A stretch of DNA of 64,000 nucleotides from Hyalangium gracile (GTDB taxonomy: Bacteria; Myxococcota; Myxococcia; Myxococcales; Myxococcaceae): assembly GCF_020103725.1 (NCBI RefSeq), contig NZ_JAHXBG010000020.1:62001-126000 (forward strand), given 5' to 3'. The notes beneath the pieces are model-generated. The model did not search any database. It saw nothing but the letters and a program-made list of their open reading frames with translations, and was not told the origin of the DNA. Shown here piece after piece: positions 1 to 64,000 of this stretch (position 1 is the stretch's first letter; the number at the start of each line of letters is the position of its first letter). The position numbers were made by a program, and so were the translations under genes.

Positions 1-2097
1 GTCGTGACGGTAGATGGGCCCGTCTCGCAGTCCGCTGATCCAGCCGGTGGGGCCTCCTCGCAGGAACCCGAACGGCACCTTCTCGTTCTGAGTGGTGGAC
101 CACAGTCGCACGGCCCCATCTTCCCCCGCCGAGGCGAGGGTGCCTCCATCCAGGCTGAATGCCACGGCGGAGATCACCTTCATGGATGGAGCCAGCGCGC
201 CGTTCAGCTTCATCCGGGGGCGCCACGTGTTCACGTCCCACAGCAGCAGCAGCCCGGTGCTCCCTCCCGAGGCCAGGGTCTTCCCGTCCGGGCTGAAGGC
301 GATGGACTGGACGGCCCCCTCGAACCCTTGCAGCGACGAGAGGGAGCGCCAGGACCCCCCGGGCTTCGGAACACTCCACAGGCACACCTTCTCGTCGTCT
401 CCCGCCGAGGCGAGGATGCTCCCGTTCGGGCTGAAGGCCACGGCTCTGACGGGCTTGCTGTGGCACTTCAGGACGGACATGGGCTCGCGCCGGCCCCCCT
501 TCGCCGCCGGGGGCCCCTTGCCGCGCTCTCCCCCGGAGCTCCCCTGAGCCCTGGAGCCCAAGGGGTCCTCGACGTCCCACAGCCACACCCTGCCGTCATC
601 TCCCGCCGCTGCGAGCACGCGCCCGTCCGGGCTGATGGCGAGCGTCCGCAGGGGAGCGCCGCTGCTATTGATGAGCGTGAGCTTCAGCCCGTTCCCGGAG
701 TCCCACAGCTGCACCACTCCATCCTCGCCAGCCGAAGCCACCACGGTCGTCTCTCTGGGGTGGAAGGCCACGGAGAGCACCGCCTTGCTGTGGCCTCCCG
801 AGAGCGTGTGGAGCCTGCCTCCGGGGTCCACGTCCCACAGCTGCACCGTTCCATCGTCCGAGCCGGCGGCCACCCTTGAGCCATCCGGGTTGAATGCGAC
901 GGACCGCACAGTCCCCTTATGTGGACCCAGACACTGGATTTCGTGTCCGGAGTCCAGCGCCCACAGGCGGATCTGCCGGTCGGCCTGAGCGGCGGCGAGG
1001 GTCCGCCGGTTCGGACTGAAGGCCATGGACAGCACGGGGCTGGAGGGAGACGTCATGCGCTGCACTTCGGTCCCGAGGGCCAGCTCGGTGATGCGGATCG
1101 TCTTGTCCGCCAGCGCCCACGCCACGGTCCGTCCATCCGGGCTGAAGGCCGCCGCGGACGCGGGTAGGCCGTCTCTGATGGCGGCCACCTGCAGCTCCAG
1201 CTCCGGCTCATCGCCCGGCTTGTCACCGCGCTCGAGGTCCACCCGCTCCAGCTTCACGGTCCCGTCGAGCTGCGCCGCGGCCAGGATGCGCCCGTTCGGA
1301 CTGAAGGAGACGATGGCCCTCACGTCGCGCGTGGGGCTTCGCTTCGAGCGGCCTTCCTTGGGCGGGGTGTCCCCCTGCCAGGTTTCCACGTTCCCGGTGC
1401 TCCAGCCCGCGGCAAGGGTGCGCCCATCCGGGCTGAAGGCCAGGGATCGCACCTCTCCGGAGTCACCTCTCAGGACGGGCTGCTCTCGCCCAGTCTCCCG
1501 GCGCCATCGCCGGATCGCGCCATTGTTGCCGGACCATGCCAGGGTCTTCCCGTCCGGACTGAAGGTGACGGCCAGGATGGGGCCAAAGCCCACGGGCTCG
1601 AGCACCCGCGGCTTCTCCGTGCCCTGAGTCCACAGCTGGAGCTGCCCGTCGTCTCCGGCCGAGACCAGGAGGCTTCCATCCGGGCTGAAGGTGACGGCCT
1701 GCACGGAGCCCTTGTGGGCATTGGGGGGATGGAGCGCGTCCCCCGTGGCCACCTTCCACATCAGCACCTGCCCATCCTTGCTGCCGGAGGCCACGAGCTG
1801 CCCGTCCGGACTGAAGGCCACGGAGAGCACCTCTTCCCGGTGGCCTTCCAGGATGCGCAGCGCGCGCCCGCTGCTCACGTCCCACAGCCGGACCCGCCCG
1901 TCCTCTCCACCCGCGGCGAGGAGCCGTCCGTTGGCGCTGAAGGCGAGGCTGGCACTCACCTCCATGCGATCCCACGTTACCCCATGGAGGATGGGCGCAG
2001 GCTCCCCCTCCGGGACGAGCGGCTCGCGAACCTCCGCGCCAGCTCCCGAGGCGATGAGAAGGGCACCCAGGCAGAGCCACAGGCCGCGACGGCTCAC
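1..2097 (-). CDS. WD40 repeat protein with signal peptide, 3' end outside window
   Basis: The open frame runs off the left edge, so 699 residues are visible and the C-terminus is missing. The GTG start overlaps the TGA of the upstream SIR2 gene in the tetranucleotide GTGA, so translation is probably coupled. Residues about 5-22 (GLWLCLGALLIASGAGA) look like a signal peptide or membrane anchor. Fourteen WD40 blades follow, each with an AFSPDG-type strand and usually ending LWDV or LW, enough for two seven-bladed propellers. WD40 propellers are binding scaffolds and none of this is catalytic. Next to STAND ATPases such repeats usually sense a ligand, but an export signal fits poorly with a partner that looks cytoplasmic. 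Confidence 0.88.
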   Translation of the reverse strand, partial: MSRRGLWLCLGALLIASGAGAEVREPLVPEGEPAPILHGVTWDRMEVSASLAFSANGRLLAAGGEDGRVRLWDVSSGRALRILEGHREEVLSVAFSPDGQLVASGSKDGQVLMWKVATGDALHPPNAHKGSVQAVTFSPDGSLLVSAGDDGQLQLWTQGTEKPRVLEPVGFGPILAVTFSPDGKTLAWSGNNGAIRRWRRETGREQPVLRGDSGEVRSLAFSPDGRTLAAGWSTGNVETWQGDTPPKEGRSKRSPTRDVRAIVSFSPNGRILAAAQLDGTVKLERVDLERGDKPGDEPELELQVAAIRDGLPASAAAFSPDGRTVAWALADKTIRITELALGTEVQRMTSPSSPVLSMAFSPNRRTLAAAQADRQIRLWALDSGHEIQCLGPHKGTVRSVAFNPDGSRVAAGSDDGTVQLWDVDPGGRLHTLSGGHSKAVLSVAFHPRETTVVASAGEDGVVQLWDSGNGLKLTLINSSGAPLRTLAISPDGRVLAAAGDDGRVWLWDVEDPLGSRAQGSSGGERGKGPPAAKGGRREPMSVLKCHSKPVRAVAFSPNGSILASAGDDEKVCLWSVPKPGGSWRSLSSLQGFEGAVQSIAFSPDGKTLASGGSTGLLLLWDVNTWRPRMKLNGALAPSMKVISAVAFSLDGGTLASAGEDGAVRLWSTTQNEKVPFGFLRGGPTGWISGLRDGPIYRHD

Positions 2098-3947
2098 GGC
2101 CGCACGTCCTTGCGCGCCAGGGCCTCACGCGCGGCCAGCTCCACCGCCTTGCACCTCAGCACCGTCCTGCCCGTGGAGTCCCTGCGCACCAGCCCCGCGA
2201 AGTACAGCCGGACCTCCGGGTACTCCACCTGGTTGTCGAGCGGCTCCAGCTCCTCCACCCGCTCCCCGGCCAGCAGCTTCGAGAGCACCGCCTGGCAGCT
2301 GCGCTCCCCCACGTACCCGTTGCGCTCGTCGCGGCGCAGGCACTCCTGGATGTTGCCTCGCAGCGACGGACTGCGCGCCAGCCGCGCGGTGACGGCGCCC
2401 GTCTCCAGCGAGCCGTCGCTGCTCAGCACCTCCTTGAGCAGCCCCAGGTGTCCGCCCGTGGCCTCGTGGACGCTCGGCGCCGAGCGCGCGCCGTCGAAGC
2501 CCGCGCTGTCCAGGAACTGGCGCACCTCCTCCACCGTCAGGTCCGGCACCTCGCGGCGCGGCGCGTCCTTGAAGACCGAGAAGCTCTTCATGTTGTGCAG
2601 CAGCCACGCGGAGCGCTCGCCCCCGGCGATGAGGAAGTGGAACTGCACCGCGGACGGTTCGTCCATCATCCGCCGCAGGTGCCGCCCCAGCGCCGTCAGG
2701 TGATCGAACGGGCCCCACTCGTAGCGCAGGACGATGAGGTGGTCCCTCCCGAGGCGGCTCGCCTTCTTGCGCAGGTGCTCCACCAGCGCGTCGAAGCTCG
2801 TGACGGAGGCGGCGTCCGGGTCATCCCCGGCGAGCGCGCGGCAGTACTCCGCCTCGGTGCAGTCGGGGACGTTCGGCGGCGCCAGCCACGTCACCCGGCC
2901 TCCGTACTGGGCCGCCACGCGGCGCGCGAGCGAGCGGGCACCTCCGTCCTCGGGCGCGAGCAGCACCAGCCGGTGCTGGGAGCGGAGGATGCGCGTGTAC
3001 TCCTGCTCCAGCGCGGGCCGGGGCACGGGCCCCGGATCCTGCGGCGCCGGCGAGGCGGAGAAGGACGTGAGCGCCACCGGTCGGTTCCCACCGAACGCGG
3101 CCTGCGCCAGCCCGCGCAGGAACTCCGCCAGCGGCGCGCCGTGGTCCTCATACTCCACGAGCTGGATGTTGTACTTGGGCCACAGCGCCCCACGGTCGAT
3201 CTGCCCCTTCTTCATCAGCGCGAAGCTGGGGACGTGGCGGCCCTTGGTGATGCCGATGACGTGCTCGAGCTGCTTGAGCACGTACGGGTCGCTGAAGCTG
3301 AAGCCCATATAAAGGAAGGGCCGAGCGTGGATCCACTGCCGCAGGCGGTTCAGCGCGTTGGTGTACTGCGAGTAGCTGGAGGGCTGCGCCGAGTCCCCGT
3401 ACAGCCGCTTGTAGTCGGCGCCGGCGAGCACCAGCGTGGCCAGCCGGTGGATGGTGCCGTGCAGGTACCAGACGCGCGGCGTGTCCGCGGAGGCCTCGAC
3501 GTCCATCAGGTTGAGCTCGTCATCCTGATCATTGGAGACGGGCTCGGCGCCCTCGCGGCCCCACAGCAGCACGTCGTCGTAGTTGGGGGTGATGACCACG
3601 GGCGGGCGCAGCTCCCACAGCGCCCGGACGACGGACAGGTCCGCATCCGGCGGCTGGCGCACGCGGATCCGCTCGCGCAGGAACCGGTTGAAGCGGTAGG
3701 CCCCCAGCTCCTGGAAGGCCAGCTCCGCGGCGGTGAGGAAGTCGCCCTGCGCGATGCGCTGGCGCACCTCGGCGATGGCGGACGCGGGGATGCCCTCGTC
3801 GTTCATCCGCTCGGCGAGCCCCTCCAGGAGCTGGATCCACGAGGGGAACACCCCCCGCTTCACCCCCATGCTGATGCCGGCGCCCACGAATGGGACGACC
3901 TGGTACTTGCGGACCGCCTCGACCAGCTCCCTCGGGAAGTTCATCAT
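2094..3947 (-). CDS. SIR2-like domain fused to degenerate STAND-type ATPase region
   Basis: 617 residues. Residues about 15-290 form a SIR2-like domain: PFVGAGIS near 19-26, an Asn motif ITPNYDD near 118, and the His motif WYLHG near 161. The catalytic Asn and His of SIR2 NADases are therefore present. Residues about 300-617 resemble a STAND/AAA ATPase with a winged-helix tail: LLAPEDGGARSLA sits where the P-loop should be but lacks the GK[ST], DHLIVLRYE is at the Walker B position, and TGGHLGLLKEVL is a typical sensor region. Start chosen at the ATGATG behind GAGAGG; the longer open frame would overlap the next gene. SIR2-STAND proteins of this kind are known in anti-phage NAD depletion; that role here is inference. 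Confidence 0.82.
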   Translation of the reverse strand: MMNFPRELVEAVRKYQVVPFVGAGISMGVKRGVFPSWIQLLEGLAERMNDEGIPASAIAEVRQRIAQGDFLTAAELAFQELGAYRFNRFLRERIRVRQPPDADLSVVRALWELRPPVVITPNYDDVLLWGREGAEPVSNDQDDELNLMDVEASADTPRVWYLHGTIHRLATLVLAGADYKRLYGDSAQPSSYSQYTNALNRLRQWIHARPFLYMGFSFSDPYVLKQLEHVIGITKGRHVPSFALMKKGQIDRGALWPKYNIQLVEYEDHGAPLAEFLRGLAQAAFGGNRPVALTSFSASPAPQDPGPVPRPALEQEYTRILRSQHRLVLLAPEDGGARSLARRVAAQYGGRVTWLAPPNVPDCTEAEYCRALAGDDPDAASVTSFDALVEHLRKKASRLGRDHLIVLRYEWGPFDHLTALGRHLRRMMDEPSAVQFHFLIAGGERSAWLLHNMKSFSVFKDAPRREVPDLTVEEVRQFLDSAGFDGARSAPSVHEATGGHLGLLKEVLSSDGSLETGAVTARLARSPSLRGNIQECLRRDERNGYVGERSCQAVLSKLLAGERVEELEPLDNQVEYPEVRLYFAGLVRRDSTGRTVLRCKAVELAAREALARKDVRP

Positions 3948-4035
3948 GCCTCTCGTGAGGGCGATGATAGCCGGCTCGGCGGGGGACTGCCTCCCGCGGG
4001 AAGTGCGGTAGAACGCTCTGCGTGAAGGAGATCCG

Positions 4036-4503
4036 ATGAGATTCCTGCTCTTCCTGGGGCTGCTGGCCGGCGGTGTGGTCGCCACCCTGCCCTGGGCCAA
4101 TGCCTGGCTGGACGCTTCGGGTCTGCGCCAGGACGCGGCCTCCGCTCCCCAGGTGGCCCGCTCCAACTCCGCGCTGAGGGCGGGGGCCATCGCGCACTTC
4201 ATGCTGAAGGCCGCCAAGGAGCGAGGGGCGGCGCTCACCCCGGAGGGCCTCCGCATCGAGGTGGAGGCGGCGCGCAAGGGCGCCCTCAACCTCCAGGGTG
4301 GGGCGCTCGAGGTGCAGGGCGAGAACGCGCCCGCCACCGTGTCCATCCAGAAGGCCACCATCCACGTCCAGTACGACCAGCCCATCTACCTGGGGCTCAC
4401 CAGGCGCGTGGAGTTCACCGTGGAGGCGGAGGGCATCGGCGACGGGGGGCCCTCGACGTTCCCCTCGGCGGATGAGAAGGAGGCGGGCGCCGCCGCCGAG
4501 TAG
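4036..4503 (+). CDS. exported protein of unknown function
   Basis: 155 residues, starting at ATG behind a clear GAAGGAG site. Residues 1-24 form a signal peptide or single membrane anchor (MRFLLFLGLLAGGVVATLPW). The rest is a small domain with alternating polar and hydrophobic residues (AATVSIQKATIHVQYDQPIY-type strands, probably beta) and an acidic, Ala-rich tail. No family recognised. It is divergent from the SIR2 gene, with 88 bases between them that must hold both promoters, and converges on the flavoprotein gene 26 bases downstream. Confidence 0.75.
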   Translation: MRFLLFLGLLAGGVVATLPWANAWLDASGLRQDAASAPQVARSNSALRAGAIAHFMLKAAKERGAALTPEGLRIEVEAARKGALNLQGGALEVQGENAPATVSIQKATIHVQYDQPIYLGLTRRVEFTVEAEGIGDGGPSTFPSADEKEAGAAAE

Positions 4504-4529
4504 CGGGCAGCCAGCCGAGCGGCTCCGGC

Positions 4530-5714
4530 TCAGAGCATGGCCGTCTCGCCCTCGACGCCGAGCAGCACGGTGCCGATGGTCTCCAGCGTGGGCGGCGCCA
4601 CCATGGCGTGGTGCGTGGCGACGTGGACGTCGCGGAAGCAGCGCTGCAGCGGGTGGGTGCGGAAGACGGCGGGGCCGCCGGCGAGCTCGTACACCATGTC
4701 CACGACGCGCGCCGACGTGCGGGTGGCGTGGGTATAGGACAGCCGCAGGTCGGCGCGGGTGCGCAGGGAGACCTCGTTGCGCGCTCCGGCGTCGAAGGCC
4801 TGGTGGACGGCCTCGTAGAGCAGGGCGCGCGCGGAGCGCAGGAGCCCCTCGGCCTCGGCCACCGTCTGCTGCGCGGCGGGCCGCGAGGCGAGCGGCTTGC
4901 GGCTGGGCATCATCAGCTTCTGGTTGGCCAGCGTGGTGAACTCGTCGAGGGCGCGGCGGGCAATGCCCAGCGCGACGGCGGGCAGCCCCACGCCCAGCAG
5001 CCCGAAGGTGGGGAAGCCATAGAGGGGCGCTGCGACGCGCGGACGCTCACCCAGCAGCGAGAGGGTGTACTCCGTGGGCACGAAGAGGTCCTTCACCTCG
5101 ATGTCGCAGCTGCCGGTGCCACACAGGCCCGAGGCGTGCCAGGTGTCATGGAGCACCGCGTCCTTGGCGGGGAACACCAGCGTGCGCATCTCGGGCAGGC
5201 CCCTGGGAGTCATCTGCGGCTTGCCGCCCTGGGTCACCACGGCGCCTCCCATGAGCCACTGACAGTGGTGGCTGCCACTGGCCCAGCCCCAGCGCCCGGA
5301 GACGCGATAGCCGCCCTCTACCCGCTCGGCGCGTCCGATCGGCGCCGCCACGCCTCCGGTGATGGTCTCCGAGGGCTCGTAGATGGCGCGCGCGGAGGAC
5401 TCGGGCAGCCAGGCCGACACCATCGCGGTGGCGGCGCCAATCATGACGCACCAGCCGGTGGAGCCGTCCGCGCGGGACAGCTCCTCGATGATCTCGATGC
5501 TCCGCGCGGGGTGCAGCTCGAGGCCGCCATAGGCCTCTGGGATGAACATGCGGAAGAAGCCGGCCTGGGCCAGCTCCCGGGCGAGCTCCTCTGGCAGCTT
5601 GCGGGCGGACTCGATCTCCTCGGCGCGAGCGGAGATGCGAGGAGCGACCTGCCGGGCAGTGGCGAGCAAGGGATGGACCGACGTCTCTGTGGACTGGGGA
5701 GTGGGAGGCCTCAT
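4530..5714 (-). CDS. acyl-CoA dehydrogenase-like flavin-dependent oxidoreductase
   Basis: 394 residues, full length for the acyl-CoA dehydrogenase fold: N-terminal helical domain (1-120, with GFFRMFIPEAYGGLELHP), central beta domain (WASGSHHCQWLMGG; GTGSCDIEVKDLFVP), and a C-terminal helical domain of the Acyl-CoA_dh_2 type ending CFRDVHVATHHAMVAPPTLE. That last motif is typical of reduced-flavin-dependent group D monooxygenases (HsaA, HpaB-like) rather than true acyl-CoA dehydrogenases, and the usual catalytic Glu of the latter is not obvious. The substrate cannot be told. No flavin reductase gene lies next to it; it stands alone between convergent and unrelated neighbours. Confidence 0.88.
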   Translation of the reverse strand: MRPPTPQSTETSVHPLLATARQVAPRISARAEEIESARKLPEELARELAQAGFFRMFIPEAYGGLELHPARSIEIIEELSRADGSTGWCVMIGAATAMVSAWLPESSARAIYEPSETITGGVAAPIGRAERVEGGYRVSGRWGWASGSHHCQWLMGGAVVTQGGKPQMTPRGLPEMRTLVFPAKDAVLHDTWHASGLCGTGSCDIEVKDLFVPTEYTLSLLGERPRVAAPLYGFPTFGLLGVGLPAVALGIARRALDEFTTLANQKLMMPSRKPLASRPAAQQTVAEAEGLLRSARALLYEAVHQAFDAGARNEVSLRTRADLRLSYTHATRTSARVVDMVYELAGGPAVFRTHPLQRCFRDVHVATHHAMVAPPTLETIGTVLLGVEGETAML

Positions 5715-5800
5715 GGCGCTGGAGCGTAGGAGGAGCCGGAGCTGGTTGCCAGCGTGAGCGCGACTGCCGATGCTGGAGCGCCGCGGTCGGTGACATCCCG

Positions 5801-5896
5801 ATGGGGAGCCACTTCCGCAACTTCTACTCGACGGCGCTTTGGCAGCAAGTGGAGCGGCTCGAGCCGGACTTCACGCCCGAGGGCTCCGAGTGGTGA
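5801..5896 (+). pseudogene. possible gene remnant or 31-residue ORF
   Basis: A short reading frame of 31 codons (MGSHFRNFYSTALWQQVERL and on) has residue use like a real protein and continues upstream without a stop for at least a dozen codons, but has no ribosome site and no family match that I recognise. It could be the tail of a decayed gene between the flavoprotein and yjjJ genes. Confidence 0.2.
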
Positions 5897-5969
5897 TCCA
5901 ACGAGCCTGTGCCCGACACGTGCACCGGAGTGTGGAGGAGCACATGGCCAGCAGCCTGCTGGGTCCACG

Positions 5970-7274
5970 TCATGGGCCTGGAGCCTGGCTCGCCAGCGCC
6001 TCGACCTGGTCCTTGCAATGCCGACAGCGTTCCCGAAACTCTTCGCTGAGCTCGCTCGAGCCGACGAGCCGTCCCCAGTAGCTCACGGCACAGCGGGCGG
6101 CGTGGGACCAGACATCGAGGTTGTCCGCGGTCGGAGGAGACGGGCTGAAGGTGCGCTCGATGATCTCCGCCTCAACGGGCGCGAAGACCATGGGCAGCAT
6201 GTCGTAGACCGGTGCGAGCCTGAATCGACCCTCGCCCTCCACGAAGAACGAGAGGTTGCCGAAGTGCCGGTCCGTGTTGCCGATGAGCTGCCCGAAGGCA
6301 TCGAGCCAGCGCATCCTGCGAGCATCCTCCGCGTCGATGAGCCGCTCGGCGAGCATGCGTTGAGCCGCCTGGGTCCACGTGTCCCGGTGTCCGAAGTACT
6401 CGTCGTCGATGCTACCCAGCGACAACAGGGCCTTCCTTCCGCGGAGACCGATGCGGTCGAAGCGGTGGACCTCCAGGAACCGACGTCCCTCGATGAGCAA
6501 TGAGCGTGAGGTTGCGGCCGGGATCCCCTCCGCGTGAACCGCTTCGAGTGCGAAGCTTTCGCTGACCAGCAGGTCTCTCCATCGCCGAGCGGCAGCGCTC
6601 TCGTCTTCGCCCGAGAACTTCACGAGGACATGGCGGCCTTCGGAGTACGCGCTGAACTTGGGCTGCTCTCCGCCCGCGGAGGAGCCCGGTTGCCCGGCGA
6701 GAGAAGCGCGAGCCAGCTCTGGGTAGTCACGGGGCTGGACCGAGCGGGGTATTTGCGCGAGGAATCGATTCAGCGACTCATCTCCCAGGATGAGGTCGCC
6801 CACGCAGTCCTCGCCTCTTCGGGCGAGTGCGATCAGCCGATGATCATCCCTCCAGTCGCTGATGCGCGGAGGCAGCTCGAGTTCGGGGGAGCGCTTGCTG
6901 AAGCCCCGACCGACATAGCCCTGCGGGCTCATCTCGGCCGAGAAGGGGGGCAGCCCTTCGTAGAACCTGCCGGGGCTCTGCTCCCTGGCGAGCCACTGAT
7001 GATCGTCGGCCAGGAAATGGAGGGTCCCATGTCGATGGATGCTCCCCTTTTCATCGGCTTGATAGACGGGGATGCGTGTGCCGAGTGAAGGGACGGACCG
7101 GGTGAGTGCGTAGTGGACCCGTGGGCCTGCTCCCATCTTGCAGACCCGGTCGCCTGCCTCCGTGATGAGGCGAGAGATCGTCGGCTGTGAGACTCCCAGC
7201 CTCTCTCGAAGCTCGCTCGCTCGCGCATTGCCGAGGCGACGCAGCTCGGTCAGGAGTTGATCCACGGAGGCCAT
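5970..7274 (-). CDS. yjjJ: HipA-family kinase-like toxin YjjJ
   Basis: 434 residues, the usual size of YjjJ. Residues 1-60 are a winged HTH (VSQPTISRLITEAG), used in YjjJ in place of a separate HipB antitoxin. The HipA kinase fold follows: GGEQPKF as the ATP-binding loop, the catalytic segment GNTDRHFGNLSFF near 332-344 (N-D-R-H-N pattern intact), and the metal-binding YDMLPM shortly after. HipA kinases phosphorylate tRNA synthetases or other targets and cause dormancy; the target of YjjJ is less clear. No hipB-like gene precedes it, so control probably lies in its own HTH acting on the direct repeats upstream (7300-7330). Confidence 0.9.
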   Translation of the reverse strand: MASVDQLLTELRRLGNARASELRERLGVSQPTISRLITEAGDRVCKMGAGPRVHYALTRSVPSLGTRIPVYQADEKGSIHRHGTLHFLADDHQWLAREQSPGRFYEGLPPFSAEMSPQGYVGRGFSKRSPELELPPRISDWRDDHRLIALARRGEDCVGDLILGDESLNRFLAQIPRSVQPRDYPELARASLAGQPGSSAGGEQPKFSAYSEGRHVLVKFSGEDESAAARRWRDLLVSESFALEAVHAEGIPAATSRSLLIEGRRFLEVHRFDRIGLRGRKALLSLGSIDDEYFGHRDTWTQAAQRMLAERLIDAEDARRMRWLDAFGQLIGNTDRHFGNLSFFVEGEGRFRLAPVYDMLPMVFAPVEAEIIERTFSPSPPTADNLDVWSHAARCAVSYWGRLVGSSELSEEFRERCRHCKDQVEALASQAPGP

Positions 7275-7299
7275 GGTCCACTTCTACGATCGAGATGAG

Positions 7300-7330
7300 T
7301 GAATAGCTCGGTGAATAGATGGATGAATGG
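7300..7330. repeat. three 12-bp direct repeats upstream of yjjJ
   Basis: TGAATAG at 7300, TGAATAG at 7312 and TGAATGG at 7324, separated by five unrelated bases each, so the period is 12 bp. They start 26 bases before the yjjJ ATG, within a locally AT-rich stretch (about 7290-7375). Position and spacing suit an autoregulatory operator for the YjjJ HTH; this is inference. Confidence 0.45.
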
Positions 7331-7405
7331 CTTTTGGATGTAACCTGTTGATATGTAAAGGCTGTCGGTTGCGGATGGGGCTTGGGTTGAATAGGTGCTG
7401 AGAGG

Positions 7406-8635
7406 CTAGCTTCCTGCCCGAGAAGGGAGCTGGAGAGCGAAGGAGCGCTCGGGCAGCCACGCCACGAGTCGCTCGGCGGCAGCCTCGAGCGCCGCGCCGA
7501 CCCGGAGCGCGCGCCCTCCAAGTGGCACCCGCATGATGCGCACCTCGCTCAGGCGTCCGAAGGTCCTCAGTCGCAGGGTGGTCTCCTCCGGCACCGCTCC
7601 CGTGGCCGGCAGCACGAGCGCTCCGCGACGCGTGTCCAGGCACGCCAGATAGGTGACGAGCTGCTGGAAGTCATCCGCCGGTGGCAGGCCGTCGGCGGGG
7701 AGCTTGTACTTGGCATCGATGACGAGCCGGGCGCCGCCGTGCTCGAGGACGATGTCTGGGATGGCGGTGAGCTGGCTCTCGGTGTCCAGCGAGAGCGGGC
7801 GCTGCGCATGACACGCCATGCCCCGAGCGTCCGCCACGCGGGCCAGGGCTCGGGTGATGGCGGCCTCGAACAGGGGCGCGAGCCGGATGACGAAGGAGGC
7901 CAGGGGCTGGACACCAGGAGTTGCCTGCACACCCGCGCCCTCCAGGATGAGGCGCGCGAGCCCCACCGCCGGCCCATACGGAGTGAAGCGCCGGTCCGAG
8001 GCCAGCATCCGCAGCGCGGCCCGCACCTCAGCCAGCGGCTGCACGTCGGCCAGCGTGGAGGCCAGCGCGTTCGCCTGGGCCGCGACGCGTGAGCCGAAGG
8101 CGCTGGAGCGCTCCAGCACCCTGAGTGCCGCGAGCAGCACCCGGTTTGGTGCAACGTCCGGAGTGAACTCGTCGAACCGGCATGACAGCAGGTGACGGTG
8201 CGTGGGCGGCCGGGAGACATCCCTGCTCACGAGCCAGCGTCCGCGCAGCGTCGGGCGCTCATCCTCTTCTTCCCGGTAGCCGCGCACCCAGCCGCCGCGA
8301 GCCAGCCGCTCCACCCTGCGCAGGTAGAGCGTGCCGAGCAGCGAGAGCAGCTCGTCCGCCGAGTCCGAGCCGACGACGTCCCCGCCCCAGGCCACCTCCC
8401 TCGAGGCGTAATCGACCAGCGCGAGCAGGTTGAGCCCTGGCACCTTGGGCCGCACGTGCAGCGTCCCGCCCGGGAGCGACACCAGCCCCGCCACGCCCTG
8501 GGCCCGGAGCCGGAAGCCTCCCACGGAGGGCTCGACGGACAGCGCCGAGCCCAGGTGCGCCTGCGCCACGAGTACGTCCGAGGGCGAGAGCGGCAGCTCG
8601 CTCCACTCCCACTCGGTGAGGGTCCACGCCGTCAT
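7406..8635 (-). CDS. mcrC: McrC-like nuclease subunit of a McrBC restriction system
   Basis: 409 residues. The N-terminal half is the McrC beta-rich domain (LVSLPGGTLHVRPKVPG); the C-terminal half has the PD-(D/E)xK nuclease core AIPDIVLEHGGARLVIDAKYK at about 305-325, with D, D and K all present. McrC joins the McrB NTPase hexamer and cuts DNA containing modified bases. Its ATG overlaps the mcrB stop in ATGA, the usual tight coupling of the pair. Full length for the family. Confidence 0.92.
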   Translation of the reverse strand: MTAWTLTEWEWSELPLSPSDVLVAQAHLGSALSVEPSVGGFRLRAQGVAGLVSLPGGTLHVRPKVPGLNLLALVDYASREVAWGGDVVGSDSADELLSLLGTLYLRRVERLARGGWVRGYREEEDERPTLRGRWLVSRDVSRPPTHRHLLSCRFDEFTPDVAPNRVLLAALRVLERSSAFGSRVAAQANALASTLADVQPLAEVRAALRMLASDRRFTPYGPAVGLARLILEGAGVQATPGVQPLASFVIRLAPLFEAAITRALARVADARGMACHAQRPLSLDTESQLTAIPDIVLEHGGARLVIDAKYKLPADGLPPADDFQQLVTYLACLDTRRGALVLPATGAVPEETTLRLRTFGRLSEVRIMRVPLGGRALRVGAALEAAAERLVAWLPERSFALQLPSRAGS

Positions 8636-11370
8636 TCCGCCATGTCCACCGCGCCGGGGCGGGCCGCATCGAAGAGGGCGCGCAATTCCGTCACCACCTG
8701 CGGCGAGTCGTAGAAGCAGTCCTCCAGCATCGGGGCGATGTCATGGCGCCAGATGCGCTCGACGCGCGAGCTGTCCAGGTCCTTGTCCATGAAGAACGAG
8801 TGGCCCACGCAGAACTCGCGGCCCGGCGAGCGGGCGATGCGCGAGTTCACCGCCTCCAGACCCTCGACGACCCAGTCACACACGTCCGGCGCCACGTCCC
8901 ACTTGAGCAGGTTGCGCCGCAGCACCTCCACGTCCGGATCCATCCGCACGAAGTGGAACCGGCGCCGCAGCGCCACGTCGATCTGCGCGATGGACCGGTC
9001 CGCGCTGTTCATCGTCCCGATGAGGTAGAGGTTGGGCGGCAGCTCGAACAAGTCCCCCGAGCCCGCCAGTCGCACCCGCTCCTCGCGGTACTCCAGCAGA
9101 TAGAGCAGCTCGCCGAAGACGCGCGGCAGGGCGGCGCGATTGATTTCATCGATGAGCAGCACGAAGCGCTCGGTGGGCGAGGCCTGGGCCTTCTCCGCCA
9201 GGGCCTTGAGGATGCCGGGGCGGTACTCGTAGCGCAGCCCTCCCGGGGCCTGGGGATCCACCTGGGGTCGCAGGCCCTCGACGAAGTCCTCGTAGGAGTA
9301 GGCGGGGTGGAACTGGACGCGCTCGCAGCGGGCCTCGGCGCCGGCCTGGTAGCGCGCCAGCTCCCGGGCGATGAACGTCTTCCCCGTGCCGGGCGGCCCA
9401 TAGAGGATGAGCTGGCGCCGGTGCTCCAGCAGTGCGCACAGCTCCTCCAGCCGCTCGCGCCGCAGCGAGGTGACGTGCAGGAAGCGCTCGGCGGGATCCA
9501 GCTCCTTGGGAGGTTGCTGATCCAGCCGGGCCTTGAGCCAGTAGAGGAAGCGCCGCATGGCCTGCGTGGCCGGCAGCCCCGCCGCGGACATGTGAGGCGC
9601 CAGCGCCTCCCGGAGCGCATCGTTGGAGCGCACCGCCAGCGTGCCGGGCGAGAGCGAGGCGGGCAGCGGCGGCAGCCCGAGCATCTCCATCATTCGCGCC
9701 TTCCCGTGGTCTCCCTCGGAGGCGTAGACACCCAGGAAGCGCTCGGGCTGGACGAGCGCCAGACACTTCATCAGCACGCCCTCGCCCAGCCCCTGCACGT
9801 ACGTGGGGCTGCTCTTGTCGAGCGCGCGGTCCAGGCGCTGCTCCACCCGGCCCTCGCCGTAGAGCACGTCGCGCAGCGTGGCGCGGAAGCGGCCGAGTTC
9901 GTCCTCGCCGGCCTCCAGGAAGAAGCGGTTGAGGCGGGCGACGGAGCCGGGCGAGCCGAGCACGCCCAGCTGGAACACGGGCCGGAAGTCCTCCGGCGTG
10001 AGCCGGTCGAGCGCATCCTTCGCCAGCAGCCGTGCCCAGGCCTCGCGCTGCTGCGCATCCCGCGAGTCCGTCTCGTCCGGGTAGCCCGAGGTGCGGCGCC
10101 ACTCGTCCACCCACGCCGCCAGATCCAACACGCGCGGCACCTGGGCCACGGACGGCTCGGGAGCGGTGGCGGCGGGGCCCAGGTACGGAGCGAGCACCTC
10201 GTGCACCTCAGGGTTGCGGTCCCAGACGAGCCGGGCGAGGTGGGGCAGCTCGTCGGCGCGGATGGGCAGCACCATGCCGCTGCGAGGCGAGGCCATCATC
10301 ATCCCCGACAGCGTCGAGTGCGCCTGGATGGCCGCCAGCGGGATGGGTTGGGGGAGCACATCGGTGAGGAACTCCACCTCGAAGCGCGTCTCCTCTCCGA
10401 CGGGCACGGGCGCGGCCACCAGCCTGCCGAGCCCCAGCACCTCTCGCACGGGGCTGGCCTGATAGAGGAAGACCAGGTCCCCGGGCTCGGCGTCCTGGAG
10501 CCACTCGCGCGAGCTGCGCTGGGTGGCCGTCCACGTGCTGCGCCGGCCGCGCCGCAGCTCGGTGCGCAGGTTGCGCCGGGAGAGCATGTTGCGGACGACC
10601 CAGGCGCCCACCTCCTCCTCGGGCTCGCCGCCGATGTCGTCCTCCGGCGGGCCGTCCTCCAATTCCTCCACCTTCTTCCGGGCGAGGTAGCCCCCCTGCT
10701 TCCTGTCACACAGCCAGTGGCAGAAGGCGTCGAAGTGGTCCGCGTCCTGGATGCCCAGGGGCTTGAGGCGCTCGAGCACGGAGCGCAGCGTGGCGTTGGC
10801 CTCCAGGTAGTGCTCGATGGCGACGCTCACCTCGCGAGGCTCGCCCCACAGCGCCAGGCAGAAGTTGCCCGCGCGGCGGCTCTTGGCGTTGACGACGAGG
10901 TACAGGTCCGGCCGCAGGCAGTGCAGCGCCGGGCTGAGGAAGCCCGAGCGGAACCCCTTGGACAGCGGCGAGGCGGCGAAGGCATCGAGGGCGGCCTGCT
11001 GGGGCCCGCGCTCCAGCGCTCGGAGCAGGCGCAGGATGTGGCTGGCGACCTCTCGCCACGCGGCCTCGTCCGGCACCCAGCCCACGTTCTGGAACCAGAG
11101 CTTTATCTCCCGATTGATGACGGCCCAGCGCGCGGTCCACGCGCCGCGCTGGCGGTTGAAGGGGGTGTCGCGGTGGGGCAGCAGCTTCGCCAGCACCCGC
11201 TCCGTCACGTCCTCGCCGGCGTCCGCGCGGCGGCAGAGGTCCTCGAACGCGGAGCGAGCGAAGGCGGCGTCCACGGCATAACGGGCCAGGTGCGCCTGTC
11301 CGGCGGGCTGATGGACGAAGCGCTGGAGGAACTGGGCGACGAGCTCGGGCAGGGGTGGCAGGACATTCAC
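8632..11370 (-). CDS. mcrB: McrB-like NTPase with EVE modified-base-reading domain
   Basis: About 912 residues from the GTG chosen here (GCGAGG about 8 bases upstream); another GTG at 11424 is possible. Residues 1-250 are helical and unrecognised. Residues about 255-400 form an EVE/PUA-like domain (GAWVVRNML; W-rich; GDLVFLYQASPVREVLG), which reads modified bases. The AAA+ GTPase motor follows: Walker A GPPGTGKT near 657, Walker B LLIDEINRA near 736, the McrB signature MNSADRS near 787, and an Arg-rich VALRRRFHF. E. coli McrB has NTAD where this has NSAD. It translocates DNA and activates McrC at modified sites; the EVE domain replaces the E. coli DNA-binding domain. Confidence 0.9.
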   Translation of the reverse strand: MNVLPPLPELVAQFLQRFVHQPAGQAHLARYAVDAAFARSAFEDLCRRADAGEDVTERVLAKLLPHRDTPFNRQRGAWTARWAVINREIKLWFQNVGWVPDEAAWREVASHILRLLRALERGPQQAALDAFAASPLSKGFRSGFLSPALHCLRPDLYLVVNAKSRRAGNFCLALWGEPREVSVAIEHYLEANATLRSVLERLKPLGIQDADHFDAFCHWLCDRKQGGYLARKKVEELEDGPPEDDIGGEPEEEVGAWVVRNMLSRRNLRTELRRGRRSTWTATQRSSREWLQDAEPGDLVFLYQASPVREVLGLGRLVAAPVPVGEETRFEVEFLTDVLPQPIPLAAIQAHSTLSGMMMASPRSGMVLPIRADELPHLARLVWDRNPEVHEVLAPYLGPAATAPEPSVAQVPRVLDLAAWVDEWRRTSGYPDETDSRDAQQREAWARLLAKDALDRLTPEDFRPVFQLGVLGSPGSVARLNRFFLEAGEDELGRFRATLRDVLYGEGRVEQRLDRALDKSSPTYVQGLGEGVLMKCLALVQPERFLGVYASEGDHGKARMMEMLGLPPLPASLSPGTLAVRSNDALREALAPHMSAAGLPATQAMRRFLYWLKARLDQQPPKELDPAERFLHVTSLRRERLEELCALLEHRRQLILYGPPGTGKTFIARELARYQAGAEARCERVQFHPAYSYEDFVEGLRPQVDPQAPGGLRYEYRPGILKALAEKAQASPTERFVLLIDEINRAALPRVFGELLYLLEYREERVRLAGSGDLFELPPNLYLIGTMNSADRSIAQIDVALRRRFHFVRMDPDVEVLRRNLLKWDVAPDVCDWVVEGLEAVNSRIARSPGREFCVGHSFFMDKDLDSSRVERIWRHDIAPMLEDCFYDSPQVVTELRALFDAARPGAVDMAE

Positions 11371-11669
11371 GTGGCGGGCCTCGCCAGCGTCCTGGCCGAC
11401 TCCACCGGGCGAGGCTCGAAGCACGCCCGGCCGAGGGGCAGGCAGGACCGGTTGGGTAGGGTGCCACTCACACTACCCAGCAGCACTCCCGGGTGCCACG
11501 ATTATTCGGCGCGGCCTGCACGGCTGGTAGGGAAAGGGCCGTGCTGGGCGTGTGGCCACCGACCCGGGCACGGGCCCGGAGTCGACACGTCTCCAGGCCC
11601 CTTTTCTGGCGGCGGGCGCTCGACTACCTTGCGCCGCCCTTCAGCCTTCCCCTTCACGAGGAACCGACG
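11371..11669. other. divergent intergenic region, mcrBC and 11670 gene
   Basis: About 299 bases between the mcrB start and the next gene on the other strand. It must contain both promoters. It has no ORF I believe, no clear -35/-10 pair and no repeat that stands out. A GTG at 11424 could extend mcrB into it. Confidence 0.5.
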
Positions 11670-12140
11670 ATGCCCAGGATCTCCCAGGCCCAGACGCAGG
11701 AGCGCAACGCCTTCCTGCTCGAGCTCATCCGCGACCAGCCGGACATCACCCGCGAGGAGGCGCAGGAGCGCTTCGAGGAGAAGTTCGACGCCACGCTCAA
11801 CCCGAAGCTCTTCCAGCAGCTCCGGGAGCAGGCGGAGCAGGAGCGCGCGGCCCCGCCGGCCGAGGAGCCCTCGCGCGACGAGCAGGACTCCGCGGAGGAC
11901 GATGCTCCCCAGTCCAAGCCCGCGGCCAGCGCCGCCGAGGGCACCAACGGCGCCTCCGCCCAGCCCGCCAAGGCCAAGGCCAAGGGCGCGAAGCAGAAGA
12001 ACCTCTTCGTGGACGCGCCGAAGGAGCAGCTGGTCTTCCTGGAGCGCATCGTGCAGCAGCTCCAGGAGGCGGGCGCCTCCAACGTGCGCATCGACCACTC
12101 CACGGACCGCTGGATGGTCCTCGTGGTGGACGGCAAGTAG
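11670..12140 (+). CDS. small acidic protein of unknown function
   Basis: 156 residues. ATG chosen behind GAGGAA; an in-frame extension to 11493 has unnatural composition. Residues 1-60 are helical with charged repeats (QERNAFLLELIRDQPDITRE), possibly a small HTH-like unit. Residues 65-105 are a low-complexity Ala/Glu/Pro/Ser linker, followed by a Lys patch (AKAKAKGAKQK) and a compact C-terminal unit (QLQEAGASNVRIDHSTDRW). No family recognised. It is divergent from mcrB and may be unrelated to it. Confidence 0.75.
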   Translation: MPRISQAQTQERNAFLLELIRDQPDITREEAQERFEEKFDATLNPKLFQQLREQAEQERAAPPAEEPSRDEQDSAEDDAPQSKPAASAAEGTNGASAQPAKAKAKGAKQKNLFVDAPKEQLVFLERIVQQLQEAGASNVRIDHSTDRWMVLVVDGK

Positions 12141-12228
12141 CACCGCGCAAGACGGCAGATGAGCCAGAGGGAGACCCGCGACGACGGTCATCACTCCCTC
12201 ACCGGCGACAGGCCCCGCGCCACGCCGC

Positions 12229-12951
12229 TTACAAGCGGAAGCCCATGGACACTCCGCCCGTGGGCCCGCTCAGCGACACCGAGAAGCCCCCCGGAGTGAG
12301 GTCCCTGCCGCGGAACTCGAAGTGGCGGGCCTGCTGGAAGTACCGGATGTAGCCAGCCTGGAGGCGGAAGTAGACCGGGCTGTTGGTGAGGACGAGCAGG
12401 GAGACGGTTCCACTCGCGCCGAAGAGCCACTGAAAGGCTCGGACCTCGGTGATCGAGTCCGGGGCGGGGCCGGTGTCTGGAATCGGCGGGGCGCCGAAGG
12501 AGGTCTCCCCCGCGCCGATCGAAGCCTCGGCGGCCGCGGCGTGGACAGCCAGCCCCAGCGAGAACCGCCGGGACAGGGGGAGCTCCTTCTCCAGACCGAA
12601 CCGGAGCGAGAAGACCTGGACGTCCTTCGAGAAATACCAGTCCAGCGCATTGCTCTCCCAGAGGTTCTCCACATCGAAGAACTGGCTCAGGGCCACGTGG
12701 ACACCAAAGGTGGCTCGTGCGGCGGTGTCCCGGTCCGACGAGAAGCGAGGGAAGCCGACGGGGGAGGGAGGCAGCGGCGCGGCGGGATGACGCATGGCGG
12801 CAAGCGTGCCACCGACATCCAGGGCCACCCTCAGGGGAGCGGAGGTCTGCTCGGGCTCCTCGGCTCGCGCCACGGTGGGCAGGGCCGTGAGGCTCAGGAG
12901 CAAGGCGGTCGTGAGCAGGTGGATCGACAGTCCGCTCGGAGCATGGCGCAT
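12229..12951 (-). CDS. probable outer-membrane beta-barrel protein
   Basis: 240 residues with a signal peptide (LLTTALLLSLTALPTVARA, cut near residue 30). The mature part alternates amphipathic strands (FGVHVALSQFFDV; VQVFSLRFGLEKELPL; VYFRLQAGYIRYFQ) and ends in strand-like GGVSMGFRL, as small outer-membrane barrels do. No conserved domain recognised. Divergent from the RNA ligase-like gene with only 49 bases between starts. Confidence 0.7.
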   Translation of the reverse strand: MRHAPSGLSIHLLTTALLLSLTALPTVARAEEPEQTSAPLRVALDVGGTLAAMRHPAAPLPPSPVGFPRFSSDRDTAARATFGVHVALSQFFDVENLWESNALDWYFSKDVQVFSLRFGLEKELPLSRRFSLGLAVHAAAAEASIGAGETSFGAPPIPDTGPAPDSITEVRAFQWLFGASGTVSLLVLTNSPVYFRLQAGYIRYFQQARHFEFRGRDLTPGGFSVSLSGPTGGVSMGFRL

Positions 12952-13000
12952 GTCCGGTGTCCCTCCTGTGAGTCGTCAACGACGGCCCGAGGAGCTTCCC

Positions 13001-13615
13001 ATGAACGACGCAGGGCCGCACCACACCAGCTACGAGAAGATTGTCGAGCGCCCGGAGCAGTGGGGACTGGATGACACGGGTTACCGAGCGCTGAAGAAGA
13101 GCCCGTGGGTGGTGACCGAGAAGATCCACGGCGCCAACTTCGCGCTCCTGAGTGAAGGGCGGACGGTGCGCTGCGCCAGGCGCAAGGCGCTGCTGGCGGA
13201 GGGTGAGGACTTCTTCGGGCACACGGCGCTGCTGCCACGGCTCGTCCCGGCGGTGCTCCGGCTGTACACGGCGGTGCGCGCCAGCCACCCGGACACGGTG
13301 CGTGTGACGCTCTATGGCGAGCTGTTCGGCGGAGCCTATCCGCACCCGGAGGTGGCGCCGGTGCCGGGAGTGCAGGCGGTGCAGACGGGCGTGTACTACT
13401 CGCCGCGCATCGAGTTCTGCGCGTTCGATCTCGCGCGCAGCCCCAAGGCCGAGGCACTGCTGAAGCTGCTGGTGGAGGACATCCTGGAGCAGCTCGAGAC
13501 GGACGCGGCAGACAGCCTGCGCGCCCTGGCGCCGGAGTCACGGGCGGCGCTCGAGGCGCACGTGCGGCAGGAGGCGGAGGATCTGCGCACGCTCTACTTC
13601 GAGCTGCGCCGCTGA
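13001..13615 (+). CDS. Rnl2-type RNA ligase lacking motifs IV and V
   Basis: 204 residues, against about 330-350 for T4 Rnl2 relatives. ATG follows CGAGGAG. Motif I with the adenylated Lys is intact (WVVTEKIHGANFALL, Lys near 36), as are the following VRCARRK and EDFFG stretches, motif III (YGELFGG) and motif IIIa (FCAFDL). After this the protein jumps straight to the helical C-terminal domain (LLKLLVEDILEQLE). Motif IV (EGxxxK) and motif V (KxK) are absent, as if some 140 residues had been lost in frame. It might still self-adenylate poorly, bind RNA, or be dead. The frame itself is clean and has strong coding character. Confidence 0.82.
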   Translation: MNDAGPHHTSYEKIVERPEQWGLDDTGYRALKKSPWVVTEKIHGANFALLSEGRTVRCARRKALLAEGEDFFGHTALLPRLVPAVLRLYTAVRASHPDTVRVTLYGELFGGAYPHPEVAPVPGVQAVQTGVYYSPRIEFCAFDLARSPKAEALLKLLVEDILEQLETDAADSLRALAPESRAALEAHVRQEAEDLRTLYFELRR

Positions 13616-13628
13616 GGGGCCTTGGCTG

Positions 13629-15278
13629 TCACCCCTTGCGGTCGCGCAGCCGGGTGTACGTGTACGAGATGACCAGCAGCATCACTCCCAGGAGGATGAA
13701 GGTGATGACGCGCTGATCCGTGGGCAGCCGCGCCAGGTCCACGATGAGCAGTCGCCCGAGCGCCAGGCCCAGCACGCCGAGGGCGGCGAGCCGGTACCTG
13801 CGCTCGCGCAGGGCAAAGCCCACCGCGAACATCCCGAAGGCCGCCACCACCCACCCGAGCGTGGTGAGCCCTCGGGGCATCCAGTCGCCCACCAGCCACA
13901 CCAGCGCCAGCGCCGCGCCGCCGGCACACAGGGCGCGGAGCAGGCCCTGGGCCTGGAGCAACTCCGGTGGAGGCAGCCAGTCCGTCCGGAGCTCTCCGGC
14001 GCGCTCGACGAGCAGGAAGCACGCGAAGGCCACGCCATAGAGGATGGGAGGGCTGTCCACGATGAACCACGTGGCCCCGAGCCCCACGCACAGGATGGCC
14101 ACGCCCACCCAGCGCAGGATGGGGGAGGCGGTGCCTCGCGCGGAGAGCCCCGTCACGACACCCGTCACCAGCCACGAGGCGACCAGCGGCGCGGCGTCGT
14201 ACTGGGCCGGCATCGCCAGGGCGAGGGTGATGGCCCCCAGCGACAGGTAGGCATGGAACAGCACCGCGGGAGCCTGCCTCCACCATGCCACTCCGGCGGC
14301 GACGCCGTGCGCCACCGCCACGATGAGGATGAAGGTGAACAGGTCCGGCCTGCTCTGGCGCGCCACCTCATAGGAGCCCAGCCCCACCAGCCCCACCCAG
14401 TTGAGCAGGGCGAACGCCAGGCTGGCCCGAAGCGACAGCTCGCGAGGCCTCGCGAGCAGCGCCACCGAGAAGAGCAGGAAGTACACGGCGAGGAAGCCCA
14501 GGCTGAGCAGGAGCCGCTCGGGCTCGGTCGTGCCGTGCGCCACGCCGTCACTGCGCATCGCCCAGCTGACGTGCGTGCTGTAGACGGCGACGAGGCTCGA
14601 CAGCGGCACGATGACCCAGCGGTTCTTCACCAGGAAGAAGAGCGCGCCGGCCGCCAGCAGCGTGGTGGACATCAACGTGAAGGACGTGATGTCACTGAGC
14701 ATCCCCGTGTGGAGCCCGAGGAACAGGGCGATGCCCGCCACCGTCTCCGAGTGCATCCGGTGGGCGATGACGACGATGCCCACCACGAGCCCCGCCAGCA
14801 GCACCAACGCCAGCACCTGGCTGTCGATGACGCGCACCGACGGAATGAAGTGCAGCGCGTACGTGACGAAGTACGCGAGCGCCAGTCCGCCACCGAAGAC
14901 GATGCGACCGAACAGCGAGTAGCGCTTCGACAGCCAGAGCCCGAACGCGCCGAGCCCCGCGCTCAGCACGTAGCCCAGCACCACCCGCACGAACACCCCC
15001 AGCTCTCCGAAGCGGTAGGTGATGAGGTACGCGATGCCGGTGATGAGGGCCACGATGCCCACGCGGCTCAGCCAGTACGTGCCGAGGTGCGCCTCCAGGT
15101 CTCGGGGCGCGGGAGCGGCGGGAGCCGGCGGCGGCGGTGCAGCCACGGGCCTGGGGGCGGGCACCGCGGGGGTTGCTCGCGCCTCCAACTGATGAAGCCG
15201 ATCCTGCAATGAAGCGACGAGCGTCTCGAGTCGCTGCACCCGCTCTCGAAGCTCCTGCTCCCCGTCCTCTGCGCTCAT
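13629..15278 (-). CDS. DUF2339 multi-spanning membrane protein
   Basis: 549 residues. Residues 1-40 are a coiled coil (ELRERVQRLETLVASLQDRL), then a Pro/Ala linker, then about 14-16 hydrophobic membrane helices from residue 65 to the end (first helices LSRVGIVALITGIAYLIT and VFVRVVLGYVLSAGLG). This layout matches DUF2339 proteins, inner-membrane proteins of unknown function. Start at ATG 15278 with GAGGA upstream; an open extension to 15374 lacks a ribosome site. Converges on the RNA ligase gene with 13 bases between stops. Confidence 0.85.
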   Translation of the reverse strand: MSAEDGEQELRERVQRLETLVASLQDRLHQLEARATPAVPAPRPVAAPPPPAPAAPAPRDLEAHLGTYWLSRVGIVALITGIAYLITYRFGELGVFVRVVLGYVLSAGLGAFGLWLSKRYSLFGRIVFGGGLALAYFVTYALHFIPSVRVIDSQVLALVLLAGLVVGIVVIAHRMHSETVAGIALFLGLHTGMLSDITSFTLMSTTLLAAGALFFLVKNRWVIVPLSSLVAVYSTHVSWAMRSDGVAHGTTEPERLLLSLGFLAVYFLLFSVALLARPRELSLRASLAFALLNWVGLVGLGSYEVARQSRPDLFTFILIVAVAHGVAAGVAWWRQAPAVLFHAYLSLGAITLALAMPAQYDAAPLVASWLVTGVVTGLSARGTASPILRWVGVAILCVGLGATWFIVDSPPILYGVAFACFLLVERAGELRTDWLPPPELLQAQGLLRALCAGGAALALVWLVGDWMPRGLTTLGWVVAAFGMFAVGFALRERRYRLAALGVLGLALGRLLIVDLARLPTDQRVITFILLGVMLLVISYTYTRLRDRKG

Positions 15279-15463
15279 GTGCGCATCCGTCCTCGTGCTC
15301 GCGGAAGGGCCCCGGCCCGCGCTTCCGGAGTCCACCATAGAGCGAGCGCCCGGGGTGGTGTGATGTCGTTCCAAGCCTCTGGAATCACTCGAGAGTCAAC
15401 CACCGGGCATGTCAGACTGTCAGGTTATTCCGACCCCCCTCGACGAAGCGCCCAGGTGGGGTC

Positions 15464-16744
15464 ATGCATCGGTTTTCGAAGTCCTTCTTCACGGCGATTC
15501 TCTTCACGGCAGTGTTCTCCTGCAGCTCCGGTCCCGCGGCGGAGGAGCCCGTTTCCGGGCAGGTGGGACAGACGCTGTCCACGCCTCGGAGGCTGTTGCC
15601 TTTCGTGCAACTCGCGGACGGCCGGGTGCTGGCGGCCGGAGGCCATGACGGCACGCGCACCCTCTCCTCGTGCGAGCTGTTCGATCCGGCCACGGGCCTG
15701 TGGAGCGCCACGGGCTCTCTCAAGGTGGCGCGCCGCAACCACGCCGCGGTGACGCTGGCGGATGGGCGGGTGCTGGTGGCGGGTGGCTCGCCTCAGCAGC
15801 TCGTCGGCATGCTGGCCAGCGTGGAGCTCTTTGATCCGGCCACGGGTGAGTGGACGACGGTGGCTCCCATGTCGGTGCCCCGCGTGGACCCGACCGCGGT
15901 GCTCCTGCCGGATGGGCGGGTGCTGGTGGTGGGCGGCTCGGACCTGGATCGGCGCCAGCTGCGCTCGGCCGAGCTGTTTGATCCCATCACCGGCACGTGG
16001 GCGACCACGGAGGCTCCGGGCTGGGGCCACGGCGGCGCGCAGACGGCGGCGGTGCTGAAGGACGGGCGCGTGCTCTTCGTGAGCGGCATGCAGGCGGAGC
16101 TGTTCGAGCCGTCCACGGGCCGCTGGACGAAGGCGGGGCCCGCGGGGGGCGCGGCGGGCACGCACCGCTCGGGCCACACCGTGACGCGGCTGTCGGATGG
16201 GCGGGTGCTGGTGGTGGGCGGCAGCACCTCGCGCGCGGCGGAGACGGCGGAGCTGTTCGATCCGGCCACGGACACGTGGACGCTCGTGGCGCCTCCGCAC
16301 ATGCCGCGCGAGAGCCACGGCGCGGTCGTCACCGCGGACGGCGCGGTGCTGGTGGTGGGCGGCGCTCACTTCTCCACGGGCACGCTGTCCTCGGCGGAGC
16401 ACTTCGAGCCGGCCACGGGGACGTGGAGCCTGGTGACGTCGCTCCAGGCTCCGCGCCGTGGCGCCGGGGTGGTCCGGCTGCCGGGCGGCGAGGTGCTGCT
16501 GGTGGGGGGCTTCAACGATGCGGGCGGGACGCTCGCCAGCACCGAGCGGTACATGCCCGGCAGCGGCTGTGTCCCGGCCACCTGCGCGGGGCAGGGCGGG
16601 GCGTGCGGCGTGGTGGCGGACGGGTGCGGTGGGCTACTCGACTGTGGCCCGTGCGACGGCGGCGCGCAGTGCGCTTCGGATGACTGTGACGCGGGGACCG
16701 AGGTGGATGCCTCGGTCGTCATTCCCGTGCCCATCGTTCGGTAG
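15464..16744 (+). CDS. kelch-repeat lipoprotein
   Basis: 426 residues. A lipoprotein signal ends in the lipobox AVFSC (Cys 20). At least six kelch repeats of about 50 residues follow, each with DGRVLVVGG and then ELFDPATGxW, making a beta-propeller of binding function. The C-terminal 50 residues are Cys-rich (CVPATCAGQGGACGVVADG), a tail common on myxobacterial surface proteins. Likely on the cell surface or outer-membrane inner face; ligand unknown. Ribosome site AGGTGGGG just before ATG. Divergent from the DUF2339 gene. Confidence 0.88.
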   Translation: MHRFSKSFFTAILFTAVFSCSSGPAAEEPVSGQVGQTLSTPRRLLPFVQLADGRVLAAGGHDGTRTLSSCELFDPATGLWSATGSLKVARRNHAAVTLADGRVLVAGGSPQQLVGMLASVELFDPATGEWTTVAPMSVPRVDPTAVLLPDGRVLVVGGSDLDRRQLRSAELFDPITGTWATTEAPGWGHGGAQTAAVLKDGRVLFVSGMQAELFEPSTGRWTKAGPAGGAAGTHRSGHTVTRLSDGRVLVVGGSTSRAAETAELFDPATDTWTLVAPPHMPRESHGAVVTADGAVLVVGGAHFSTGTLSSAEHFEPATGTWSLVTSLQAPRRGAGVVRLPGGEVLLVGGFNDAGGTLASTERYMPGSGCVPATCAGQGGACGVVADGCGGLLDCGPCDGGAQCASDDCDAGTEVDASVVIPVPIVR

Positions 16745-16864
16745 GCACTGAGCGGCAGCCAGCGGTGAGCGGGCGCTCGGGGAAGCAGCGGCAGGCTGCT
16801 CCTCGGGCGCCCTCTGCTTTCTTGCCCGCGCCCGCCAGTGGCCGACGTGACATGCTGCGCCGCC

Positions 16865-18256
16865 ATGCGTACGCCTTCGTTCTTCCTCCTGGGTTCCCTG
16901 CTGCTGTCCTCCGCCTGCGCTACCACCGGAGCTCCGCCTGCTCCTTCTCCCGAGAGCTCCGCGCCAGAGCGCCCTTTCGGCACGCTCCGCGAACAGGCCG
17001 AGCGCCAGCAGGCCTGGCTGAAGGAGCGGCTGGAGGTGGCGCTGCCCCGGCTCATGCGCCAGCACGGCGTCGAGATGTGGGTGGTGCCCATGCGCGAGTA
17101 CAACGAGGACCCCGTCTTCAAGGCGCTCGTCTCCGCCAACTCGTTCGCGGCGCGGCGCCGCACCATCTTCGTCTTCCACGACATGGGGCCGGAGAAGGGC
17201 GTGGTGCGCCTCACCCTGGGAGGCGGCGCGCAGGGCGGCCTGTACGAGCAGCGCCGTCCGTCCCGGCCCGCGGATGGCGCGGGCTCGGGGCGGGTCATCG
17301 AGCCCTGGGGCCCCGAGCAGTGGCAGATGCTCAAGCAGGTGCTCGAGGAGCGTCAGCCGAAGTCCATCGCCATCAACGTGTCGCGCACCTTCGCCTTCGC
17401 CGACGGGCTCACGCATGGCGAGTACGAGGGGATGACGGAGGCGCTGGGCCCCACGTGGACCGCGCGCCTCAAGCCCTCCGGTGGGCTGCCGGTGGACCTG
17501 CTGGCCTGGCGCACCGAGGACGAGGAGCGCTTCTTCGCCGAGGAGAACAAGCTCGCCTGGAACATCATCGAGACGGCGTTCTCCAATGCCGTCATCACCC
17601 CCGGCGTCACCCGCGTGCAGGACGTGCAGTGGTGGATGCGCCAGCGGCTGGGCGATCTCGGCCTGGAGACGTGGTTCCATCCCTCCGTCAGCGTCCAGCG
17701 CCAGGGGGCAACCGACGCCCAGCTCGGAGACAACCCCGTCATCCAGCGCGGAGACGTGCTGCACTGTGACTTCGGCATCACCGCGCTGCGGCTGAACACC
17801 GACACCCAGCACATGGGCTACGTGCTGCGCGAGGCAGAGAAGGACGTGCCCGAGGGGCTCAAGCAGGCGCTGGCGCGCTCCAACCGGCTGCAGGACCTGG
17901 TGGTGGAGGAACTGCGCCCGGGCCGGACGGGCAACGAGGTGCTGCGCACGGTGCTCGAGCGGATGAGGCAGGAGGGCATCAACGGCACCGTCTACTCGCA
18001 CCCCGTGGGACTGAACGGCCACGGCGCCGGCGCCATCGTCGGCCTGTGGGACCGTCAGGAGGGCGTGCCGGGCAATGGCGACCACACCATCATCCCGAGC
18101 ATGTGGTACTCGGTGGAGCTGCAGGCGACCTCGCCCGTGGCGGAGTGGGGCGGACAGCCGGTGCGCTCGGCCCAGGAAGAGGACGTCATCATCGACGCCG
18201 AGGGCCGCGTGCGCTGGGCCTGGCAGCGGCAGACCACGTTCCACCTGGTGCGCTGA
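16865..18256 (+). CDS. M24-family metallopeptidase lipoprotein (Xaa-Pro aminopeptidase-like)
   Basis: 463 residues from the ATG that gives a proper lipoprotein signal (SFFLLGSLLLSSAC). An N-terminal creatinase-like domain (about 40-220) precedes the pita-bread M24 domain with HCDFGITALRLNTD (metal-binding Asp) at about 300, HPVGLNGHGAGA (His) near 380 and SVELQA (Glu) near 420. The metal site looks mostly complete, though the second Asp falls in NTD rather than the classic spacing. It should cleave X-Pro bonds or short peptides outside the cytoplasm. No ribosome site is obvious at either possible start. Confidence 0.85.
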   Translation: MRTPSFFLLGSLLLSSACATTGAPPAPSPESSAPERPFGTLREQAERQQAWLKERLEVALPRLMRQHGVEMWVVPMREYNEDPVFKALVSANSFAARRRTIFVFHDMGPEKGVVRLTLGGGAQGGLYEQRRPSRPADGAGSGRVIEPWGPEQWQMLKQVLEERQPKSIAINVSRTFAFADGLTHGEYEGMTEALGPTWTARLKPSGGLPVDLLAWRTEDEERFFAEENKLAWNIIETAFSNAVITPGVTRVQDVQWWMRQRLGDLGLETWFHPSVSVQRQGATDAQLGDNPVIQRGDVLHCDFGITALRLNTDTQHMGYVLREAEKDVPEGLKQALARSNRLQDLVVEELRPGRTGNEVLRTVLERMRQEGINGTVYSHPVGLNGHGAGAIVGLWDRQEGVPGNGDHTIIPSMWYSVELQATSPVAEWGGQPVRSAQEEDVIIDAEGRVRWAWQRQTTFHLVR

Positions 18257-18394
18257 GGCACGCCTCCCCCTCAACACACCGCCCGCTCCGGGATTCAGTG
18301 TGCCTGAAACGCTCTGAAATTCCGCCCGCACTACGCTTTACGTGGCGTCGTTGTAACACTACCCTATGGGTGGGTAGGTTTCAACGGCGCGTGC

Positions 18395-19774
18395 ATGAGC
18401 GGCGAAGAGCAACTCGACGAGACCCGGCGCGAGAGTGAGCTCGCGGATTCCTCTGCGGAGGCCCTCCTCCGGAGCCTGCGCCAGCATGGCGTGGAGGTGG
18501 AGCAGGAGCGCCTGCGGCAGGCCGGGGGACTGGCCGAAGCACTGACGCTCGCCGCCTCGTGGCTGCGAAGCGCTCGGAAGCGGAGCGCCTCGGTCACGGA
18601 GGGCGTGCGGCTGGTGCTGGAGCTGTGGCGGCGGCTTGGCCCGCGACCCCGGAGCCTGGGCCCGAAGGAGGGCGGCACGAAGGGGCTGCCGCGCGGCTTC
18701 CACGATGGCTTCATGGCCGCGCCGCTGGACCTGCGGCTCGCGCTGGCTCGCGAGGTCGCCGCGGATCCGCGCTTCGATGCGGAGGATGCGCTGGAGCTCG
18801 GGCGCAGGCTTCGCGGCCTGCTCCGAGAGGCCGGCCGTCGCGCCGAGCTCGAGGACATCCTCGCCGCCTGGGAGGCGCGCGCCCCCCACGCCTATCGAGC
18901 CGAGCCCGCGCTGCTCAGCTGGCGCGTGGAGTGTGCCCTGTCGCGTCCGGACGCGGATGTGCACGGCGCGCTGCTCGCCCTGGCCGCGTGGCGGGGGCAC
19001 CTCGTCCCGCTGCTGAAGCTCGCCGAGTGGTGCCTGTACCGAGGCCGGGTGGACGCGGCGCTCGCGGGGCTCACCGCCGCCTGGCCGGGCGTGCGCGACA
19101 GCCCCCGGCTCTTCGGGTGGGACATCGAGGACTTCGCCCAGCGCGCCGTCTTCACCGTCCTGGACGCGGCGAGCCTGCGAGAGCCCGTGCCTGGACAGGA
19201 CTGGCTGCACGAGCAGCTCCAGCCCTTCGGCCCCCTGGCCCCCGGATGGCTCGAGCGCGCCCAGGCCTGCCGCTCCGGCGAGTGGATGTGGAGGGGCACC
19301 GCCGCGAGCTGGTCCCTGCTCTCCCTGCAGCAGCTCCAGCTCGAGCAGCAGGAGCTGGTGATGGCCTTCGAGCGCGAGCTGCGGACCCGCTACCAGTGGC
19401 CGCTGGGGCGCACCCAGCTGCTCCACCCCTGGCTCCTCGTGCTGCTGCCCGAGGTGCCCCGAGGCCTGCGCGCCGTCATCGAGCCCGCGAGGGACCCGGC
19501 GACCCTGCTCCTCCCCGCCGAGTGGGTGCTGAAGGAGTGGGCGCGCTCCGGCTCCGACAGCCGCTACCGCCACCCGCACGCGGAGGCCGCCGTCGCCGCG
19601 GCCCTGCTGCCCTGGGGACACTTCCTGCGTCGGCTCGGCCTCATCAGCGCGGCGGAGCATGCGGATTGGAGGGTCCGCGTCACGCGGGCGCTCGCGCGGC
19701 TGCCCGAGCAGTTCGCCTCCGCGGACGATGCGGCGCTCGAGCAGGAGGTGCGCAAGGCGCTGCGGAGCGGCTGA
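18395..19774 (+). CDS. helical protein of unknown function
   Basis: 459 residues, no signal peptide, almost entirely helical by composition, with helix-pair spacing like TPR or HEAT solenoids (LLRSLRQHGVEVEQERL; LELGRRLRGLLREAGRRAEL; LQQLQLEQQELVMAFEREL). Rich in Arg, Leu, Ala, Glu and Trp. I recognise no family. The upstream 138 bases include an AT-richer stretch around 18335-18375 that probably holds the promoter. It converges with the STAS-like gene with a single base between the two stop codons. Confidence 0.75.
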   Translation: MSGEEQLDETRRESELADSSAEALLRSLRQHGVEVEQERLRQAGGLAEALTLAASWLRSARKRSASVTEGVRLVLELWRRLGPRPRSLGPKEGGTKGLPRGFHDGFMAAPLDLRLALAREVAADPRFDAEDALELGRRLRGLLREAGRRAELEDILAAWEARAPHAYRAEPALLSWRVECALSRPDADVHGALLALAAWRGHLVPLLKLAEWCLYRGRVDAALAGLTAAWPGVRDSPRLFGWDIEDFAQRAVFTVLDAASLREPVPGQDWLHEQLQPFGPLAPGWLERAQACRSGEWMWRGTAASWSLLSLQQLQLEQQELVMAFERELRTRYQWPLGRTQLLHPWLLVLLPEVPRGLRAVIEPARDPATLLLPAEWVLKEWARSGSDSRYRHPHAEAAVAAALLPWGHFLRRLGLISAAEHADWRVRVTRALARLPEQFASADDAALEQEVRKALRSG

Positions 19775-19780
19775 GTCAGC
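19770..19780. terminator. palindrome holding both stops of a convergent pair
   Basis: GCTGA-G-TCAGC. The TGA of the plus gene is 19772-19774 and that of the minus gene is 19776-19778 (read in reverse), so both genes end inside one short perfect palindrome. Too short for a strong intrinsic terminator. Confidence 0.35.
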
Positions 19781-20186
19781 TCCCCTCGGGCCGAGGCTCT
19801 CGCAGCCGGGTGATGAGCGTGCGCACCTCGGCCTCCGTGTCGGCGAACTCGAACTGCGCGTCCCACCTGCCCGTGAACAGCAGCCGGACGATGAGCCCCT
19901 TGGCCATGGCCCGCTGCGAGGGCCCCGCGCCCAGGTAGATGACGGCGCGGAACCACTCCGGGCGGGCCTGGTCGGTGAAGTAGCTCCGGTTCTCCGCCGC
20001 CATCGACGAGCCCGCCACGTCGATGACGAGGAAGAGCCGCTGCTGCTCCCCCAGCACCCGGACGATGTCCACCAGCGTCCGGGTGTGCTCCAGGGTGCTC
20101 GGGCCCGAGTACTTCACCCAGAGGATGTCCGGAGGCTCGAGCCACGCGCGGTGCGTGCCGAACATCCACTCCCTGCGCTCCGCCAT
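19776..20186 (-). CDS. STAS/SpoIIAA-like domain protein
   Basis: 136 residues. A single small alpha/beta domain: strand ILWVKYSGP, helix THTRTLVDIVRVLG, strand RLFLVIDVAGSS, then FRAVIYLGAGPSQRAMAKG. The pattern matches SpoIIAA-like STAS proteins that are frequent in myxobacteria. The conserved DVAG-SS may correspond to the STAS phosphorylation loop. Probably a small cytoplasmic regulator or lipid-binding domain; partner unknown. 22 bases downstream of the MauG-type gene start no relation is visible; same strand, so co-transcription with the peroxidase gene is possible. Confidence 0.65.
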   Translation of the reverse strand: MAERREWMFGTHRAWLEPPDILWVKYSGPSTLEHTRTLVDIVRVLGEQQRLFLVIDVAGSSMAAENRSYFTDQARPEWFRAVIYLGAGPSQRAMAKGLIVRLLFTGRWDAQFEFADTEAEVRTLITRLREPRPEGS

Positions 20187-20208
20187 GCTCGCTCCGCGCC
20201 CGCGTGGA

Positions 20209-21369
20209 CTACGGAGTGCCCGTCATCGACTCGAGCAGCTTCACGAGCGCTTCCTTCTCCTCGGGCTCGAGGTTCAGCTTCTTGATGGTCTCCGTCTTCT
20301 TGCCGTGGAACGTGCCGTCCTCGTCGCCGCCCTTGTCGTAGAAGTCGATGACCTCCGCCAGCGTGTTCAGCTCGCCGGTGTGCATGTACGGCGCCGTCAG
20401 CGTGACGTTGCGCAGCGTGGGCGTCTTGTACGCCCCCTCCATCTCCGCGCGCTTCTCGGCCAGCGTCGAGCGCACGCCCGACAGCCGCGCCGCGTCCTGC
20501 CCATTGCGGTTGTCGCTGTAGGGCCCCGCCGCGTTGAACTTCCAGTTCAGCATCGGCTCGACGGCGTCCGTCTGCCCCGGCGCTCCGGCGCCCGAGTCCT
20601 TCACGCCGATGTTGTGGAAGAGGTTGTCGCTCATCGTCACGCCCTGGTGGCAGACGATGCACTGGCCCTTGCGGAAGTACGTCTTCAGCGCCAGGTAGGA
20701 CGGATCCTCCTTCTCCCGGCCCTCCTCCACCGCCACGATGAAGCGCTTCACATCCTCGTCGAACGGCGAGCGCACCAGGTTCACCGTGCGCTCATAGGCC
20801 TGTATCAGCTTGCCAAAGTTGGCCAGCAGCTCGTCGTCCTCCGTCTCGTCCGGCGTCTTGGTGAACAGCTCCGTGTACTCGCCCATGTACGTGGCGTTCA
20901 GCTGCGCGCGCACGATGGTGGCGTTCGAGTCCATCTCCACGGGGCTCGTCAGCGGCAGGATGGCCTGGTTCCACAGCCGGTCCGCGCGCCCGTCCCACAT
21001 GAACCAGCGCAGGTAGTCCACGTTGAGGATGGTGGGCGGGTTGCGGCCCGTCACCCCGCCGTTGCAGCCGTCCGCCTTGGCCGTCGCCACCGTGCGCCCG
21101 GCCCCGTCATGGCAGCTGGCGCACGACACCGTGCCGCAGCTCGACAGCTTCGGATTATGGAAGAGCCGGTTGCCCAGCGAGGCGGCCCGCACGTCGTCCG
21201 CGAAGCGGTTCGTCGGATCCACGGGCGGGCGCTGCGGCATGGTGTGCAGCTGGCGGAGCTTGTCGAGCTCGTCGAACGTGGGGAAGGGATCCTCGTTCTC
21301 GCACGCACTGGCCATCAGTCCCACCACGAGCAGTGCTGCCAGGCGGGTACTCAGGCGTTTCGCGTTCAT
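20209..21369 (-). CDS. dihaem cytochrome-c peroxidase (MauG/CcpA family) lipoprotein
   Basis: 386 residues. ATG 21369 gives a lipoprotein signal with lipobox MASAC. Two haem-binding CxxCH motifs are present: CASCH near residue 82 and CIVCH near 236, the N- and C-terminal haems of bacterial cytochrome-c peroxidases. TPTLRNVTLTAPYMHTGELN near the end is the family signature that carries the sixth ligand region. It reduces peroxide or oxidises a substrate in the periplasm. An open extension to 21435 lacks a signal sequence in the right place. Confidence 0.92.
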   Translation of the reverse strand: MNAKRLSTRLAALLVVGLMASACENEDPFPTFDELDKLRQLHTMPQRPPVDPTNRFADDVRAASLGNRLFHNPKLSSCGTVSCASCHDGAGRTVATAKADGCNGGVTGRNPPTILNVDYLRWFMWDGRADRLWNQAILPLTSPVEMDSNATIVRAQLNATYMGEYTELFTKTPDETEDDELLANFGKLIQAYERTVNLVRSPFDEDVKRFIVAVEEGREKEDPSYLALKTYFRKGQCIVCHQGVTMSDNLFHNIGVKDSGAGAPGQTDAVEPMLNWKFNAAGPYSDNRNGQDAARLSGVRSTLAEKRAEMEGAYKTPTLRNVTLTAPYMHTGELNTLAEVIDFYDKGGDEDGTFHGKKTETIKKLNLEPEEKEALVKLLESMTGTP

Positions 21370-21592
21370 AGCGGCTTGGGCTCCTGCGACAAGGGCGAGC
21401 AGTTCACGGATGGAAAGCCTTGTCGTCTGCGGCACATTGCCGTGCCTGAGGCCAGGGAATCAATCCACCCGGCCGGCCATCCCCAGGGCGGACTCCGCGC
21501 TCCAAGGAGCCAAGAATCAGGGGGCGAGGAGGACCTCAGGGATTCCACTTAGGGTGGACGCAGCCAGCCGAGCAGGCGGCCGCGCAGCACGC

Positions 21593-22012
21593 CTAGTCAC
21601 ACGTGGCGCGAAAGTCCCGCGTGGCCGTCTCGTACTCGCGCAGCCTCACCGTCCCGGGCCGGGGGCTGAGCGTGGGCGCCTGCCCGCTCTCGCACTTCCA
21701 GTCCGTCCCGGGGCTTATCTCCAGCCGCAAGTCCGTGTCGCTCGGCAGATTGGAGACCACGTACAGGCAGCGCTCCCGGCTGGGCTTCACCATGATGGTG
21801 CCCAGCAGGCGCGTGGGCTCGCTGGCGTGGGCCACCCGTACCCTCACCCCGGAGCAGGAGGTGCTCTTTAGGCGTACCGCGCTCACCGGAGGCACGACGA
21901 CACCGGTGAGGCTGGCGTTGCCCTCGCGCTCCAGCCGCTGCGCCCCCATGCCGGTGCTACAGCCGGCGGCGAGGCAGAGGGAGGCGGCGAGGACGAGGCG
22001 CGGGTCGAGCAT
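21593..22012 (-). CDS. lipoprotein of unknown function
   Basis: 139 residues with signal LVLAASLCLAAGC and a 120-residue mature domain of beta character containing four Cys (STSCSGVRVRV; RERCLYVVSNL; DWKCESG; FRATCD at the very end), which probably form two disulfides. No family recognised. It lies 14 bases downstream of the subtilase gene on the same strand, so the two are probably co-transcribed. Confidence 0.7.
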   Translation of the reverse strand: MLDPRLVLAASLCLAAGCSTGMGAQRLEREGNASLTGVVVPPVSAVRLKSTSCSGVRVRVAHASEPTRLLGTIMVKPSRERCLYVVSNLPSDTDLRLEISPGTDWKCESGQAPTLSPRPGTVRLREYETATRDFRATCD

Positions 22013-22026
22013 GCCCTTCTTCTAAC

Positions 22027-23763
22027 TCACGGGAGTGACTCGAGCGCCTCGAGCGCGGCCGAGGACTGCACCAGCCCGTAGCCGTTGTCCCAGTCCTTGC
22101 CCGGCGCGCCCAGGTCCTTCGCGGTGGACTCGAGCAGCTTGCGCACCTGGGCCGCGGTGAGCGAGGGCCGGGCGCTCCACACGAGGGCCGCCACCCCCGT
22201 CACGTGGGGGGCCGCCATGGAGGTGCCCGAGGAGAACGCGTAGTCCGACTTGTGCAGCTTCACGTGCGCCGGGAAGCCCGCCATCCGGCGCATGGAGACG
22301 CCCATGTCGTGGCTCACCAGCGCTCCGGGCACCCAGCTGCCGCGCCGGCCGATGGAGAGCACGCCCTGATCGCCCTCGCGGGCCACGTCCCCGAAGATGA
22401 CCGCGCGCGCGCCCTGCTTCATCACGTAGGTGAGCTGGACGTGCGCCGGGACGCGATCGCTCCGGTCCACGTAGGCGACGAAGCCGTCGCAGGTGGCCTC
22501 GCGGCACGAGCCGGGCGAGGCGCCATCGCCGCAGTCCACGAGCCGGCCCGTCGTCCTGCCCGCGGGCGCCAGGTACAGCGGGCGCGAGGAGTAGGGGATG
22601 TCACCCACCTCCACCTGGGAGATGGTGCCCTGCTCCCGGATGATGGTGGAGAGCACGGAGACGCCCGGAGCCATCAGCGACAGGTTGCCCCCATGAGCGG
22701 AGAAGGGCGCGCGGCGCATCGACTGGTCCACCGCGCCCACCGCGAGCACCGAGGAGTAGGCGGCCGGGTAGTCCAGCGGACCGCCGGTGTTGCCCGCCGC
22801 GGCGATGACGAGCATGCCGTGGGCCGCCGCGGACTTGAACGCCTCGAACTCCATGCGGCTCTCGCCGCCGCCGCCCAGCGACAGCGAGGCGACGTGGGCC
22901 CCCTGCTGCTGGCACCACTCGAGGCCGGCGATGATGTCGCTGGCCCAGGCGACGCCCTCCTTGTTCAGCACGCGGGCGATGAGGAGCCGGGCGCCCGGGG
23001 CCACGCCCACCACGCCATTGGCGCTCATGTCCGGGCTCACGTTCGCGCTGCCCGAGCCCAGCTGGGCGGCGATGATGCCCGCCACGTGCGTGCCGTGGCC
23101 TTCGCCCCAGCCCTTCGCGTCCCCGTCCCACGGGGTGTCATCGTCGTCCACGAAGTCCTTGCCGCCCAGGAGGGTCCCCTTCAGCTCCGGGTGCTCCGGG
23201 TCGATGCCGCTGTCGATGACGCACACCTTGATGCCTTCGCCGGTGGGCGCTCCCAGGTCCAGGATGCCGTCCTGCTCCTTGTCCCAGACCCAGGGCGCCT
23301 CCACCATGTGCAGGCCCGGGGTGTACTCCCCGGCGCTGCCCTGCCGCACCGTCTGCTGCGCCACCCGGGCGCTGACCGGAGCGCTCAGTCCCAGCGAGCT
23401 GCGAGGCGCGTCCGGCTCGATGAACTCCACGCTCGGGTCCGTGGCGAGCGCCTCGCGCTCCTCGGGCGTCAGCCGCGCCACCACCGCCGGCACGCGCTGG
23501 AACACCCGGAGCACCTTGTCGCCCAGCCCCGACACGTGCGAGGCGCTCACGCCCTCCGCGTCCCGGTAGCGGATCAGGAAGCGCTGGCGGCCATCGACGA
23601 GCGCGCTCGAGTGCGTCAGCCTCGCCTCGCTGGAATCCTCGCCAGGCACCGCACCCGCCACGACTCCCGGGCACAGCAGTGCCTGTGAGCGGGTATCACC
23701 ACCATCGTCCCCGCCGCACGCGGCCAGCGCGAGCAGTCCGAGGAGTCCCCAGCGCTTCATCAT
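22027..23763 (-). CDS. subtilisin-like (S8) serine protease lipoprotein
   Basis: 578 residues. First ATG of an ATGATG pair, behind GGAGAA. Lipoprotein signal (LLGLLALAACGGD). Residues 45-125 are an inhibitor-I9-like propeptide. The catalytic triad is intact: Asp in VCVIDSGID (about 181), His in GHGTHVAGI (about 223) and Ser in SSGTSMAAPHVTG (about 511). Between His and Ser an insertion of about 130 residues with paired Cys (DCGDGASPGSCREATCDG) looks like a PA domain. Exported protease, likely for scavenging or predation. Followed closely by a small lipoprotein gene. Confidence 0.93.
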   Translation of the reverse strand: MMKRWGLLGLLALAACGGDDGGDTRSQALLCPGVVAGAVPGEDSSEARLTHSSALVDGRQRFLIRYRDAEGVSASHVSGLGDKVLRVFQRVPAVVARLTPEEREALATDPSVEFIEPDAPRSSLGLSAPVSARVAQQTVRQGSAGEYTPGLHMVEAPWVWDKEQDGILDLGAPTGEGIKVCVIDSGIDPEHPELKGTLLGGKDFVDDDDTPWDGDAKGWGEGHGTHVAGIIAAQLGSGSANVSPDMSANGVVGVAPGARLLIARVLNKEGVAWASDIIAGLEWCQQQGAHVASLSLGGGGESRMEFEAFKSAAAHGMLVIAAAGNTGGPLDYPAAYSSVLAVGAVDQSMRRAPFSAHGGNLSLMAPGVSVLSTIIREQGTISQVEVGDIPYSSRPLYLAPAGRTTGRLVDCGDGASPGSCREATCDGFVAYVDRSDRVPAHVQLTYVMKQGARAVIFGDVAREGDQGVLSIGRRGSWVPGALVSHDMGVSMRRMAGFPAHVKLHKSDYAFSSGTSMAAPHVTGVAALVWSARPSLTAAQVRKLLESTAKDLGAPGKDWDNGYGLVQSSAALEALESLP

Positions 23764-24025
23764 GACGTTCTCCAGATGCGGGCCCTTGGGACGGAAGCGG
23801 ACACGAGGGCACTTCCGTATGGGGGGGCCGCCCAGTGGAAGAAGTGCATCGCATCCAGCTCTGACAACGGTCTGGAGCCGGCGGACGTATCGGAGGTATG
23901 CCGGTGCACAGGCATTCTGTTGTCGCGGTGAAGTCGCGGTTGGACGGGAGTGTCGGTGGCGCACACCCAGGTGGGAGCAGGTCAGCCCCGAGCGCTAGCG
24001 TGCGCTCAGTGAAGGAGGCGGCAGG

Positions 24026-24412
24026 ATGACGCAGGAGATGTCCGACGATCGGCTCCAGGCCGTCCTGGCGCTGCCTCCGGCCCGACGCCATGCGTGGTTC
24101 CTCCAGCGCGTGCGCGAGTCGGGCGAGGTGTGGGGGCTGTACGCGGAGGGCTGGGCGCTGGCGTTCGATGACGAGGGGCGGGACGTGCTGCCCCTGTGGC
24201 CCACGGCGGCCTCCGCGCGGATGTGCGCCACGCGCCTGTGGGAGGGCTTCGAGCCGCGCTGCATCCCGCTGGCGGAGCTGGTGGAGCAGCTGTTGCCCGA
24301 GCTGGCCGAGGAGGGCATCCCCGTGGGCACCTTCTTCACGCCCCAGGGGCATGGCTGGCCGGTGACGGCGGCCGAGCTGCGCACCCAGCTCCTGGGGGGC
24401 GCGAGCGCCTGA
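24026..24412 (+). CDS. DUF2750 family protein
   Basis: 128 residues behind a good GAAGGAGG site. The order of motifs fits DUF2750: RRHAWFLQRVRESGEVWGLY, EGWALAFDDEG, LPLWPTAASARMCA and GIPVGTFFTPQGHGWPV. Small cytoplasmic protein of unknown role. Divergent from the protease gene; 262 bases lie between the starts. Confidence 0.8.
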   Translation: MTQEMSDDRLQAVLALPPARRHAWFLQRVRESGEVWGLYAEGWALAFDDEGRDVLPLWPTAASARMCATRLWEGFEPRCIPLAELVEQLLPELAEEGIPVGTFFTPQGHGWPVTAAELRTQLLGGASA

Positions 24413-24541
24413 GAGCGCCCGCCTGCCTGCTCTCACAGGAGCGAGACTTTTTCTTTTCGGGCGGGTTCGGTGTCCAATCGGAGAGTTACCGCGGCCGGCT
24501 TGCGCCTACCTTTGCCTCCGTGGTGCGCTCTGGATGACTTG

Positions 24542-26947
24542 ATGACCACCGAAAGTACAGATTCGCCCCGCAGCCTCGGACGCTACGAACTCGTCCACCT
24601 GCTGGGCCAGGGCGGCATGGGTGAGGTGTACCTCGCCAAGATCTCCGGTGCGGCGGGCTTCGAGAAGCCGTGCATCGTGAAGACGATCCTCCCGACGCTG
24701 CTGAAGGACAGGCAGTTCCTGGATCGCTTCCACCACGAGGCCAAGGTGCTGGTGCACCTGGTGCACTCGTCCATTGCCCAGGTCTACGACATGGGCGAGG
24801 CCCACGGCACCTACTACATGGCGCTGGAGTACGTGGCCGGCGTGGACGTGGCGTACCTGGCCGAGCAGGCCCGCGCCCAGGGCCGGGCCATCCCCGTGCC
24901 GGTGGCGCTCTACATCGGCCAGAAGGTGGCCGAGGGGCTCGGCTACGCGCACCGCAAGGCGGGGCCGGATGGCACGCCGCTGGGCATCGTCCACCGGGAC
25001 GTGTCCCCGCACAACGTGATGGTGTCCTACGAGGGCGAGGTGAAGGTCATCGACTTCGGCCTCGCCAAGTCCGCGGCGCGCAGCAAGTACACGCTGCCGT
25101 CCACGGTGATGGGCAAGCTGGGGTACATGTCCCCGGAGCAGGCCCGCGCCGAGCCGGTGGATCACCGCAGCGACATCTACTCGTGCGGCGTGATGGTATG
25201 GGAGCTGCTGGCTGGCCAGCCGCTCGTTCCCCACGGCACGGTGGGGGAGATGATGGCCGCCATGGGCAACCCCCGCGTGCCCTCGCTGCACGAGCTGCGG
25301 CCGGAGGTGGAGCCGGCCATCGACGCCGTGGTGCGTCGCGCGCTGGCGCCCAACCCCCAGGACCGCTACGGCCGCTCCGACGAGTTCGCCCGCGCGCTCA
25401 ACGAGCAGCTGCTGCGCTCCAGCGCCTCGCTGGGGGCGGAGGAGGTGGGCAACTTCGTGAAGGGGCTCTGCCCGGAGGCGTTCTCCGCGCAGCGCAAGCT
25501 CATCTCGCGCATCTCGGGTGTGGGGCGAGTGCAGTCCACGCCTCCGGCCAGTGGAGGGGTGGGGCTGGTGGGAGTCTCCCCGCTGCCTGCGGGGGCGGAT
25601 CCCCGGGTGGAGCTGGAGGCCACCTCGCTTCGCCCGCTCAGTGAGATGCAGCAGGAGGCGAGCCTGGGCGCCACGCTGCGTCCCATGGCGACTCCCATGC
25701 CCGGGGCCATCGTTCCTGCTCCCATGGCCTCGCCGGTCTCCCGGCAGGAGCTGGCGCCCGCTCCCGCGCCTGTCGTGGCCGCGCGGTCCGGAGCGGTGGC
25801 GCCAGCGCCCCGCCTGAGCCGCTCGATCATCGTGGGAGCCGTGCTCGGCCTGCTCGTGCTGATGATCGGTACCGCGGTGGCCACCGCGCACTTCATGGGA
25901 GACCGCTCGCCGCCTCCTCCTCCGCATTCCGGAGGTCCGATGCCCTTCGAGCCAGGGGGACCGCCTCCTCCCGGAGGGCCGCATGCGGGCCTGCCACCAC
26001 GGCATGGAGGGGGACCGCATCCACCCGGACCGCCGCCGCACGAGCAGCCGCCTCCGCATGGGGCACCTCCGGAAGAGCTACCGCGGGGCGCCGCGGTCGC
26101 GGCGGAGGCCCCGTCGGGTGAGCCAGCGCCGGAGACCGTTCCCGCCGCGGGCTCGGAGGGTTCGGTCGCCGCGGCTCACACGGTAGGGAAGGAAGGCGCG
26201 GGCTCGGTCGCCCCGGCCGTGGCGACGGTGCAGGGGACTCGCGTGGAGCCTCCGGAGGCTTCCACGGAGGAGGAGCCGGCGGGCCAGGCCGCGGCGCCAT
26301 CGAAGGCGCAGGCGGGGCAGCCCAGGTCGCGGGAGTCCAAGGCCGCCACGGCCCTGCCGCCGATCAAGGGACTGATCGCGGTGGAGCAGCTGAAGGGTGG
26401 GTACTTCGCCATCGGCTCGGGAGTCGCCCAGCTCCGCAAGGGCATGGTCGTGAAGGTGGTGGGGCCAAAGCCGAACGGAAAGCTGAAGGTGATTGGCTCC
26501 GCGACGGTCCTGGACAAGGGCGCCAGGGGCAGGCGGGCGAAGCTGGATATGGATGACGCGGCCCGTGCGGCCCAGGAGCAGCTCTTCCTGGTCATGCCCG
26601 ACGGCGCTCCCGAGCTGGCGCAGGCGGTCGAGCCTCCGCCGGAGCCCGTTCCCCCTGTCTCCGCGCCGCCTCCACCGCCTCAGCCCAAGGTGCTGGATCT
26701 CTTCGTGCGCCTCGCCGGTACCATCGACAAGGAATACGTCATCGACAACCGGGAGAGCACGGTCCTGTCGCGCTGCACCGCCACGCTGACGGGCAAGAAG
26801 TGGAGCGAGATCAAGAGCCTCAAGACGGGCCCGAATCACGTGGATGCGGGCTCGTTCAAGCTGAAGCTGACCGTGCCCAACGTCGCCAAGGGCCGGATGC
26901 TCATCGAGTGCGCCGAGGGCGTCGCCGAGGTGGGCATCCGAGGCTGA
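24542..26947 (+). CDS. membrane Ser/Thr protein kinase
   Basis: 801 residues from ATG 24542; a GTG at 24470 is also possible and neither has a strong ribosome site. Kinase domain 12-290: G-loop LLGQGGMGEVY, Lys in CIVKTIL, HRDVSPHNV (catalytic Asp, myxobacterial PSP form), DFGLAK, and SPEQA. A Pro/Gly-rich linker surrounds one membrane helix near 428-450 (IIVGAVLGLLVLMIGTAVAT). The outer part is low-complexity (PPPHSGGP, HGGGPHPPG) followed by two small beta-rich domains (about 610-690 and 715-801). Likely a transmembrane sensor kinase with an outside ligand-binding tail. Confidence 0.9.
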   Translation: MTTESTDSPRSLGRYELVHLLGQGGMGEVYLAKISGAAGFEKPCIVKTILPTLLKDRQFLDRFHHEAKVLVHLVHSSIAQVYDMGEAHGTYYMALEYVAGVDVAYLAEQARAQGRAIPVPVALYIGQKVAEGLGYAHRKAGPDGTPLGIVHRDVSPHNVMVSYEGEVKVIDFGLAKSAARSKYTLPSTVMGKLGYMSPEQARAEPVDHRSDIYSCGVMVWELLAGQPLVPHGTVGEMMAAMGNPRVPSLHELRPEVEPAIDAVVRRALAPNPQDRYGRSDEFARALNEQLLRSSASLGAEEVGNFVKGLCPEAFSAQRKLISRISGVGRVQSTPPASGGVGLVGVSPLPAGADPRVELEATSLRPLSEMQQEASLGATLRPMATPMPGAIVPAPMASPVSRQELAPAPAPVVAARSGAVAPAPRLSRSIIVGAVLGLLVLMIGTAVATAHFMGDRSPPPPPHSGGPMPFEPGGPPPPGGPHAGLPPRHGGGPHPPGPPPHEQPPPHGAPPEELPRGAAVAAEAPSGEPAPETVPAAGSEGSVAAAHTVGKEGAGSVAPAVATVQGTRVEPPEASTEEEPAGQAAAPSKAQAGQPRSRESKAATALPPIKGLIAVEQLKGGYFAIGSGVAQLRKGMVVKVVGPKPNGKLKVIGSATVLDKGARGRRAKLDMDDAARAAQEQLFLVMPDGAPELAQAVEPPPEPVPPVSAPPPPPQPKVLDLFVRLAGTIDKEYVIDNRESTVLSRCTATLTGKKWSEIKSLKTGPNHVDAGSFKLKLTVPNVAKGRMLIECAEGVAEVGIRG

Positions 26948-26951
26948 GCGC

Positions 26952-27011
26952 CCCGGCCCCTCCTGCCGGGCGCACGCTGGCCCAACTGGTCTGCTTGTCA
27001 TACCAGTTGGG
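26952..27011. terminator. two hairpins between convergent genes
   Basis: A GC hairpin (CCCGGC at 26952-26957 with GCCGGG at 26965-26970) is followed by a perfect 10-bp stem (CCCAACTGGT at 26981 with ACCAGTTGGG ending at 27011, 11-base loop). They lie between the ends of the kinase gene and the RDD gene and could stop both transcripts. There is no T run. Confidence 0.6.
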
Positions 27012-27027
27012 TACCGGTCTCGCGCAC

Positions 27028-27708
27028 TCAGTGCTTCAGGCGCGAGGCCACCTCGGGGCACTCCTGCTGGAGCTCCAGCGCTTCTGGGTGCTGGCCCTGG
27101 ATCTCCCGAGCCAGCCGCGACAGTGAGCGCCGGCACATCCAGGTGCCCACGTGCTGCTTGTAGCCGTGGCAGCACTTCCAGCCGGTGAGCTTGCTGCCCA
27201 GGAAGACGAGGGTCTCATTGCGCGTGGGCGTGGTGATGAACCACGCGGCCAGGGCGAGCGCGGCCACCCACGGCAGCTGCGGGCCCAGCCCCAGCACCCA
27301 CGCCTTGCGCCCGAGCCCGGGCCGCTCGCCGTGCAGTCGCAGCACCCGGTCCAGCGGGCGCGAGGGGAGCAGCGGCGCCATCAGCATGTCCGGCAGCGCG
27401 GTGAAGGCTCGGGCGAAGGCGACCGGCAGGCCCGGAGGCTGGCTCTCGGCGTTCACCAGCCGCACGTCGAACAGGCGCCGTCCCAGCGTCCACCCGCGCA
27501 CCCCGCCCACCACCGAGATGAGCACCCACGCGCAGACCATGGCCGCCAGCATCCGGACGAGGGACTGCTCCCAGTCCAGCGCTCGCGCCGCGCCCCAGCC
27601 CAGCAGGGCCGCCGTCCCCAGGTCCAGCAGGTCCGCGGACCACAGGCGGAGACGGAACCGGACGTGTGCCGGTGAGAATTGTGATCCGAACAGCGCCCCT
27701 TCGCTCAT
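27028..27708 (-). CDS. RDD-family membrane protein
   Basis: 226 residues with three to four membrane helices (DLLDLGTAALLGWGAA; MLAAMVCAWVLISVVGG; LPWVAALALAAWFI). The RDD hallmark region is recognisable: an Arg/Asp-bearing first helix (LWSADLLDLG) and GWTLGRRLFDVRLVNAES in the loop. The C-terminal 60 residues contain paired Cys (WKCCHGYK; WMCRRS; QQECPE), unusual for the family. Inner-membrane protein; some relatives are ion transporters, but the function here is not known. Confidence 0.75.
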   Translation of the reverse strand: MSEGALFGSQFSPAHVRFRLRLWSADLLDLGTAALLGWGAARALDWEQSLVRMLAAMVCAWVLISVVGGVRGWTLGRRLFDVRLVNAESQPPGLPVAFARAFTALPDMLMAPLLPSRPLDRVLRLHGERPGLGRKAWVLGLGPQLPWVAALALAAWFITTPTRNETLVFLGSKLTGWKCCHGYKQHVGTWMCRRSLSRLAREIQGQHPEALELQQECPEVASRLKH

Positions 27709-27807
27709 CCGCCCACGGCTCCTTGCGCGCCAGCATAATCGGTCCGGGTGGGAGATGGTGTGAAGTGACGCCGTGAATCACCCGGGCGAACCGAATACGG
27801 TAGGCCC

Positions 27808-29394
27808 ATGTCCGCGCCCCGGAAGCCACGCCTCCTCCCTGGACTGCTCGGCGGCAGCTTGCCCCTGGGGCTGCAGGCCGTGTCCGCCGCGCTGCTCGTC
27901 GCGTGGCTCGGAGGGCTCGACGGACTCTCGCGCACCCTCGGCATGGCCGGCCGCTCCATCCACCTCATGGGCGTGCTCTGCCTGGGGTGCACGGTGGCCC
28001 TGGCGCTCGTCCTCTTCCTCGTGACCGCGGGGCGTAACGTGCCCGGGGTGGTGCCCGTGGTGCTCGCGACGGTGCCCTGGCTGGCGGGCCTGTCCGGGGC
28101 GCTGCAAGGCGCTCGAAGCACGATCGCGGCCATGGCGAGCGCCTCCGAGGAGAGCCGGCTCGTCCTCCTCCTCCAGGGCACCGGTGAGCTGCTCTGCGCG
28201 CGGCTGCTCGGCGCATGGTCCAGCGCCACGCTGCTGCTGGCCACCGCGGCCGCGCTCTTCCTCGCCCGGGCCACGCGCGCGGACTCGAGGCCGGGCGACC
28301 GGAGGCTCGAGGCCGGCGTGGTGCTGCTGGTGGCGCTCCTCGGCGCGCTGGCCGCCTTCGAGTCGGGGGAGCTGTCCCGGGTGCTCGTGGCGACCGCCAC
28401 CGTCAATCCGGCGGACCAGCTCACCGTGCTCCTCGCGGGCGCCGAGTCGCTGCGCGTCTCGCGGCTGCTGCGCCCCGTGCTGGGCGTGGGCCTCGTCCTC
28501 GCGGGCCTCGCGCTGGGCGCACGCAAGCTGCCGCGGCGGCCGAGAGAGCCCGCGGCGTTGCTCACCCTGTTGCCGCTCGCCGTCGTCCTGGCCGGTATCC
28601 TGTGGGCGGACGGCCGCCCCATGGCCCGGATGAGCGAGGCTCTGGAGCAGGCCTCCCAGCGCCCCGCGGTGCTCTCCGGACTGAGGCTGCTGCCCTTCGG
28701 GGCGGACCAGGGCATCTCCCGGGTGGACGTCATCGCCACGGCGCGAGGGCTCTCCCGGCCCGGAGGCAGCGAGGTGCCCTGGAGCGCGGGCGACAAGTCC
28801 CTCATGGACTTCCTCCGGGAGCCCGTGGCGCACCTGGCCCGGCAGGAGCCCGTCCAGGGCGAGCCTCCGCCCTCGCTCGAGCTCGCCGTGGATGCGGGCC
28901 TCCCGGTGGCGGAGCTGCGGAGGCTGATCGACCTGGCGACGCAGATGGAGCTGACCACGCTCTGCTTCGTCGGCACGCGTGCCCCCGAATCCGAGGCGCC
29001 CAGACTGGCCGCCGCCCTGTCGGGAACCTCGCCCTTCCTCCAGCAGGCCGCCACTGCACTGCGGTCCACGCCGGGGACCGTCCGGGTCATCCTGTTGCCC
29101 ATGCTCCACTCGAGCGCCTTCCAGTCCGCGGGCACATGGGTGGGCGAGCTGGGCGCCGAGCCGCGCGTCACCCTCTCGGAGGTGCCCGTGGGGACGAAGG
29201 CGACACAGGTGCTCGAGCTCGCCAGGGAGGATGAGGGGCCCCAGGCCTTCGTCGAGCGAGGCAGCGTGCTGCACCTCACCGTGACGGAGCACGCCTCGCT
29301 GGAGGACGTGGCGAAGGCCGTGCAGCGCAGCCGCGTCCAGGGCTTCACGGTGCTGCTGTCCGCTCGGCCACCCCCCGGCTCCCGCCACCCCTGA
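27808..29394 (+). CDS. membrane protein with ExbD/TolR-like periplasmic domain
   Basis: 528 residues. Residues 1-265 hold about seven membrane helices (LQAVSAALLVAWLGG; MGVLCLGCTVALALVLFLV; SATLLLATAAALFLA; LTLLPLAVVLAGILWADG). The middle and C-terminal parts resemble repeated ExbD/TolR periplasmic domains: SLELAVDAGLPVAELRRLI near 352-370, and the final HASLEDVAKAVQRSRVQGF. The helix region could include a MotA/TolQ/ExbB-type section, but I cannot show that. Divergent from the RDD gene (99 bases between starts). Function unknown; a fused energy-transduction subunit is one guess. Confidence 0.6.
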   Translation: MSAPRKPRLLPGLLGGSLPLGLQAVSAALLVAWLGGLDGLSRTLGMAGRSIHLMGVLCLGCTVALALVLFLVTAGRNVPGVVPVVLATVPWLAGLSGALQGARSTIAAMASASEESRLVLLLQGTGELLCARLLGAWSSATLLLATAAALFLARATRADSRPGDRRLEAGVVLLVALLGALAAFESGELSRVLVATATVNPADQLTVLLAGAESLRVSRLLRPVLGVGLVLAGLALGARKLPRRPREPAALLTLLPLAVVLAGILWADGRPMARMSEALEQASQRPAVLSGLRLLPFGADQGISRVDVIATARGLSRPGGSEVPWSAGDKSLMDFLREPVAHLARQEPVQGEPPPSLELAVDAGLPVAELRRLIDLATQMELTTLCFVGTRAPESEAPRLAAALSGTSPFLQQAATALRSTPGTVRVILLPMLHSSAFQSAGTWVGELGAEPRVTLSEVPVGTKATQVLELAREDEGPQAFVERGSVLHLTVTEHASLEDVAKAVQRSRVQGFTVLLSARPPPGSRHP

Positions 29395-29796
29395 GCCGGC
29401 TCGGGCATGCGAGCAGACCGCCTCTCCCGGCTCGCTCCGCCACAGCCGGAGTCGTAGCCCGCTGTCGACTTTCCGCAGTGGTCGCCTCCCGCGACACGCC
29501 CCATCTTCCTGTCAGCACGGAGCGGGAGCCACGCTCACCGGGTGGCGCGACCCTGGGATTCGAACCGGAGGATCCGGCGGACCGCGGTCTCGGACCCGGC
29601 GCTCACGCGGAGTGAGGACGCGAGGCCCAGGCGAGGGAGGCATGCGGGTCCAGATGGACCTGGGGCCTGCTCCGGCGCGCGAACCGGCGGCAGCAGCGAG
29701 GGGGGGCGGGCAAGGGGGCAGGTGGTCTCTCGTTGCTGCCGCCGGGGAGTGATTGCCCCTTGGTGGCGGGGTGGGTTTGCTGGACACTGGAGCCGC
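29395..29796 (+). other. 402-base intergenic region before the hybrid kinase
   Basis: No gene seen. The kinase frame is open back to 29542, but the extra 85 residues are Arg-rich and start without a ribosome site, so I place the start at 29797. A tRNA-like T-loop string sits at 29550-29566 but does not fold (see rejected items). No clear promoter. Confidence 0.5.
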
Positions 29797-32700
29797 ATGT
29801 CTACGTGGAGCCAGAGGCGTCCCGGGCTCCGAGCCCTGCTTGCTCCGTGCGTCCTCTTGCTGCTGCTCGCGGGGACGCCGAGCCTCGGGCGGGAGCCGAA
29901 CCGCGCCCTCTCCCAGTACAGCCACCAGGCGTGGCGCAACGAGGACGGGCTGCCGCAGAACACCGTCCTCGCCCTCCAGCAGACCCAGGATGGCTACCTG
30001 TGGCTGGGCACCTTCGAGGGGCTGGTCCGCTTCGATGGCGCTCACTTCACCGTCTTCGATCGGCACAACACGCTGGAGCTGAGCGAGCACGGCATCCGCA
30101 CGCTCCTGGACGACGGGGCCGGCGGGCTGTGGGTGGGGACGAAGAAGGGCATCCTTCACTACGCGCAGGGCCGCTTCCAGCGCCTGCCGGAAGAGGGCGA
30201 TCTGCGGCAGGTGAACGTGCAGGCGCTCGCGCTGCAGGGCTCCACCCTGTGGGTAGGAACCTCCCTGGGGCTGGAGCAGGTCCCCCTCGTGGGAGAAGGC
30301 CCGCGGAGGCGCTTCACGACACGGGACGGGCTGCCGAGCTCCCAGGTCGAGGCGCTGGCCGTGGACGGCACGGGCACGCTGTGGATCGGCACGCGCGAGG
30401 GGCTGGCGCGGCTGTCCGCGGGCAGGCTCGAGGCCGTGGTGCTGCCCACGGGGACGGACTCGCGGGTGCGCAGCCTGCGGGCGGCGCGGGACGGCACGCT
30501 GTGGGTGGGCACGTACTCCGGGCTGCTCGCCCTGCGGGACGGGAAGTTCACCTGGTACGGCCCGGAGCACGGGATTCCGCGCTACGAGGTATCGGCGCTG
30601 TGGGAGGACCGGGACGGGGTGCTGTGGGTGGGCCACGAGACGGGCCTGTACCGCCACACCGCCGGGAGCTTCACCGCCTTCGGGCCGAAGGAGGGCCTGT
30701 CGGGCACGCGGGTGTACTCCATCTTCGAGGACCCCGAGCGCAACCTCTGGGTGGGCACGGCGGATGGAGGGCTCAACCGCCTGAGCGCGGGCCCCTTCAT
30801 CCCCTACGGCGTGCCCGAGGGGCTGTCGCATGATCTCGTCCGCACCGTCCTGGAGACGCGCGACGGCACGCTCTGGCTGGGCACGCTGGGGGGCGGGCTC
30901 CACCGGATGAAGGACGGGCGCATCACCCGCGTGGGCGCGGCCGAGGGGCTCGAGGACGAGAACATCCGCTCGCTGGCCCAGGGCTCGGACGGCACGCTGT
31001 GGGTGGGTACTCACCACGGGGCCTTCCGCTACGACGGCAAGCGCTTCACGCAATTGCGCCGGGAGAACGGCCTGCCGTTGGACCTGGTGTGGGCCATCCT
31101 CCCGGACTCGCGGGGGGATGTGTGGTTCGGCACCTCCTCGGGGCTGGTGCGCATGCACGAGGGCCGCTTCACCGTGTTCACGCCCGAGCAGGGCCCGGTG
31201 GCCGAGGCCGTCATCTCCATGCTGGAGGACGCCACGGGCACCCTCTGGTTCGGCACGCACGCGGGGCTGGTGCGCTACGCCAACGGCACCTTCACGCGGA
31301 TGACGGATGCCGCGCTGCACCACGAGACCATCATGGCCCTGTACGCGGAGCCGCCCGGCACGCTCTGGGTGGGGACCTACACCGGGCTGGTGCGCCTGAA
31401 GGACGGGAAGGTGTCGCGCATCACCTCGGCCCAGGGGCTGGCGGACGACAGCATCTTCAACCTGCTGCCCGACGCGGAAGGCTTCTTCTGGATGAGCAGC
31501 AACAAGGGCATCTCGCGGGTGAGCCGGCGCGAGCTGGAGGAGGTGGCCGACGGCCGGCGCGAGCGCGTGCGGGCCAGCAGCTACGACGAGCGGGACGGGC
31601 TGCGCAGCGCGGAGACGAACGGGGGCTCGCAGCCGTCCGGCTGGAGGACGCAGGACGGGCGCATCTGGTTCACCACCCTGCGAGGCGCGGTAGCGGTGGA
31701 TCCAAAGGACGAGCGGCTCGAGCGCCACCCCCCCGAGGTGCGCCTCCAGGAGGTGCGGGTGCATGGCCAGCGGGTGCCCCTGGCTCCGAGGCTGGAGCTG
31801 GCGCCGGGCCGGCAGGACCTGGACATCCGCTTCACCGTCTTCGCGCCCCAGGCCCCCCAGCGCGTGCCGGTGCGCTACCGGCTGGAGGGCTTCGACGACG
31901 ACTGGCAGGACGCCGAGGGCCGGCGCACGGTGGCCTACACGCGGCTGCCACCGGGCACCTACCGCTTCCACGTGATGGTGGCCGACCGGGAGGGGCTGTG
32001 GCGCGAGCCGGGGGTCGTGCTCGAGGTGACGCTGCAGCCGTGGTTCCACCAGACGGTGTGGTTCTACCTGCTCTGTGTGCTGGGGGTGGGAGGGGTGGCG
32101 GCGGTGAGCTACGGCTGGCGGGTGGGCCGGCTCAAGCAGCGCGAGCGCTGGCTTCAGGCCCGGGTGGAGGACCGGACCAAGGAGCTGGCCCGGGCCAACC
32201 AGGAGCTGGATGCGAACCTGCGCACCCTGCGCGCCACCCAGTCCCAGCTCGTCCAGGCGGGGAAGATGGCGGCGGTGGGGACCCTGGCCGCCGGTGTGGG
32301 GCATGAAATCAACAACCCGCTGTCCTACATCGTGTCCAACCTCGAGCATGCCTGCGAGGAGGCGGGCGGGTTGATGCGGCGCCTGGAGGAGGGGCCGGAG
32401 GATGTGCGCGAGCGGCTGCGGGAGATGGAGCAGGTGCTGCGCGAGGCGCTGATGGGGGCGGACCGGGTGCGGCGCATCGTCCGGGACTTGAAGACGTTCT
32501 CCCGGCAGGACGAGGACACACGGGGGCCGGTGGACCTGCGGGCGGTGATGGACTCGGCGGCGAAGCTGGCGGCGGGTGAGCTGCGCCCCAGGGCCCAGCT
32601 GCTCCGGGACTACGCGGAGGTGCCCCGGGTGGAGGGCAACGAGGCACGGCTGGCGCAGGTGTTCCTCAACCTCATCATCAACGCGGCCCAGGCGCTGCCG

Positions 32701-33432
32701 GAGGGCCGGCCCGAGCAGAACGAGGTCCGCCTTGTCACCCGGCGTGTGGGTGAGGACCGGGTGGCGGCGGAGGTCCACGACACGGGGAGTGGTATCCCCC
32801 CGGAAGTGGTGGGTCGCATCTTCGACCCATTTTTCACAACGAAGCCGGTAGGGGTAGGCACGGGGCTGGGGCTGGCGCTATGCCATGCCTTCATCACTTC
32901 GATGGGGGGCCGGATCGAGGTAGAGAGCCAGGTGGGGCGGGGAACGATGTTCCGGGTCACGCTGCCAGTGGCCCGCGGGGAGACGGTGGTCCAGCCGGCG
33001 CGAGCAGTGGAGTCCAAGGAGGGAGTGTTGATGCGAGGTCGGGTGCTGGTGGTGGATGATGATCCGTTGGTGAGTTCCGCGTTGCGGCGCACGCTGTCGC
33101 GCGAGCATGACGTGGAGGTGGTGGTGAGCTCGCGGCGGGCGCTGGAGATGTTGATGTCTCCGGAGGGCAGCTACGACGTCATCCTCTGCGACCTGATGAT
33201 GCCGGAGATGACGGGGATGGAGCTGCACGCGCAGCTGGCGACGGCGGCGCCGGAGCGGGCGCAGCGGATGGTCTTCGTCACGGGCGGGGCGTACACGCCG
33301 GCGGCGCAGACCTTCCTGGAGCGGGTGCCCAACCCGCGGCTGGAGAAGCCCTTCGAGCCGGAGAAGCTGCGCGAGCGCGTGCGCGAGTGGGTGGTGAAGG
33401 CGCGCGGCGCGTCCTCGGGTACACCCGCGTAG
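29797..33432 (+). CDS. hybrid histidine kinase with Reg_prop sensor and receiver
   Basis: 1211 residues. Signal sequence or anchor (LLAPCVLLLLLAGTPSLG), then about twelve Reg_prop propeller repeats (DGTLWVGTxxG, GLVRMHEGRF) to residue 640, a Y_Y_Y domain (640-745; YRLEGFDDDW), one membrane helix near 755-777, a coiled coil, the HisKA H-box (GHEINNPLSYI, His near 834), HATPase N-box (FLNLIINAAQAL) and G boxes (DTGSGIPPE; GTGLGLAL), and a C-terminal receiver (VLVVDDDP; phospho-Asp in ILCDLMMP near 1131). Such periplasmic propeller kinases usually sense sugars or cell-wall fragments. No response-regulator gene is adjacent. Confidence 0.93.
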   Translation: MSTWSQRRPGLRALLAPCVLLLLLAGTPSLGREPNRALSQYSHQAWRNEDGLPQNTVLALQQTQDGYLWLGTFEGLVRFDGAHFTVFDRHNTLELSEHGIRTLLDDGAGGLWVGTKKGILHYAQGRFQRLPEEGDLRQVNVQALALQGSTLWVGTSLGLEQVPLVGEGPRRRFTTRDGLPSSQVEALAVDGTGTLWIGTREGLARLSAGRLEAVVLPTGTDSRVRSLRAARDGTLWVGTYSGLLALRDGKFTWYGPEHGIPRYEVSALWEDRDGVLWVGHETGLYRHTAGSFTAFGPKEGLSGTRVYSIFEDPERNLWVGTADGGLNRLSAGPFIPYGVPEGLSHDLVRTVLETRDGTLWLGTLGGGLHRMKDGRITRVGAAEGLEDENIRSLAQGSDGTLWVGTHHGAFRYDGKRFTQLRRENGLPLDLVWAILPDSRGDVWFGTSSGLVRMHEGRFTVFTPEQGPVAEAVISMLEDATGTLWFGTHAGLVRYANGTFTRMTDAALHHETIMALYAEPPGTLWVGTYTGLVRLKDGKVSRITSAQGLADDSIFNLLPDAEGFFWMSSNKGISRVSRRELEEVADGRRERVRASSYDERDGLRSAETNGGSQPSGWRTQDGRIWFTTLRGAVAVDPKDERLERHPPEVRLQEVRVHGQRVPLAPRLELAPGRQDLDIRFTVFAPQAPQRVPVRYRLEGFDDDWQDAEGRRTVAYTRLPPGTYRFHVMVADREGLWREPGVVLEVTLQPWFHQTVWFYLLCVLGVGGVAAVSYGWRVGRLKQRERWLQARVEDRTKELARANQELDANLRTLRATQSQLVQAGKMAAVGTLAAGVGHEINNPLSYIVSNLEHACEEAGGLMRRLEEGPEDVRERLREMEQVLREALMGADRVRRIVRDLKTFSRQDEDTRGPVDLRAVMDSAAKLAAGELRPRAQLLRDYAEVPRVEGNEARLAQVFLNLIINAAQALPEGRPEQNEVRLVTRRVGEDRVAAEVHDTGSGIPPEVVGRIFDPFFTTKPVGVGTGLGLALCHAFITSMGGRIEVESQVGRGTMFRVTLPVARGETVVQPARAVESKEGVLMRGRVLVVDDDPLVSSALRRTLSREHDVEVVVSSRRALEMLMSPEGSYDVILCDLMMPEMTGMELHAQLATAAPERAQRMVFVTGGAYTPAAQTFLERVPNPRLEKPFEPEKLRERVREWVVKARGASSGTPA

Positions 33433-33439
33433 GCGCGGA

Positions 33440-33461
33440 GGGCTGGGCGCCGGCTCAGCCC
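33440..33461. terminator. hairpin between convergent genes
   Basis: GGGCTG (33440) pairs with CAGCCC (33456-33461) around an inner GGCGCC. It lies between the stop of the hybrid kinase and the stop of the minus-strand gene, so it may serve both. Confidence 0.5.
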
Positions 33462-34081
33462 TAGGAGCCACCTGCGGGTTTCTTGTCGAGGAGCAGATCC
33501 CTGGCGCGGACGAGCTCCTCGCGCTGCTGGAGCACGAGCTGCTTCAGGTCGGGCGCGAGCCCATCCAGGCGCGAGGGGTCTCTCTGCTGGAGCTGGGCCT
33601 GGAGCGCCGCCTCGATGACGGCGGGCGGGGCATCGGGTGAGACGCCGAGCAGGGAGGCGGCCTTCTGGCGGGCGCCTTCGCGGAGCACGGCCGGGTCGCC
33701 CACGGCGGCGAGGAGGCGGGCGTCCTCATCGCTCGAGCCGCGGAGGCTGGGGGAGGAGGACGCGCCTCCGCGGACGAAGAAGGAGGCCACGGCGGCGACG
33801 CCGGCCACGCCGAGCGCGATGAAGAAGAACAGCCGCCGCTGCCGCTCCTGCTGGAGGAGCTGCTGGCTGCCGGTGAGTCGCTCCAGCTGCTCGGCTTGCT
33901 TCGCGGAGGCCTTGAGCGAGCGCGAGGGAGCGCCCGCCGACTCCAGCTGCTGAGCCATCTCGCGCTCGAGCATGTCGAGCTGTTCGCTGGAGTAGGCGGA
34001 GAAGGAGTTCTTGCCCAGCGTCCCCAGGTAACCCGCCGTTCCCGCCGCACCCACGGCGAGCATGATGAGCAGCCACCGCAT
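33461..34081 (-). CDS. membrane protein with degenerate J-domain-like tail
   Basis: 206 residues; ATG 34081 has an excellent GGAGGAAGG site. A helix at 2-18 (WLLIMLAVGAAGTAGYLG), a helical segment 25-75, a second membrane helix near 83-103 (LFFFIALGVAGVAAVASFF), and a C-terminal part with KAASLLGVSPDAPPAVIEAA, which reads like the start of a DnaJ J-domain (LGVxxxA). The HPD tripeptide needed to stimulate DnaK is not there; RDPSRL lies at that point. A co-chaperone role is therefore unlikely. It follows the kinase operon by 111 bases on the same strand. Confidence 0.65.
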   Translation of the reverse strand: MRWLLIMLAVGAAGTAGYLGTLGKNSFSAYSSEQLDMLEREMAQQLESAGAPSRSLKASAKQAEQLERLTGSQQLLQQERQRRLFFFIALGVAGVAAVASFFVRGGASSSPSLRGSSDEDARLLAAVGDPAVLREGARQKAASLLGVSPDAPPAVIEAALQAQLQQRDPSRLDGLAPDLKQLVLQQREELVRARDLLLDKKPAGGS

Positions 34082-34192
34082 CGACCCTTCCTCCTGTGTG
34101 GCGGGAGAGGCTACCGCCGAATGGTGACTCGAGGCGCGGCACAATCTCGGCTGGGCCTGCGAACAGGTGTGGAGACAGGAGGCGGCGTGTGC

Positions 34193-35433
34193 TCAAGGCT
34201 TGCCCGGCAGGGGCTCCATTGCCTTGCCAGGCTTCTTGGAGCGCATCTTCTGGGGGGCCACGTCGAGCTTCACCGGGACCGTCTTGCCCTGGTTCTGCGT
34301 CCGGGGCTCCTCGAGCCTCGCTGACTTCTCCTGGATCGGCGGCGCGGCCTGGGCGCTCTGCTCGACAGGGAGCTTTCGCTGCGGCTCCGGATCCTTCGAA
34401 GTCGCGGGCTCCTTCGTCGCAAGCTTCTTCTCCGTGGCTTCCTTCGGGTCGTCGCCCGCGGTGGAGACAAGGGCCAAGCGTCCCGGCCCCAAGACCAGGA
34501 ATGCTCCCAGCGCCAGGGCCGCCGCGCCGCCCACGCTCAGCGCTCCCACGGGGATGCGACGCTCCAGCAGCTTCAGCGCGGCCTCGGCGCTGGCGGGCCG
34601 CTGTTCGGGCTTCTCGGCCAGCAGCCGTGACAGCAGGGTGCGCAGCCGCCTCGGCACACCGGGAGGCAGGGGCCGCTCATCGGGAATCCCGCCCGCGAGC
34701 GCCTCGTGCAGCACGAGCCCCAGCGCATACAGATCCGAGCGCGCATCCGCGCGGCCCAGCCGCTGCTGCTCGGGCGCCATGTACCGCAACGAGCCAATCA
34801 GCGCGGCCGAGGCCGTGAGCGTGGTGGCCCCATCCAGGCGGGCGATGCCGAAGTCACACAGCTTCACGCCGTCCTTCGCCAGCAGGAGGTTGCTCGGCTT
34901 CACGTCACGGTGGACGAAGCCACGCGCATGCGCCGCGCCCAGCGCCGACAGCACCCGCCGCGCCAGCCCCTCCACCTCCGCCGCCGGCAGGGGCCCCTCC
35001 GCCAGCCTCGCGCGCAGGTCCGGCCCGTCCACCCGCTCCATCGCATACCAGCAGAAGCCGCGCTCCTCGCCCTCGGCCAGCACTCGCACCACGGCGGGGT
35101 GCTCGATGCGCCGCAGGGCCTCGGCCTCGCGGCGGAAGCGGGCGCGCACGGAGGGATCCGCCGCCACCATCGCGGACAGCACCTTCACCGCGCACGGGCC
35201 CAGGGCGCCCTCGGCCTCGTACACCGTGCCCATGCCGCCCGCGCCCAGCCGCCGCTTCAGGGACAGGCCCCCGAGCTGCTCGCCGGACAGATCTACCTCG
35301 GGCGACAGGCGCGCCGTGCCGGGCGCCGTCTCCACTCGGGCCAGGTCCACCTCCACCCCACACCCGCTGCACGTCGCCACGACGGCGGCTCGCGCTCCGG
35401 GCAGTGGCGTGCGGCAGGCAGGGCAGAGAAAGT

Positions 35434-35437
<4 letters not shown>
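34193..35437 (-). CDS. Ser/Thr kinase with N-terminal zinc ribbon
   Basis: 414 residues. A zinc ribbon at 5-27 (CPACRTPLPG and CSGCG), then a kinase domain 55-290: LGAGGMGTVYEAE, Lys in CAVKVL, HRDVKPSNLL, DFGIAR, APEQQ. One membrane helix near 300-322 (ALSVGGAAALALGAFLVLG) is followed by a Lys/Glu/Pro-rich tail to the end. Its ATG overlaps the stop of the upstream sigma-54 activator gene in ATGA. That pairing suggests that the kinase phosphorylates the FHA activator, or a protein whose phospho-Thr the FHA reads; this is inference from the known FHA-kinase link. Confidence 0.92.
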
Positions 35438-37266
<1,829 letters not shown>

Positions 37267-37267
37267 A

Positions 37268-37393
37268 CTAACGGCTACCGGGGCGTCGTGGGGGGTTGGG
37301 GGAGCAGCCTGTACGGGATCCACCAACCAGGGAGGCCAGGCTGGCGGCCAGGGCGACGAGGAGGACGAGCAGGGAGGGCAGGGTGCCAGCCAT
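37268..37393 (-). CDS. 41-residue hydrophobic peptide, coupled to the activator gene
   Basis: ATG behind GAGGAG, 25 bases after the ARPP-1 stop; TAG is one base before the ATG of the sigma-54 activator. Residues 5-25 (LPSLLVLLVALAASLASLVG) can span the membrane and the tail is basic and Pro-rich (NPPRRPGSR). Position, ribosome site and tight coupling support a real small gene. It may act as a leader for the activator, or be a small membrane protein. No homologue is known to me. Confidence 0.5.
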   Translation of the reverse strand: MAGTLPSLLVLLVALAASLASLVGGSRTGCSPNPPRRPGSR

Positions 37394-37418
37394 GGGCTCC
37401 TCGGTGGCGGATGGGGGG

Positions 37419-38462
37419 CTACTTCTTCTCGGAGGACCCGAAGAAGGTGCCGTGGATGGCCTTGCCCTTGGAGCGGAACACCTTGTTCTGCACCTGCTGG
37501 GCCGGCTGGGCCTGGGGCCCCGAGCCCTTCACGAAGTCGTCGATGTCCTTGTGCTTGAGGGAGCGGGCCTTGGCGCGAGCGCTCTCGGCGTTCTCCGGGC
37601 GGCCCGGCTGCTTCTCCAGCGCGGCGAGCACATAGGAGGCGAGCAGCTTGCGCTCCAGCTTCCCGTAGAGCCTGGGGCTGTCGAAGACGTCCACCACCTC
37701 CAGCTCGCCGTTGATGGCCACGGCCAGGCCGGCCATGCGCTCGTCGCGCGGCAGCTTCGCCTGGAGTTCGTCGAGGTACTGGCCGATGCGCGCGCGCAGC
37801 TTCGCGTCCTGGAGCACGCGCCGGTAGGTGCCGGTGGGGCTGGAGACGCCGGAGGCCTCGGACTTGCGAGCCACCTCGCCCCAGACGGCGCCCTGCTCGG
37901 AGAAGAGGGCGGCGCGGCGCAGGTCCGGGTGGGCCACGGCGAGCCCCGGCTGGAAGGTGAGGTCCTTCCCGTTCCAGCGGCCCTGCTCGACGCAGACGAC
38001 GGGCACGCGGCGGCGCTCGCCGGCGTCCACCACGACGTCGGACTGGACCATGCGGTCCTGCTTGCCGCCGAGCACCACCTCGCCACCGAGCAGGTACAGC
38101 GGGCGGGTGTCGCGGTTGCGCACGGCGAGCTCGGGGACGGAGCCGCCCTCACCCACCTCGCTGATGACGACCTGGCGCGCGGCCTGGGCCTCCTCGAGCA
38201 CGGTGTAGTCGTCGTAGGGCGGGCCCTTGCGCGTGTGCAGGGGAATGACGGCGAGGTTGTAGGCGAGCACGGGCTCCCCGGCCTCGAAATCCCCGAGGCT
38301 GAAGTCCGAGGCATGCTCCTGCGGCGCGGGCGCGGCGGCGGAGGGAGGGGAGTGCTGGGCCTGCGCAATGGGCGCCTGGGAGGCATTGAGGATGCTCTGG
38401 GCGATGGCCAGGGACGAGACGAGCAGCAGGGGAACGGCGAGGACGGCGAGGGTGCGCTTCAT
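37419..38462 (-). CDS. exported ARPP-1-domain protein
   Basis: 347 residues behind CGGAGG. Signal peptide (LAVLAVPLLLVSSLAIAQ). The main domain (about 55-290) carries the ARPP-1 (DUF6569) hallmarks: VLAYNLAVIPL, LYLLGGEVVLGGKQDRMV and VVDAGERRRVPVVCVEQGRW. The ARPP-1 name comes from its genomic link with ADP-ribosylglycohydrolases and phosphatases; its activity is not known. The C-terminal 50 residues are Lys/Gln-rich and probably disordered. First gene of an apparent operon: ARPP-1, small peptide, FHA activator, Ser/Thr kinase. Confidence 0.85.
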   Translation of the reverse strand: MKRTLAVLAVPLLLVSSLAIAQSILNASQAPIAQAQHSPPSAAAPAPQEHASDFSLGDFEAGEPVLAYNLAVIPLHTRKGPPYDDYTVLEEAQAARQVVISEVGEGGSVPELAVRNRDTRPLYLLGGEVVLGGKQDRMVQSDVVVDAGERRRVPVVCVEQGRWNGKDLTFQPGLAVAHPDLRRAALFSEQGAVWGEVARKSEASGVSSPTGTYRRVLQDAKLRARIGQYLDELQAKLPRDERMAGLAVAINGELEVVDVFDSPRLYGKLERKLLASYVLAALEKQPGRPENAESARAKARSLKHKDIDDFVKGSGPQAQPAQQVQNKVFRSKGKAIHGTFFGSSEKK

Positions 38463-38557
38463 GGGAACCTCCGGGTTCGAGGACTCCCCATGCAAGGCGC
38501 CGTGCCAGCCCTGCTCCCTCGGGAGGGCCCGGCGGACGTGTAACGCCGCATGACGGT

Positions 38558-38576
38558 CTGTCACGCCATGTGACAG
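38558..38576. promoter_or_regulatory. 19-bp perfect palindrome in a divergent promoter region
   Basis: CTGTCAC-GCCAT-GTGACAG, 7-bp arms. It lies 96 bases before the ARPP-1 start and 66 bases before the lipoprotein start at 38642. The shape and position are those of a repressor or activator site that could serve both directions. Confidence 0.5.
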
Positions 38577-38641
38577 CCGGAGGGAGGGGGCCTGCCTGGG
38601 AGGTGGATCGAACTATGATGGTCCAAGGAAGGGACTCCGCC

Positions 38642-38896
38642 ATGAGGCCTCGCCCCCTGGAATCCACTGCTCCGTTGAAGCCCCTCTGGGCCGCTGCGCT
38701 GTTGATGGTAGGCACGCTGGGGTGTCCGCATGCCTTCGGTCGAGGAGGCACCATCGACCGGGCTGTCCACAAGGACGCCACGCAAACAGCGCGCCCGCCG
38801 ATGGACTACGACTGCCCGGTGCTGGCGCAAGACGTGGAAGAGTTCTGCGAAGAGGCGGCCGACATGGAGGAGTGCCTCAGGAGGTGCCGTCAGTGA
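38642..38896 (+). CDS. small lipoprotein with Cys-rich tail
   Basis: 84 residues. ATG 38642 follows GGAAGGGA. Lipoprotein signal ends in MVGTLGC (about Cys 26). The mature part carries four more Cys near its end (YDCPVLA; EEFCEEA; EECLRRCRQ), spaced like two disulfides. Its TGA overlaps the GTG of the next gene, whose ribosome site AGGAGG lies inside this gene. No family recognised; probably a partner of the next protein. Confidence 0.7.
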   Translation: MRPRPLESTAPLKPLWAAALLMVGTLGCPHAFGRGGTIDRAVHKDATQTARPPMDYDCPVLAQDVEEFCEEAADMEECLRRCRQ

Positions 38897-39795
38897 CGAG
38901 GCGCGCACTGCTGGGGCTGCTTGCGGGACTGCTCCTCTCGGTGCCGCTGATCATCATCGCTGCCTATGCCGCATGGGAAGGACTTCGCCTTCCTGTCGAG
39001 GAAGCGATTCCTGTCAGCCCGGTCCTCTCAATGGAGGAGCGTCTGAGGCTCGCGACGTATCAGCGCGAATGCGGAAAGGGCAAGGAGTGTGAGCCCCCTC
39101 TGGGATGTCTCCCCATTCCCGCGCTTTTCAAGTCGCATTGCACCGACAGCGAGTGTGTTTCCGATACGCAGTGCCGGGAAGGGTTCTCCTGCCAGGTGCT
39201 CCGGACCGTGAAAGGTCCTCGGGTTCGCGCATGTCTCCCGGTGGGGATCCGCCAGGAAGGACAGAGATGCGTGAGCATTCCGAGCGATAAGGAAGAAGCG
39301 TGCGGGCCGGGTTTGCTCTGTGGTGCGGATTGGTGTGGTCGGCCCTGCAAGGGCGCGGCACTCGGGGACTGCCCGGAAGGTTTTTTCTGTGCGGACGTGT
39401 CACCCGGGCCTCTGTGCCTGCCAACGTGCGCGGAGCGAAGCTGCCCGGATGGTCAGGGTTGTGTCTCCTTCAATCGAGGAGCGTCCGTCTGTGCGGTGGT
39501 GCATGGAGTCAACTGCCGGCAATCCGACTGTCCTTCAGGGAAGGAATGTGTGGTCCTCCAGAAGGAGGAGCGCCCGGGCGAAGCGTGGATGGAGTGCGCT
39601 CAACCGTGTGGAGAGGGAAGGCCCTCCTGCCCGGAGGGGCGCATCTGCCACCGCACTTATTGCCAGAGGCCTTGCAATCCTGAAGAGACAGATACCTGCG
39701 GGCCGGGTTACGTCTGTGGGCGCTTCCGAGCCGACGAGCCCTGGGTATGCCGGTTTGATCGCCGTCGGACGGCAACGGAGAGCGAAGGGCCCTGA
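38893..39795 (+). CDS. membrane-anchored Cys-rich secreted protein
   Basis: 300 residues from GTG 38893 (AGGAGG eight bases upstream, overlap GTGA with the lipoprotein gene). One membrane helix or signal at 6-28 (LLGLLAGLLLSVPLIIIAAY), then about 28 Cys in short modules (CGKGKECEPPLGC; CTDSECVSDTQCREGFSC; CPEGFFCADVSPGPLC; CGPGYVCGRF). The modules look like knottin or EGF-like repeats found in myxobacterial surface proteins. No catalytic motif. Likely exported binding or structural protein working with the lipoprotein upstream. Confidence 0.78.
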   Translation: MTRRALLGLLAGLLLSVPLIIIAAYAAWEGLRLPVEEAIPVSPVLSMEERLRLATYQRECGKGKECEPPLGCLPIPALFKSHCTDSECVSDTQCREGFSCQVLRTVKGPRVRACLPVGIRQEGQRCVSIPSDKEEACGPGLLCGADWCGRPCKGAALGDCPEGFFCADVSPGPLCLPTCAERSCPDGQGCVSFNRGASVCAVVHGVNCRQSDCPSGKECVVLQKEERPGEAWMECAQPCGEGRPSCPEGRICHRTYCQRPCNPEETDTCGPGYVCGRFRADEPWVCRFDRRRTATESEGP

Positions 39796-39808
39796 GCTCC
39801 GACTCAGG
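39791..39808. terminator. hairpin spanning both stops of a convergent pair
   Basis: CCTGAG (39791-39796), six-base loop, CTCAGG (39803-39808). The TGA stops of the Cys-rich gene and, in reverse, of the chemoreceptor gene lie inside the two arms. May end both transcripts. Confidence 0.45.
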
Positions 39809-41363
39809 CCACCGCCGTGTGGGCACTCGGCAGCGAGCCCTCCGCCGCGGGAGGCGGGACCTGGGAGCCCTGGGGCTGGGGCTGCGCGTCCTTCCAGGGC
39901 AGCAGGGTGCGCAGCTCCCCGGCGAGCCGTGCGAGCTGCTCGGCGGTGAGGGACACGTCCTCGATCATCTCCGCATGCGCCTGGATGATGCGCTGCAGCT
40001 GCACGGCCCCGGTGGAGATGGCGCGCGTCGTGTCGGCCTGCTCCTGCGACGTCGTCACCGCGGCGCCCATCAGCTTCTGGAGCTCGGTGACGATCTGCTG
40101 GATGTTCTCCAGCGTCCGGCGCGCATCGATGGAGCTGCTCTCGCACTGGAGGGTGCTGGCGCGGATGGTGCCCATGCCCTGCAGCGCCGAGTCGAGCTGC
40201 GAGCGGATGCCCTGGGTCACCTCCTGGACCTTCACCGAGCTGTCCTTGGAGGCCTCGGCCAGCCGGCGCACCTCGCGCGCCACCACCGCGAAGCTTCGTC
40301 CGGCCTCGCCCGCGCGCGCCGCCTCCATGGCGGCATTGAGCGCCAGGACATCCGTCTGGTTGGCGAACTCCTGGATGGTCTCCGTGAACTCGACGATGTG
40401 CCGGGTGTGCGCCTCCAGCTCCTGGAAGCTGACCTCGGTGAAGCCGATGGCCTGGCCGATCTCGCTCACCCCGCGCTCCACGTGCGCCATCTCGGCGTCG
40501 ATGCGCTCGGTGTGCCCGCTGGCCTGGGCGACGATGTTCCCGGCGCCCGAGGCGCGCGTCGAGGCAACCTGGGTCATCGTGGCGACCCGCTCGCTCACCT
40601 GGACGATGCGCGCCATCTCCCGGAGCGCGCGAGACGACTCCTCGGACAGCCCCACCGTGGAGCCCCGCAGCTTCTCCACCAGCGCGGAGGCCGTCTCGGC
40701 GGCCTGGCACAGCCGCGAGTGGGAGGACTCCAGCTCGCGCACCGTCGAGCCCATCTCCCGCTTGAGGAAGAAGTGCTGGCGCAGGGAGCGCAGCACGCGC
40801 TCGAGCGACCAGGCGACGCACACCGTGAGGGCCGCCAGCGTCGCGATGCCCAGCATGCGCGGCGTCAGGGGCGCCGCCGCGTCCAGGGCGAGCTCCAGCA
40901 CCGCGTAGCTCGTCACCACGAAGGCATAGAAGATGCCGCGCGCCTGGGCGCGCAGCGGCAGGATGAGCGGCACGAAGAAGACGCTCCACATCAGCAGGGC
41001 GGCATGGGGCAGCGAGCGCTGGGTCCCCGCGCAGTAGAAGGCGGCCTGGCTGGCGACGAGCCACGCGCCCGTCATCCCCACGCCGGGCCCGGGGTGGGTC
41101 CTCCACTCCGGGAAGTTGTTCAGCACCGCGAGCAGGGCCACCGGGAGCAGCAGGCACAGCAGCCGGGCGCCCACGATGATCGTCAGCGGCTGAGGGGCGC
41201 TGACGGCTCCCAGGCTCACGCTCAGCACATCCGACAGCAGCAGGAGCACACTACCCAGCAGGGCGGTCCTCCCCAGGCGCTGCGTCCGCTGGGGCCACTG
41301 CTCCCAGAGGAAGGAGGCGTAGGCGGACCACGCTTGGGATGAGGGCGGAGCGGAGTCCATCAT
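39804..41363 (-). CDS. six-TM methyl-accepting chemotaxis protein without HAMP
   Basis: 519 residues from the ATGATG at 41363. Six membrane helices fill residues 30-210 (LLGSVLLLLSDVLSVSLG; IIVGARLLCLLLPVALLAVL; LLMWSVFFVPLILPL; IATLAALTVCVAWSL), with no large periplasmic loop. The cytoplasmic part is a long coiled coil with the conserved receptor tip (FANQTDVLALNAAMEAARAG, near 375, then FAVVAREVRRLAE). There is no HAMP between membrane and signalling parts. It should feed a CheA-CheW kinase array, but no che genes are adjacent. Ligand sensing within the membrane is inference. Confidence 0.9.
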   Translation of the reverse strand: MMDSAPPSSQAWSAYASFLWEQWPQRTQRLGRTALLGSVLLLLSDVLSVSLGAVSAPQPLTIIVGARLLCLLLPVALLAVLNNFPEWRTHPGPGVGMTGAWLVASQAAFYCAGTQRSLPHAALLMWSVFFVPLILPLRAQARGIFYAFVVTSYAVLELALDAAAPLTPRMLGIATLAALTVCVAWSLERVLRSLRQHFFLKREMGSTVRELESSHSRLCQAAETASALVEKLRGSTVGLSEESSRALREMARIVQVSERVATMTQVASTRASGAGNIVAQASGHTERIDAEMAHVERGVSEIGQAIGFTEVSFQELEAHTRHIVEFTETIQEFANQTDVLALNAAMEAARAGEAGRSFAVVAREVRRLAEASKDSSVKVQEVTQGIRSQLDSALQGMGTIRASTLQCESSSIDARRTLENIQQIVTELQKLMGAAVTTSQEQADTTRAISTGAVQLQRIIQAHAEMIEDVSLTAEQLARLAGELRTLLPWKDAQPQPQGSQVPPPAAEGSLPSAHTAVA

Positions 41364-41376
41364 GGGCACCGACAGT

Positions 41377-41392
41377 ATCCAATAGGTTGGAT
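41377..41392. promoter_or_regulatory. 16-bp inverted repeat before the chemoreceptor gene
   Basis: ATCCAA-TAGG-TTGGAT, 14 bases upstream of the chemoreceptor start. Perfect 6-bp arms in an AT-richer stretch. Could be an operator or a 5' hairpin over the leader. Confidence 0.35.
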
Positions 41393-41635
41393 GTTTCGGG
41401 AAGGGACCGGACGCCGTGTACGCCTGGAGTGGCAGGACAGGGGCGAGCAGGCAGGGGAGGGCTGGAGCTTCCGCCACTCGGCTTTTGGGGGGAGGGAGCG
41501 GCCAGACGTCCACCGATGGATTCACCCGGGCTCGGGATGTCCCCATGTTGAGAAATGGAGTTGGGGAGTCCTACGGTCAGGAGAGGGGAGGCCGAAGGGG
41601 GAGCTTGGGCTACACAGGAAAGGGGAACCGGCGTG

Positions 41636-42181
41636 ATGCACCGCCTGCGTCGATGGACGGTCATTGTGGGAGTCGCTGGAGGGCTCTTCGGGCTGGGGTT
41701 TGCCTGTCGGGACGCGGACGGGCCGCCGAGCGCCCGTGAGCGTGAGGCCCGCTCGCTGGTGCTGCGGGACTTGATCGCCTCGCGGGAGAAGCTGCCCGAG
41801 CCGGAAGAGCTGCAGGCGCAGCGGAGGGATCTCCGGGCGGAGATTGAGCCCGGCGATGCGTCAGCGCATGGCGGCTCGGGCAGGGCTCAGCCCGCGGCGA
41901 GCACCCTGGGCCTGGTCGTCTGGGTGGGGGATGACGAGCTGCTGGTGAGGGACACCGGTGGGGTGGAGCGGGACGTGCGCGTCCTGGATGACACGCGCTT
42001 CCGGCAGGGAGACCGGGAGGTGAGCCGGAGGAGGGTGGAGAAGGGGGCCGAGGTCCGGGTCGCCTACGACGTGGAGCAGGGGGAGTGGGTGGCGCGCGAG
42101 GTGGAGCTGATCCGCTCGCCGGCCGCCTCGGCCGCGGAGGCACGGGGCGAGGGTGCCCTGACCCAGCCCCTGCCGAGATAG
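41636..42181 (+). CDS. lipoprotein of unknown function
   Basis: 181 residues. ATG 41636 gives a lipoprotein signal (VIVGVAGGLFGLGFAC). The mature part has a charged helical segment (50-75) and a compact beta domain (95-165; LGLVVWVGDDELLVRDTGG; VRVAYDVEQGEW) resembling small OB- or SH3-like folds, seen in proteins that bind metal or calcium, though I cannot name the family. A GTG directly before the ATG is also possible. Ends at a strong hairpin shared with the next, convergent gene. Confidence 0.7.
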   Translation: MHRLRRWTVIVGVAGGLFGLGFACRDADGPPSAREREARSLVLRDLIASREKLPEPEELQAQRRDLRAEIEPGDASAHGGSGRAQPAASTLGLVVWVGDDELLVRDTGGVERDVRVLDDTRFRQGDREVSRRRVEKGAEVRVAYDVEQGEWVAREVELIRSPAASAAEARGEGALTQPLPR

Positions 42182-42207
42182 CCGCGGCGGCGGAGTCCCG
42201 CAAAGAG

Positions 42208-42239
42208 AAGGGCCGCGACCCCTGGGAGCCGCGGCCCTT
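42208..42239. terminator. bidirectional intrinsic terminator
   Basis: Perfect 10-bp stem, AAGGGCCGCG (42208-42217) with CGCGGCCCTT (42230-42239), 12-base loop. The A and T flanks supply short T tracts on both strands. It lies between the ends of convergent genes. Confidence 0.8.
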
Positions 42240-42275
42240 CGTCCTCACGGATGCGCCGTGGGGCTCAGCCCGGAA

Positions 42276-45200
42276 CTACGGGTTGGGCTGGCCCGGTGTG
42301 GCCGGCAGGAACAGGAAGTCGGCGTCGTTGTTGTTCGTGTCGAGGCCGTTCGGCGAGCGCTGGAGCGAGCCGGCCGCCGAGTTGGAATCCGCGGCGGTAG
42401 TACGAGTCCCCTCGACGAAGTTCAACAACTTCTCACCCGCTCCGGTCGTGATTCGGAACACAGGGTTCTGAAGAGCAGCGGGCGGAGTGGCCGTCTCGTA
42501 GAACACGCTGTCGATCAGCGTGCCCGTCGAGTCCTGGAGCAGACCGATGCCATCGCCCGTGCCGTTCTGCACGATGTCGGTGCCACCGCCGGTTGCGTTG
42601 GCGATGACGAGCCGCAGGACGGAGGCGGGAGGCGGATTGCTGGCGAAGTAGGCCGCCGAGGCCGCCAGGATGTAGCCGCCGGGCGCCAGCGACGTCACGG
42701 CGTTTCCACCCGCGTCCGTGACCGCGGACAAGGGGAAGCGCAGGTACTCCTTGCGCTGGGCGGTCGGACTGTCCGCGGGCGAATCGCCGTTGACGAGCAG
42801 GACGATGACGTCGCTCAGGGGGGCGGCGGCGCCACCGCGGTTGTAGAGCTCGAAGTACTCCGCGTTGTCCGTCCCGACGTTGTCGTAGTCGATCTCGTTG
42901 ATGACGAGCGCCGGCCCGGGAGGCGGAGGCCCGAGGCCGCTGAAGCTCGCGGTCCTGGCCGTCGCATCCACCGGCGTGCCCAGCAGGTCCGTCACCTCGC
43001 CCGCCACGGTGACCGTGTACGTCTGACCGGTCGTCTGCGGGGTGGTGGTCAGCTTCACCACGTTGGAGCCATCCCCGCTGACGGCGGTGACGGTGAGCGA
43101 CCCGATGGTGAAGTCAGCCGCCTGCAGGCTCGACGCCAGCATCTTGCGGTTGAACGTCAGCCAGACCTCGGTGCTGCTCACGGCCCGCGCGGTGTTCAGC
43201 TTGGGCGCCGGGCACGTCAGGGCCGAGAAGTCGCCGATGCCGTAGGCGGACGGCTGCGCCTGGGTCGACGTGGCGTTGGCGAACTTCCACATCGGCCCCA
43301 CGTCGAGCGTGAAGGTGCAGGTGTCCTGCAGCTCGTACTGACTGACGAACGTCGTGGGCAGCCGCAGCCGCGGGAGGGTCCCGCTCGGCATGCCCGCCGT
43401 CGTGAAGTTGACCGCCAGGTGAGCGGTGCCGGCGCCCGAGAAGTTGCCGGACATCGTCCCCGTCACACGGAGGATCTTCCCGAAGTACGTATCGACGCCC
43501 GTCACCAGGTCCGAGGCCGTGGAGACGTCGACGGCGAGCCCCGCCGGCGTGGCGGTGTACAGGTTCTGCACGGGGTAGCCCCGAGCGACGATGGTCAGCC
43601 CGGAGACGTTCTTCCCGCCGCGCACCCTGCCGGAGTACTCGACCTTCTCGGCGATGGTGAGCGTGATGCGGTCGCCCACCTGCAGCGTGGAGGGGTCGGC
43701 CTCCACGAACATCGCGGGACCGTTGTACTGGGCCTGGAGGAAGAAGCCGGCCACGTCTCCGGCGGCGGCATCCCCGACCGCGGGCTTGATGTAGGTGACG
43801 AAGGCGTTCTCGATGGTGCGCGGCGGGCTGAGCGTGCCCACGGGCGCGTTGATGAACGCCTGGATCTGGCCGCTGGTGGTGACCGGATCGGCGCCCGGCG
43901 GAGTGACGCACGTCTTGCTGGTGTCGCACACCTGGCTCAGCGAGCAGTCGCTGTTGTTGCGGCACTGGACGCAGGCCATCTGGCCGTCGCAGCGCGGGCG
44001 GGTGGGATCCAGCGCGGCGCAGTTCGCGTCGGTGACGCAGACCTTGCACTCACCGTTGCCGTTGCTCGCCACCGTGTCGCAGAAGTCGGTGTTGCCCGGG
44101 GCGGCGGCGCACGCCGCGTCGGTGGTGCAGCCGCAGAAGTTGTTCGCCGTGCCGCAGGTGGGCCGGGTCGCGGTGCACTGGGCGTCGTTGAGGCACTCGA
44201 CGCAGACGGACACGGGGGGAGGCGGCTTGCAGATGGGCGTGGAGGCGTTGGTGCATGAGGCGTCATCCGCGCAGCCCTCGCAGGCGGTGCCGGTCGCGTT
44301 GCACGTCTGGAAGCCGGAGCAGCCCTCGTTGCTGGCCGTCACGCAGACGTTGCAGGTGCCCACGCCGTTGTTGGCCGCCGGGTCGCAGAGAGAGGCCGGA
44401 GCGGAGCAGCCCAGGTCCGCGCCGCCCGAGGCGGCCGTATCCAGGCAGAGCTTGCAGCTGCCCGAGCCATTGGCCGCCGAGGCGTCGCACAGAGGCGCGG
44501 CGGCGGAGCAGCCCAGGTCCGTGGTGGTGCCGGACTCGGAGTCCACGCAGGCCTTGCAGACGCCCGCGCCGTTGCTGGCCGTCACGTCACAGACGGGAGC
44601 GGACGCGGAGCAGCCCTGGTCGGTGCCGTTGCCCGTGGCAGAGTCGACGCAGGCCTTGCACACGCCGGCGCCGTTGGCCGCCGAGGCGTCGCACAGAGGC
44701 GCGGAGGCGGAGCAGCCCGTGTCGGTGTCGTTGCCCTGAGCCGAGTCGACGCAGACCTTGCACTCGCCGCGGCCATTGTTCGCCGCCGTGTCACAGAAGT
44801 CGGTGTTGCCCGGAGCGGCGGCGCACGTCGCGTCGCTGGTGCAGCCACAGAAGTTGGTGGCCGTGTTGCAGGTGGGCCGGAGCGCGGTGCAGTGGGAGTC
44901 GTTGATGCACTCGACGCAGACGGCCACCGGAGGCGGCGGCTTGCAGATGGGCGTGGAGGCGTTGGTGCACGAGGTGTCGTCGGCGCAGCCCTCGCAGGCG
45001 GTGCCGGTGGCGTTGCACGTCTGCGAGCCGGGGCAGCCCTCGTTGGTGCTGGTCACACAGACGTTGCAGGTACCCACGCCGTCGTTGCCACTCGGGTCGC
45101 AGAGGGAGGTCGGCGTGGAGCAGCCCAGGTCCGTGTTGCCCGAGGCGGCGGTATCCAGGCAGAGCTTGCAGATGCCGGAGCCGCTGGCCGCCGTGGCGTC

Positions 45201-46421
45201 GCACAGGGGCGCGGCGGCGGAGCAGCCCAGGTCCGTGGTGGCGCCGGACGCGGAGTCCACGCAGCTCTTGCAGACGCCCGCGCCATTGTTGGCGGTCGGG
45301 TCGCAGAGAGGAGAGGTCGCCGAGCAGCCCAGGTCGGTGTCATTGCCGGAGGCCGAGTCCTCGCAGACCTTGCAGGTGCCCGCGCCATTGTTCGCGGCGG
45401 CGTCGCACAGGGGGGCGGAGTTCAAGCAGCCCAGGTCGGTGCCGTTGCCCTGAGCCGAGTCGATGCAGGACTTGCACTGGCCGGCGCCGTTGGCCGCCGA
45501 GGCGTTGCAGACCGGAGCGGTGGCGACGCAGCCCAGGTCGATGTCATTGCCCTGGGCGGAGTCCACGCAGGAGCGGCACACGCCGGCGCCGTTGGCCTCC
45601 GAGGTGTTGCAGATGGGAGCGGTATCGGCGCAGCCCAGGTCGGTGCCGTTGCCGGTGGCCGTGTCCGTGCAGGCCTTGCACGCACCGGCGCCATTGCTGG
45701 CCGTGGTGTCGCAGACGGGCGCGGTGTCGGCGCAGCCCAGGTCGGTCTCATCGCCCTGAGCGGAGTCCAGGCAGGCCTTGCAGACACCGGCGCCATTGCT
45801 GGCCGCGGTGTCGCAGACCGGAGCGGTGTCGGCGCAGCCCAGGTCGGTGCCGTTGCCGGTGGCCGTGTCCGTGCAGGCCTTGCACACGCCGGCGCCATTG
45901 TTGGCCGCGGTGTCGCAGACGGGAGCGGCGTCGGAGCAGCCCACATCGGTCCCATTGCCCTGGGCGGAGTCCGCGCAGGCCTTGCACACGCCGGCGCCAT
46001 TGCTGGCCGAGGTGTCGCAGACCGGAGCGGTCGCCGAGCAACCCTGGTCGGTGCCGTTGCCGGTGGCCGTGTCCGAGCAGGACTTGCAGAGGCCCTTGCC
46101 GCCGTTGGCCGCGGTGTCACAGAAGAGGGGCGCGGCGCAGCCCACGGTGGCGGTGCAGGTGCGGCACACGCCCTGGGCGCCGCTGATGTCACAGATCTCG
46201 CCGGTGGCGCACGCGGGAGAGCACTCCTTGTCGCCGCCGGGATCCGTCTCGTCCCGAGCCTCGCACTTGTTCTCGTCGGTGCAGACCCACTCCTTGCCTT
46301 CGGGCGGGGCGCCTTTCTTGTTTCTACAGTCGAACTGATCGACGCACTCGTCGCCACATCCCGTGAGCGCCAGAACGCACACGGCGGCGCAGAGCGCCTG
46401 GACCCAGCTGCGCATCAACAT
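42276..46421 (-). CDS. giant Cys-repeat lipoprotein with lamin-tail domain
   Basis: 1381 residues; ATG 46421 follows GGAGGGG. Lipobox VLALTGC. Residues 30-105 are a Cys-rich head; 105-840 hold seventeen Cys-rich units, mostly 34 residues with four Cys (CDTAASNGAGVCKAC, then LGC). From about 850 the Cys disappear: an OB-like domain (TSGQIQAFINAPVG; VGDRITLTIAEKVEYSG), a Big_5/SbsA-like Ig domain (about 1075-1160; VWLTFNRKML), and a lamin-tail domain (LVINEIDYDNVGTDNAEYFE). Predicted surface protein, long rigid disulfide stalk with binding head. Units carry near-identical DNA, so the array may vary in length between strains. Confidence 0.9.
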   Translation of the reverse strand: MLMRSWVQALCAAVCVLALTGCGDECVDQFDCRNKKGAPPEGKEWVCTDENKCEARDETDPGGDKECSPACATGEICDISGAQGVCRTCTATVGCAAPLFCDTAANGGKGLCKSCSDTATGNGTDQGCSATAPVCDTSASNGAGVCKACADSAQGNGTDVGCSDAAPVCDTAANNGAGVCKACTDTATGNGTDLGCADTAPVCDTAASNGAGVCKACLDSAQGDETDLGCADTAPVCDTTASNGAGACKACTDTATGNGTDLGCADTAPICNTSEANGAGVCRSCVDSAQGNDIDLGCVATAPVCNASAANGAGQCKSCIDSAQGNGTDLGCLNSAPLCDAAANNGAGTCKVCEDSASGNDTDLGCSATSPLCDPTANNGAGVCKSCVDSASGATTDLGCSAAAPLCDATAASGSGICKLCLDTAASGNTDLGCSTPTSLCDPSGNDGVGTCNVCVTSTNEGCPGSQTCNATGTACEGCADDTSCTNASTPICKPPPPVAVCVECINDSHCTALRPTCNTATNFCGCTSDATCAAAPGNTDFCDTAANNGRGECKVCVDSAQGNDTDTGCSASAPLCDASAANGAGVCKACVDSATGNGTDQGCSASAPVCDVTASNGAGVCKACVDSESGTTTDLGCSAAAPLCDASAANGSGSCKLCLDTAASGGADLGCSAPASLCDPAANNGVGTCNVCVTASNEGCSGFQTCNATGTACEGCADDASCTNASTPICKPPPPVSVCVECLNDAQCTATRPTCGTANNFCGCTTDAACAAAPGNTDFCDTVASNGNGECKVCVTDANCAALDPTRPRCDGQMACVQCRNNSDCSLSQVCDTSKTCVTPPGADPVTTSGQIQAFINAPVGTLSPPRTIENAFVTYIKPAVGDAAAGDVAGFFLQAQYNGPAMFVEADPSTLQVGDRITLTIAEKVEYSGRVRGGKNVSGLTIVARGYPVQNLYTATPAGLAVDVSTASDLVTGVDTYFGKILRVTGTMSGNFSGAGTAHLAVNFTTAGMPSGTLPRLRLPTTFVSQYELQDTCTFTLDVGPMWKFANATSTQAQPSAYGIGDFSALTCPAPKLNTARAVSSTEVWLTFNRKMLASSLQAADFTIGSLTVTAVSGDGSNVVKLTTTPQTTGQTYTVTVAGEVTDLLGTPVDATARTASFSGLGPPPPGPALVINEIDYDNVGTDNAEYFELYNRGGAAAPLSDVIVLLVNGDSPADSPTAQRKEYLRFPLSAVTDAGGNAVTSLAPGGYILAASAAYFASNPPPASVLRLVIANATGGGTDIVQNGTGDGIGLLQDSTGTLIDSVFYETATPPAALQNPVFRITTGAGEKLLNFVEGTRTTAADSNSAAGSLQRSPNGLDTNNNDADFLFLPATPGQPNP
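43900..46125 (-). repeat. 102-bp coding tandem repeats with a 714-bp higher-order duplication
   Basis: Seventeen units within the lipoprotein gene. Most are 102 bp (34 codons); units 11 and 16 are three times as long (102 codons) and near-identical to each other. A 714-bp block (44041-44754) repeats as 44755-45468, keeping the order of units, so a segmental duplication came after the primary tandem expansion. Confidence 0.85.
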
Positions 46422-46489
46422 GAAACACCCCTCCAAGGGTTGAATCGGGTGTCGTCACCCTTACACCTGCCTTGGAAGGGCCGTCCATG

Positions 46490-46508
46490 GATGGCGCGGC
46501 GCGCCATC
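46490..46508. promoter_or_regulatory. 19-bp palindrome between M64 and Cys-repeat genes
   Basis: GATGGCGCG-G-CGCGCCATC, 9-bp arms with one central base. It lies downstream of the M64 peptidase gene and 69 bases upstream of the Cys-repeat lipoprotein start. Could be an operator for the latter or part of a terminator for the former. Confidence 0.4.
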
Positions 46509-46544
46509 GGCTTGTCACACGGGAGAAGCAGGCAAGGCCGGTTT

Positions 46545-47960
46545 TCAGGGCCTGGGCGCGCCGGACCTCGCTGGTTTTCCGGCGTACAGATCGATGACCT
46601 CGGAGAGGGTGTGCTGGCACACGGAGCAGAAGGGGACGCGATCGCGAGTGAACATGACGCAGTCGACCTGGGGGCGGTAGTAGCCGCGAGCCTCGTACAT
46701 GGCGCCCTCGAAGGCGCCCACCTTGGCGGCGAACTTCTGCGAGCCGAGGAACTTCTCCTCCCAGTCGCGCTGGGAGGTGAAGAGCGCATCCATTTCGGAC
46801 TCGGGGCGACGCTCGGCGCGGATCTGCCGGCGCTGCTGTTGAACCTGGCGGGCGTGAGCCTCGTAGGCCTCCTTGTCCCAAGGCGTGGGCAGCGGGGTGC
46901 CGGGGGAGAGGAGCGCCTTCCACTTGAGGGTGGCGGGATCCTTGAGCGCGGTGACGTTGCGCTCCCAGGGCTCGGGGCGATCCTCGGCGGGCAGGTAGGC
47001 GGAGTCGGAGGTGTAGTACTCGTCGGCGAGGCCGGCGAAGTGGTGACCGAACTCGTGGACGAAGACGTAGGGGGACCAGAGGCTGTCGGCGGCCACGGTG
47101 CCGTAGAGGTTGAAGATGCCTCCGCCGCCATAGGTGTTGCCGTTGACGAGGATCTCGACGACGTCGTAGGGCGCGAAGGAGGCGACGTCTCGGAAGGCGC
47201 GGTTGTCGAAGGTGAGCACGTAGCGCTCGCTGCCGAAGGCATCGTAGGTGGCGCCGACGGGCGAGCGGCGGTGCTGGCCGGTGGAGGGGCGGGAGATGCC
47301 GGACTCGGCGGCGGGAGGCATCAGTCCCCAGACATTGAAGTCGGCCTTGCGCTCCTTGAAGGGAGAGAAGGTGAAGAGGATGTCGGCGAGGCGGCGGGCA
47401 TCCTTCTCGAACTTGGGGCGCTCCTGGGCGGTGTAGCCGTCGCCGAGGATGAGCAGGTCGACCTTCTCCTCGGGAGGACCGTTCTTGAGCACCGGCAGGA
47501 GCGGACCGGGCGAGGGGGGCTTGGAGGGATCGACGAACAGGTCCTTGGGGTCGACGACGAGGGACCAGATTTCGCGGAAGGAGTTCTGGGCGTCGCGCTT
47601 CTTGAGGAGGACCTGGACGGGCTTCTCGGGAGCGGGGAAGCGCAGGGACTCGTGGAAGGTGCGGTGGACCTCCTTGGCCTCGGGAGTGGTCTCCCACTCG
47701 CCATGGATGGAGGCGAAGCCGCGCGAGTAGAGGAGACGGTTGGTGGCCTGGTCTCGGACCTCGAAGAGGTACTTGCCGAGGTTGGTCTCGTCGATGGGAC
47801 GGGACGGATTGCCGGGCCAGGGGAGGGGCTCGAGGACGAGCCGATCGAGGCTGAAGCGCTCCTCGGTGGCGTTACCGGTGTGGAAGTAGTCGACGCGGAA
47901 GGTGCGAGGAGTGGCGGCGGAGGCGCTGGTGGCCAGCACCAGGGCAAGCAGGAAGCGCAT
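46545..47960 (-). CDS. M64-family (IgA-type) metallopeptidase
   Basis: 471 residues with a signal peptide (LLALVLATSASA). The N-terminal 150 residues are a beta domain; the M64 catalytic domain starts with VDLLILGDGYTAQERPKF, typical of the family. The zinc motif is HEFGHHFAGLADEY near 301-314, with both His, the Glu and the third ligand Asp in place. Two Cys near the end (CVMFTRDRVPFCSVC) may bind or bridge. Exported metalloprotease, likely for degrading prey or host protein. 17 bases downstream of the PEGA gene on the same strand, so probably co-transcribed. Confidence 0.9.
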   Translation of the reverse strand: MRFLLALVLATSASAATPRTFRVDYFHTGNATEERFSLDRLVLEPLPWPGNPSRPIDETNLGKYLFEVRDQATNRLLYSRGFASIHGEWETTPEAKEVHRTFHESLRFPAPEKPVQVLLKKRDAQNSFREIWSLVVDPKDLFVDPSKPPSPGPLLPVLKNGPPEEKVDLLILGDGYTAQERPKFEKDARRLADILFTFSPFKERKADFNVWGLMPPAAESGISRPSTGQHRRSPVGATYDAFGSERYVLTFDNRAFRDVASFAPYDVVEILVNGNTYGGGGIFNLYGTVAADSLWSPYVFVHEFGHHFAGLADEYYTSDSAYLPAEDRPEPWERNVTALKDPATLKWKALLSPGTPLPTPWDKEAYEAHARQVQQQRRQIRAERRPESEMDALFTSQRDWEEKFLGSQKFAAKVGAFEGAMYEARGYYRPQVDCVMFTRDRVPFCSVCQHTLSEVIDLYAGKPARSGAPRP

Positions 47961-47977
47961 GGGGGCGCACTCTAGGC

Positions 47978-49516
47978 TCAGAAGGAGCCGGAGATGGAGG
48001 CGGAGGCTCCCTGAGGGGTGGCGGAGACGCCCACGTTCACGGGAGGCGGGGTGCTCGAGGGAGACAGGGCGAAGAGCACGGCGCCGGTAGCGATCGCGGC
48101 ACCGGAGCCGACCAGCAGCCCGGTGAGGAGGTTGCCCTTGGAGGCGAGCGAGTTGCGGAGCTGGATGGCCTCGGTGTCGCCCGCGTTGATGCGCCCGCTG
48201 CCATTGAGCCGGTCATTGAGGGCATCGAGATCCTTCTGGGCCATGAGCCGGACGACACCCGCGCCACCGAGGGCCGCGACGCCGGCGCCGAGCGCCACAT
48301 AGGAAGCGACGCGGAGGCCCGAGGTGGAGCCAGAGCGCGGCTGGGGAGCGCTGGAGGAGAGGCTGCCCTCCGGGAGACGGTCGGGGGCCGAGACATCCAG
48401 GCCGGACGAAGAGGAAGAGGCCACGGGAGCGTCACCCGCGGGCTGGATCCAAGGCGCCTTGCCATTGGTGCTGGGGACGACGAGGTTGGGCTGGGCCTTG
48501 CCGGTGGTGACGAAGTCGACGAGGGCGGCGAGGGCATCCGGGGGCGCATCGAATCCTGGAGTCTTGAAGCCACCCTCGCGGACTTTCTGGCCGCCCTCGA
48601 CGTTGAGGACAGTGGCGGCGAACCACTTGGGCCCGCTGCTGGGAGTCTCGAGGCGCACGACGATGACCTCCTCGACGCCGAGCGTGCCACCGAGACGGAC
48701 GGCATGGCTGAGCGTGCGCTCATCGGACTTGTCGCTGGAGGCGAGGCAGGGGAAGGGAGTGGCGGCGACGGAGCCCTCATAGGCGAGGTCGACGAGGACA
48801 GGAGTGTCAGGGCCCTGCGCCTGGATCTGACGCGGGAAGCTGACGGCGGAGCCCTTGACGACGGTGATGTCATAGGTGCCGGCGGCGACATCGAGGGTGA
48901 GAGGGGTCTGCCCGACCTTGAGGCCATCGAGGTAGACCTCGGAGGCGGGGAGGGTGGACTTCACGGCAAGCTTCACCTTCTTGGCCTTGGCGAGCTCGCC
49001 GCGCACCTTCTCGAAAGCCTGCCGGATGGAGGGCGCGTAGAGGGCGGGATCCAGCTTGTACTGGGGCTTGAGGCGCAGGACGTTGCGGAAGGCGGTGTCG
49101 CTCTCCTTCACCTTGCCCATGGAGCGGTAGTTGAGGCCGTGGAGGAGCTGGGCATTGGCATACAGCTGCCAGTGGGCATCACCGACGGGGAGGCGGGAGA
49201 TCTCCTTGAGGGCGTCATTGATGGCCTGCTCGGCCTTGGAGTAGCGGGCCTCGTAGAACTGGTCCTGCGCGGCATCGAGCTGGCGCTGGAGGTCCTCGAA
49301 GCTCCCGGAGGGAGCGGGGAAGAGGCGCTCACTGAAGGCGGCGGGAGTCATGACGTCCTGGTCCTGCCGGGCCTTGAGGGCCTCATGGAACGCGCGGGCC
49401 TGGCTGCTGAGCTCGGCGTCCTTGCACTCGCCGCTGGCCACCACCAACCGCCGCGGTGCCGCCTGAGCGCCAAGAGACGCAAAAACGCAAAGGAGCGAAA
49501 TGAATTTCATGGTCAT
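47978..49516 (-). CDS. PEGA-domain envelope protein
   Basis: 512 residues. Short signal (FISLLCVFASLGAQA). Residues 60-185 are a TPR-like helical part (QFYEARYSKAEQAINDAL; HGLNYRSMGKVKESDTAF). A PEGA domain follows at about 190-240 (SEVYLDGLKVGQTPLTLDV; GTYDITVVKG). The C-terminal part has two membrane helices (VASYVALGAGVAALGG; LLVGSGAAIATGAVLFAL). Start may be ATG 49516 or two codons later. Such TPR-PEGA proteins are frequent and uncharacterised in myxobacteria. It heads an apparent operon with the M64 protease gene. Confidence 0.82.
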   Translation of the reverse strand: MTMKFISLLCVFASLGAQAAPRRLVVASGECKDAELSSQARAFHEALKARQDQDVMTPAAFSERLFPAPSGSFEDLQRQLDAAQDQFYEARYSKAEQAINDALKEISRLPVGDAHWQLYANAQLLHGLNYRSMGKVKESDTAFRNVLRLKPQYKLDPALYAPSIRQAFEKVRGELAKAKKVKLAVKSTLPASEVYLDGLKVGQTPLTLDVAAGTYDITVVKGSAVSFPRQIQAQGPDTPVLVDLAYEGSVAATPFPCLASSDKSDERTLSHAVRLGGTLGVEEVIVVRLETPSSGPKWFAATVLNVEGGQKVREGGFKTPGFDAPPDALAALVDFVTTGKAQPNLVVPSTNGKAPWIQPAGDAPVASSSSSGLDVSAPDRLPEGSLSSSAPQPRSGSTSGLRVASYVALGAGVAALGGAGVVRLMAQKDLDALNDRLNGSGRINAGDTEAIQLRNSLASKGNLLTGLLVGSGAAIATGAVLFALSPSSTPPPVNVGVSATPQGASASISGSF

Positions 49517-49563
49517 GGAAGATCTCTGTGCTGTGACCTTGCAGATTGGACAGCGCGATAAAG

Positions 49564-51411
49564 TCAGTAGTTGTAACGATGGACACGGATACTCTTAGCC
49601 GTTGAGCCAGTCTTCTCCGGCCAGGCAAGATATAGATTCCCAGACCGGTCTAGAAGAAACGAGATGTTGAGAAAGTCTACGTTCTCCTGACTCAGAGCGA
49701 TGGGAGAGCCGATGGTCGCCCATGCAGTGCCCGTCCAGCGTCTCAGGTTGATCTGAAGAGGAGCATCTAGTCCTGCTCGAGAATACTCTGCCCAAGCAAC
49801 AATGAGGTTGCCTTCAGGATCTCGTTGCAGGCGTGGGGCCAAGATGGATGTGGTGCCGGGAACGGCACTCAAGGGTTCTCCGAGCAGCTGCCAGCCACCT
49901 CCAGTGAAGCGGGCGACATATCCCCATGTTGTCGAGCCATCCGTTTCTCTCCATGCGACAATGGGATTGTCGGAGTCATCGAGAAGCATGTCCCCCAGGC
50001 CTGCGGCTGTACTGTCAGGGAAGGCCCCTAATGCACTCCCGACGGGCAACCAATCACCACCCGTCCAACGGCGCACGTAGATGTCGCCCTCGGTCCATGC
50101 CACCACGGGTTTATCCGTAGCATCCAGGAGAAGTTTGAGGGGTTCGAAAGGCGAGGGTAGGTTGGTGCCGACCTCGTTTCCATAAGCCACCCATCTGCTT
50201 CCGACCCAGTTCCAAACGGTGAGCGGAGAGTGCTCGGAGTTCGTCGTGTCGGCGAACGTCCATCCGAGGAACGGTTTGTCCGTACTGTCGAGTGTAAGTG
50301 TGAATGCAGTGGTCTTGGGTTTGTTGCTTAAAGAGGCATTGGGGCTGGAAGTAAAGTCAACCCATTGGTTGCCGCTCCAGCGTTTGATGTAGGTGTTGAC
50401 CGAGAAGCCGCTTGTTTGCTCATCCTCTTGTGACCAAGCAATGATAGGGTTGCCCATCGAGTCCAGGCGGAAGACATAGCCAGGGTCAGGCTTGGTATCG
50501 GGGATTATGGTCGTGAATGCGATGGGGGTACCAATGGGTTCCCAGGTAGTGTTTGTTAATCCAAAGACATGGATGGTGCGGTCGTAGGGGCTGGCGCTCG
50601 GCCATTCTTGCCAGGAGACATAAAGTCTGCCCAATGCATCTGCCTGGAGAGATGGATCGTGCGCGTCAGTGCTGCCCGGAATGGCGCTCAAGTTTCCTAG
50701 CGGGAACGAGAGAGGTAGACTCCATGACCAGATGCTGGCTGGAAGATTCAACACATTGCCTGCGAGGTCTGTCACCCCGTTCGTGATGGTGACCTGGACT
50801 GTGTTCGGTACCTCGAGACGTCCGGCAGGAGTGACCGTCAGTGTCTTGCCATCCGAAGACAGCGAGAGCTGAGGAGGTGCTTCGGTTCCTCCTACTGCCA
50901 ACTGGACTGACGCCGTAGTGACCGAGGCAGGCTTCAGTGGCTCGGAGAAAGTCGCCTGGATAGGCTGGCGCACCCAGATATCCTGGGCCCCCGGAGTCGG
51001 GGTGCGAGACACCACGTGTGGGGGAGTCCGGTCCACCACCACGTCGCGCTCTTCACTGGCAAAGGTCTTGTCCCCGAGTCGAGCGCGCGCAGCCAGTTTG
51101 TGCGAACCCTCCGTTACAGAACTCGTGTCCCAGTTGAAGCTGTAAGGCGCCGCCAATGTGGTCAGCGGTTGGCCATCTACCAGCAACTCAACCTGCTCCG
51201 GCGTGTCTCCCTGCACCTGGAGCTGAACACTCACTGTGCCGTTCGTGTACGTCGTTCCAGTCGGCGTGGTCAGAGTGAGGGTCAGGCTCGGCGGGATGCC
51301 CGAATCAGGCTCTTGATCAGATGGGGCCTGAGGATCTTCGACCTCTGGGAGCTTGATGCAGGCGGTGAGGAGGACGGCGGCGGAGAGGAGCAGGGGCTTG
51401 GTGGGGATCAT
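49564..51411 (-). CDS. lipoprotein with Big_5-like domain, lower GC than neighbours
   Basis: 615 residues. Lipoprotein signal (LLLSAAVLLTAC). Residues 40-130 are an Ig-like domain (LLVDGQPLTTLAAPYSFNWD), 130-235 a Big_5-like domain (VSRTPTPGAQDIWVRQPIQA; LTVTPAGRLEVPNTV), and 240-615 a propeller-like series in which WxxIGxP and GNPIIAWSQE-type motifs recur about every 50 residues. By eye its codons use A and T in third position far more often than the genes on either side, so it may have been acquired. It lies 47 bases upstream of nothing coupled; the PEGA gene starts downstream on the same strand. Confidence 0.8.
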   Translation of the reverse strand: MIPTKPLLLSAAVLLTACIKLPEVEDPQAPSDQEPDSGIPPSLTLTLTTPTGTTYTNGTVSVQLQVQGDTPEQVELLVDGQPLTTLAAPYSFNWDTSSVTEGSHKLAARARLGDKTFASEERDVVVDRTPPHVVSRTPTPGAQDIWVRQPIQATFSEPLKPASVTTASVQLAVGGTEAPPQLSLSSDGKTLTVTPAGRLEVPNTVQVTITNGVTDLAGNVLNLPASIWSWSLPLSFPLGNLSAIPGSTDAHDPSLQADALGRLYVSWQEWPSASPYDRTIHVFGLTNTTWEPIGTPIAFTTIIPDTKPDPGYVFRLDSMGNPIIAWSQEDEQTSGFSVNTYIKRWSGNQWVDFTSSPNASLSNKPKTTAFTLTLDSTDKPFLGWTFADTTNSEHSPLTVWNWVGSRWVAYGNEVGTNLPSPFEPLKLLLDATDKPVVAWTEGDIYVRRWTGGDWLPVGSALGAFPDSTAAGLGDMLLDDSDNPIVAWRETDGSTTWGYVARFTGGGWQLLGEPLSAVPGTTSILAPRLQRDPEGNLIVAWAEYSRAGLDAPLQINLRRWTGTAWATIGSPIALSQENVDFLNISFLLDRSGNLYLAWPEKTGSTAKSIRVHRYNY

Positions 51412-51785
51412 CAGGCAGACCTGATTGCAGGGAGTGTTCCGTCGACCACCGGACAGGCGGGTCCGAGATAGCAGCGGCTCTGCGCCCTGTACAACTTGCC
51501 TCCTCGCCGAGCCCGGAAACCTCGTCCTTCTCGGGGCTTGCCCGCTGATTTCAGACCTGTTGGGTCCCATGCTCCCCCACCAGGCACTGACCCGCTACGG
51601 CGGATGGACTTGCCCCCTACGGGTCTCGGAATCCGGACCCTCAGTCCACGGGCAGAGACTCTCCGCCAACGCGGCGACAGCCTGCTCTCCCGCTCGCCCT
51701 CCAGGGCAGCGGCCTTTGACGAGGTGCGCTACCGATCGCCGTCGCCATCTTGGGCGGGGATACCTGCACCGGAGGGGGCAGCCGC
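51412..51785. other. 374-base divergent intergenic region
   Basis: Lies between the lipoprotein start and the SDR start. An open frame extends the lipoprotein ORF upstream to 51570 but lacks a signal sequence and ribosome site, so I do not use it. A GGAGGGGG site precedes the SDR ATG. I see no convincing promoter pair, repeat or RNA gene. Confidence 0.5.
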
Positions 51786-52793
51786 ATGAAGCGTGCGTGG
51801 AAGGACAAGGTCGTCGTCATCACCGGAGCGTCCAGCGGCATCGGACGCGCTACCGCGCTCGCGCTCGCGAAGAAGGGTGCTCACCTCGTCCTCGCCGCAC
51901 GCCGTGAAGAGCCTCTCGAGGATCTCTCCCTGCAGTGCGAGGCCCTCGGCGTCCGGTGTCTCTCCATCCCCACCGACGTCACCGATGCCTCCGCCGTCCG
52001 CGCCATCGCCTCGCAGGCCGTGCACGCCTTCGGACACATCGATGGTTGGGTGAACAACGCGGGTGTCTACCTCGTCGGCCGCCTCGAGCAGACGCCTGAT
52101 GACGCCTTCCGCCAGGTGATGGAGACCAACTTCTTCGGCACCGTGTATGGCACTCGCGCGGCCCTCGCCCAGTTCCGCCACCATGGCCGCGGCGTTCTCG
52201 TCAACGTCTCCTCCGTGTTTGGCTCCGCCGCCGGGCCCTATGTCAGCGCCTACGCCGCCTCCAAGTTCGCCGTGAGGGGCTTCTCCGCCTCCGTCCGCCA
52301 GGAGTTCGAGGGCACCGGCATCCACGTCTGCACCATCCTCCCCGCCGCCATCGACACGCCCCTCTGGCAGCACAGCGCCAACTACACCGGCTGGCGCGTC
52401 CGCCCCATCGAGCCCATCTACTCCCCCGAGCGCGTCGCTCGCGCCATCGTCCGCGTCCTCGAGCGCCCCCGCCGCGAGCTCTTCATCGGTCCCTCCCGGC
52501 GCGCCTTCGCCGTGCTCCACACCCTGGCTCCCGCCGTCTCCGAGAAGTCCATGCGCGCCATGACGGACAAGCACCACTTCGAGCCCCAGCGGCAGCCTCG
52601 CACCCAGGGCAATCTCTTCCAGCCCGTGGCCCATGGCACCGGCCGCGGCGGTGGCTATCGCTCCCCCGTCAGGCAGTGGTTCAAGCGGCTCCTGCTCGCC
52701 GGGGGGCTCGTGGCCACCGTGGCTTCCCTGCGACGCACCGCGGCAGGACGGCGCTTTGGCCTCCGCGTCATCGAAGCCCTCGGGACACAGTGA
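51786..52793 (+). CDS. short-chain dehydrogenase/reductase
   Basis: 335 residues. Classic SDR core in the first 250: cofactor loop TGASSGIG at about 14-21, NNAGV near 90, catalytic Ser in NVSS and YAASK near 160. The basic residue after the first strand (LAARREE) suggests NADP(H). The C-terminal 80 residues (from LAPAVSEKS) carry a hydrophobic helix and basic residues and resemble SDRs of the myxobacterial lipid or ketone type; substrate not known. ATG 51786 has a GGAGGGGG site. Confidence 0.9.
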   Translation: MKRAWKDKVVVITGASSGIGRATALALAKKGAHLVLAARREEPLEDLSLQCEALGVRCLSIPTDVTDASAVRAIASQAVHAFGHIDGWVNNAGVYLVGRLEQTPDDAFRQVMETNFFGTVYGTRAALAQFRHHGRGVLVNVSSVFGSAAGPYVSAYAASKFAVRGFSASVRQEFEGTGIHVCTILPAAIDTPLWQHSANYTGWRVRPIEPIYSPERVARAIVRVLERPRRELFIGPSRRAFAVLHTLAPAVSEKSMRAMTDKHHFEPQRQPRTQGNLFQPVAHGTGRGGGYRSPVRQWFKRLLLAGGLVATVASLRRTAAGRRFGLRVIEALGTQ

Positions 52794-52881
52794 CGCCCTT
52801 CTGACACCCGGGGGGAATGCCTCCCCCCTTCCTGCCTGTCGTGACAGTGCCATGACATGACGTGGAGAGAGTCCGCCGCCT

Positions 52882-53886
52882 ATGAACATCGCCGTCCTCG
52901 TCAACCTCCGCGCACGCCGGGGCTCCGAAGGAATGGGAGGCCTCGTGCAGCGCTTCCTCCCTCGGGCTCGCGTGGCCCTCACCCGCTCGGTGGATGAGGC
53001 TCGGACCTGGATCGATCAGCAGCTGCGGCCCAACCCACCCTCGCTCCTGCTCGCGGGAGGAGGCGACGGCACCATCACCGGCCTGCTCAACGAGATACGT
53101 GCCCAGGGCCTGGCGCTCCCAGCCATCGGCGTCCTCCCGATGGGCACCGGCAATGCCTGGGCCCACGTCACCGGCGCGCCCCGGCCCGCCGTGGCCCTCA
53201 AGCAGCTCGCCGCCTATGGCGAGCGCCTGCCTCCCTTGCGGCCCTTCTCCCTCGTCCGAGTCGAAGGCCGCCTGGCCCCCTTCGCCGGCACCGGCTGGGA
53301 CGCGGAGATGGTCCAGGACTTCAAGAACCAGCTCGCCGCCACCGGCCCGCTGCTCGGCGCCCAGTCCGGGCTCCGCGGCTACCTCGGCGCCATGTTCACC
53401 CGCACCATCCCGCGCCACCTGTTCGGCTCGGGCAGCGCCAACGTCTCCGTCTACAACCTCGGAGCACCGGCCCTCACCGTGGATGCGAACCGGGCCATCC
53501 GTCCCCTTCCCGGTGGCGACACGGGCGCCCTGCTGTACCGCGGCCCCGCCAGCGTCGCCGGCGCCGCCACCACCCCCGAGTGGGGCTTCGGCTTCAAGGC
53601 CTTCCCCTTCGCCCAGGCCATGCCGCACCGGCTCTCGGTGCGCGTCTACGGCGCGGGAGTGCTCGAGGCCACGCGCAACATGTTCAAGCTGTGGCGCGGC
53701 GAGCACCCCCTGCCCAAGATGCACGACTTCCTCGTGGAGCGCGTGCGCATGGACTTCGATCGCGAGGTGCCGTTCCAGATGGCCGGGGACGTCATCGGCA
53801 TGCGCCGCTCCATCACCTTCGAGCTGGCCGAGGAGAGCGTCCAGCTCGTCGACTGGCACCGCCTGTCGAGCCTCGTGACGGCCTGA
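52882..53886 (+). CDS. diacylglycerol/sphingosine kinase-like protein
   Basis: 334 residues. DAGK catalytic fold: N-terminal strand [10 protein letters not shown], the ATP motif [17 protein letters not shown] near 56-72, and [14 protein letters not shown] near 87-100. The C-terminal beta domain carries the [13 protein letters not shown] strand expected near the end. Enzymes of this family phosphorylate diacylglycerol, sphingoid bases or other lipid alcohols with ATP. 88 bases after the SDR gene on the same strand; a link in lipid metabolism is possible. Confidence 0.88.
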
Positions 53887-53960
53887 GTCCACAGAACGCT
53901 CGCTCCAGAGTATGGTCCGCCCGTCCCTTCGCCAGGGCGACCGAAGCCATGCGGGGTTGC

Positions 53961-53989
53961 TTGACTTGGTGTTATTTCGACACTATGTT
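53961..53989 (+). promoter_or_regulatory. sigma-70-like promoter of nrtR
   Basis: TTGACT (53961-53966), 17-base spacer, TATGTT (53984-53989). Matches the housekeeping consensus well, rare in this window. The same pair with the same spacing is found before the nicotinamidase-like gene. Two operator half-sites fall within the spacer. Confidence 0.75.
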
Positions 53990-54005
53990 GGTGTCGAAGG
54001 GACAC
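53969..54005. promoter_or_regulatory. four-half-site operator array, probable NrtR site (nrtR)
   Basis: GTGT (53969), ACAC (53980), GTGT (53991) and ACAC (54002), each separated by exactly seven bases, so half-sites recur every 11 bp in alternating direction. GTGT-N7-ACAC is a 15-bp palindrome, present twice, and the inner ACAC-N7-GTGT is embedded in a perfect TTCGACAC/GTGTCGAA inverted repeat. It covers the -10 and reaches almost to the ribosome site, so bound repressor would block transcription. Confidence 0.72.
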
Positions 54006-54019
54006 GGAGGAGAGCGAGC

Positions 54020-54709
54020 GTGAGCTACACCTACGAGTACCCACGGCCCGCCTTGACGGTGGACTGCGTGGTGTTCGGGATGGATGAGGAGGACCTGAAG
54101 GTGCTCCTCATCAAGCGTGGGCTGGAGCCCTTCCTGGGGAAGTGGGCGCTGCCCGGCGGCTTCGTCCGGATGGACGAGTCCCTGGACGACGCGGCCCGCC
54201 GCGAGCTGGAGGAGGAGGCCGGCATCCGCCCCAGCCACCTGGAGCAGCTCTACTCCTTCGGAGCGCCGGGACGAGATCCACGCGGGCGCGTCGTCACCGT
54301 GGCCTACTTCGCCCTGGTGAAGCTGAGCGATCACCGGGTCCACGCCTCCACGGACGCTCGCGAGGCGGCCTGGTTCTCCGTGTGGGACGCGCCCAAGCTG
54401 GCGTTCGACCACGCGGACATCCTCGGCACCGCGCTCCAGCGGCTCAAGGGCAAGGTGCGCTACCAGCCCATCGGCTTCGAGCTGCTGCCGCCCAAGTTCA
54501 CCCTCACCCAGCTCCAGCGGCTCTACGAGATCATCCTGGAGCGCCAGCTCGACAAGCGGAACTTCCGCAAGAAGATCCTCTCCATGGATCTGCTCGAGGA
54601 GCTCGACGAGGTGGAGCAGGACGTCTCCCACCGCGCCGCGCGCCTCTATCGGTTCGATCACAAGAAGTACAAGCAGCTCGAGAAGGCGGGCTTCAACTTC
54701 GAGCTGTAG
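54020..54709 (+). CDS. nrtR: NrtR-type Nudix transcriptional regulator
   Basis: 229 residues from GTG 54020 (GGAGGAGAG site). The Nudix domain is 5-145 with a full Nudix box [20 protein letters not shown] then EAGI. The C-terminal winged helix is typical of Nrt[29 protein letters not shown], and [11 protein letters not shown] near the end. NrtR proteins repress NAD synthesis and recycling genes and release DNA when they bind ADP-ribose. The intact Nudix box means hydrolysis is possible. Its own promoter carries the four-half-site operator, which fits autoregulation. A PP2C gene and a kinase gene follow. Confidence 0.92.
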
Positions 54710-54837
54710 CCCGCCCTGAAGTCCCCGCCGCGCCGCCGTGACGCCCTGCCCAGGGCCACGGGAGCGGTGTGTCCGCCGTGCGCTGTTTCCACCCGTTCCA
54801 CCGCAGCCCGCGCACCGGGCTCGGGAGAGGTGTGCCC

Positions 54838-55641
54838 ATGCTTCCCTCCTTCGACATCGCCGCCGCCTCCGTCATCGGCCGAGAGCACGCGCGCGCGGGC
54901 CGCAACAACCAGGATGCGCTCAGCCTGCTCGCGCAGGGAGAGGTGCTCGCCGCCGTGGTCGCGGATGGGTGCGGCAGCGGAGCCCACAGCGAGGTGGGAG
55001 CACAGCTCGGCGCGCGCGCCGTGGCGCAGGCCGTGCTCGCGGCGGTGGGCGAGGGAATTTCCCTGGAGGCGCCTGGCTTCCTCGAGGCCGTGCGCGCCCG
55101 GGTGCTGAAGTTCCTGACCAGCCTCACCGAGCAGCTCGGAAGCTCACTGGTGGGCGAGCACCTGCTCTTCACTGTCGTGGGCGCCGTCATCACTCCCTCG
55201 CGCACGCTCGTCTTCTCCGCGGGGGACGGCGTCTGGGCCCTCAACGGCGAGGTCCACCCGCTGGGGCCCTTTCCCAACAACGCGCCGCCGTACCTCGCCT
55301 ATGGCCTGCTGTCTCCCGGCGCCGTGCCGCTGGAGCGCCAGGCCCTCGTTGCCACGGACGAGGTGATGGCGCTGATGCTCGGCACGGATGGCGCGGCGGA
55401 CCTGGCGAAGCTCGCCGAGGCCCGCGTGCCCGAGCGAGACGAGCCCGTGGGACCGCTCTCGCAGTACTGGACGGACGAGCGCTACTTCCAGAACCCGGAC
55501 GCGCTCCGACGCCGGCTCGCGCTGCTGGGCCGCGAGTCCGTGCGCGCCGACTTCACCGCTCACCGCCTGGTGCGCACGCCGAGCCTGCTCGCCGACGACA
55601 CCACGCTCATCGTCCTGCGCCGTCGCATGGGGAGGGCCTGA
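54838..55641 (+). CDS. PP2C-type protein phosphatase
   Basis: 267 residues from ATG 54838 (GAGAGG site). Motifs of PP2C are all present: GRNNQDAL near 22, VVADGCGSG near 40, SAGDGVWAL near 123, LGTDGAADL near 181 and ADDTTLIVLRR at the end, which supply the metal-binding Asp residues. It is closer in style to YegK/PphC and the PP2C of TerY-P triads than to the large Stp type. It dephosphorylates Ser/Thr, most likely targets of the kinase four bases downstream. 128 bases after nrtR, with no separate promoter seen. Confidence 0.9.
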   Translation: MLPSFDIAAASVIGREHARAGRNNQDALSLLAQGEVLAAVVADGCGSGAHSEVGAQLGARAVAQAVLAAVGEGISLEAPGFLEAVRARVLKFLTSLTEQLGSSLVGEHLLFTVVGAVITPSRTLVFSAGDGVWALNGEVHPLGPFPNNAPPYLAYGLLSPGAVPLERQALVATDEVMALMLGTDGAADLAKLAEARVPERDEPVGPLSQYWTDERYFQNPDALRRRLALLGRESVRADFTAHRLVRTPSLLADDTTLIVLRRRMGRA

Positions 55642-55645
55642 CACC

Positions 55646-57517
55646 ATGGACGTCTATCTCGAGGGAAAGAAGGTACGGCTGAATCCCACGCGCGCGCTCG
55701 GCAAGGGCGGCGAGGCGGACGTGTTCGACCTGGGCGACGGACGCGCTCTCAAGGTCTTCAAGCCCCCCGAGCATCCCGACTACCAGGGCCTGCCCGAGGA
55801 GCAGACCGCCGCTCGCGCTCGACTGGATGAGCACCAGCGCAAGCTCCGCGCCTTCCCGACGGTGCTGCCGGCTCGCGTCGTCATGCCGCAGACGCTCGCC
55901 ACGGACCGGAGCGGCCGCACCGTGCTGGGCTACGCCATGCGCAAGCTGGACAGCGTCGAGCCGCTGCGCCGCTTCAGCGATCCGGCCTTCCGCCGTGCCG
56001 GAGCCACCTCCGCGCGTGTCGTCGAGGTGCTGCGAGGCCTGCACACCACGCTCGAGGCCGTCCATGGCTCGGGCGTCGTGGTGGGGGACTTCAACGACCT
56101 CAACATCCTCGTGTCGGGCGCGGACGCGTACCTCATCGACGCGGACAGCTTCCAGTTCGGCGCGTTCCTCTCCGCCGTCTTCACGGAGCGCTTCCTGGAT
56201 CCGCTGCGCCTCACCGGCACCACGGCCACCTCGCTCAGTCCGGGCCGCCCGGCCTCTCCGGACAGCGACTGGTATGCCTTCGCCGTGGCGCTGATGCAGA
56301 GCCTGCTGTGCGTGGGGCCCTACGGCGGCGTCCACCGGCCTCAGCCTCCCACGCCGCGCGCGACGCCCGCGGCGCGTGTCCACCAGCGCCTCACCGTCTT
56401 CCACCCGGACGTGCAGTACCCGAAGCCCGCGCTTCCGCTGGCCACGCTCCCGGACGAGGTGCTGCACCAGTTCCACCGCATCTTCGTGGAGGACAGCCGG
56501 GGCGCCTTCCCTCCGCGCCTGCTGGAGGCGCTGCGCTTCACCTCCTGTCCATCGTGCGGCTTGGAGCACGCTCGGCTCGCGTGCCCCACGTGCAGCCCTC
56601 ACGCCGCTGCCGCCGCCACGCCCGTCTCCTCCGCCCGAGGCCAGGTGTCCGCGACGCGGCTGTTCTCCACGAGGGGCGTGCTCGTCCACGCGTGCGCCGA
56701 GGATGGCGTGCTGCGCTGGCTCTACCATGAGGAGGGTGCCTACCGGCGAGAGGATGGACGCGCCGTGCTCCATGGACCGCTGGATCCGTCACTCCACTGG
56801 GCCATCCAAGGTGACACCACGCTGGTGGGCCGTGGCGGGGAGCTGGCGGTGCTCTCGACGGGCCGCCCGCCCGAGCGGCTCGGGGTGGATGCTCCCGAGG
56901 GCCGTCCCGCCTTCGCCGCCAACGCCCGGCACCGCTACTGGGCCCAGGCGGGTGGGCTGTGGCGGGATGGTGCCTTCGGGCCCGAGCGCATCGGTGACGT
57001 GCTGGAGGGTCAGACGCGGCTCTTCGTCGGCCCCCGGTTCGGGCTGGGCTTTCACCGGGCGGGCAACCTGCGGGGCGCCTTCGTCTTCGACGCCACGCGC
57101 CCGGGCATCAAGGATGGCCTGGCGCTGCCGTGGCCCTCGGGCAGGCTCGTGGACGTGGAGTGTCTCTTCGAGGGCTCGAACGCCTGGCTCTTCCTCGCGG
57201 AGGAGACCCAGGGGCGCACCGTGCACCACTGCGTCGTGGTGGGCGCCGACGGCACGGTTCGCGCCAGCACCCATGCGGAGGCCGGGGATGGCTCGTGGCT
57301 CGGCTCGCTGCGCGGCAAGTGCGCCGTGGGCGACGTGCTCTTCGCCGCCACGGAGACGGGGCTCACCCGCGTGGAGCTCCGACAGGGACGGCTCGAGGCG
57401 CTCCGCGAGTTCCCCGACGCCGAGCCCTTCGTCGATGCCGACTGCCGGCTCTTCATGACCCGCAGCGGCCTCACCGTCGTCCGCCGCCAGGACATCTCCG
57501 GCCTGCGCATGGCGTGA
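55646..57517 (+). CDS. YegI/TerY-P-type protein kinase with zinc ribbon and beta-rich tail
   Basis: 623 residues from ATG 55646, four bases after the PP2C stop. Kinase domain 10-290: G-loop LGKGGEADVFD, Lys in ALKVFK, an unusual catalytic loop VVVGDFNDLNILV instead of HRDxKxxN, and LIDADSFQF in place of DFG. This combination is characteristic of YegI and TerY-P kinases. A zinc ribbon follows at 301-317 (CPSCGLEHARLACPTC). Residues 335-623 are beta-rich and look like a six-bladed propeller (WAQAGGLWRDG; FHRAGNLRGAFVFDAT). It should phosphorylate the vWA protein or other partners. Kinase activity is likely but not certain given the altered motifs. Confidence 0.85.
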   Translation: MDVYLEGKKVRLNPTRALGKGGEADVFDLGDGRALKVFKPPEHPDYQGLPEEQTAARARLDEHQRKLRAFPTVLPARVVMPQTLATDRSGRTVLGYAMRKLDSVEPLRRFSDPAFRRAGATSARVVEVLRGLHTTLEAVHGSGVVVGDFNDLNILVSGADAYLIDADSFQFGAFLSAVFTERFLDPLRLTGTTATSLSPGRPASPDSDWYAFAVALMQSLLCVGPYGGVHRPQPPTPRATPAARVHQRLTVFHPDVQYPKPALPLATLPDEVLHQFHRIFVEDSRGAFPPRLLEALRFTSCPSCGLEHARLACPTCSPHAAAAATPVSSARGQVSATRLFSTRGVLVHACAEDGVLRWLYHEEGAYRREDGRAVLHGPLDPSLHWAIQGDTTLVGRGGELAVLSTGRPPERLGVDAPEGRPAFAANARHRYWAQAGGLWRDGAFGPERIGDVLEGQTRLFVGPRFGLGFHRAGNLRGAFVFDATRPGIKDGLALPWPSGRLVDVECLFEGSNAWLFLAEETQGRTVHHCVVVGADGTVRASTHAEAGDGSWLGSLRGKCAVGDVLFAATETGLTRVELRQGRLEALREFPDAEPFVDADCRLFMTRSGLTVVRRQDISGLRMA

Positions 57518-57565
57518 GGCTCCAAGGTAGGTGCGGGGGCCATCTCCCCCGGAAATCAGGTCGCC

Positions 57566-57594
57566 TTGACATAGTGTAGATTGGACACTATGTT
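57566..57594 (+). promoter_or_regulatory. sigma-70-like promoter of nicotinamidase-like gene
   Basis: TTGACA (57566-57571), 17-base spacer, TATGTT (57589-57594). Perfect -35 and the same -10 as the nrtR promoter. Confidence 0.78.
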
Positions 57595-57610
57595 GGTGTG
57601 GAAGAAACAC
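57574..57610. promoter_or_regulatory. four-half-site operator array, probable NrtR site (nicotinamidase)
   Basis: GTGT (57574), ACAC (57585), GTGT (57596) and ACAC (57607), again with seven bases between each. The first pair extends to the perfect palindrome ATAGTGT-N7-ACACTAT. Layout, spacing and position relative to -35 and -10 are the same as at nrtR, although most spacer bases differ, so the half-sites are what has been conserved. Confidence 0.75.
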
Positions 57611-57651
57611 GGAGGGGCGCCAAGGAGGCGCACCCAGGAGAGGAGAAGGCC

Positions 57652-58716
57652 ATGAAGACCCAGGTGAAGGAGCTTCCGCTTCCGTCGTTCTACCGTCCCG
57701 ACAACGCGGGCTCCTACGGCTACGGCCCGAACGCCGGGAAGCTCCAGACGGAGGCCGCGACGTGGCGCGCCGCGAACAACCTCACCCCCTCCGCCACCGA
57801 CAAGTTCAACCTGCACCTGCTGCTCATCGACGTGCAGAAGGACTTCTGCTTCCCCGAGGGCTCGCTCTACGTGGCTGGCCGCAGCGGCAAGGGCGCCATC
57901 GACGACAGCCGCCGCATCGCCGAGTTCATGTACCGCAACCTCGGCGCCCTCACGAACGTCACCACGACGCTCGACACGCACTTCGCCTACCAGATCTTCT
58001 TCCCGTCGTTCTGGGTGGACCAGAACGACCAGCCCCTCACCCCGTACCGCGAGGTGACGCGCGAGCAGATCGAGCGCGGCCAGGTGCGCCCCAACCCCGC
58101 CGTGGCCAGGTGGCTGTGCGGCGGCAACTACCCCTGGCTGCTCAAGCAGGTGAAGTACTACTGCGAGGAGCTGGAGCGCGCCGGCAAGTACACGCTCTAC
58201 CTGTGGCCCCCGCACTGCCTGCTCGGTGGTGACGGGCACGCCCTGGCCGGCGTGGTGCAGGAGGCCCGCCTCTTCCACGCGTTCGCCCGCGGCGCCCAGT
58301 CGTGGTGCGAGGTGAAGGGCGGCAACCCGCTCACGGAGAACTACTCGGTGCTGCGCCCCGAGGTGCTCAGCCGCCACGACGGCCAGCCCCTGGCCCAGCG
58401 CAACACCCAGTTCCTCAAGACGCTGCTCACCGCCGACGCCGTCGTCATCGCCGGCCAGGCCGCCAGCCACTGCGTGAAGAGCTCCATCGATGACCTGCTC
58501 AGCGAGATCGTCGCCCAGGACGCCGCGCTCGCTCGCAAGGTGTACCTGCTCACCGACTGCATGTCGGCCGTCACCGTGCCGGACGGCAAGGGGGGCTTCG
58601 CCGCCGACTTCACCCCGCAGGCCGAGGCCGCCCTCAAGCGCTTCGCCGACGCCGGCATGCACCTGGTGAAGTCCACGGACGCGCTCGCCAGCTGGCCGGA
58701 CCTCCGCATCGGCTGA
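57652..58716 (+). CDS. nicotinamidase-like cysteine hydrolase
   Basis: 354 residues, longer than the usual 200 of PncA. The isochorismatase fold starts near 57 with LLLIDVQKDFC (catalytic Asp), then DTHFAYQIFFPSFW near 120, the WPPHCLLGGDGHAL signature near 185 (as WPxHC in PncA), and AGQAASHCVKSS near 268 with the nucleophilic Cys. The first 50 residues and an insertion at 130-180 are extra. It would convert nicotinamide to nicotinate in NAD salvage, although related substrates cannot be excluded. The NrtR-like operator in front supports an NAD role. The vWA gene follows by 34 bases. Confidence 0.85.
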   Translation: MKTQVKELPLPSFYRPDNAGSYGYGPNAGKLQTEAATWRAANNLTPSATDKFNLHLLLIDVQKDFCFPEGSLYVAGRSGKGAIDDSRRIAEFMYRNLGALTNVTTTLDTHFAYQIFFPSFWVDQNDQPLTPYREVTREQIERGQVRPNPAVARWLCGGNYPWLLKQVKYYCEELERAGKYTLYLWPPHCLLGGDGHALAGVVQEARLFHAFARGAQSWCEVKGGNPLTENYSVLRPEVLSRHDGQPLAQRNTQFLKTLLTADAVVIAGQAASHCVKSSIDDLLSEIVAQDAALARKVYLLTDCMSAVTVPDGKGGFAADFTPQAEAALKRFADAGMHLVKSTDALASWPDLRIG

Positions 58717-58750
58717 TCACCCGAACTGAAACCTCTTCAGGAGAACTTCC

Positions 58751-59545
58751 ATGAGCACCAGCAATGGCACCCAGGTGTCGCAGCTCTTCCAGAACGCCCA
58801 CGCCGAGGGCGTCCTCAGCCCCGCCGGCCTCCAGGCCCTCACCGTCGTGGACCTGGGCGCGCAGATCCAGGCCGGCCTCGGCGTCAGCGTGGACGACGTC
58901 CAGGCCAGCGAGGTCGTCCTCGTCACCGTCATGCCGGATGACTCCGGCAGCATCCAGCACGCCAACAACGCCCGGCTCGTCTGCGACGGACACAACCAGG
59001 TCCTCGACTCGCTGCTGGGCAGCAAGCAGAGCGACACCGTCCTGTTCCACACCCGCTACCTCAACGGCTTCGTCCTCAACCCGTACCGGCCGCTCGAGGA
59101 CGTCGTGCGGATGCATGACAAGAACTACAACCCCAGCCTCGGCACACCGCTGTATGACCAGACCGTGGTGCTGCTGGGCACCGTCCTGGCCAAGTCGCAG
59201 GAGTTCACCCGCAACGGCGTGTCCGCTCGCACCGTCACGCTCATCATCACCGACGGCGGCGACTGCCACTCGCAGAACGCTCGCGCCAGGGACGTGGCCG
59301 CGCTGGTGAAGGATCTGCAGCGGGCGGAGAACCACATCGTCGCCGCCATGGGCATCAGCGACGGCACCACGGACTTCCGCAAGGTGTTCCGGGACATGGG
59401 CATCGACGACAAGTGGATCCTCACGCCGGGGCAGAGCGCGCAGGAGATCCGTCAGGCCTTCCAGGTCTTCAGCCAGTCCGCGGTGCGCGTGAGCCAGGGC
59501 GCGGCCAGCTTCAGCCGCACCGCCCTGGGCGGCTTCGGGCGCTGA
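58751..59545 (+). CDS. vWA-domain protein (TerY/YegL-like)
   Basis: 264 residues behind CAGGAGA. vWA fold with the full metal-site (MIDAS) set: DDSGSI near 64 (DxSxS), GTPLYD near 135 (Thr), and IITDGGD near 165 (Asp). The first 55 residues are helical. vWA proteins of this type (YegL in E. coli, TerY in tellurite-resistance loci) go with a PP2C and a YegI-like kinase, both of which lie 1.2-4 kb upstream. It may be a metal-dependent scaffold regulated by phosphorylation. Co-transcribed with the nicotinamidase-like gene. Confidence 0.85.
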   Translation: MSTSNGTQVSQLFQNAHAEGVLSPAGLQALTVVDLGAQIQAGLGVSVDDVQASEVVLVTVMPDDSGSIQHANNARLVCDGHNQVLDSLLGSKQSDTVLFHTRYLNGFVLNPYRPLEDVVRMHDKNYNPSLGTPLYDQTVVLLGTVLAKSQEFTRNGVSARTVTLIITDGGDCHSQNARARDVAALVKDLQRAENHIVAAMGISDGTTDFRKVFRDMGIDDKWILTPGQSAQEIRQAFQVFSQSAVRVSQGAASFSRTALGGFGR

Positions 59546-59566
59546 ACCCCTCGGCTCGCGTCCAGG

Positions 59567-59600
59567 CAGGCGCGCGAATGGAATGCCCGACGCGCGCCTG
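59567..59600 (+). terminator. hairpin after the vWA gene
   Basis: Perfect 10-bp stem CAGGCGCGCG (59567-59576) with CGCGCGCCTG (59591-59600), 14-base loop, followed by TTGCT. Likely ends the nicotinamidase-vWA transcript; the sensor kinase gene begins 31 bases on, so some read-through is possible. Confidence 0.65.
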
Positions 59601-59630
59601 TTGCTCCCTCCAGGAGGGGAGGGAGATTCC

Positions 59631-61109
59631 ATGAGCCTCAAGGCCATGATGACCGCCGCCCTGAGTGCGCTCGGGGTGCTCGTGCTGGCGGCTGCCGCCT
59701 CACTCGGGCTGCTCACGAGCTATCTGCACCGGGTGACCAACAGTCTGGGCAGCTCGGTGGAGGGGGTTCGTCTCGCCGAGGAGATGGAGGTGGAGCTGCT
59801 CAGACACTCCCATCAGGCGGAGGTGCAGCCGCTCGCTGACGCCAGCGCCCGCTCCCTCTCGCTCGGCATCAACGAGGCCGGGCTCAGGTCGCTGCTCGAT
59901 CAGATGGAACCCCTGGCCTCCTCCTCCGAGGAGCAGGAGCTGATGCGCGACATCCGCCGGAAGGTGGACGCCTATCTCCTCGCGCGCGAGCAGGCCCCCG
60001 AAGGTTCTCGCGCCCCGGTGAGCGCGAGGGTGAGCCCCGAGCTGGAGGATGCCATGAACGCCCTGGAGCAGCTCGTCGAGTTCAACGTCCAGGAGGCGCA
60101 TTACGCCCAGGCCCAGGCCAACCGCTGGGATACGGTGGCCGAGCTGGTGGGCACCACGCTGGCCGTGCTGCTACTGGTGGGCATGACCGTGGTCTTCTTC
60201 TGGCTCCGGCGCTCCGTCCTCCGGCCGGTCATGCAGATGAGCCACGCCATGCGCCGCTTCGGCTCGGGCAGCAAGCGCACCCGCGCTCCCGAGACGGGCC
60301 CCACCGAGCTGCGTGAGATGGCGAGGACCTTCAACGAGATGGCCACCTCCCTGGCTCGTCAGCAGGAGGATCAGCTCACCTTCCTGGCCGGTGTGGCCCA
60401 CGAGCTGCGCAACCCGCTCTCCGCCCTGAAGATGTCCACCGCGCTCGTCGATCCGGAGCGCCCGGACATCTCACCCGCGCGCCTCCAGAAGATGCTCACG
60501 CTCGTGCGTCGGCAGGTGGCGCGGCTGGACCGGATGGTGGGCGACCTGCTCGATGCCACCCGCATCGAGGCCGGCCAGCTGGAGCTGCAGCTCGAGGAGC
60601 GCGACGCGCGGGAGCTGGCTCGCGGCGTGGTGGAGCTGTACCAGTCCACCGGCGCGGGGCACGAGCTCAACCTCTCCCTGCCGGAGTCCGCCGTGCTCCT
60701 GCGGTGCGACGGTGCTCGCATCGAGCAGGTGCTCAACAACCTGGTGAGCAATGCGCTGAAGTACTCGCCCGCTGGCACCCAGGTGTCCGTGTCCGTGGCC
60801 CAGGAGGATGAAGAGGTCCTCCTCTCCGTCGCGGATCAGGGCATCGGCATCTCCGCCGAGGAGCAGCCTCACCTCTTCGTCCCCTTCCATCGCGCCCATG
60901 GGGCCCGCAAGCGCGCCACCGGCGCTGGCCTGGGGCTCTCCGTGGCCCGACGCATCGTCGAGGCTCATGGAGGCACCATCGAGGTGGACAGCCAGCCCGG
61001 CCAGGGCTCCGTGTTCCGTGTCCGGCTGCCACGCCTGCGCGCCGTTGCTCCCGTCCCGGACGCCTCGGTGGCCCCGCCTCCGTGGGCGCCCGGTGGCGCG
61101 GTGCACTGA
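59631..61109 (+). CDS. sensor histidine kinase
   Basis: 492 residues from ATG 59631 (GGGGAGGGAG site). Two membrane helices (8-30 and about 175-197; ALGVLVLAAAASLGLL and TLAVLLLVGMTVVFFWL) enclose a helical periplasmic sensor of about 145 residues. HAMP, then HisKA with the H-box FLAGVAHELRNPLSALKMS, N-box NNLVSNALKYSP and G-boxes DQGIGIS and GAGLGLSV. A complete class-I kinase. No response regulator gene is adjacent, as is common in myxobacteria. Ligand unknown. Confidence 0.92.
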   Translation: MSLKAMMTAALSALGVLVLAAAASLGLLTSYLHRVTNSLGSSVEGVRLAEEMEVELLRHSHQAEVQPLADASARSLSLGINEAGLRSLLDQMEPLASSSEEQELMRDIRRKVDAYLLAREQAPEGSRAPVSARVSPELEDAMNALEQLVEFNVQEAHYAQAQANRWDTVAELVGTTLAVLLLVGMTVVFFWLRRSVLRPVMQMSHAMRRFGSGSKRTRAPETGPTELREMARTFNEMATSLARQQEDQLTFLAGVAHELRNPLSALKMSTALVDPERPDISPARLQKMLTLVRRQVARLDRMVGDLLDATRIEAGQLELQLEERDARELARGVVELYQSTGAGHELNLSLPESAVLLRCDGARIEQVLNNLVSNALKYSPAGTQVSVSVAQEDEEVLLSVADQGIGISAEEQPHLFVPFHRAHGARKRATGAGLGLSVARRIVEAHGGTIEVDSQPGQGSVFRVRLPRLRAVAPVPDASVAPPPWAPGGAVH

Positions 61110-61138
61110 CACCCTGTCACTTCACCTCGGACGGAGGG

Positions 61139-61618
61139 TCATTGGTCCGCGCCCGCCGCCGCGAGCGCGGGCTGGGCCTTGGTGGTGCTGGAGCGCTCGG
61201 GCACCACCATCACGGGCTTGGGGCAGCGGCTCACCAGCTCCCCCGAGACGCTGCCGAGCAGCGTGCGCACCAGGGAGCCGCGCTCCCTCGCACCGACGAT
61301 GACCAGGTCCACATCCTCGTCCGCCGCCAGCGCGCTGATCACCGCTGCCGGCTCTCCGTGCGCGATCTGGCTGTTGACGCTCCAGGCGCGCTTGCCGGCA
61401 CTGACGCAGGCTTCCTTCAGGAGCTCCTCGGCGTACTCCTCGCAGGCGTTCTCGAAGGCGGCGAACTCCGGAGCCTCGCCCGGCTTCTCCGCCATCCGCG
61501 CCGGCAGCACGTGGACGAACGTCACCCGCTGGCAGAGGTGCTCGGCGAACTCCAGCGCCGTTCTCGCCGCCTCTCTCGAGGCGGGCGTCCCATCGACTGC
61601 TACGAGGATGCGTCGCAT
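61139..61618 (-). CDS. universal stress protein
   Basis: 159 residues, one Usp domain. ATG 61618 follows AAGGAG. N-terminal strand RILVAVDGTPAS and the ATP-binding motif GARERGSLVRTLLGSVSGEL near 120-140 (G-x2-R-G, then GSVS) mark the ATP-binding type. Usp proteins act in stress and hypoxia response. Converges on the sensor kinase gene. Confidence 0.92.
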   Translation of the reverse strand: MRRILVAVDGTPASREAARTALEFAEHLCQRVTFVHVLPARMAEKPGEAPEFAAFENACEEYAEELLKEACVSAGKRAWSVNSQIAHGEPAAVISALAADEDVDLVIVGARERGSLVRTLLGSVSGELVSRCPKPVMVVPERSSTTKAQPALAAAGADQ

Positions 61619-61940
61619 CACGTTCTCCTTGCTGGCCAGCAGACACTGGCTCCTCCCCACGCAGCCGGAGCCCGGCCCCGCCCCTCGGCACGCCGGAGGG
61701 ACGAAGCCGTCGTCCGCTCGGCCGCAGGGCAGGAAGCCGAAAGCGCTGGGAGGCAGGTGCGCCATGACCCTCCAGCACTCCACGATCCGTGCCAGCCATG
61801 ATCCATCGGCCATGGCCTCCAGGGCATGCACGGGCTGCGTCTCGCGCCTGGGAGGCGCGCAATCCGTGCGCGGAGCCGCGCCGCCGCGTGCGTCCGCGGC
61901 GGGGGGCCTACAGGGTGGGCAGGAGAGGGTGGCTCAGAGG
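61619..61940. other. 322-base intergenic region with two hairpins
   Basis: Lies between the acetyl-CoA hydrolase stop and the Usp start, both on the minus strand. It has two GC stems: CGCGCCT/AGGCGCG at 61843-61859 and CCGCCGCG/CGCGGCGG at 61881-61902. The remainder up to the Usp gene should hold its promoter, which I cannot point to. No gene seen. Confidence 0.55.
61881..61902 (-). terminator. hairpin after the acetyl-CoA hydrolase gene
   Basis: CCGCCGCG (61881-61888), six-base loop, CGCGGCGG (61895-61902), 39 bases beyond the stop codon of the upstream minus-strand gene. Strong stem, no T run. Confidence 0.5.
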
Positions 61941-63866
61941 CTACGCCCGACTGGTGGGACGCGAGGGCGCCACCGGCTGCGCCTCGGGGAAGGGCATCTT
62001 GAGGTGGTACGTGTTGCCCTCCAGGGTCGCCTGCACGCTCAGCCCGCTCTCGTGGAACACGTCCAGCATGGGCTTGTTCGTCGTCAGCACGTCCGCCTGG
62101 AAGCCAGGGATGCCGCGCGCCACGGCCGCCTCGCGGATCCGCCGCATCAGCAGCGTGCCCACGCCCTTGCCCTGCCAGTCATCGCGCACCACGAAGGCCA
62201 CGTCGGCCAGTCGCGTGGCGGGCTCCACGTCGTAGCGCACCACGCCGATGATCTCCTCCGTCCCCGGCATGCAGGCCACCAGCGCCATGTTCTGCTCGTA
62301 GTCCAGGTCCACCAGGTCCTGCATCTCCTCGTGGGGGTGCGTCTTCTTGTACATCATGAAGCGCCGGTAGCAGCTGTCGTCGCTCAGCCCGTACATGAGC
62401 TCCTGCAAGGCGCGCTCGTCGGTGATGCGCGCGGGGCGGATGAGCAGCTCCGCTCCCGCGCGGGTCTGCTCGCGCCGCTCCTCCGTCCACGGGTAGCGCG
62501 CCCGAGGCACCACCTGGTCCGGCAGCACGAAGCGCCGCCCCTTCGCCGCCGCCAGCAGGTCGGCTCTGAAGTCCGGGTGGGCGATGTTGATCAGCGCCAG
62601 CGCCCGCTCGCGGATGTTCTTCCCCCACAGGTCCGCCACCCCGTACTCCGTCACCACGTAGTGCACGTCTCCCCGGCTGGTGACCACGCCCGTGCCCGGC
62701 TCCAGTGACGTCTGGATGCGGCTGACCGTGCCTCCCCTGGCCGTGGAGGGCAGGGCGATGATGGGCTTGCCGCCCAGGCTGCGCCGCGCCCCGCGGATGA
62801 AGTCCACCTGCCCGCCGATGCCCGAGAAGAAGTGGCCGCCCAGCGTGTCCGAGGCCACCTGGCCCGTGAGGTCCACCGCCAGCGCGCCGTTGATGGCGAT
62901 CATCCGCTCGTTGCGCGCGATGACTCCCGGATCATTGGTGAAGTTGCTCGGCCGCATCTCGATGGCCGGGTGCTCGTGCGCCCACTCGTACAGCTCCTGG
63001 CTGCCCATGATGAAGGAGGTCACCACCTTGCCCTGGAGCAGCGTCTTCCTCCGGCCGGTGATGACGCCCGCCTCCACCAGCCGCATCACCCCGTCGGAGA
63101 ACATCTCCGTGTGCACGCCCAGGTCATTGTGCTGTCCGAGCTGCGCCATCACCGCATCCGGGATCTTCCCGATGCCCGTCTGCAGCGTGGCTCCGTCCGG
63201 AATCAGGCGCGCGATGTGCTGGCCGATCTGCCTGGCCACCTCGTCCAGCGGCTCCGCCCGGTGCTCGAGCAGCGGGGCGTCCACCGGCACCAGCTTGTCG
63301 AACCGGCTGACGTGGAAGAACGAGTCCCCGTGCGTGCGCGGCATGCGCGGGTTCACCTCCGCGATGACCAGGGTGGCCGAGTCCACCGCGCTGCGCACGA
63401 TGTCCACCGACACTCCCAGGCTCACGTAGCCGTGCGCGTCCGGAGGGCTCACCTGGATCAGCGCCACGTCGATGCGGACGCGCCGGTTGCGGATGAGCTC
63501 GGGGATCTCCGACAGGAACACCGGCATGAAGTCCGCGCGGCCCTCCTGCACCGCCCTGCGCACGTTGGCGCCGATGAAGAAGGCGATGTGACGGAAGCGC
63601 TCGGCATGCTCCGGCTCCACATAGGGCGCCGGCCCCAGCGTCAGCAGGTGCACCACCTCGTTGTCCGCCAGGTGCGCTCCCTTCTCCACCATCGCCTTCA
63701 CGAGCGACACGGGCTCCGCCGCCCCTGAGCCGATGAGGATGCGCCGCCCCGCCGGAATGCTCAGGATGGCCTCCTCCGCCGTCACCACCTTGTCCGCGTA
63801 CCGCTCGCTCCAATCCCGCACGTGCCAGAAACCTCCGTTGAGATTGTTCCCCCAAGCACGCTTCAT
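61941..63866 (-). CDS. acetyl-CoA hydrolase/transferase fused to a GNAT acetyltransferase
   Basis: 641 residues from ATG 63866; ATG 63908 and further are possible but read less like protein. Residues 20-450 are the two halves of an acetyl-CoA hydrolase/transferase: RILIGSGAAEP near 40, the TGIGKIPDAVMAQLGQHNDLG stretch near 235, GGQVDFIRGA near 365 and the catalytic Glu in VVTEYGVADLWGK near 425. Residues 490-641 are a GNAT domain with the acetyl-CoA loop VVRDDWQGKGVGTLLMRRI near 580. Such fusions are known in myxobacteria and other bacteria and may couple acetyl-CoA turnover with protein acetylation. The order of activities is inference. Confidence 0.9.
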   Translation of the reverse strand: MKRAWGNNLNGGFWHVRDWSERYADKVVTAEEAILSIPAGRRILIGSGAAEPVSLVKAMVEKGAHLADNEVVHLLTLGPAPYVEPEHAERFRHIAFFIGANVRRAVQEGRADFMPVFLSEIPELIRNRRVRIDVALIQVSPPDAHGYVSLGVSVDIVRSAVDSATLVIAEVNPRMPRTHGDSFFHVSRFDKLVPVDAPLLEHRAEPLDEVARQIGQHIARLIPDGATLQTGIGKIPDAVMAQLGQHNDLGVHTEMFSDGVMRLVEAGVITGRRKTLLQGKVVTSFIMGSQELYEWAHEHPAIEMRPSNFTNDPGVIARNERMIAINGALAVDLTGQVASDTLGGHFFSGIGGQVDFIRGARRSLGGKPIIALPSTARGGTVSRIQTSLEPGTGVVTSRGDVHYVVTEYGVADLWGKNIRERALALINIAHPDFRADLLAAAKGRRFVLPDQVVPRARYPWTEERREQTRAGAELLIRPARITDERALQELMYGLSDDSCYRRFMMYKKTHPHEEMQDLVDLDYEQNMALVACMPGTEEIIGVVRYDVEPATRLADVAFVVRDDWQGKGVGTLLMRRIREAAVARGIPGFQADVLTTNKPMLDVFHESGLSVQATLEGNTYHLKMPFPEAQPVAPSRPTSRA

Positions 63867-64000
63867 TCCAGAGGTCTTCCCGAGAGGGAAGGCTCCCGTG
63901 CCCCGCATGCTTTGCGCTGAACGGCACACCCCGCCGCAGCCCTTGCGCGGCCAGGCCAGCACGCCCGAGGGAGAGCCGGCCGGCATGCGAGTTGCTGTCT

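Follow-up and report, generated by a model that had tools for sequence, protein, structure and literature searches.

RNA ligases of the Rnl2 type adenylate a lysine in motif I with ATP, transfer the AMP to an RNA 5' phosphate and finally join the two strands, as described in PMC4599027. According to PMC3514331, motif V is needed to bind ATP and for step 1, the T4 Rnl2 mutants K225A and K225Q being inactive in self-adenylation, and an archaeal ligase carrying point mutations in motif I or V retains step 3. A non-exhaustive literature search found no description of natural Rnl2 proteins with an internal deletion. Here we analyse such a gene in a 64,000-nucleotide stretch of the Hyalangium gracile genome (the window), which an original prediction had read as an RNA ligase with motifs I to IIIa and no motif IV or V. 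We conclude that the gene carries a private in-frame internal deletion, and that its product is very probably a catalytically dead, decaying remnant of an accessory ligase. The features of the locus are listed below.

12989–12994, + strand: GAGGAG, likely ribosome-binding site, 6 bases upstream of the ATG (sequence inspection); the H. versicolor gene also has GAGGAG
13001–13615, + strand: Rnl2-type RNA ligase gene with an internal deletion, coding for 204 aa and a stop (translation, profile matches, H. versicolor alignment)
13001–13438, + strand: retained N-terminal part, residues 1–146; DNA 88% identical to H. versicolor, the match beginning 49 bases upstream
13121–13132, + strand: motif I, KIHG, in which Lys41 corresponds to the nucleotidyl lysine (alignment)
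13319–13333, + strand: motif III, ELFGG, residues 107–111 (alignment)
13415–13435, + strand: motif IIIa, FCAFDLA, residues 139–145 (alignment)
13438–13439, + strand: deletion junction, where 444 bp (148 codons) of H. versicolor (L032:6439-6882) are absent
13439–13612, + strand: retained C-terminal tail, residues 147–204, the two long helices that end the ligase

The open reading frame list starts this frame at 12794 (273 aa); by placing the ATG at 13001, on the basis of homology and of the start of the H. versicolor gene, we obtained a clean 204-residue translation with the frame open throughout. Codon use is typical of a coding gene on either side of the junction, with in-frame scores of 0.44 for the N-terminal and 0.60 for the C-terminal part, compared to −0.27 and −0.65 in the wrong frames and 0.47–0.56 in three neighbouring genes, so that the clean frame and normal codon use of the original prediction stand. 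The same is true of the early motifs: motifs I, III and IIIa of a functional Rnl2-type ligase are all present, and Lys41 pairs with the nucleotidyl lysine of T4 Rnl2, in a column that is invariant in all 37 aligned rows. The protein is matched by the Pfam RNA_ligase profile over residues 35–165 (E 8.4e-11, 42.7 bits, cut-off 27), by the NCBIfam Rnl2 family over residues 31–163 (E 4e-20, 72.6 bits, under the model cut-off of 197) and marginally by T4_Rnl2_C over residues 150–193 (E 0.083), the last of which scores 26.7 bits over residues 272–341 of a full-length relative, just short of its cut-off of 27. Annotation by domain match alone would thus label this gene an RNA ligase despite its missing essential motifs.

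The nearest relative is a 352-aa gene of Hyalangium versicolor H56D21 (L032:6001-7059), to which the window DNA is 88% identical over 12952–13438 and 87% identical over 13439–13615. The identity flanking the gap establishes descent from a full-length Rnl2 gene, and at 13438|13439 exactly 444 bp are missing with the frame kept. The lost block carries motifs IV (AEGIVLKP) and V (VLKHKI), both confirmed as absent, at the close of the nucleotidyltransferase domain, and continues through the linker into the helices that open the C-terminal domain. The motif IV glutamate (E210 column; E204 in T4 Rnl2) and the motif V lysines (K234 and K236 columns) fall inside this block, and the window protein accordingly lacks these residues of a functional Rnl2-type ligase; its C-terminal domain is also incomplete. 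Family alignment, which covered 36 full-length or nearly full-length proteins (P0002 and 35 of 79 loci, L089 having been dropped beforehand for its internal stop), gave 37 invariant columns, 14 of which are lost (P202, N207, E210, G211, V213, P216, R230, K234, K236, F240, R279, S285, K286 and G288) and 23 retained, all 23 being conserved in the window protein. The predicted skip to the C-terminal helices is therefore correct for the last two long helices, while the first part of the domain, with R279, S285, K286 and G288, has been lost as well. Around the two ends of the deletion we found just 5-base words common to both vicinities, none of them in register; in the absence of an in-register repeat, a repeat-mediated mechanism is not claimed.

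Structure modelling by AlphaFold gave a mean pLDDT of 92.5 for the full-length protein and of 81.7 for the short one (pTM 0.60). The short protein is modelled with no motif I strand (36–40), the segment 31–40 having a mean pLDDT of 52 compared to approximately 98 in the full-length model, and the full-length strands 211–216, 222–224, 227–229 and 233–236 have no counterpart, while the last two helices are still confident. The motif I strand and the pocket for the nucleotide thus fall apart in the model of the short protein; since the alignment supplied to AlphaFold consists of full-length relatives, which pull the model toward the family fold, the loss may even be understated. By Foldseek, the top matches of the short protein are still trypanosome editing ligase 1 and T4 Rnl2, with a best E of 9.2e-8 compared to 1.5e-20 for the full-length protein. 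Because motifs IV and V and the strands carrying them are absent, adenylation is not expected, and judging from sequence and model the short protein should have lost adenylation and ligation activity. For the same reason a dead-end AMP-binding protein, one of the roles proposed by the original prediction, is unlikely; the protein may be an RNA-binding remnant, the other role proposed, though nothing points to it.

To what extent is the short form shared? A search of 195 Myxococcota genomes with the full-length protein gave a match in 37, the window genome included. All 36 others have a single match spanning motifs IV and V, among them the congener at 87% identity, and the window genome alone yields two pieces, 1–147 and 295–352. 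Within the genus, 3 of 7 genomes match, namely the window genome, H. versicolor and one with a full-length copy at 38% identity. There is no second copy in the window genome, where the full-length query recovers just the two flanking pieces, against the entire gene in the congener; likewise, a search of that genome with the DNA of the 444-bp block gave no match, and no separate fragment with motif IV or V. The Pfam RNA_ligase profile has one further match there, below the cut-off, at C18:24353 (26.6 bits). With the block present in 36 of 36 other Myxococcota genomes that match, and a second copy absent from the window genome, the deletion is private to the window lineage among the genomes searched. 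The short form that the original prediction sought in relatives is thus absent from them, the outcome which that prediction had itself named as pointing to a private in-frame deletion, and its suggestion that the short form is selected, rather than the product of a fresh deletion, is left unsupported.

Of 79 loci in named genomes, 71 have one match running from before residue 60 to past residue 280, two of these being known to carry an internal stop (L089 and L056) by a stop check that covered part of the set. Three of the other eight (L095, L097 and L101) are ligases with a naturally short C terminus in which motifs IV and V are present, one is a contig end (L108) and one a frameshifted copy (L107). 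At L062 the copy is split across two contig ends, with both halves found. In Thermosporothrix hazakensis (L106:6001-6591) a stop lies ahead of motif I and no recognisable similarity extends past motif IIIa, near the start of the window deletion; from its sequence this copy looks like a pseudogene. Seven distant relatives (26–32% identity) were found on viral contigs, none of them a phage source for the window gene.

A further locus, L109, is the copy in Dulcicalothrix desertica PCC 7102 (L109:6001-6408), which has its own in-frame internal deletion and a 142-aa open frame. Compared to the syntenic L056 of Calothrix sp. FI2-JRJ7, a copy that is frameshifted by a 1-base gap near codon 26, it is short of 663 bp (221 codons), the loss starting immediately behind motif I and reaching the C-terminal helices, with a 2-base overlap at the ends of the deletion. 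Coming from a different phylum and having different ends, this deletion is independent of that in the window. The Nostocaceae have the ligase gene in 21 of 217 genomes, and 5 of the 21 copies are damaged (the Dulcicalothrix deletion, one split copy, a pair of copies with a single stop each, and a copy with seven stops), a count in which a lone stop in a draft genome may be a sequence error or sit near the gene end. When 388 genomes were sampled from the Dulcicalothrix class, the single match was the Dulcicalothrix copy already known. The Rnl2 family is thus accessory, and its copies are often broken.

The two Hyalangium species carry the ligase at different places, the 35 kb around the H. versicolor copy having otherwise nothing in common with the window, and at the site that corresponds to the window's, H. 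versicolor (G006:C18) has a PAS/GAF histidine kinase in place of the ligase. Homology between the two ligase genes runs from approximately 49 bp before the ATG to the stop codon, and homology of the flank is back at 13617. From a conserved gene ending at 12140 to a DUF2339 gene there is a variable slot (12191–13616), occupied in the window genome by a 240-aa ORF and the ligase; gene and slot belong to the variable genome. Also in the window, a 930-aa protein with an EVE and an AAA_5 domain is encoded at 8632–11424 on the − strand, and it resembles McrB-type restriction or defence proteins. The window genome has several RtcB-family matches, so that the cell still has an RNA ligase of a different kind when this one is lost. 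Two of these matches are each divided into two pieces (G000:C1:370249-370888 and G000:C4:316134-317165), the former looking short or broken.

We propose that an accessory, patchily distributed Rnl2-type ligase gene was hit by a single internal in-frame 444-bp deletion in the window's Hyalangium lineage. The product would keep the lysine that accepts AMP, and would have lost motifs IV and V, whose part is to hold the ATP and to assist the attachment of AMP to that lysine, together with the first half of the C-terminal domain. The short protein would then neither self-adenylate nor ligate, and would be a decaying remnant whose frame happens to stay open. We infer that it has no new function, and it is most likely an ordinary decaying copy rather than a new kind of protein.

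Could the short protein instead be maintained by selection in a new, non-catalytic role, such as binding to RNA ends that are nicked or damaged, or dominant-negative interference with another ligase? This would make it a ligase turned binding protein. Its open frame and normal codons are as this reading would have them, and there is no decay other than the deletion itself, neither stop nor frameshift. Between the window and H. versicolor ligases dS is 0.341 and dN 0.057, a ratio of 0.167 (0.157 before the junction and 0.189 after it), level with the 0.118–0.189 of ten Nostocaceae pairs of full-length, intact ligases; five neighbouring genes gave 0.119, 0.206, 0.229, 0.253 and 0.571 between the same two species, the start of the last being uncertain. 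There are 25 amino-acid-changing differences, compared to approximately 87–92 expected if the window branch were wholly unconstrained, which by a rough Poisson estimate puts at most 9–24% of the branch, depending on the baseline, without constraint (one-sided 95% bound). Apart from 4 junction columns, there are 13 differences at which relatives more often have the window residue than the H. versicolor one and 9 at which the reverse holds, or 13 and 13 with those columns included; change on the window branch is thus not accelerated relative to H. versicolor. These data fit both a recent deletion and continued constraint on the remainder, and choose neither. Normal codon use and a low dN/dS are no proof of selection, since a recent deletion yields equal numbers, and parsimony favours a recent deletion over a selected short form because the short form is found in no relative. 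The second, independent in-frame deletion in Dulcicalothrix, which also keeps the N terminus with motif I and the C-terminal helices, would speak for a retained role, but the two deletions take out different stretches (148 and 221 codons) and the frameshift in L056, the sister copy, suggests decay there. As the loss also extends to the nucleotide pocket and to half of the C-terminal domain, we regard selection for a new role as improbable.

Alternatively, the gap might be an assembly or sequencing artefact in a real gene of full length, as the genome is a draft of 81 contigs and a gap of random length would be in frame a third of the time. The junction, however, lies remote from the contig ends, approximately 75.4 kb into a 215-kb contig, no repeat spans it, and no other part of the assembly contains the missing DNA, so that we give this explanation little credence. 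One could also speculate that in-frame loss of the catalytic core is a recurrent event in Rnl2 genes, as in the window and in Dulcicalothrix, the motif I segment, now fused to the C-terminal helices, being retained as a non-catalytic RNA-end-binding or regulatory protein, a generalisation that we consider very improbable. Finally, that the short protein still joins pre-adenylated RNA, performing step 3 only as the archaeal mutants do, or that a partner supplies motifs IV and V, is barely credible, since those are point mutants with an intact fold, whereas the window protein is without four strands and the first C-terminal helices, and the genome holds no separate fragment with the block. As a decayed gene the locus is of minor importance, one clean added example in a family of accessory ligases that is frequently found damaged.

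Set beside the known systems, the window copy is closest to the H. versicolor ligase, with which it shares 87% identity across the retained residues, the start and the ribosome-binding site, and from which it differs in the missing 148-codon block and in its genomic place. The Dulcicalothrix gene resembles it in having an in-frame internal deletion with motif I and the C-terminal helices kept, but has lost 221 codons, starting just after motif I, rather than 148. T4 RNA ligase 2 (PDB 2HVQ, 2HVR, 1S68) and trypanosome RNA editing ligase 1 (1XDN), the best matches in sequence and fold, share motifs I to IIIa, but keep motifs IV and V and the whole nucleotidyltransferase domain. Among the Bacteroidia or Bacteroidales MAGs, L095, L097 and L101 end or lose similarity soon after motif V, and are natural counterparts of the laboratory enzyme T4 Rnl2 1-249. 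Truncated T4 Rnl2 (1-249) is, like the window's, a shortened Rnl2 protein; yet in both it and these three MAG ligases motifs IV and V are preserved and it is the C-terminal domain that is gone, the opposite of the window protein.
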